Positions 1 to 23,006 of a DNA stretch of 23,006 bases are shown here, piece after piece; positions within the stretch are counted from its first letter, which is position 1; each line of letters begins with the position of its first letter. Source of the DNA: a virus. Both the position numbers and the translations under genes were made by a program. The notes beneath the pieces are model-generated. The model did not search any database. It saw nothing but the letters and a program-made list of their open reading frames with translations, and had not been told where the DNA came from. The stretch spans positions 1 to 23,006 of the IMG/VR virus record IMGVR_UViG_3300032160_001560. One strand, written 5' to 3'.

Positions 1-600
1 CTAGTGGTGAGCGATGGCGGCTGCGGCGGCGCCGGCGGCGACGCCGATGGCGAACCATTTGGCGGCTCGCTTGAGGCGCAGCGAGAATGTTCCGCCGTGC
101 GCGACGGCGGTGGCGGCGTCGCGTTCGTGCAGGAGGGCGGCGGATCGGTTTTTTTCGTCTGACAAATCTTTTTTCAGAGCGTCGTTTTGGACGGCGGTTG
201 CGCGGCAGTCTTGCAGGTCGTCGTAGAGAGGGACTAGGTCGGGTTGCGGGACGGAGATTGTGGTCGAAGGGGGCTCTCCTGGCGGGAGCGGGATGGACAG
301 GTTGGGATCGTGAATGGTTATGGGGAGCGGGAGAGGGGGCAGGACGGAGGGGAGTTGTTTGGCGGCTTGTTGCGGGGTTTGGACGGATTGCTTTTGCGCT
401 TGGATCGCGGCTAGGGCGGCGGCTAGCTGCGAGTCGCGCTGCTTTTCGCGATCGCCGGCTTGCTGGATCACCGTGTTCTGCGCGGCGAGTGTGGCGGCGA
501 GTTGTTGGGAGTCGTGGCGGGCGGATCTCCAGGCGTCGGCGAGGAGAGCTATGGCGATCGATGCTGCCAGGAGAATGGCGATGTTTGTCGTGGGCTTCAT
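1..600 (-). CDS. Spanin-like small membrane protein, end of lysis module
   Basis: 199-residue protein with a hydrophobic N-terminal segment (about residues 6-22) and a polar helical stretch rich in Gln, Ala and Lys (about 25-85) that could form a coiled coil. A proline-rich linker (about 86-125) and a second charged helix (about 130-165) follow, then a small hydrophobic C-terminal segment (about 184-197). The stop codon lies at the first base of the window, so the gene is complete. Inner-membrane spanins of the Rz type have one N-terminal anchor and a periplasmic coiled coil. The position after a lytic transglycosylase fits that role, but the second hydrophobic segment and the proline linker are not typical. 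No clear Shine-Dalgarno precedes the ATG at 600. The spanin role is inferred from architecture and neighbours, not from recognised homology. Confidence 0.6.
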   Translation of the reverse strand: MKPTTNIAILLAASIAIALLADAWRSARHDSQQLAATLAAQNTVIQQAGDREKQRDSQLAAALAAIQAQKQSVQTPQQAAKQLPSVLPPLPLPITIHDPNLSIPLPPGEPPSTTISVPQPDLVPLYDDLQDCRATAVQNDALKKDLSDEKNRSAALLHERDAATAVAHGGTFSLRLKRAAKWFAIGVAAGAAAAAIAHH

Positions 601-1001
601 GGGGCCGGGCGATTGTGCTTAGTTCCCTGCTGGGATATTTAGGGGGGAGACTTGAGACTGAAAAGTCGAGATTTAAGATTTGAGATGAAACTGTCTCATA
701 AATGACTCGTCATCGGGGCTCGGTAGGACATCAGGGGCTAAAGTTTTTGTTCTTTCAGGTAACTTAAAGTCGCGGCTGAAGCCGCGACCCACAAAGACAA
801 ATCGCGGGATTGCTTCATTTGAGGTTTCAGACTCTTGATCTGAAATTTGAAAATTCAATTTTGAAATGAGATTTCTGGATTGAAATCGTGGAATGGAATT
901 GACGAATACGATTTGGAGTATGGAACCAAGTTACGACGATTGGGGAGGGCTACGTTCTCCTTCATGCTACTGGACGACAAACCGCAAAAAAATTTGATGC
1001 A
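601..1001. other. Gene-free 400-base stretch holding repeat copies
   Basis: No credible gene is seen here. The stretch is more A+T-rich than the flanking genes. It contains a family G repeat (693-801) built around a perfect GCGGCTGAAGCCGC palindrome. Degenerate purine-rich sequence of the GAGATTTGAAATTT kind surrounds it at about 645-690 and 815-895, and these two stretches look partly inverted relative to each other. The short open frame at 673-858 is a translation of this repeat. Confidence 0.7.
693..801. repeat. Family G repeat, copy 1
   Basis: Begins with GTCTCATAAATG, runs through CAGGGGCTAAAG, and ends with the palindrome GTCGCGGCTGAAGCCGCGAC followed by CCACAAA. The same blocks occur in the same order at 1602-1706, which shows that this is a dispersed repeat and not a chance hairpin. 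Confidence 0.8.
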
Positions 1002-1463
1002 TTATCCGGGGCGGGACGAATAGTTGCGCTTGCGGGCCAGGACTTCGGCGGGATAGTTTGCGTCGGCGCCGCCGTTCCAGGCGAGTAATGCGGCGGGGAC
1101 GTCGCCTTTGGCTCGCGCCATCCTGGCGGCCAGGATGCGGCAGCCGAACTCGATTCCGGTGGCGGGATCGCAGAGTTCGGTGAGTGACGATTCCTCGAAG
1201 CCGAATTCCCGGGCCACCTGGCCCATTACCTGCATGAGTCCCCATGACATGGCGCGCGTGTAGGCTTCGGTGGGGCTCAGTTTTCCGGCGGTGTAGAGCG
1301 GAGCGATGTAGCGCGACAAGAAGCCGGGCTCGTAGCGCACGGCCCAGGGATTCCAGGCGGACTCCTGCTCGATGACGGCGCAGACGAGGGCGGGATCGAG
1401 GGAGTGCTCGCAGGCGATGTGGCGGGCGAGGTGGATGATTTCGGGTGGGACGGTGTCAGGCAT
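1002..1463 (-). CDS. Lytic transglycosylase (SLT-type), probable phage endolysin
   Basis: 153 residues from the ATG at 1463. The fold signature of the soluble lytic transglycosylase (goose-lysozyme-like) family is plain. IEQESAWNP (about 31-39) carries the expected catalytic Glu at about residue 34. SWGLMQVM (73-80) is the conserved second motif. ATGIEFGCRILA (101-112) and LLAWNGG (126-132) complete the domain. The enzyme cleaves the MurNAc-GlcNAc bond of peptidoglycan to the anhydro product. No signal peptide is visible, which fits release by a holin. The reading frame stays open upstream to 1586, but those residues translate intergenic repeat sequence, so the later ATG is preferred. No strong Shine-Dalgarno is seen. 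The small membrane protein at 1736-1981 and the spanin-like protein at 1-600 make this the lysis end of the module. Confidence 0.88.
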   Translation of the reverse strand: MPDTVPPEIIHLARHIACEHSLDPALVCAVIEQESAWNPWAVRYEPGFLSRYIAPLYTAGKLSPTEAYTRAMSWGLMQVMGQVAREFGFEESSLTELCDPATGIEFGCRILAARMARAKGDVPAALLAWNGGADANYPAEVLARKRNYSSRPG

Positions 1464-1601
1464 GGCAGGACGTGGCGCGTGGTTCGTGGCTCGTGACTTT
1501 TGTGTTGCGAGTGGTGATCTGGGATTTTTGAATCGTGAAAAACAAATCGCCCACAGTGCTTCAAAGGCAGCCAGTTGTGTTTGCACCTGTCACTGGTTGC
1601 C

Positions 1602-1706
1602 GTCTCATAAATGGGAGGCCATCCAGACTCAGCAGAGCCTCAGGGGCTAAAGCCCTTTTTTTTAGGGCCCCTGAATGTCGCGGCTGAAGCCGCGACCCAC
1701 AAACCA
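1602..1706. repeat. Family G repeat, copy 2
   Basis: Same order of blocks as 693-801: GTCTCATAAATG-like start, CAGGGGCTAAAGCCC followed by a run of T, then GTCGCGGCTGAAGCCGCGAC and CCACAAA. It fills most of the gap between the transglycosylase and the small membrane protein. The hairpin plus T-run (GGGGCTAAAGCCC then eight T, about 1643-1660) lies on the strand opposite to the phage genes, so it is not an obvious terminator for them. Confidence 0.8.
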
Positions 1707-1735
1707 ACAAAAATGATTTATGAGATTGCTTGCAG

Positions 1736-1981
1736 TCACCGCTTTCTGTCGTGGCCGTTGAGCTCGAGGAACTGGACGGGCGGTGGGTCCTTTAGTTCTA
1801 TGCCGAGCTGGCCGGCGATCTGGCGCAGGGCGTGATAGAGGTGCGGGAGGTGGTTGATGGCCATGTCGCGAACGAAGGCGCGGCGAATTTCGTCGTCGCG
1901 GGTGCGGCGGTGCAGCCAGCGGAGGAAGAAAAACAATTGGAGGCACGAGGGGAATCCGACGAAGATCCAGTAGGGGTTCAT
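1736..1981 (-). CDS. Small single-helix membrane protein, unknown function
   Basis: 81 residues from the ATG at 1981. A hydrophobic helix (about residues 5-23, with Trp, Phe and Leu) is followed by a strongly basic stretch (RWLHRRTRDDEIRR) and an amphipathic C-terminal half. A positive cytoplasmic tail after one helix is compatible with a small lysis or membrane-anchoring protein. I recognise no family. The frame continues upstream to 2221, but those residues read through the repeat hairpin at 2095-2221 and are unlikely to be translated. No clear Shine-Dalgarno is visible. Placement between a virion protein and the transglycosylase suggests a lysis accessory. Confidence 0.6.
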   Translation of the reverse strand: MNPYWIFVGFPSCLQLFFFLRWLHRRTRDDEIRRAFVRDMAINHLPHLYHALRQIAGQLGIELKDPPPVQFLELNGHDRKR

Positions 1982-2094
1982 GTGGGTGTTGGGAGATTTT
2001 CTTGCTGAGAGATCTGATTTTTTACGGCAATGCTGCTGGCCACTCGGATTGCATGAATGCCAGGACGAAATACTTGCGGAACTCGCGGAGTTAC

Positions 2095-2221
2095 GTGGCG
2101 CAGGCTTCCAGCCTGTGGGGTTTGGTGCATACAAGGACGTAAGCGGCAAGTAGAAAGTGCTGGTGGCGAGTGCATTCGATCTTGCTTGCACTAACCCCCA
2201 CAGGCTGGAAGCCTGCGCCAC
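2095..2221. repeat. Family A inverted repeat (about 26-bp arms)
   Basis: Left arm at 2095-2120 begins GTGGCGCAGGCTTCCAGCC and right arm at 2196-2221 is its reverse complement. About 75 bases of loop separate them. Each arm also holds the short palindrome GGCTTCCAGCC/GGCTGGAAGCC. It fills the gap before the gene at 2229-2774, read from right to left. Confidence 0.9.
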
Positions 2222-2228
2222 TTGAGAG

Positions 2229-2774
2229 CTACCCTCTCACGCCAAACGACAATCCGCCGGGGCCGAAGCCCAGGCTGAATCCGCTGGACTGGGCGTTGCG
2301 CGCGCTGGCGTCGAGGAGCTGCGCGGGGACGCCGAGTGCGCGGCCGAGAAGGCCTGCGTCGGTGCCGTAGAGGCCGGAAAGACCGGAGAGGGCTGACAGC
2401 GTGTCCGAGCGCGAGGCGTTGGCGAAGGCGATTTGATTTTGCTGCGCGAGATTCGCCTGGTCCTGGCCCTGGGTGCGCGCGAGGGAGTCGATGAGTTCGC
2501 CGTAGCCGGCGGAGTTGCGCGTGCGCGCGGCGCGGTTGGCGGCATTTTGCGCGAGCGCATCAAAGGAGGAGGACAGCGCCGACTGCGAGAGATTGGCGAT
2601 CGCCGATTGCTGCGCCGGCGTGTAGCCGGGACTGGCGAGCAGGTTTTGATAGCCGGACGCCGCTTGCGAACCGAGCGCCTGGCTCGATCCGTACATCTGC
2701 TGGTTCATGGAGTTTTGCTGAGAGAGTTGCTGGTCGATCATTTGTTGCGTTTGGGCTTGTGCGCCGCGTCCCAT
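2229..2774 (-). CDS. Ala/Gln/Ser-rich virion protein, possible DNA-ejection protein
   Basis: 181 residues. The start at 2774 is fixed by a strong GGAGGTG Shine-Dalgarno six bases upstream. The N-terminus is Gln-rich (QTQQMIDQQLSQQNSMNQQM, 8-27). A helical middle follows with a recognisable GYTPAQQSAI and RAARTRNSAGYGEL pattern (50-94). The C-terminus is glycine-rich (GLYGTDAGLLGRALGVP, then SGFSLGFGPGGLSFGVRG). It has no membrane segment and no signal peptide. Helical, Gln/Ala-rich proteins at this place in podovirus modules are often internal or ejection proteins, in the manner of T7 gp14 or P22 gp7. I infer that role from composition and position only. The frame is open upstream to 2915 through family F repeat sequence, which is not part of the gene. 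Confidence 0.72.
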   Translation of the reverse strand: MGRGAQAQTQQMIDQQLSQQNSMNQQMYGSSQALGSQAASGYQNLLASPGYTPAQQSAIANLSQSALSSSFDALAQNAANRAARTRNSAGYGELIDSLARTQGQDQANLAQQNQIAFANASRSDTLSALSGLSGLYGTDAGLLGRALGVPAQLLDASARNAQSSGFSLGFGPGGLSFGVRG

Positions 2775-2787
2775 GGGACACCTCCGG

Positions 2788-2978
2788 TGTGGTGACTGGT
2801 GATTAGTGACTGGTGAACCGTGATTGGTGATCGGTGTCTGGTGAATCGTACTTCGTGAATCGTGAAGAGCGAACCGGCTGTGAAATGCGGATAGTGGGTG
2901 TGGTTGGGTTTCCACAGGTCACTAGTCACGGCCGTATTGGTTTTCACCAGTCACTAGTCACCATTCACCAGTCACCGA
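2788..2978. repeat. Family F inverted repeat of TGACTGGTGA units
   Basis: Left arm (2788-2870) is a chain of variants of GGTGACTGGTGATTAGTGAC. Right arm (2917-2978) is the inverted chain (TTCACCAGTCACTAGTCACC). The junction TTGGTTTTCACCAGTCAC is shared with the copy at 15463-15629. The element fills the whole gap between two phage genes and ends two bases before the stop codon of the GNAT-like gene. Confidence 0.85.
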
Positions 2979-2979
2979 T

Positions 2980-3465
2980 TCAGACCTGCCGCGAGAAGCA
3001 AGGCCAAGGGTCGTGCGTCCAGCCGAGGCGGGCCAGGCGGCGGCCGAAGGCGCGGGCCACGCGTGGCGGGAGAAATGCCTGGACGTCGTCGAGGCCACGC
3101 GCGGCGGCGCTGCGCTGCGCGGCTTCGTGGAGCGCTAGGAATCGCTGCCAGCGCACCCTGGGCGTGCCGGCGGCGGGATCGTGCAGCAGGTACGTTTCCG
3201 CCGTGAGGCGCAGCAAGACGGCCATCGCAATGCGGCGCGGTCCTTTGCTCGACGCGAAATCGTCCAGCGGGGAATTGCGATGCGGCACTTCCCTGCCCTC
3301 GCCTTCCCTATTTTCGGCGCTCACATCATCGACATCGTCTTCGAGTACCAATTTTGCGACGAACAGCGGGCTTTCGAGATCGGGGAGCGGGTAGCCGAAG
3401 CCTTGCGCGGCGTGCATCCGGCGAAGCGCGTCGAAATCATTCGGTGTGTACTCGCGGATGCGCAT
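2980..3465 (-). CDS. GNAT-like acetyltransferase-fold protein
   Basis: 161 residues from the ATG at 3465. The N-terminus MRIREYTPNDFDALRRMHAAQG has the beta-strand plus helix pattern that opens GNAT domains. RIAMAVLLRLTAETYLL (79-95) fits the central strands and FGRRLARLGWTHDPWPC (140-156) fits the C-terminal helix and strand. The classical acetyl-CoA loop (R/Q-x-x-G-x-G/A) is not evident, so activity is uncertain. Between the second and third strands lies an acidic, hydrophilic loop of about 35 residues (about 43-77) that normal GNAT domains lack. The family A repeat at 3469-3542 ends three bases before the start codon, so there is no room for a Shine-Dalgarno. GNAT-like genes occur in some phage tail modules, with unknown substrate. 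Confidence 0.68.
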   Translation of the reverse strand: MRIREYTPNDFDALRRMHAAQGFGYPLPDLESPLFVAKLVLEDDVDDVSAENREGEGREVPHRNSPLDDFASSKGPRRIAMAVLLRLTAETYLLHDPAAGTPRVRWQRFLALHEAAQRSAAARGLDDVQAFLPPRVARAFGRRLARLGWTHDPWPCFSRQV

Positions 3466-3468
3466 TTG

Positions 3469-3542
3469 GTGGCGCAGGCTTCCAGCCTGTGGGGGTTCGT
3501 CCTTGCGAGGACCAAGACCCACAGGCTGGAAGCCTGCGCCAC
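3469..3542. repeat. Family A inverted repeat, short loop
   Basis: Arms of about 25 bases (GTGGCGCAGGCTTCCAGCC and its reverse complement) with about 24 bases between. It directly abuts the start codon of the GNAT-like gene. Confidence 0.9.
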
Positions 3543-3709
3543 TGGGCCTTCGCGGACTCTTCGGGCTTGCATTTAACAACTGCTATTGAAGAAGCGTCAC
3601 AGATTGCTTTTGAGAAATGAAAAACTAGAAGTTCGCTTCACTCTCATCTGTTTTCTGCGATCCTTGGTTTCTCTGTGACCTCTGTCTCTGTGGTGAAATT
3701 ATTTCTTTC

Positions 3710-4249
3710 CTACCGCAAAATGACGGGGCCGGAGCTGCTCTGCGTGACCTGGCCGAAGCCGGAGCCGCCTTCGCTGCCGGAGGCGGTGCCGCTTCCGTTC
3801 GAGGGCTGCAGCGCCGGGCCCGCGGCCGTGCCGCCTCCGGTGACAGCGGTGGGCGGAGAGCCGAAGGTGACCGGCTCGGAAGTTTCCGAGCCGAGATATT
3901 GAGAATAGGCGCGCCAGTAGAGCGTCTGGTTGCCCATCGAGATGCGCAGGTTGCGCGAGCTGCCGAGAAAATGCACGTAGGGTTGCGCGAAAGCGGGCGT
4001 CGTGTCCGATTCCGCGAAATAGAAAATGCCGCGGTTGAGCGTCGAATTGTCCGTGAGGGCCAGATCAAAAATTCCGTCCGCGGCGGTGACGTTCAGGCTG
4101 CCGATCGGCGAGGGCACGGCGATGGAGCCAGAGGGATCGACGCCGGTCGCGCGTCCCACGGCGTTCACGCCGTTGACGAGCTGCGTCAGCGCTTCGTACA
4201 CGTAGGGCGAGTCGCTCTTGATCTGCGCGAGTTGGCCGATTTTGAGCAT
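3710..4249 (-). CDS. Fibre- or head-tail-associated structural protein, unknown
   Basis: 179 residues from the ATG at 4249. A GTG at 4267 would add six residues; neither start has a clear Shine-Dalgarno. Residues 1-35 are helical. Residues about 48-131 alternate hydrophobic and polar residues and end with YWRAYSQYLGSETSEPVTFG, which resembles the last strands of a fibronectin-III or similar beta-sandwich. The C-terminal 45 residues are low-complexity Gly/Ser/Thr (about 135-170), ending in GPVILR. The composition suits a surface or fibre-like virion protein. No family is recognised. It is the next phage gene after the ATPase at 4374-6539 and is separated from it by about 120 bases without a repeat element. 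Confidence 0.65.
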   Translation of the reverse strand: MLKIGQLAQIKSDSPYVYEALTQLVNGVNAVGRATGVDPSGSIAVPSPIGSLNVTAADGIFDLALTDNSTLNRGIFYFAESDTTPAFAQPYVHFLGSSRNLRISMGNQTLYWRAYSQYLGSETSEPVTFGSPPTAVTGGGTAAGPALQPSNGSGTASGSEGGSGFGQVTQSSSGPVILR

Positions 4250-4373
4250 GGGGTAGTTAGTCCGCACTGACTCGGACAGATTAATCTATACGTCCTGAAT
4301 TAAGCAGGGATCTTGCCCGGGGGACTTCGTAAGTTCCATCCTTTACTGTGGTTCACGTCTGGATTGGATCAGT

Positions 4374-6539
4374 TCAGACCAGAGCTACTACTTTGGCGTA
4401 CAATTTTCTCAAGTGCTCGTCGGACATGTCCAAGATCGGCTCGTACATGAATGAATTTAAGTGAATGTTTTCCGGAGTCATGAGCACTACGTTTTGAAGG
4501 GTCTTTATCACTTCCGTTTCATGGACGAACAGTTTGGCAAATTCGCTCAGAAGCACGGGCGTTTGATTCTCTTTGATGGCGGCTACAAACGCAGGGTTTG
4601 CAATCTTGGCTACCATAAATCGCTCGGCAGCAAGGCGTATAGCTACAGATAGCACAATCTTGTGTTCAAAATTAACGCCGTCACCCTCTTTCAAACAACC
4701 CGCTGCCTCCTCAAAGATAAGATTCACTACGGGCTTGTCGGCGTCCGCGGATTTTCCAGCTCCACCAAATAAATTGATGTAGATGGCGTCTAAATCCCGC
4801 CGCATGACGGTGACAGAATCTGCCTTCCAGTGGACAAGTGACGTTAGCCTGAGGTAGTCAGGATCATCCTCGCCCTTGGTGAATTCGATAAGATTGCGAA
4901 TGAAGGGGATCGAAGCGATTTGCTTGCGATTCTGAATGAAGAAGTTCTGCTTCCAGTCGTTCACGAAAACATTTTGGATGCCAGAGGCCTGTTCGAGTCG
5001 CACTCCAGTACTGCTCCTGGAGGCCATGAGACAGTGCGAATAACGCACAAATCGACTTTGGATAGTGCGAAAAAAATCGAAGTTATGGGTAAGAACAATC
5101 TGCTTGAAACTCAGTTCTTTTGCAATGTCCTGCAAGTACTGGATAATCACGTATTTGTTCTTATAATCGAATGAATCTGCAATGTCGTCGACGACGAAAA
5201 GCGTCTCCTGCCTTGCTTGTCTCCGAACTTCGACTTCAAAAATGATGTTGAGGATATAAAGAGCCTTTTTCTCTCCTTGACTTAAGGCTTTCATCAAGGT
5301 GTCCTGTTCCACCGGCACGCTCTCCACCCCATCCTGAAAAGTGAAATCAAGACTCAGCATGCTCTCATGACCCAGTGTGACAGCAATCTTATTCTTAGCT
5401 TCCAATTTGAAGGGTACAAAGAAGCGATCATTAAAGAGGTCAATTACGTTCTCCCACTGGGTGCGCTCTTTGCTTGCCTCTTCCTCTATCTCCTTTTTCC
5501 TGGCTTCCACTTGCTGATATTTGTTGAGCACGTCTTCAAAGAAATCAATTCGCGTCTTGAAATAAGATTTCCAGATTTGCTGCTTAAATAAATCAACATT
5601 TGCCAGATGGGGGAGCAATAGCTCATGTTGCACCAGGTACGCCTGAAACTCTCTAACGGTCACGTTCTTTTCTAGGAGCTTCTTGATTTCATCGAATTTC
5701 TTCTTTAGGTCCTTGTCTTTAGTTATGTTGTCCAGTTCGCCTGCAATCAATTCCTCAAGCTGCTTCTGCGTGCTAATTTCTAGTTTCTTATTCGCATTCA
5801 GGCTAATGGTGTGTTTAGCGGCAAAGAATCCATTGTCTGCCAGGGTCTTGGCGATTTGGCCTGCATTGTAATACTCAAAGATTCCCTTCTTGAAAAATGT
5901 GGATGCAGCAAGCAGTTCATTATATTTGGTAATGTAGTCCCGAATTGCGGTTTTGAAATCCTTTGTCGCAAGAAGGCTTAAGACCCTGTCGTCGAAGATC
6001 GCGTCATAGCGAACGTCAGCAAATGGAGCATCCGGCTGCTTACGCACCTCGTCCTTTACGCGGCCAAGAGCTTCGTAGAACAGGCCTTCAGTGGCCATGA
6101 ACGTCAAAGATATTTCATTTTCCAAATCCTTTTTCGAGCCAGACAGTTCCTTCAAGGACCTGACAAAGGCTTCCGTAGATTTATCAATCTCATTGTGCAA
6201 CTGCTCGTATTCTTTTCGTAAGACGTTGTTCACCAAAAGAGTCGACGTTTTCTCTGTGTGGCCAAGGAATTGATCGTAAGGAGGAAGAACAAGAATGTTC
6301 TGTTGAGGCAAATCGGCGCCATTTTCGTCAGTGATCTTTCTAGTGCAGACGCGACCAGGAAATATCCGATCCTTGGATTGCACTCCGTCAGCCACATCTT
6401 TGAATGTTTGTGCCAAAGAGGACTTCATTGACCCATTCGGGGCATAAATGGCGTAGACGTTCTGATCTGAGAAATCGAACTTCTTTTGTAGTTTCTTGAT
6501 TCCATAACAATTCGCCAGGTCAATCGACAATTGTTTCAT
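4374..6539 (-). CDS. SMC/ABC-type ATPase (AAA_13/PrrC-like class), candidate defence cargo
   Basis: 721 residues. The nucleotide-binding domain is split, as in SMC, Rad50 and PrrC-like proteins. Walker A is at 33-41 (APNGSMKSS), where Met replaces the usual glycine before Lys39. The ABC signature LSQGEKKAL is at 419-427. Walker B is at 446-454 (TLFVVDDIA) with Asp451 and Asp452, and the H-loop His is at 485 (VLTHNFDFF). Helical, partly coiled-coil sequence lies between (about 105-370). The C-terminal 230 residues match no domain I can name and may hold an effector. Such ATPases are common in anticodon nucleases (PrrC, RloC) and other antiphage systems; that role is inferred here. Base use is plainly lower in G+C than both neighbours, and the gene sits between tail genes on the same strand, so it looks like later-acquired cargo. 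No partner gene is adjacent. No strong Shine-Dalgarno is seen. Confidence 0.85.
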   Translation of the reverse strand: MKQLSIDLANCYGIKKLQKKFDFSDQNVYAIYAPNGSMKSSLAQTFKDVADGVQSKDRIFPGRVCTRKITDENGADLPQQNILVLPPYDQFLGHTEKTSTLLVNNVLRKEYEQLHNEIDKSTEAFVRSLKELSGSKKDLENEISLTFMATEGLFYEALGRVKDEVRKQPDAPFADVRYDAIFDDRVLSLLATKDFKTAIRDYITKYNELLAASTFFKKGIFEYYNAGQIAKTLADNGFFAAKHTISLNANKKLEISTQKQLEELIAGELDNITKDKDLKKKFDEIKKLLEKNVTVREFQAYLVQHELLLPHLANVDLFKQQIWKSYFKTRIDFFEDVLNKYQQVEARKKEIEEEASKERTQWENVIDLFNDRFFVPFKLEAKNKIAVTLGHESMLSLDFTFQDGVESVPVEQDTLMKALSQGEKKALYILNIIFEVEVRRQARQETLFVVDDIADSFDYKNKYVIIQYLQDIAKELSFKQIVLTHNFDFFRTIQSRFVRYSHCLMASRSSTGVRLEQASGIQNVFVNDWKQNFFIQNRKQIASIPFIRNLIEFTKGEDDPDYLRLTSLVHWKADSVTVMRRDLDAIYINLFGGAGKSADADKPVVNLIFEEAAGCLKEGDGVNFEHKIVLSVAIRLAAERFMVAKIANPAFVAAIKENQTPVLLSEFAKLFVHETEVIKTLQNVVLMTPENIHLNSFMYEPILDMSDEHLRKLYAKVVALV

Positions 6540-6547
6540 CTGAAAAA

Positions 6548-6577
6548 GTCCGCGTTGGTCCGCGTATAAGCGGCTTT
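6548..6577. repeat. Short degenerate repeat upstream of the ATPase
   Basis: GTCCGCGT occurs twice two bases apart, followed by ATAAGCGGCTTTC. The pattern resembles the family H element at 16349-16378 (TCCGTGTTCATCTGTG). It lies in the 87-base gap between nozzle-like gene and ATPase, upstream of the ATPase start. Confidence 0.45.
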
Positions 6578-6626
6578 CAATCCGGGTAATAATACACCCC
6601 CGGTGCCCAGATTAGGACAGTGCCAA

Positions 6627-9326
6627 TCAATTCCCTCCCCTCACTGGCGCCCAGGGATCCGGCAGCAGCGACGGGATGAAACGCTCGAGCTTGAACCATG
6701 CGCCAGGGGTGTTCGTGCCAACCTGGAATGCGACGCGCTCGCCGAGCAAGTTAATGGGCAGCTCGAGATCCTTTGGGCCGGGCGAGGAAAGGGGCAGCGG
6801 CGTGAGCGCTGTGGGATACGCTTCGTTGTCGACGAAGGTGGAGAGGTTCAAGTTCCCTGCTCCTTCGGCGTACATCGTTAGGTAGGCGAAAAGTTTTCGG
6901 TGCGAGCGGACTTGATACGTCTGTTCGAGATCGTGGCTCAGGAAAAAATATGTGGTGTAGTAGGAATTGATGGCCGCGCCGTCGTCGGAAAATTGCGTGT
7001 CGGAGAGCTGATAGATTTTCCCATTGCCCGCGCCGCCGACGAGGCCGTTGCCTAGAAACACCTGCGCGGTGCCGTCGGAGCGTTCGGCGAGCGCGCACGC
7101 ATTCGCGGTGATGTGCCACGGGCACCATTTGCGCGAGCGGCCCACGGCGTACAGTTTTCCCGACAGCGTCGAGAAGAGGATCGAGCCGAGCGATCCGATT
7201 TCGCCGGCGCTGGACAGGCTGCGGTAATCCAAAACTAAAATTAAATTCGGCGAAGTCGCCGCGCCGGTGGGCACGCCGCACAGGATGCGCTTGTTGCGCG
7301 TGTCCACGCGCACCCAGAGCGTTTGCCCGGCGGCCCAGTTGATCGTGTCCCACAGCGGCTGAATTTCCTGCGAAATTTTGATGGGCTCGCCGCCGTCGAA
7401 AATGTACATGCCCGCGCGCCCGGCGATCACTGCCCAATCCTCGCCCACGGCCACGCCCTGCACCGAAGGCGTGCCGACCGCGTTGGACACTTCGTTGATC
7501 GTCCAGGACGCGGGCTCGTTCACGCCGTCGTCCTGGGTGACGTGCAGCGAGCGGTCCTTCACGAAGTAGAGCCGCTCGCGCAGCAGGAACGCCGCGCGCA
7601 CGGTCTGCCCGTCGTTTTCGGAGACGCTCATGAACCCGGTGACGCCGTCGTAGCTTTCGGGATCCTCGGAGAAGGAAGCGCGGACGAGCGAAGTGTTGTA
7701 CGGTTCGGCGGTCGGAAAAATCTCGATGTTGTCGACCAGGAATCCGGCGCCGTTCGTCGGCGTCCCGTCCGCGTAAACGCGCAGCAGCAGGTCGGACGGA
7801 ATCGTCGTGAAGCCGGCAGACGGCGTGATCGGCGCGATAAATTCCTTCCACGCGCCGGTAGTGACTTGGGCGGCGGGAACGGAAACGCCGGTGGTCGAAA
7901 TTCCCAGCGAAGCGCTGTAAATGTGGACGTGCAGCGTGCCCTGCGCGAGGGCGCCCGTCATGCGCACCTTGACGCGCGCCGAGTAACCCGTATTCGCTCG
8001 CAAGCGCGGCGCACCGTTCGAGTCGCTCACTGCGGACTGCGTCATGAGCCCGCGCGTCGCGGTCGCGCCGTCGCCGAGGATCGCGTAGTCGCCGCCCCAG
8101 ATCGCTTCGCCGGTCGAGTCGGGGCTGCCGCCCGCGAAGAACGTCGCGTCGGGAGTCCAGCCGAGCGGCACGTTGCCTCCCGAGCCGCCGAATGCGCCGT
8201 CAAACGTGAGATTGTCCCAATTATTTTGCTTGTTGCGTTCGCCCCACCAGAACAAGCGCTGCGAATAGCCGATCACGCCGGCGCATTCGCCCAGCTCCAC
8301 GAGTTGAAACAAAGAATCCGCTTCGATTCCCGCCAGGAGCGCCGTGTCCGAAAAATCCACGACGAACGAGGACACGCCGTTGTCGAACACCTGCATCTGC
8401 GGCGCGCCGTCCAGCCCCGTCGTGTAGAAAAACAAATCGCCGCCGGATCCCGTGAACGCGAGAATTCGCGCGACGACATTCGGCAGCGTCGCCACCGAAG
8501 GAATGCCCGTCACGATCGCGCGCCGCCCGCCGGCCGCTGTCCACGAGACCGGCGCTGACGGCCGCGTCAAATATCCCTGCCGCGTCACGAAAATTACCGC
8601 GCACTGATGCACGCCCGCGCTGATCGAGCCCACCGGCGCGGCGGTGCCTCCGCTCGAGGACGAATTGGAATTTGTTTGCGCGTAAGTGAAGTGCAGCGAA
8701 TCGATGATCGACGCGATCGGAACAGTTCCGTTGTAAGTCGTGTCCGTGACACCCGCGATGACGACCTGGTCCGTCGCGAGCATTCCCGTCGGCGTCGCCG
8801 TCGTCACGGTCACGACATTCGACGTGCGCGAAATCGACGAAATATTCGCGATGACGTCCATGACCGCGGCGGGACCCGCGCCCGGGCCGATCTGGCTCAC
8901 GCGATCCACATTTGTGCCGTCGTACTGGCGCGGCATGTCCAAACCGAAGTTGCCGTCATGCTGCGCGATGTACTCGCGGGCGAAGAGCGATGTGGAACTC
9001 GCCGCCGCGTTCGGCGTAAGCCCCGCCGCGATCTGCGTCAGCACGCCGGGAGAATTCTCGCCCCACAGCGTCCCCGCGGAATCGATCGCCAGCAGCGTCT
9101 TCACAAGATTCGGTTGCGTAAATGTCTTCAGGTAGTTGACAGTGGGATTTCCCGCAATCGGCGAATACACCGACAAAAGCCCGGGCCGCGTCTTCACCGC
9201 GCCCTGCACAAACGCCACGTCGCGGCAATCGGGCGACACTCCTTGCGGCAGATCGGCCGCGGACATGTCGGTGACCAGCCCGCCGAACAAGTCCAGCGGC
9301 GCGTCGATTGTGCCAGCGATGCTCAT
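6627..9326 (-). CDS. Tail nozzle / tail tubular protein B-like structural protein
   Basis: 899 residues. The N-terminus (about 1-60: DLFGGLVTDMSAADLPQG, then SPDCRDVAFVQGAVKTRPGL) has the pattern that opens tail nozzle proteins of short-tailed phages (T7 gp12-like). Repeated strand-rich blocks, with YFVKDRSLHVTQDD and GMYIFDGGEPIKISQEIQP, fit a beta-propeller-like body. Residues about 162-231 form a small beta domain with RTSNVVTVTTATPTGMLATD and TYNGT, common in phage tail proteins. Residues about 405-538 (GDYAILGDGATATRG to GFLVDNIEIF) look like an inserted galactose-binding-like, carbohydrate-binding jelly roll. Length exceeds T7 gp12 (about 790). The adaptor gene lies immediately upstream, as expected. 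The family A repeat begins eight bases before the ATG and no Shine-Dalgarno is visible. Confidence 0.8.
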   Translation of the reverse strand: MSIAGTIDAPLDLFGGLVTDMSAADLPQGVSPDCRDVAFVQGAVKTRPGLLSVYSPIAGNPTVNYLKTFTQPNLVKTLLAIDSAGTLWGENSPGVLTQIAAGLTPNAAASSTSLFAREYIAQHDGNFGLDMPRQYDGTNVDRVSQIGPGAGPAAVMDVIANISSISRTSNVVTVTTATPTGMLATDQVVIAGVTDTTYNGTVPIASIIDSLHFTYAQTNSNSSSSGGTAAPVGSISAGVHQCAVIFVTRQGYLTRPSAPVSWTAAGGRRAIVTGIPSVATLPNVVARILAFTGSGGDLFFYTTGLDGAPQMQVFDNGVSSFVVDFSDTALLAGIEADSLFQLVELGECAGVIGYSQRLFWWGERNKQNNWDNLTFDGAFGGSGGNVPLGWTPDATFFAGGSPDSTGEAIWGGDYAILGDGATATRGLMTQSAVSDSNGAPRLRANTGYSARVKVRMTGALAQGTLHVHIYSASLGISTTGVSVPAAQVTTGAWKEFIAPITPSAGFTTIPSDLLLRVYADGTPTNGAGFLVDNIEIFPTAEPYNTSLVRASFSEDPESYDGVTGFMSVSENDGQTVRAAFLLRERLYFVKDRSLHVTQDDGVNEPASWTINEVSNAVGTPSVQGVAVGEDWAVIAGRAGMYIFDGGEPIKISQEIQPLWDTINWAAGQTLWVRVDTRNKRILCGVPTGAATSPNLILVLDYRSLSSAGEIGSLGSILFSTLSGKLYAVGRSRKWCPWHITANACALAERSDGTAQVFLGNGLVGGAGNGKIYQLSDTQFSDDGAAINSYYTTYFFLSHDLEQTYQVRSHRKLFAYLTMYAEGAGNLNLSTFVDNEAYPTALTPLPLSSPGPKDLELPINLLGERVAFQVGTNTPGAWFKLERFIPSLLPDPWAPVRGGN

Positions 9327-9333
9327 GGTTTAA

Positions 9334-9571
9334 GTGGCACAGACTTCAGAGGCTGCGAAAAAAAGTATTTTTTGTCATTCCGAGCGAAGCGAGGAATCTC
9401 TCTTGGATTTAATTCCATGAAAAGAAAGAGAGATTCCTCGCTTCGTTCGGAATGACAAAAGGAGCGGAGCCCTTTTTCCGCAGCCTGTTCAGTCTGTGGA
9501 TTTTTGTCCTTGCACGTAGTTTCACTGGTCGGTTGATTTGCAGAAAAGCTACAGGCTGAAGCCTGTGCCAC
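9334..9571. repeat. Composite nested repeat: family B inside family A
   Basis: Outer arms GTGGCACAGACTTCAG (9334-9349) and CAGGCTGAAGCCTGTGCCAC (9552-9571) belong to family A. Inside, GGCTGCGAAAAA (9351-9362) pairs with TTTTTCCGCAGCC (about 9472-9484). Inside that lies a complete family B hairpin (9371-9459). Three stems are nested one in another, and together they fill the gap between adaptor and nozzle genes. Confidence 0.85.
9371..9459. repeat. Family B hairpin, about 34-bp arms
   Basis: Left arm 9371-9404 contains TCATTCCGAGCGAAGCGAGG and right arm 9426-9459 is its near-perfect reverse complement, with about 21 bases of loop. A degraded copy of the same family lies inside the scaffold-like gene at 19509-19609. 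Confidence 0.92.
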
Positions 9572-10297
9572 CTAAATCAGCGGCGCAAACCCCGCGCGCG
9601 ACGAAAACGGCCTGCGGCGCCGGCCAGTTTGCTGTTCGCGCTGCGTGGCGCGCGTGATCAGGTCCTCAAGTGCGTCGGACGCGGCGATGTCCCAGCGCTC
9701 GGCTTGCGGCGCTCCACGCGCGGCGCCGGCCATTGCGGCGGCGGCGTACGCGAGCGCTTCCTGGGCGTTGCGGATCAGCACGGGGCTGGTCGCATCGACC
9801 AGGTCGGGAAAGGAGGTCTGGTAGCGCAGACGGATTTGCGTGTCCCGCGTGGCGCCGAGAAAATACAAACCGTCGGCGCGCCATTCCCAGTAACGCAGCG
9901 TCTGCGCCTGCGGCTCCGACGGCAGACCGTCGTGATCGGTCAAGTCGGTCATCTCGATGAAATCGTCGGAGCTGAGGTTCGCGCGCTCCCACAATTTCAC
10001 CGGCACGAGCAGGTTCGGCGGCAACTGGTTCGGCGGCGCGGTCGCGTCCGTAATCGAGACTTGCGCCGAGGCGTCCACCACCGGCACGGCGGGCACGACC
10101 AATAAAACATCGTCGCTCAGAAAAGTTCCCGACTGCACGTTGGCCAGCGCCCGCTGCGCCTTCCGGTACGCCGAGTTCACGTACGGCAGCAGCACCGTAT
10201 CCGTGAACAGATTCCCCGCGGCGTCGTTCAGCAGCGAGCGCACCAGCGCCGTGATCTGCCCGGCAGTGTTGTAAGCGGTAGTTCCGACGACTGGCAT
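9572..10297 (-). CDS. Short-tail adaptor (tail tubular protein A / gp11-like)
   Basis: 241 residues from the ATG at 10297, preceded by AGGAG at good spacing. The N-terminal helix (ITALVRSLLNDAAGNLFTDT, then LLPYVNSAYRKAQRALA, about 14-52) is the pattern of podovirus adaptor proteins. The middle (about 60-170) is strand-rich, with LRYWEWRADGLYFLGATRDTQ. A second helical part follows (NAQEALAYAAAAMAGAARG, 177-195). The C-terminus is basic (QREQQTGRRRRPFSSRAG). These proteins bind the portal from outside and receive the nozzle. The nozzle-like gene follows directly, which supports the assignment. The TAG stop abuts the composite repeat at 9334-9571, and the Shine-Dalgarno lies at the edge of the family D repeat upstream. 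Confidence 0.78.
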   Translation of the reverse strand: MPVVGTTAYNTAGQITALVRSLLNDAAGNLFTDTVLLPYVNSAYRKAQRALANVQSGTFLSDDVLLVVPAVPVVDASAQVSITDATAPPNQLPPNLLVPVKLWERANLSSDDFIEMTDLTDHDGLPSEPQAQTLRYWEWRADGLYFLGATRDTQIRLRYQTSFPDLVDATSPVLIRNAQEALAYAAAAMAGAARGAPQAERWDIAASDALEDLITRATQREQQTGRRRRPFSSRAGFAPLI

Positions 10298-10307
10298 GGT
10301 AACTCCT

Positions 10308-10427
10308 GGAAGTTAGAAGCTAGATGTTAGAGGTTGGAAAGAACTGGTTGGTGGAAGATTCGAGAGCGTCGCGATTGGATGCCGGAGGAGTTTTCTCCAG
10401 CCTCCAATCTCCAGCCTCTAACCTCCA
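10308..10427. repeat. Family D inverted repeat (GAGGTTGGAGGCTGGAG type)
   Basis: Left arm 10308-10340 (AAGTTAGAAGCTAGATGTTAG onward) and right arm 10395-10427 (AGCCTCCAATCTCCAGCCTC onward) are partly inverted copies. The right arm overlaps the last codons of the holin-like gene and supplies its TAG stop. A third copy occurs in frame inside the scaffold-like gene at 19107-19142. Confidence 0.75.
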
Positions 10428-10654
10428 GCAGGCAGCGGCGACTGTTTCAAATACGCCGCGACGCCGATGATGCCGGACATCATCGCGCTCACTCCCGCGA
10501 TCGCCAGCGTCGAGTGCAGTCCGGCCTGCAAGTTGAAATGCTGCGGATCGATTCCCACCGCCGCGAAACCGGTGATGACGCCGTTGGCGCCGCCCGCAAT
10601 CGCGGCGGCCACCAGGCCGCGCCACCACACTTGAAAATTTGTCCAGGCGCTCAT
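10418..10654 (-). CDS. Holin-like two-helix membrane protein
   Basis: 78 residues from the ATG at 10654, preceded by AGAGGAC as Shine-Dalgarno. Two hydrophobic segments (about 13-33 and 46-68) are small-residue-rich (Ala, Gly, Val, Ile), with a short polar connector (DPQHFNLQAGLH) and a short hydrophilic tail. Size, two helices and phage context fit a class II-type holin that would let the transglycosylase reach the cell wall. It lies away from the lysin, between tail genes, so a structural or membrane role in the virion cannot be excluded. The ten-base gap to the upstream FN3 gene suggests cotranscription and translational coupling. The last two codons and stop lie in repeat D sequence. Confidence 0.65.
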   Translation of the reverse strand: MSAWTNFQVWWRGLVAAAIAGGANGVITGFAAVGIDPQHFNLQAGLHSTLAIAGVSAMMSGIIGVAAYLKQSPLPAGG

Positions 10655-10664
10655 GAGGTCCTCT

Positions 10665-11069
10665 TTACTTTACGGTGATGAGGGGAGCGCTCGGGGCGTT
10701 TGGGTTTGCTGGCACATTGGCCGTTGCCGGCACGGAACAGACCGATTCCTCGCCCAAGGAGTCCACGGTCGTCACGCAGTAGCTGTAGCTCGTGCCCGCG
10801 GCGACGCTGGTGTCGGTGTACGTCAATCCCGCGTTGAGAGCCGTGTTCACCTTCGCGTAATTTGTCGGGCTCGACGCCGAGCGGTAAACGTTGTATCCGC
10901 TGATCGTTCCCGATCCGCCCACCGGCGAGGGCGCCTGCCAGGTGAGCGTGACGCTATGCGGCGTGCCCGCGGGAGCGCCTTGCGCGCCGGCGCTATCGCC
11001 GGCGAGGAACGTGAATGTGAGAAGGAGAATGCACGCAGATCGAGAAACGAAATGGAGTAAGTCGCGCAT
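10665..11069 (-). CDS. Exported fibronectin type III domain protein
   Basis: 134 residues from the ATG at 11069, with AAAGGAC as Shine-Dalgarno. Residues 1-30 form a classical Sec signal peptide: Arg near the start, a hydrophobic core ACILLLTFTFLAG, and an AGAQ-G cleavage site. Residues about 36-119 form one fibronectin-III domain (SVTLTWQAP, SGYNVYRSASSP, YTDTSVAAGTSYSYCVTTVDSLGEES). Cys98 and Cys111 could form a disulfide after export. An exported protein is odd in the middle of a virion module. It may decorate the cell surface or be assembled with the tailspike-like protein, whose gene lies upstream and which also carries a signal peptide. Function is unknown. Confidence 0.8.
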   Translation of the reverse strand: MRDLLHFVSRSACILLLTFTFLAGDSAGAQGAPAGTPHSVTLTWQAPSPVGGSGTISGYNVYRSASSPTNYAKVNTALNAGLTYTDTSVAAGTSYSYCVTTVDSLGEESVCSVPATANVPANPNAPSAPLITVK

Positions 11070-11091
11070 GAATGAAGTCCTTTGGGTTTAG

Positions 11092-11234
11092 GTAGCACAG
11101 ACTTCAGTCTGTGGGGTTCCGTCAGCGAACCCAGGCCGACCGCGTTAGCCAGGACTGAAGCGCGTGAATGGTTGACAGGATCAACGCGCCAGCCAAGATC
11201 AATTGGAAATCCACAGGCTGAAGCCTGTGCTACT
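11092..11234. repeat. Family A inverted repeat between tailspike and FN3 genes
   Basis: Left arm GTAGCACAGACTTCAGTCTG (11092-11116) and right arm CCACAGGCTGAAGCCTGTGC (11211-11234). About 95 bases lie between, including GCGCG-TGAATGGTTGACAGGATCAA-CGCGC, which can form a smaller stem. Confidence 0.85.
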
Positions 11235-11239
11235 AAAAA

Positions 11240-14200
11240 CTACTGCTTCAATTCCACCAGGAACATTTCAGGCGTAATGGCGTCGGTCGCCGCCACATTG
11301 AACTGCAAGTTGATCGTCACCGCGGACGCGGTGCTGACGGCCGCCGTATCGAGCTTGATCGAATTGTTTCCGGCATTGCTGTCCTGGCCCACCGTGGAAA
11401 TGGTCTGCGCGCTCGTCGAGCCGGAATTGTTCATGACGAGGTAGGTGATGCGTTCGAGTTGATTGGCCGCACCGGTCGGAGCCACGGCCGTTGTGGAAGT
11501 CCCGCCGAACGAAAGCGTGTAGCTGACGGCCGCGGTGCCCGTGGTGTGCTTGGCTAGCACGGTGATGATAATTCCCTGCCCCGCTCCCATCACGCCCGCG
11601 GGAAGAGTACACGTATAGTAAGTGGCCGCCGCTCCCGTTCCCGTGATCGCCGAAGCGGGACCTTGATAAGCGCAGGCGGAACTGTCGGCGCTTCCCACGG
11701 TTAGCGCTGCGCCGTTGTTCTCGATTTTCTTCCACCGGTGCGCGGTCGAGTCGGCATACAGCTCGTCGACGTTCGCAATTCCTGTGGGTGCGGTCGTCTC
11801 CGAGGCCGAATAGAATTTATAGCTGTGGACGGCGCCATTGAACGGAAATTGCACGCCCGTGAGAGGCGCGGCATATTGCGCCGCGTTCAGATTGAACCCG
11901 AGGAAGCCGGTTCCGAGACCTCCGCTGAACCCGCAGAACAGGCACGAATTCGCGTTATTTTCTTCCGTGAGCCAGGAGCGCATCGCGTTGCCGATGGGTC
12001 GCGGCGTGCTTCCCGCGCCGGACGACGCGCCGGTAGTGGTCGTGAGCGGCCACGTGCACGTGCCATTCGTTACATTGGTGGAGTTGAAGAAGTTCGGTTC
12101 GCTGCCTGAACTCGTGCCGAAGTAGAAATTGCAACTGGCCGGAAAAAAAATCGCCGTGGTGGCGGAAAGATTGATGGAGCTGGATGCGCCGACGGTCTGC
12201 GAAATTTCCGGGCTGGGCGCGGATTCGCGGCCGGCCGCGTCCACCACAGTTACTTTAACGTAATAGGTTCCGGCGGAAAGCGATCCGGAGCCGGTGGAAG
12301 TGACGCTCGCCTGCGGCCGGCGAAACACATGGCCGATGATTTGCTCTCCGGCCGGCCCATTCGTATCGTTCCCGCCGCTGGTCAGAACTTCCGTCGTCTG
12401 GACATCGTAGCCCGTTTGCGTGATGCCCAGATCGCATCCGGAATAGCTGCCAAAGATGTTGCCCCAATAGCCGATGCTGTTGTTTCCGCTCCCTCCGTTG
12501 CTCGCGTTCTCGTAAATCCAGTTTCGACAGTTCACCGGATTCCCCGAATTGATGGAAGAACCCGCTAGTTGCGAGAATCCCGCCGTCTGTCCATGAACGA
12601 AGATGTTGGTTCCAGGCAGAGTGCCGCAAGAGGAAGTGCTGTAGAGAAGCGTCTGACTGGCAGCCATGACATCGCCGGTCACAACGTTGTCGAGAGTCAA
12701 TCCGCCGGGAGCGTTGCAAGTGGCCAGGTTGATGAAGCCCAGGTCCTGGTTATTCTCGATGTCCGTCGTACCGTCGAAAACAAAATTTCCAAATGGACCG
12801 CCGCCGCTTGGGAAGGGGATATCCACTCGGATCGTGTGGCTGATGAAGGAATTGTCGCGGAAGTCGTACACGCTGGTATGGGCGTTATTGGTCAAGCCCA
12901 GAAACCAGATCGCGGGGATATTGGTATTCCCGCTATTCCCATTCCAGTTGGTGCGGTCGAACATGCTGAAAAAAGCGTTGTTGTCCACCTGCAGGATTGG
13001 CCCGCTGCCGCCCTGGCCGAAATAGACATCCTGCGTGGTAATGTCGCCGCCGGAATCCGCCATGATGTCCGTTTGCGCGCCGGACACGCAGACGTGGCTT
13101 AAATCCAGTCCCCCGCTGTAGACCACGAAAATTGCGCCCAGCGTCTGGTAGCCGCTGATATTGCTGCAGGACAAAATCCAATTGTGAGGCTGATAGACTC
13201 CGCCCGTTCCTTCAATGGAAATGTGCCCTGTCGTTCCCGAAGTTCCGAGATTTCCTTCGATGGGCAGTCCGAACAGCGTAATCGCTCCCGCCTGCACGAT
13301 CTTCACTCCATCGATTCCCGACGACGGAAATGGAATCGTGGACATGTACCAGAGGCCTTCCGGAATATAGACGGTTCCCTTGTTTGTAATCTGCGGGCTT
13401 CCGTCATTCGCGGCGTCCGAAATCGCCTGCTTGATGAACATGCTGTTGTCGGGAATCGCGAAGACGCTGGACACCGAGTTGGACGCTGCCGCGGCAAGGA
13501 CCAGGCTCGTGGTTCCGGCGCCCGAAGCGATCGTGGTGATCAGCGCCTGATTGGTGACGCCCGAAGGCGGCGTGGTGGGCCAGAATCCGTTGAACCCGGT
13601 CCAGGTATTCGTCTCCGGCCCTTTGTCGATGATCCCGCACAAGCCGCCGGCGTTAAAGCCGAAGCAATCGAAAGAATAGCCGAGCGGCGCGTAACTTCCG
13701 CCGGCATCGCTGTAGACGAGATACCCGACAGCTCCCGCGACTCCCTGCCAGTACACGCCGACGTAATTGATCGGCGTGCGCGTGGCCGGAGCCGTGGTCA
13801 CCGTGATGGCCGCGCTCGCCGCCGACGTGCCGAAATTCGCGTCGATGGCCGCGACCTTGTAGTGAACCGTTGTCGATCCTGCCGTGCCAATGACGTTCGG
13901 ATTCGGCGCTGTCCCTTGCGCGGGAGTGGAAAGAGTGGATGCGGAGCCCGCATTGGCAATGAAGATCCCGCAACCGTTCTTGAAATTGTTGTCGTAGGCG
14001 ATGGCCAGCGCCGCTGTGCCGGAAGTGATCGTTCCCGTGGTGTGAGCTCCAGTAAGCGCGGATTGATCGCAGCCGCCGCCGGGCATGTAAGCGGTGATGT
14101 CGCGCCACGGATCGGGCCCCTTGAAACGCTGCGACACGGTCCACTGATTGTCCTGAGATGTTGACGGCACAGGCGAGCCGCCGACCGTCAGCGATCCCGT

Positions 14201-14668
14201 AACCGCAGCCGATCCGTTGACCGTGAGATTGCCGGTGAGCGAGAGCGAAAATGCGGAGATGCCGCTCGTCGTCGTGACGGTCGTGAATGTCGGCGCGGTC
14301 GGATCGCTGGGCAGAATCACGTTGGGCAGTTGCTTGGTGGTGATTGAAGGCCCGCTGATCTCGACTTCGTAGCGTCCCGGAGCGGCGTAGAACGTGTAGT
14401 TCCCCAGGCCGTCGGTCGAGGTTGGATTCGCCAGCGCCTGCGTCAGCGCCGCATCGGAATAAATCAGCGCGAGCGGCGAGCACGGCTGCCCCGTCGCCGC
14501 GGAGGTGCACACGCGCACCGTGGCGCCCGCCATCGGACGCCCCTGCGCGTTGAACACAACGTCGTCCTTGCGCGAACCCTGCGCCCGCGCATCCACGCCG
14601 CACGACGCGACCACGATGGCAAACGTCGCGAACCAAAGAAAATGTTTCATCATTCCATTCATTTCCAT
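11240..14668 (-). CDS. Tailspike-like beta-helix protein with N-terminal export signal
   Basis: 1142 residues from the ATG at 14668; ATGs at 14662, 14653 and 14650 are alternatives near the AGAGGA Shine-Dalgarno. Residues 1-31 look like a Sec signal (MMKHFLWFATFAIVVASC, then ARAQG), with a possible lipobox VASC ending at Cys23. Residues about 35-120 resemble a carboxypeptidase-regulatory-like beta-sandwich (AQGRPMAGATVRVC, GNYTFYAAPGRYEVEIS). From about 185 (DPWRDITAYMPGGG) to about 720 the sequence is glycine-, Asn- and Thr-rich with GTVYIPEGLWYMSTIPF, as in pectate-lyase-type right-handed beta-helices of tailspikes. A fibronectin-like part (LSAGTYYVKVTVVDAAGRES) follows. The last 150 residues form a beta-rich domain ending ATDAITPEMFLVELKQ, probably trimerisation or receptor binding. 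Spikes of this type bind or cleave surface glycans. A signal peptide is atypical for a virion protein. Confidence 0.75.
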   Translation of the reverse strand: MEMNGMMKHFLWFATFAIVVASCGVDARAQGSRKDDVVFNAQGRPMAGATVRVCTSAATGQPCSPLALIYSDAALTQALANPTSTDGLGNYTFYAAPGRYEVEISGPSITTKQLPNVILPSDPTAPTFTTVTTTSGISAFSLSLTGNLTVNGSAAVTGSLTVGGSPVPSTSQDNQWTVSQRFKGPDPWRDITAYMPGGGCDQSALTGAHTTGTITSGTAALAIAYDNNFKNGCGIFIANAGSASTLSTPAQGTAPNPNVIGTAGSTTVHYKVAAIDANFGTSAASAAITVTTAPATRTPINYVGVYWQGVAGAVGYLVYSDAGGSYAPLGYSFDCFGFNAGGLCGIIDKGPETNTWTGFNGFWPTTPPSGVTNQALITTIASGAGTTSLVLAAAASNSVSSVFAIPDNSMFIKQAISDAANDGSPQITNKGTVYIPEGLWYMSTIPFPSSGIDGVKIVQAGAITLFGLPIEGNLGTSGTTGHISIEGTGGVYQPHNWILSCSNISGYQTLGAIFVVYSGGLDLSHVCVSGAQTDIMADSGGDITTQDVYFGQGGSGPILQVDNNAFFSMFDRTNWNGNSGNTNIPAIWFLGLTNNAHTSVYDFRDNSFISHTIRVDIPFPSGGGPFGNFVFDGTTDIENNQDLGFINLATCNAPGGLTLDNVVTGDVMAASQTLLYSTSSCGTLPGTNIFVHGQTAGFSQLAGSSINSGNPVNCRNWIYENASNGGSGNNSIGYWGNIFGSYSGCDLGITQTGYDVQTTEVLTSGGNDTNGPAGEQIIGHVFRRPQASVTSTGSGSLSAGTYYVKVTVVDAAGRESAPSPEISQTVGASSSINLSATTAIFFPASCNFYFGTSSGSEPNFFNSTNVTNGTCTWPLTTTTGASSGAGSTPRPIGNAMRSWLTEENNANSCLFCGFSGGLGTGFLGFNLNAAQYAAPLTGVQFPFNGAVHSYKFYSASETTAPTGIANVDELYADSTAHRWKKIENNGAALTVGSADSSACAYQGPASAITGTGAAATYYTCTLPAGVMGAGQGIIITVLAKHTTGTAAVSYTLSFGGTSTTAVAPTGAANQLERITYLVMNNSGSTSAQTISTVGQDSNAGNNSIKLDTAAVSTASAVTINLQFNVAATDAITPEMFLVELKQ

Positions 14669-14710
14669 GAATCCTCTGTAAGAATGTTGTATTCCGGAAG
14701 GCCGGTTTAA

Positions 14711-14796
14711 GTGGCGCAGGCTTCAGCCTGTGGGTTTTGGTTATGCCAAGCTCGATACCCTAGCAACCAACCCCCACAGGCTGAAGCCTGCGCCAC
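14711..14796. repeat. Family A inverted repeat, conserved-core subtype
   Basis: Arms GTGGCGCAGGCTTCAGCC and its inverse enclose a core that reads TTGGTTATGCCAAG, then CTCGAT, then CTAGCAACCAA. The same core recurs at 16809-16897 and, more diverged, at 18421-18508, so the loop is conserved as well as the arms. Confidence 0.9.
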
Positions 14797-14802
14797 TGGC
14801 CG

Positions 14803-15438
14803 CTAAGCTCGTCGCGGTGCCGGCGTACGTTCCGCGCGCGCCTCGGTTGCGATGGGCGCGCCAACGGGCGGCTGCATGAGTCCGAGCGCAAGCGCCTTGT
14901 CGCGATTGAGAATCGCGTGGCACGATTTGCACACCGCGACGCCCGGCTTCACCCTCTCGCCGCACCCGGGACACTCCTCGGTTTCGCGCGCCTGGTAATA
15001 CCATTCCTTCTCCAGGCCCAGCCGCGCCGCGGCGCGCCGCTGCAAATCGTGAATGAAGAGGTACGAATGCGAGCGTTCCCACTCGCGGTCCGCCGCGGCC
15101 ACCAGCGCGCGGTAAAATTCGTCGAGCTTCTCGTGCGCACTTCGCAGCTCGCCTTCGGTGGGAGCGTCCCCCGCGCACACGAAGACTCCCAGAAAACTCC
15201 GCTCCCCCGCGTCGGAATTGATTTCGCGGCAAATATCATCGGCAATTTCGCGCGCGGTAATGGGCAGCGGCAGCGTGCGCTTGTCGCCATAATCCATCAC
15301 CGCCGTGCGCGGCGTAATGCGCGTCAGCGCGTATGCGTCTCCCTCGGCGCGCCCCGCAATCTGAAACGTCCCGTACATCCGGTGCGCCATGTAGCTCTGC
15401 TCGGTAATATTTGTAATCACTACGGTGTCGCTATGCAT
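14803..15438 (-). CDS. Zinc-ribbon protein of unknown function
   Basis: 211 residues from the ATG at 15438, with GGAG/GAAG Shine-Dalgarno sequence. The N-terminal half is mixed alpha/beta (VVITNITEQSYMAHRMYGTF, then a helix from about 60). The middle (about 95-150) is helical with many Glu, Arg and Trp. A four-cysteine zinc ribbon follows (Cys156, Cys159, Cys170, Cys173: CPGC and CKSC). The C-terminus is a short Ala/Pro/Arg-rich tail. No family is recognised beyond the ribbon. It lies between the tailspike-like gene and the small gene at 15638-16189, so a virion accessory, chaperone or regulatory role is possible. The family A repeat begins seven bases after its stop. Confidence 0.7.
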   Translation of the reverse strand: MHSDTVVITNITEQSYMAHRMYGTFQIAGRAEGDAYALTRITPRTAVMDYGDKRTLPLPITAREIADDICREINSDAGERSFLGVFVCAGDAPTEGELRSAHEKLDEFYRALVAAADREWERSHSYLFIHDLQRRAAARLGLEKEWYYQARETEECPGCGERVKPGVAVCKSCHAILNRDKALALGLMQPPVGAPIATEARAERTPAPRRA

Positions 15439-15462
15439 TTCGTTTCTTCTCCAATTGGAAAT

Positions 15463-15629
15463 GTGACTGGTGACTAGTGACTGGTGACTGGTGATTCGTA
15501 ATTCTTGACTCGTGGGTCATGATTAGTATTTCGTGCGTTGTAGATCACTCAAGTCCTTTCAATCGGAGCAGCCAATTCTAACCAGCCGTTGGTTTTCACC
15601 AGTCACCAGTCACTAGTCACCAGTCACCC
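15463..15629. repeat. Family F inverted repeat, copy 2
   Basis: Left arm (15463-15535) is a chain of TGACTGGTGACTAGTGAC variants; right arm (15594-15629) is inverted (TTCACCAGTCACCAGTCACT). It shares the junction TTGGTTTTCACCAGTCAC with the copy at 2788-2978. Confidence 0.85.
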
Positions 15630-15637
15630 CACGCCAC

Positions 15638-16189
15638 TCACGACAACACGCCCTCGGCGTAACTGTCGTACTCGCGTTCCTCGCGCCGCGTGCGCTCCTC
15701 GAGCGCTTCCCTTTTCTTTGCCGGCGCGATGCCGCGGCTGGTTTCGATCGCGCGCGCAATATGCCGCGCCACCGCCGGCGTCAATTGCACGAACTCGCCC
15801 CGCGGCCCCTCCAGCGTGAAGCAGTGCTCGTAATCCCCGCGCGAAGGATACGGCCCGAGCGCCGCAACGTTCCGCCCGTTCGCAATTTCAAGAGTCTGCG
15901 CGTGCCACGCGCTGGGCGAGCCGTAACTCTCCGGCGGCATCCACCGCTCGATGTGCCAGCGATCGTGCGGCAAATATTTCGGCTCGCGCCGCAGCTCCAC
16001 CACTTCGCGCACCAGCGCCCCGGAAACAGGATCGCGGTCTTCCCACTTCCCCCCAATCCAGTCCAGCCGCGACCATCCCCACACCGCGCGGTAATTCGCC
16101 TCGCCAAACAAGTTGCGCCCGCCCGCAAGCAGGAGCGCGCGCGCCACGTCCGCCGGCGCCTCATACGTTTCTCGCAAAATGCGAATCAT
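15638..16189 (-). CDS. Conserved-looking phage accessory protein, unknown
   Basis: 183 residues from the ATG at 16189; no Shine-Dalgarno is evident. The N-terminal half is rich in Trp and charged residues (ANYRAVWGWSRLDWIGGKWED, about 31-51; REPKYLPHDRWHIERWMPPESYG, about 68-90). A glycine/tyrosine-rich middle follows (ALGPYPSRGDYEHCFTLEG). The C-terminal helix is long and highly charged (about 140-178, with KKREALEERTRREEREYD). No membrane segment or signal is present. The tryptophan-rich region looks like a folded domain rather than low complexity, but I do not recognise the family. It is located between the capsid-decoration-like gene and the zinc-ribbon gene. Confidence 0.7.
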   Translation of the reverse strand: MIRILRETYEAPADVARALLLAGGRNLFGEANYRAVWGWSRLDWIGGKWEDRDPVSGALVREVVELRREPKYLPHDRWHIERWMPPESYGSPSAWHAQTLEIANGRNVAALGPYPSRGDYEHCFTLEGPRGEFVQLTPAVARHIARAIETSRGIAPAKKREALEERTRREEREYDSYAEGVLS

Positions 16190-16247
16190 TGATTTGCAAC
16201 AGGGAAACGAAGGAAATCAAAAGAGCGAAACCACCCGCCGCGGCGGG

Positions 16248-16378
16248 CACACAGATGAACACTGATAAGAACAGGTCAGGAACAACTTGGGAGGAGAAAA
16301 ACAATCACCACATGCAATCAGTTTTAGAAATCCATATTCTCTTTGTTTTTATCCGTGTTCATCTGTGTTCATCTGTGG
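16248..16378. repeat. Family H inverted repeat
   Basis: Left arm ACACAGATGAACACTGATAA (about 16248-16267). Right arm (16349-16378) reads TTATCCGTGTTCATCTGTGT, the inverse with one mismatch, followed by a second TTCATCTGTG unit. It occupies most of the 212-base gap between two phage genes; nothing else is seen there apart from a small CCGCCGCGGCGGG palindrome (about 16235). Confidence 0.8.
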
Positions 16379-16401
16379 TTCCTTCTTCCGGGGTTGGTTC
16401 T

Positions 16402-16788
16402 TCACGTCAGTTTCCGGAACTGCGCCGAGAACGTGATCACGTCGCCGGTGGCCGACGATGGATACGCCGAGCCGCCCGTAAATTCCGCGCCGCTCGATCC
16501 CGTCGTGTAGCCGCGCATCTTCCAATTGTTGGCCGCGGCGCCCTGCTGCATTTGATACTGATTGGGCGTGCCGCCCTGGACGGTGAAGCTCGCCTGGATC
16601 GGCCCGTACGCAGGATCGCTCATGCTCGAGTCGATGATCTGCCCGCGCGCCGCGATCTGCTTGACCAGTTGCGTCCAGTCCACGGTGTCGCCGCCGGAAG
16701 GATAATTCCCCGAAAGCGCCACGGTGCCGAACGCGTAGACTTGCGTCCCGCCAGGATCAATATCCGTAAGCGTAAGTGTGACAGACAT
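16402..16788 (-). CDS. Small beta-rich virion protein, possible capsid decoration
   Basis: 128 residues from the ATG at 16788, with a good AGGAGAA Shine-Dalgarno. The sequence is strand-rich throughout (MSVTLTLTDIDPGGTQVYAF, VALSGNYPSGGDTVDW, ASFTVQGGTPNQYQM, TGDVITFSAQFRKLT). Gly, Ser and Thr are abundant and there is no signal or membrane helix. A small beta protein directly after the major capsid gene in transcription order is commonly a head decoration or cement protein. That role is inferred from place and composition only. Confidence 0.65.
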   Translation of the reverse strand: MSVTLTLTDIDPGGTQVYAFGTVALSGNYPSGGDTVDWTQLVKQIAARGQIIDSSMSDPAYGPIQASFTVQGGTPNQYQMQQGAAANNWKMRGYTTGSSGAEFTGGSAYPSSATGDVITFSAQFRKLT

Positions 16789-16808
16789 GTTTTTCTCCTA
16801 AGGTTAGA

Positions 16809-16897
16809 GTGGCGCAGGCTTCCAGCCTGTGGGGTTTGGTTATGCCAAGGCTCGATCTCCTCGCAACCAACCCCCACAGGCTCGAAGCCTGCGCCAC
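16809..16897. repeat. Family A inverted repeat, conserved-core subtype
   Basis: Arms GTGGCGCAGGCTTCCAGCC and near inverse, enclosing the core TTGGTTATGCCAAGG, CTCGAT and CGCAACCAA seen also at 14711-14796. Confidence 0.9.
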
Positions 16898-16925
16898 TTA
16901 AATGCGTCCCGCTGCAAATGTGTTT

Positions 16926-16974
16926 GGTGACTGGCGAAACAACGGAGTCGGCCATCGACTCCTCGCCAGTCACC
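16926..16974. repeat. Two-stem hairpin just after the capsid gene
   Basis: GGTGACTGGCGA (16926-16937) pairs perfectly with TCGCCAGTCACC (16963-16974). Inside, GGAGTCG (16944-16950) pairs with CGACTCC (16956-16962). It begins 18 bases past the capsid stop in transcription direction. There is no U-tract after it, so it is more likely an mRNA-stabilising or attenuating structure than a classical terminator. The arm sequence belongs to family F. Confidence 0.8.
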
Positions 16975-16991
16975 GGCCACGTCTTTTTAGC

Positions 16992-18263
16992 CTAGTACCC
17001 GCTCGGCCTTGCGAGCGTATCGATGAAGCTGCCGCTGCGCGGGGAGTCGTTCCACACCTGGAATCCGGTGTCGAAGTAGAAGATGAATGACGCGGAGATG
17101 CCTCCGCTGGCGCCGTAGATCGGGAACACGGTTTGCCCGCCCACCTCGAAGAAGTCGATGTCCTTCATCACCGCGCGGCCCCAGTGCGACAGATCGAGGA
17201 AATCCACGCGCGTCTGATCGGCGTTCACCGAAGACTTGATCGGAATGCCGGACATCGTTTTCTTTCCGGAGAAGAGCATGTCGAGGTCAGTCGCGCGGCC
17301 TCCCGGCCCTTCCTTGACGATTTGGGAAACCGTGATGCCCAGATTTTCCCAGGCGTGTTCCTGCTCGACGCTGGTGTAGGCGATGAGTTTTCCGAGATGG
17401 TTGATGCCCAGCGCTTTGCGGACCTTGTTGATGGCCAGGCGCGCGTGGCCGGGAACCAGTGCGGCGTTCCCCGCGTTGACGCGCGGCGTTTGCAATTGCT
17501 GCGGGTAGGTGGCCCGGTTGAGGTTGAGCCAAGTCCCGGTGGTGGCGTTGTTTTGGTGATACTTGATGCCGAAGAGCGACACCGGCGAAGAGCCGGTGAG
17601 GCCGTCATGCACGATCACGTCGTTGACGGACGTGCCGCTCGGCACGTTGTCCACCGTGATCGTTTGCGTCGAGGAAATCGGATCGGCTGCGGTCACGCTG
17701 GAAACCACGCTGGCCGCGACGTTGCGATTGGTGGTGAGTGTCGGATCGTAAATCTGGATCGTCTGCCCCACGTACACCAGCGCCGCGCCCGTGGGCACAG
17801 CCATCGTGAACGTGTTGCTGGCGATCGAGCTGATCGTGCCCAGCACGCCGTTGCCGGCGGTCTGGATCACTTTGTCGAGGAACGAGCGGAATTGCTTCAT
17901 GCCGCTGGCGATTTCCCGCTTCACGGCATTTTCGATGGCCTTCTCCCGGGAGTTGGACGCGTATTCGACGAGCTTGGTGATTTGCACGGCGAACCGGAAA
18001 AAAATCGGGGAGACTTGCGCGACGTCGTATGTGGTGCCCGAGCCGAGCCCCAGGTCGCCGCCATCGGCGCTGTAGCTGCCGGCCTTGCCGCCGGGAATCA
18101 ATTGCAACGGCAAGCGCATGTTGCGCGAGCTGACCTTTTCGATATCGCCGCGTTGCTGGATCATGCTGAGCAGAACATCGTCGCGCTCGTAGAGCAGGGG
18201 CACTTTGTCGCGCACCTTCTCCAGTTGCAACGCGATGGTTTGTGCGTTGTTTTGTTGTGCCAT
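16992..18263 (-). CDS. Major capsid protein (HK97-like fold, podovirus type)
   Basis: 423 residues from the ATG at 18263, with AAGGAG as Shine-Dalgarno. The helical N-terminus (ALQLEKVRDKVPLLYERDDV, 11-30) runs into MRLPLQLIPGGKAGSYSADGG (49-69), the usual pattern before the E-loop. A long helix (REKAIENAVKREIASGMKQFRSFLDKVIQ, about 106-134) fits the spine helix. The C-terminal part (SQIVKEGPGGRATDLDMLFSGKK, IPIKSSVNADQTRVDFLDLSHWG, and GFQVWNDSPRSGSFIDTL) fits the A domain. A strand-rich stretch at about 138-222 (TISSIASNTFTMAVPTGAAL to NDVIVHDGLTG) looks like an extra surface domain. The scaffold-like and portal-like genes precede it, the normal head-gene order. Confidence 0.85.
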   Translation of the reverse strand: MAQQNNAQTIALQLEKVRDKVPLLYERDDVLLSMIQQRGDIEKVSSRNMRLPLQLIPGGKAGSYSADGGDLGLGSGTTYDVAQVSPIFFRFAVQITKLVEYASNSREKAIENAVKREIASGMKQFRSFLDKVIQTAGNGVLGTISSIASNTFTMAVPTGAALVYVGQTIQIYDPTLTTNRNVAASVVSSVTAADPISSTQTITVDNVPSGTSVNDVIVHDGLTGSSPVSLFGIKYHQNNATTGTWLNLNRATYPQQLQTPRVNAGNAALVPGHARLAINKVRKALGINHLGKLIAYTSVEQEHAWENLGITVSQIVKEGPGGRATDLDMLFSGKKTMSGIPIKSSVNADQTRVDFLDLSHWGRAVMKDIDFFEVGGQTVFPIYGASGGISASFIFYFDTGFQVWNDSPRSGSFIDTLARPSGY

Positions 18264-18342
18264 GATGGCTCCTTGTGTCTATGAAGGTATGAATGCGGAA
18301 TGAATGGTCGTGCTGTGTTAGGCCTGAATGAAAGTGGCTAGT

Positions 18343-18390
18343 GACTGGGGTCTGGTGACTAATGACTGGGGTCTGGTGACTAATGACTGG
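18343..18390. repeat. Tandem 21-bp repeat (family F unit)
   Basis: The unit GACTGGGGTCTGGTGACTAA plus T occurs at 18343-18363 and again, identical, at 18364-18384, followed by GACTGG. It lies in the gap between scaffold-like and capsid genes. Unit sequence matches family F, but the copies are direct and no inverted partner arm is seen. Confidence 0.9.
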
Positions 18391-18420
18391 TGTGCGGCGA
18401 CATTTGCCGCAGCGCCCCAA

Positions 18421-18508
18421 GTGGCGCAGGCTTCCAGCCTGTGGGTTTTTGTTATGCCCAAGCGCGAGTTCCTAGCAACCAACCCTCACAGGCTGAAGCC
18501 TGTTCCAC
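18421..18508. repeat. Family A inverted repeat that contains the scaffold stop codon
   Basis: Left arm GTGGCGCAGGCTTCCAGCC (from 18421); right arm CTCACAGGCTGAAGCCTGTT (about 18485-18504) followed by CCACTA. The core retains GTTATGCCCAAG and CTAGCAACCAA. The TAG stop of the scaffold-like gene (18508-18510) overlaps the repeat edge. Confidence 0.85.
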
Positions 18509-19785
18509 TAAATTCCCAATATCTCCTCATCGCTCATGGACGCGTAGTTCACTTCGCGCGGCGACATTTGTCTCAGTGGCATGGAATCGAGCGATCCGCC
18601 GGGCGCGGCGATATCGACGCGCGCCGCCGCGGCCGCCTGCCGCGCGGCCTTCGATCGCGCCGTGTTCAACACCGTGCTGGTCCATTCGCCGATCACGCGG
18701 CGCGCCACGCTGGGCACCAGCTGCTTCGCGCGCCCCGCGAGCAGCGACGCAACGCGCTGCTGCTCCGCGCCGCCAAATCGCCGGTCGCGCAACACCCCGG
18801 CAACTTGCTCGGAAAGCGCGCGGTCCGCCGCGAGCGCGCGATGCACTTCGTTAAAAATATCCTCGCCGATCCGCCGCGCCGCTCCCTCCGCCACGCCCTC
18901 CGGCATCACGCGCGCCAGCGTCTCGCCGATCGACCCGCGCACGTCCCGCGCCACCGCGTCGTTCGTGGCGCGCTCGAAGTTGGCGTACGCGCTAGGGTCG
19001 AAGTGCGGCGGCTCAAGAGCCGTGGCCCGTGGTTCGTGGCCCGTGCCCCGTGTCACCTGATCGGCGTCTTGTCCCGCAGACAATTCTCGCGCAGCCGACG
19101 CATCGGGATTTCCAATCTCCAACCTCGAGCCTCCAACCTCCGCTTTCTGCCCCATCCCCGCCAGCACCTTCGCCGCCTCGGCAAACATCGACCGAAACGC
19201 CGCCGGATTCGCCCGCGCGAGTTCCGCCACAACTTCCGACTGCGCCCGCGCATCCCCCGAAAATATCGCCGCGTCAATCCTGTCCACGGATTGCGTCGCC
19301 TCGCGCAACGTCAAAACATCGCGCACGCCGCCAGGCAACAATTCCTTGATCGCCCGCGCCTCCTCCGGAGAAGCAAACGCAGCGCGAAATTCCTGATGCT
19401 CGCGCCACAACTGCTGCGCCTCGCCCCCATGTTTCGGATCCGCCGCCAGCGTCGCCATCCACGAAGGCATCTGCGCGCTCGCCTCATGGCCCGCTGCAGT
19501 ATCCTGGTTGTCATTCTGAGGGCCGTCTTTGCCCGAAGAATCTCTCTGTGAACTTTCGTTGCTCCCATCCTCGATCGAAGAGAGATTCCTCGCTTCGCTC
19601 GGAATGACAGAATTAGGTCTTGCAACGCTTGAGCCGATCGGCTCCATGTCCAGAATTTCCTCGTCGGTTAGGTACGCCGCACCAGCGGCGCCAGTGTTCG
19701 CCGCGCCTGCTGGAGAAACAGGCGCGCCACTCTGCGACGCCTGCGTCCCTGCCCAATCCAGATCCACTTGCACTCCACTGCTCAT
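18508..19785 (-). CDS. Capsid scaffold-like protein with in-frame repeat insertions
   Basis: 425 residues; the start at 19785 is fixed by a GAGGAG Shine-Dalgarno seven bases upstream. It is Ala-, Glu- and Arg-rich and largely helical, with a disordered N-terminus, and sits between portal-like and capsid genes, the usual place of scaffold proteins. Helical parts include GEAQQLWREHQEFRAAF (about 120-137) and VARDVRGSIGETLARVMPEG. An acidic motif DEEIL occurs near the N-terminus (TDEEILDMEPIG, 40-51) and again at the very end (SMSDEEILGI). Three stretches translate intergenic repeat families: residues about 59-93 (family B), 215-227 (family D) and 244-257 (family E). The frame nevertheless stays open. 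The open frame continues upstream to 20094 inside the portal gene, which is not credible coding sequence. Confidence 0.75.
   Translation of the reverse strand: MSSGVQVDLDWAGTQASQSGAPVSPAGAANTGAAGAAYLTDEEILDMEPIGSSVARPNSVIPSEARNLSSIEDGSNESSQRDSSGKDGPQNDNQDTAAGHEASAQMPSWMATLAADPKHGGEAQQLWREHQEFRAAFASPEEARAIKELLPGGVRDVLTLREATQSVDRIDAAIFSGDARAQSEVVAELARANPAAFRSMFAEAAKVLAGMGQKAEVGGSRLEIGNPDASAARELSAGQDADQVTRGTGHEPRATALEPPHFDPSAYANFERATNDAVARDVRGSIGETLARVMPEGVAEGAARRIGEDIFNEVHRALAADRALSEQVAGVLRDRRFGGAEQQRVASLLAGRAKQLVPSVARRVIGEWTSTVLNTARSKAARQAAAAARVDIAAPGGSLDSMPLRQMSPREVNYASMSDEEILGI
19016..19056. repeat. Family E repeat inside the scaffold-like gene
   Basis: Chain of CGTGGCCCGTGGTTCGTGGC units. 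A related chain (ACGTGGCGCGTGGTTCGTGG) lies at about 1467-1495, upstream of the transglycosylase. Here it is translated as RGTGHEPRATAL in the scaffold-like protein. Confidence 0.7.
19107..19142. repeat. Family D repeat inside the scaffold-like gene
   Basis: TTTCCAATCTCCAACCTCGA and following CCTCCAACCTCC match the right arm of the element at 10308-10427. Translated as EVGGSRLEIGNPD. Confidence 0.75.
19509..19609. repeat. Degenerate family B hairpin inside the scaffold-like gene
   Basis: Right arm AGAGAGATTCCTCGCTTCGC (from 19579) is nearly identical to the family B copy at 9426-9459. The left arm (TGTCATTCTGAGGGCCGTCT onward, 19509-19547) has diverged more. Length is compatible with the open frame; it encodes about residues 59-93. 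Confidence 0.88.
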
Positions 19786-19818
19786 CGTTTCACTCCTCGT
19801 TGTGACATTGCATTCCTG

Positions 19819-19842
19819 GTGGCGCAGGCTTCCAGCCTGTGC
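19819..19842. repeat. Family A half element
   Basis: Single arm GTGGCGCAGGCTTCCAGCCT followed by GTGC, with no inverted partner nearby. It lies between the scaffold-like start (19785) and the portal stop (19859). Confidence 0.8.
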
Positions 19843-19858
19843 TAATTGGCGGCCCGCT

Positions 19859-22498
19859 TCATTTGTTGCTCTTCGGGGGATTTGTTGAATTGGGGACGAT
19901 TGCCGCGCCTTGCGCGGCATACGCCAATCCGATCGCCCGCAAGTGCGCTTCGGCGTGAGCGCGCACGTTCGCAAAGCCCGCGGGATTTTCGACGCGCGCG
20001 ATTTGCCCGGCGTCCGAATTCGCCCACCGCCGGCACTCTTCGAGCTCGACCGCGTGATTGTCGAAGAGCAAATCGACCGGGACGCTGGGTTCAAGTAGCA
20101 CAGACTTCAGTCTGTGGGTTTCCATTAGTTGCTCCCGGGCTGCTGCCGATGGATTCGACTTGCTCCCCGAAGATCCTGACGATTCGCTTTCATCATTCGG
20201 AACCCGACAGGCTGAAGCCTGTCCTACTAAAAGCAAATCAATCTCGCGCAACTGCTTGTTGCGCGAATCCTCTCCCGGCACGACGAGGTCCGACAAACCG
20301 AGCACGCCTTTCACGAATCCGATATTCGCAGGATCGGCGAGCGCCTGCTGGATCATCGGATCGGACGACGCCATCAATTGCTGCACGACGGCTCGCTGCT
20401 GCGATTTCAAGCGCGGAAATGTTTCGTCGCTTTCGGGATGCGCTTGAATGTTGCCCTTCAAGTCGGCAAGGCGAATCCAGCGCGACTCGAATTCCCCGCC
20501 CGGCCCGAGAATCGGAATCTCCGCGTCCTCAGGACGATTTTTCCGGAAGCAGTCCACCGACAAGAGCATCACATCGGCATAAAAAGTTTTCAGACGCCGC
20601 CACACGAGTCCCAGTCGCCCGAGCGCCTGATCGCGCGCCATGGCGTAGCCCGAAGCGGTTTTTACTGATTCCATTTCTCCGCCGAACACAGCGGGAAAAA
20701 GTCCGGTAAGAAATTGCGAGACCGGACCCATCAATTCCTGCTGGTGCCGCACTAGATCGGGCGGCACTTGCGCCGGCGCGGGCTGAAAAAATCCCGCGGC
20801 CAGCGGCTGCCCCGGACGCGCGCGCGCCGGATAGTGCGCCGCGGGCTCGGCCGTTTGATTCGCGAGCGCGTCAAAATCCAAAACCTGCGGATCGGCGTAA
20901 ATCGGCGGGATGCCGTACTCGTACGTTTCCGCTTGAATGTTGGACAGCGTGTTGTAGCGTTCCTGAATCTGCACCAGCGAATCGCCCACCGACGGCCGGT
21001 TCTGCCCGTCGCCCGGAAGCGCGTGCATCACGCGCCAGCGATCGTCCATCGATTCGTTGCGCGATTCGCAATACGTGTCGCCGGCATAGGCGACGTAGCA
21101 GCCGTCGGGAAACAGCGCCAGCAGCGCGTCGCGCACGCTCTTGTCCTCGAGCGCGTAGAACGACCACGGCCGAATCCACGTCCGCGAAAACGTAATCAAA
21201 TTAAATAGCGCGTCGCCAGGATGCGTCGTCGGCAGTCCCTGCGCGATCGCCACGCGCGTCGCCCGCGCGTACACGTCGTCGGACTGGATCGGCCCGCCCA
21301 TCTGAATTTTGTCCGCCGCATGCGGATAGCTGGCCTTCAATTTCGCGCGGTGCACCTCCATCGACCACTGGAGATACGGATACTCGTGCATCTCGTTCGC
21401 CCACACCGGCGTATTCAACTCGAGCCCGCCGACAACGGAAATCACTTCCTGCCCGTTCGCGACGCGCCGCACACCGGTAATCAGCGGAACCGCAACGCGA
21501 GGCGCCGGAGTGAAATGCTCAGGACCAAGCGAAGCTCCGCAGTTGCGGCAGAGTACTGCAGGTAGCAGGTTGTTAGTGGCAGGTGGAAGGGTGTCGGAAT
21601 GTCCGCCGGAAGGCGTTGGGTTATCGGTGTTAGGGTTCGAGTTTTCCCCTGTTCCCTGCTCTCTGCTACCTACTACCTGCTCGGCGCCGCACTCGGGACA
21701 CACATACGCGTCATCTCCTAGCGGCACGTAGTGTTCCTCAATCACCGGCTCATCGTGCGAACCGAACCGCTGCGCGTCGGCCACGTACCGCACGTAGCCG
21801 CCGATTTTTCCGTCGGTCCACAAATAAAACGCCACGCCGGTCAGCAAATGCTGCACGCGATTATTCTGCTCGACCAGGTCGCACACCTCGGAAGCCGCGC
21901 GCGCCGCCGAGATGTCTCCGATCGCCTGCGCCGACTGGGGATAAAATCGAGTCGCGGGAACGTCTTGGCTGAGAATGGAAATGAACGAAAGCCCGAACGC
22001 CTGATACAGATTCGTGACGAACTGGTAGCGCGGCATTTCCGCCGCCGCGCTGTCGTCGTAAATTTTCGATTCGTACGGCAGGTGCCAGGTCATGTCCTGC
22101 GGATTCCACCACGCGTATTGCAAGCCTTGCCAAAACAGGCGCGCCTGCCGGATGCGCCGGATTTCGTGCCGACGCGCGACGATTCCCTCCTCGCGATACT
22201 GCACGACGAGCTCGCGCACCGCATTCACCAGGTCCGGCCGCAGCTCCTCGAGCCTCTCGTTGTTCGGCCCCAGCGCAAGCTTCGCCAGCGCTTCCTGCGC
22301 GTTAGCCGCGGGCTGCTTGCCGTCAATCCCAAGCGGCGCGCGCGCAGGTTTTGCGCCCTGCGCGGACAGTGCGCCGCTCGTCGTGAGTCCGCCTCCGGCG
22401 GAAGAACCATCAAGCGGCGCAACGCTGCCGTCGTTCGGCGCCTCATTTTCGCCGTTCAAGATCGCGAGGTCGTCCAAATTGTTCGTCTGATTGGTCAT
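19859..22498 (-). CDS. Portal-like protein with two in-frame repeat insertions
   Basis: 879 residues from the ATG at 22498. The body has the pattern of podovirus portals: a helical entry with RRHEIRRIRQARLFWQGLQ and YAWWNPQDMTWHLPYES (about 109-144), MPRYQFVTNLYQAFGLSFIS (155-174), the stem/crown part GFFQPAPAQVPPDLVRHQQE, and a helical C-terminal section (LKSQQRAVVQQLMASSDPMIQQALADP). A zinc ribbon (Cys267, Cys270, Cys317, Cys320) is split by about 42 residues translated from a repeat (about 273-314). A second repeat is translated at about 757-802. Without these the length approaches that of P22-class portals (about 725). The portal is the dodecameric DNA gate of the capsid vertex. The ATG at 22498 has no Shine-Dalgarno; an in-frame ATG at 22537, inside the repeat, has GGGAG five bases upstream and is a possible alternative start. 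Confidence 0.78.
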   Translation of the reverse strand: MTNQTNNLDDLAILNGENEAPNDGSVAPLDGSSAGGGLTTSGALSAQGAKPARAPLGIDGKQPAANAQEALAKLALGPNNERLEELRPDLVNAVRELVVQYREEGIVARRHEIRRIRQARLFWQGLQYAWWNPQDMTWHLPYESKIYDDSAAAEMPRYQFVTNLYQAFGLSFISILSQDVPATRFYPQSAQAIGDISAARAASEVCDLVEQNNRVQHLLTGVAFYLWTDGKIGGYVRYVADAQRFGSHDEPVIEEHYVPLGDDAYVCPECGAEQVVGSREQGTGENSNPNTDNPTPSGGHSDTLPPATNNLLPAVLCRNCGASLGPEHFTPAPRVAVPLITGVRRVANGQEVISVVGGLELNTPVWANEMHEYPYLQWSMEVHRAKLKASYPHAADKIQMGGPIQSDDVYARATRVAIAQGLPTTHPGDALFNLITFSRTWIRPWSFYALEDKSVRDALLALFPDGCYVAYAGDTYCESRNESMDDRWRVMHALPGDGQNRPSVGDSLVQIQERYNTLSNIQAETYEYGIPPIYADPQVLDFDALANQTAEPAAHYPARARPGQPLAAGFFQPAPAQVPPDLVRHQQELMGPVSQFLTGLFPAVFGGEMESVKTASGYAMARDQALGRLGLVWRRLKTFYADVMLLSVDCFRKNRPEDAEIPILGPGGEFESRWIRLADLKGNIQAHPESDETFPRLKSQQRAVVQQLMASSDPMIQQALADPANIGFVKGVLGLSDLVVPGEDSRNKQLREIDLLLVGQASACRVPNDESESSGSSGSKSNPSAAAREQLMETHRLKSVLLEPSVPVDLLFDNHAVELEECRRWANSDAGQIARVENPAGFANVRAHAEAHLRAIGLAYAAQGAAIVPNSTNPPKSNK
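20094..20228. repeat. Family A inverted repeat inside the portal-like gene
   Basis: Left arm AGTAGCACAGACTTCAGTCT (20094-20118) and right arm CCGACAGGCTGAAGCCTGTC (20203-20228). In the portal frame it reads VGQASACRVP at one end and METHRLKSVLLE at the other. The element at 22507-22645 carries the same arm in the same frame. Confidence 0.92.
21556..21680. repeat. Family C repeat inside the portal zinc ribbon
   Basis: One side is TGCAGGTAGCAGGTTGTTAG, the other CTGCTCTCTGCTACCTACTA then CCTGCT, an inverted chain of GGTAGCAGG-type units with unique sequence between. It separates the two CxxC knuckles of the portal zinc ribbon without a frameshift. Confidence 0.8.
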
Positions 22499-22506
22499 GG
22501 TTTTCA

Positions 22507-22645
22507 GTAGCACAGACTTCAGTCTGTGGGTTTCCATCAATGCTCCCAGGCCGCTCCTTGCGCGCTCACCTTGCCCATGGCCGGATCCGCGGATTTAACG
22601 CCTGGGCTCATCCGCGGAACCCCACAGACTGAACTCTGTGCTACT
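22507..22645. repeat. Family A inverted repeat at the right border
   Basis: Left arm GTAGCACAGACTTCAGTCTG (from 22507) and right arm CCACAGACTGAACTCTGTGC (to 22645). ATCCGCGG occurs twice in the interior (about 22585 and 22610). It fills most of the divergent gap between the portal-like gene and the GlsB/YeaQ-like gene and marks the right edge of the phage module. Confidence 0.88.
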
Positions 22646-22651
22646 TCTCAT

Positions 22652-22686
22652 GGGAACGATTGACGTTCCCGGGCAACTGTTATAGA
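22652..22686 (+). promoter_or_regulatory. Candidate promoter with palindromic operator for the GlsB-like gene
   Basis: TTGACG (22660-22665) and TATAGA (22681-22686) form a plausible sigma-70 pair with a short spacer of 15 bases. A perfect inverted repeat GGGAACG-N5-CGTTCCC (22652-22670) overlaps the -35 box, as an operator would. The distance to the start codon at 22758 is about 70 bases. Confidence 0.45.
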
Positions 22687-22757
22687 AGGAGTGCAGTCTT
22701 CGCTCCAAACAGGCTCCAAGCACAGCTGCGCACTCTCAAGCGATAAAGGGGGAATCC

Positions 22758-23006
22758 ATGGGGAATCTGCTCTGGTGGTGCATCGTCGGCCTGATCGCCG
22801 GTTTTCTCGCCGGAAAAGTAATGAAGGGCGGCGGCTTCGGCGTGCTGATGGATATCGTCATAGGCATCATCGGCGCCATGCTTGGCGGATGGCTCTTCGG
22901 CATGGTCGGGATTAGCGCGGGCAGCGGGCTGATTGGCTCCATCGTCGTAGCCTTCGTCGGCGCGTGCATTCTGCTCTGGATCGTCCGCCTCATCAAGAAA
23001 GCCTGA
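22758..23006 (+). CDS. GlsB/YeaQ/YmgE family membrane protein (host gene)
   Basis: 82 residues, complete at the last base of the window. The start at 22758 has a G-rich Shine-Dalgarno (AAGGGGGAATCC). Three hydrophobic segments are visible (about 4-22, 28-48 and 54-77) with the family's glycine-rich pattern: WWCIVGLIAGFLAGKVMKGGGFG, GIIGAMLGGWLFGMVG, and a C-terminal helix ending RLIKKA. The conserved early G-L-x-A-G-x-x-A-G/K pattern supports the Transgly_assoc family. These small inner-membrane proteins are stress-associated in enterobacteria; their molecular role is unclear. It is the only plus-strand gene and the only one typical of a bacterial chromosome, so it is taken as the host flank of the element. 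Confidence 0.9.
   Translation: MGNLLWWCIVGLIAGFLAGKVMKGGGFGVLMDIVIGIIGAMLGGWLFGMVGISAGSGLIGSIVVAFVGACILLWIVRLIKKA

Follow-up and report, generated by a model that had tools for sequence, protein, structure and literature searches.

Most known examples of repeats read in frame within protein-coding genes come from Rickettsia and a few other bacteria. The Rickettsia palindromic elements (RPE), which also occur in Wolbachia, are small inverted repeats found both between genes and, in frame, within genes, where they are translated and tolerated (PMC2229807, PMC10969869). Intragenic MITEs, among them ERIC/RU-1, the 107-bp form of Correia and Coxiella QMITE1, are non-autonomous and carry open frames, and several of them are fused to genes in frame (PMC2229807, PMC10969869). 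Heptamer repeats, such as TAACTGA in Beggiatoaceae and those of Xanthomonas and Nostoc, are abundant between genes (PMC4679880, PMC4692102). Our literature search retrieved no report of in-frame host repeats in phage genes and no relevant repeats of Acidobacteria; since it covered the literature in part, the absence of phage reports is weak evidence of novelty.

Repeats in the scaffold-like and portal-like genes

The whole stretch of DNA analyzed here (the window) spans 23,006 nucleotides of a soil phage and is identical to virus record IMGVR_UViG_3300032160_001560, which consists of this contig alone. The scaffold-like gene occurs with 100% identity in a second IMG/VR record, UViG 3300027905_000668, which argues against an assembly artefact. 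The following features are discussed.

18508..19785, minus strand: scaffold-like gene, 425 aa, ATG at 19785; recognized from homologues, a mostly helical AlphaFold2 model, and portal and major capsid neighbours
19471..19641, minus strand: linker S1, predicted disordered (pLDDT<50, residues 46-102), holding family B
19509..19609, minus strand: family B inverted-repeat element, read as VIPSEARNLSSIEDGSNESSQRDSSGKDGPQND (residues 59-93)
19003..19155, minus strand: linker S2, largely predicted disordered (pLDDT<50, residues 216-244 and 249-251), holding families D and E
19107..19142, minus strand: family D, array with a 7-nt period (GGAGGTT type; residues 215-227)
19016..19056, minus strand: family E, array with a 7-nt period (CACGGGC type; residues 244-257)
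9371..9459, no strand: intergenic family B element, near-perfect hairpin (folding z -13.9)
10394..10429, no strand: intergenic array with a 7/14-nt period, related to D
1471..1495, no strand: array with a 7-nt period near the start of an SLT-domain gene, resembling E
19859..22498, minus strand: portal-like gene with two CxxC pairs and repeats in loops P1 and P2
21551..21685, minus strand: portal loop P1, between the two CxxC pairs
21643..21683, minus strand: array with a 7-nt period in P1
20090..20236, minus strand: portal loop P2, occupied by family A (VGQASAC...METHRLKSVLLE)
16992..18263, minus strand: major capsid gene, weak PHROGs match; used as a control

The minus-strand gene order, portal-scaffold-capsid, places the scaffold-like gene where phages carry a scaffold, and its product has the helical, partly disordered character of such proteins: the AlphaFold2 model, based on 40 homologues, contains long helices, with pLDDT<50 at residues 1-40, 46-102, 216-244, 249-251 and 396-409. 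The protein had no match in PHROGs or Pfam, and no significant Foldseek, PDB or fold-search match. Because it resembled known scaffolds in neither sequence nor fold, we label it scaffold-like and do not file it as a phage scaffolding protein. The portal was assigned from its position and size, not from a database match, and its AlphaFold2 model was too poor (mean pLDDT 48.8) to locate P1 and P2, which were therefore placed by sequence only. Elsewhere in the window, positions 4374-6539 encode a protein of 721 aa whose SMC/RecF-type match is weak and falls short of the Pfam cut-off; its gene adjoins a tail-type structural gene in the same orientation.

The initial annotation had reported three repeat families in frame within the 425-codon scaffold-like gene, with relatives between genes of the same window. 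Both the in-frame placement of B, D and E and the intergenic relatives were confirmed; parts of B matched the intergenic element at 9370-9408 (39 nt, 95%, E 3.8e-13) and 9426-9460 (94%). Lag-7 matches in D and E numbered 19/24 and 21/26, levels reached in none of 2,000 codon shuffles of the gene, and among lags 4 to 12 no other lag exceeded 16/24. The repeats are thus real, but D and E, both heptamer arrays, are of one kind, so that the gene holds two repeat classes rather than three. In the model, B and D/E lie within or at the edge of the two predicted linkers S1 and S2, which supports reading the segments as inserts that derive from repeats and lie in the disordered linkers of a helical protein. 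The scaffold-like gene is not their only site: the portal carries repeats too, as does the terminase in relatives. The P1 array and the family A arms in the portal gene (20198-20227 and 20087-20125) had been missing from the initial annotation.

Distribution among relatives and the likely host source

Homologue searches located the scaffold at 5 genome and 5 viral loci and the portal at 80 viral loci; about 57 scaffold ORFs and 84 portal ORFs remained after removal of duplicates. In the tree, the window belongs to a clade of 12 members (clade 1), in which S1 and S2 are highly variable (34-90 aa and 51-156 aa, respectively) and the cores are conserved. The scaffold core is preserved on both sides of the inserts, and the frame is kept in relatives. 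The linkers of this clade carry B, heptamer arrays, PTLRENREGWGT (family P), RRQDAGAT (family R), NQ runs, FRGGE...DPGY (family F) and QTLLSV...QTGVSV (family Q), and portal loops P1 and P2 are likewise filled with repeats across the clade. Distant relatives have linkers as well, mostly 40-56 aa at S1 and mostly 25-49 aa at S2, without recognized repeats. Separately, the scaffold ORFs of relatives L038 and L080 lose frame inside S1 compared with their near relative L037, and that of L019 is present as two ORFs (6755, 7442) split near S2.

Host-matching DNA was mapped in the 12 close relatives as positions with a depth of at least 3 matches to 796 kb of host sequence. Coverage was 34% in S1, 20% in S2, 24% in P1 and 38% in P2. 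By contrast, none of the 11.1 kb of scaffold core and none of the 11.5 kb of capsid gene in these 12 relatives was covered at this depth; the window's own major capsid gene had no host-repeat match. A few host-matching bases assigned to the portal core were N-terminal or P2 stretches missed by our patterns. Within the window, host-matching sequence covered 15% of intergenic bases versus 0.7% of genic bases.

Similar filling was observed in the large terminase of a second clade (clade 2), in which family M lies in a loop after the nuclease motif IDWGF:

Relative L042, 2257-3981: large terminase with family M
Relative L047, 3001-4785: large terminase with family M
Relative L041, 1120-2760: large terminase with family M
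Relative L053, 2988-4661: large terminase with family M

Clade 1 and L028 have a nuclease hairpin of 16 aa at this position; in clade 2 it is filled with repeats and reaches 40-89 aa. This is the clearest comparison of a short and a filled site. Homologues free of the elements therefore exist, both as the repeat-free linkers of distant relatives and as the short terminase hairpin of clade 1.

Family B gave 32-79 matches in each of four Acidobacteriota (Terriglobia) MAGs that hold relatives, and matched just 6 of the 119 genomes in an even phylum draw, for which few candidates were scored per genome. The four MAGs also hold multiple copies of families P and R and of an S2 heptamer array, and the S2 stretch of L055 has many matches there over its P, heptamer and R parts. 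In the 796 kb of host sequence, family B is represented by 11 full elements, which share their arms and differ in a variable centre of 24-30 nt. B is thus a small multi-copy palindrome, as RPE are; D and E, as 7-nt arrays, are not. To the extent that the binning of the MAGs is correct, these matches make an Acidobacteriota (Terriglobia) host the likely source of the repeats. For clade 2, a host search in a draw of 199 genomes returned one weak, unconfirmed candidate (G199).

Age, reading frame and constraint of the inserts

In six relatives, B starts exactly 8 residues past the same E/D-x-V/I-G motif, and heptamer arrays are found in S2 of most relatives. This constant spacing makes it unlikely that B entered the window recently and on its own. 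The copies of B at S1 probably go back to a single old insertion inherited by the relatives, or else to repeated replacement at one spot, with which the constant position also fits. If the insertion is old, the case for repeated entry rests on other sites. In P2, family A occupies the loop in the window and in L016, B in L017 and L055, R in L006 and L007, P in L018, and heptamer arrays in L004, L005, L008 and L015, a distribution at odds with the tree, some nodes of which are weakly supported. Similarly, S2 differs between L005 and L008 despite about 91% identity in their shared DNA. Copies at separate sites may not all be independent events. The "three independent hits" of the initial annotation were accordingly wrong, because B and the arrays of S2 have long been present in this clade, although outgroup clades lack the segments at these positions.

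Identity by codon position was 0.77/0.68/0.67 in B, compared with 0.87/0.90/0.66 in the neighbouring core, indicating that B drifts with little amino-acid constraint and that the core is held. Synonymous identity conditional on the same amino acid had seemed raised in B, but in unconstrained sequence that measure is subject to bias, and we relied on identity by codon position. In S1 of L015, the B insert holds a 7-residue insert of its own (PDRAGVN) in the first arm, with the frame kept.

We then compared the frames in which repeats are read. Family P, with six open frames, uses one of them in 9/9 cases at four sites (S1, S2, P1 and P2), and family R, also with six, uses one in 8/8 cases at three sites (S2, P2 and the portal N-terminus). 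Family M, with five open frames, keeps to a single frame in 31 of 32 cases. For family L, which has two open frames, 25 of 26 cases agree, and the one that departs comes from an alignment that probably contains an indel. By hand estimate, agreement across sites would arise by chance at about (1/6)^3 for P, (1/6)^2 for R and (1/5)^3 for M, assuming independence, one event per family-site pair and equally likely open frames. For P, R and F, the frame that is kept is one of the more polar of those available, and the frame of M looks polar by inspection. The rule is not universal: B is read in the +1 frame, and in other frames in some clade-2 genes, and A in several. Frame choice is nevertheless non-random, so the filter on inserts seems to be more than the absence of stops and frameshifts. 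The initial annotation had posed weak constraint and selection for linkers as alternatives. Weak amino-acid constraint holds for B, judging from its codon positions, but the repeat-free linkers of distant relatives and the non-random frame choice show that the two are not either/or.

The use of P, R, M and L in a single frame, mostly as polar peptides, and the presence of linkers in all relatives, even those without recognized repeats, would be expected if repeats were positively selected as linkers, that is, if the length and polarity of S1, S2, P1 and P2 mattered for assembly and repeats were a ready source. However, linker lengths vary widely within clade 1, and the B insert has no clear codon-position constraint, which makes this explanation unlikely.

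A role at the DNA or RNA level, as mRNA hairpins or as joints at which recombination reshuffles head genes among phages, would make translation incidental. The arms of B within genes do retain folding (z -3.2 to -5.9 for four copies, and -2.3 for L018), and alignment blocks between relatives tend to end at linkers. The intergenic B hairpin is far stronger, though (z -13.9), D does not fold (z 0.45), half-elements exist (one B arm in S1 of L055, and one P arm), and an RNA function does not predict a fixed reading frame; we consider such a role very improbable. Its recombination-joint form was set aside, since divergence is broadly concordant between segments (r ~0.55-0.92 in most pairs, with weaker agreement in the short C-terminal piece of the portal) and gives no clear sign of module swapping.

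In P1 of L056, about 11 tandem 5-residue GLVAQ units run into a family A element between the CxxC pairs. The portal ORF of L055 is in two pieces (1-1122 and 969-2837), with the break inside P1 among repeats, and that ORF is also split in L078/L079, L080, L085 and L093. These splits could be real frameshifts or assembly errors in repeats.

Proposed origin and comparison with known systems

We think it quite likely that the segments are copies of interspersed repeats of the host, which entered the phage and have survived there as linkers that are translated. The source would be intergenic host repeats of two kinds, inverted-repeat elements of about 80-100 bp and 7-nt arrays. Their copying into the phage genome would have relied on a mobilising enzyme supplied in trans or on recombination while the host was infected. 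PF01797 transposase genes are present in the four MAGs, as they commonly are elsewhere; REP-like mobilisation is possible given these genes, although they prove nothing. Selection would then have removed copies that fell in cores, broke the frame or added stops, leaving the observed pattern, in which head and packaging proteins carry the survivors in linkers and surface loops. It probably also purges copies that add sticky peptides, which may be why the retained open frame usually encodes a polar, stop-free peptide. Once in place, an insert drifts under little amino-acid constraint and may later be replaced or extended by other repeats, which would give related phages the different occupants observed at one site. 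In the window, B and the S2 arrays are old occupants of two linkers. The linkers probably came first and were then colonised by repeats, as distant relatives have linkers without recognized repeats. From purifying selection on the flanking cores, we infer that the inserted peptides are expressed.

The broader proposal, to which we give roughly even chances, is that loops and linkers of scaffold, portal and terminase are standing landing sites for host repeats across this phage lineage, with selection picking one frame per family and the same few peptides recurring at unrelated sites in unrelated packaging proteins. The roughly 57 scaffold and 84 portal ORFs, with their short and filled sites, many repeat families and likely host source, amount to a natural insertion scan of essential virus proteins, indicating where a peptide is tolerated, in which frame, and how occupants change between relatives. 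Shared repeats also offer a way to link uncultivated phages to a host lineage. Database peptides such as VIPSEARNLSS, PTLRENREGWGT, RRQDAGAT and SLDSGLQNAQTSARDD may be repeat-derived rather than domains.

The 7-nt units are shared with the heptamers of Beggiatoaceae, Xanthomonas and Nostoc, but the units here are different and the arrays also lie in coding linkers. Unlike the intragenic MITEs, the insertions described here occur only in loops and linkers, and in a small number of phage proteins. Of known cases, the RPE of Rickettsia come nearest, the likeness claimed being in the way of working only. RPE of about 105-150 bp reside in bacterial genes, whereas the repeats here reside in phage head and packaging genes, where the same loops harbour many unrelated families, 7-nt arrays among them, and the occupants vary from one relative to another. 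The best reading, by analogy, is of a pattern like that of Rickettsia palindromic elements, but in phage packaging genes.
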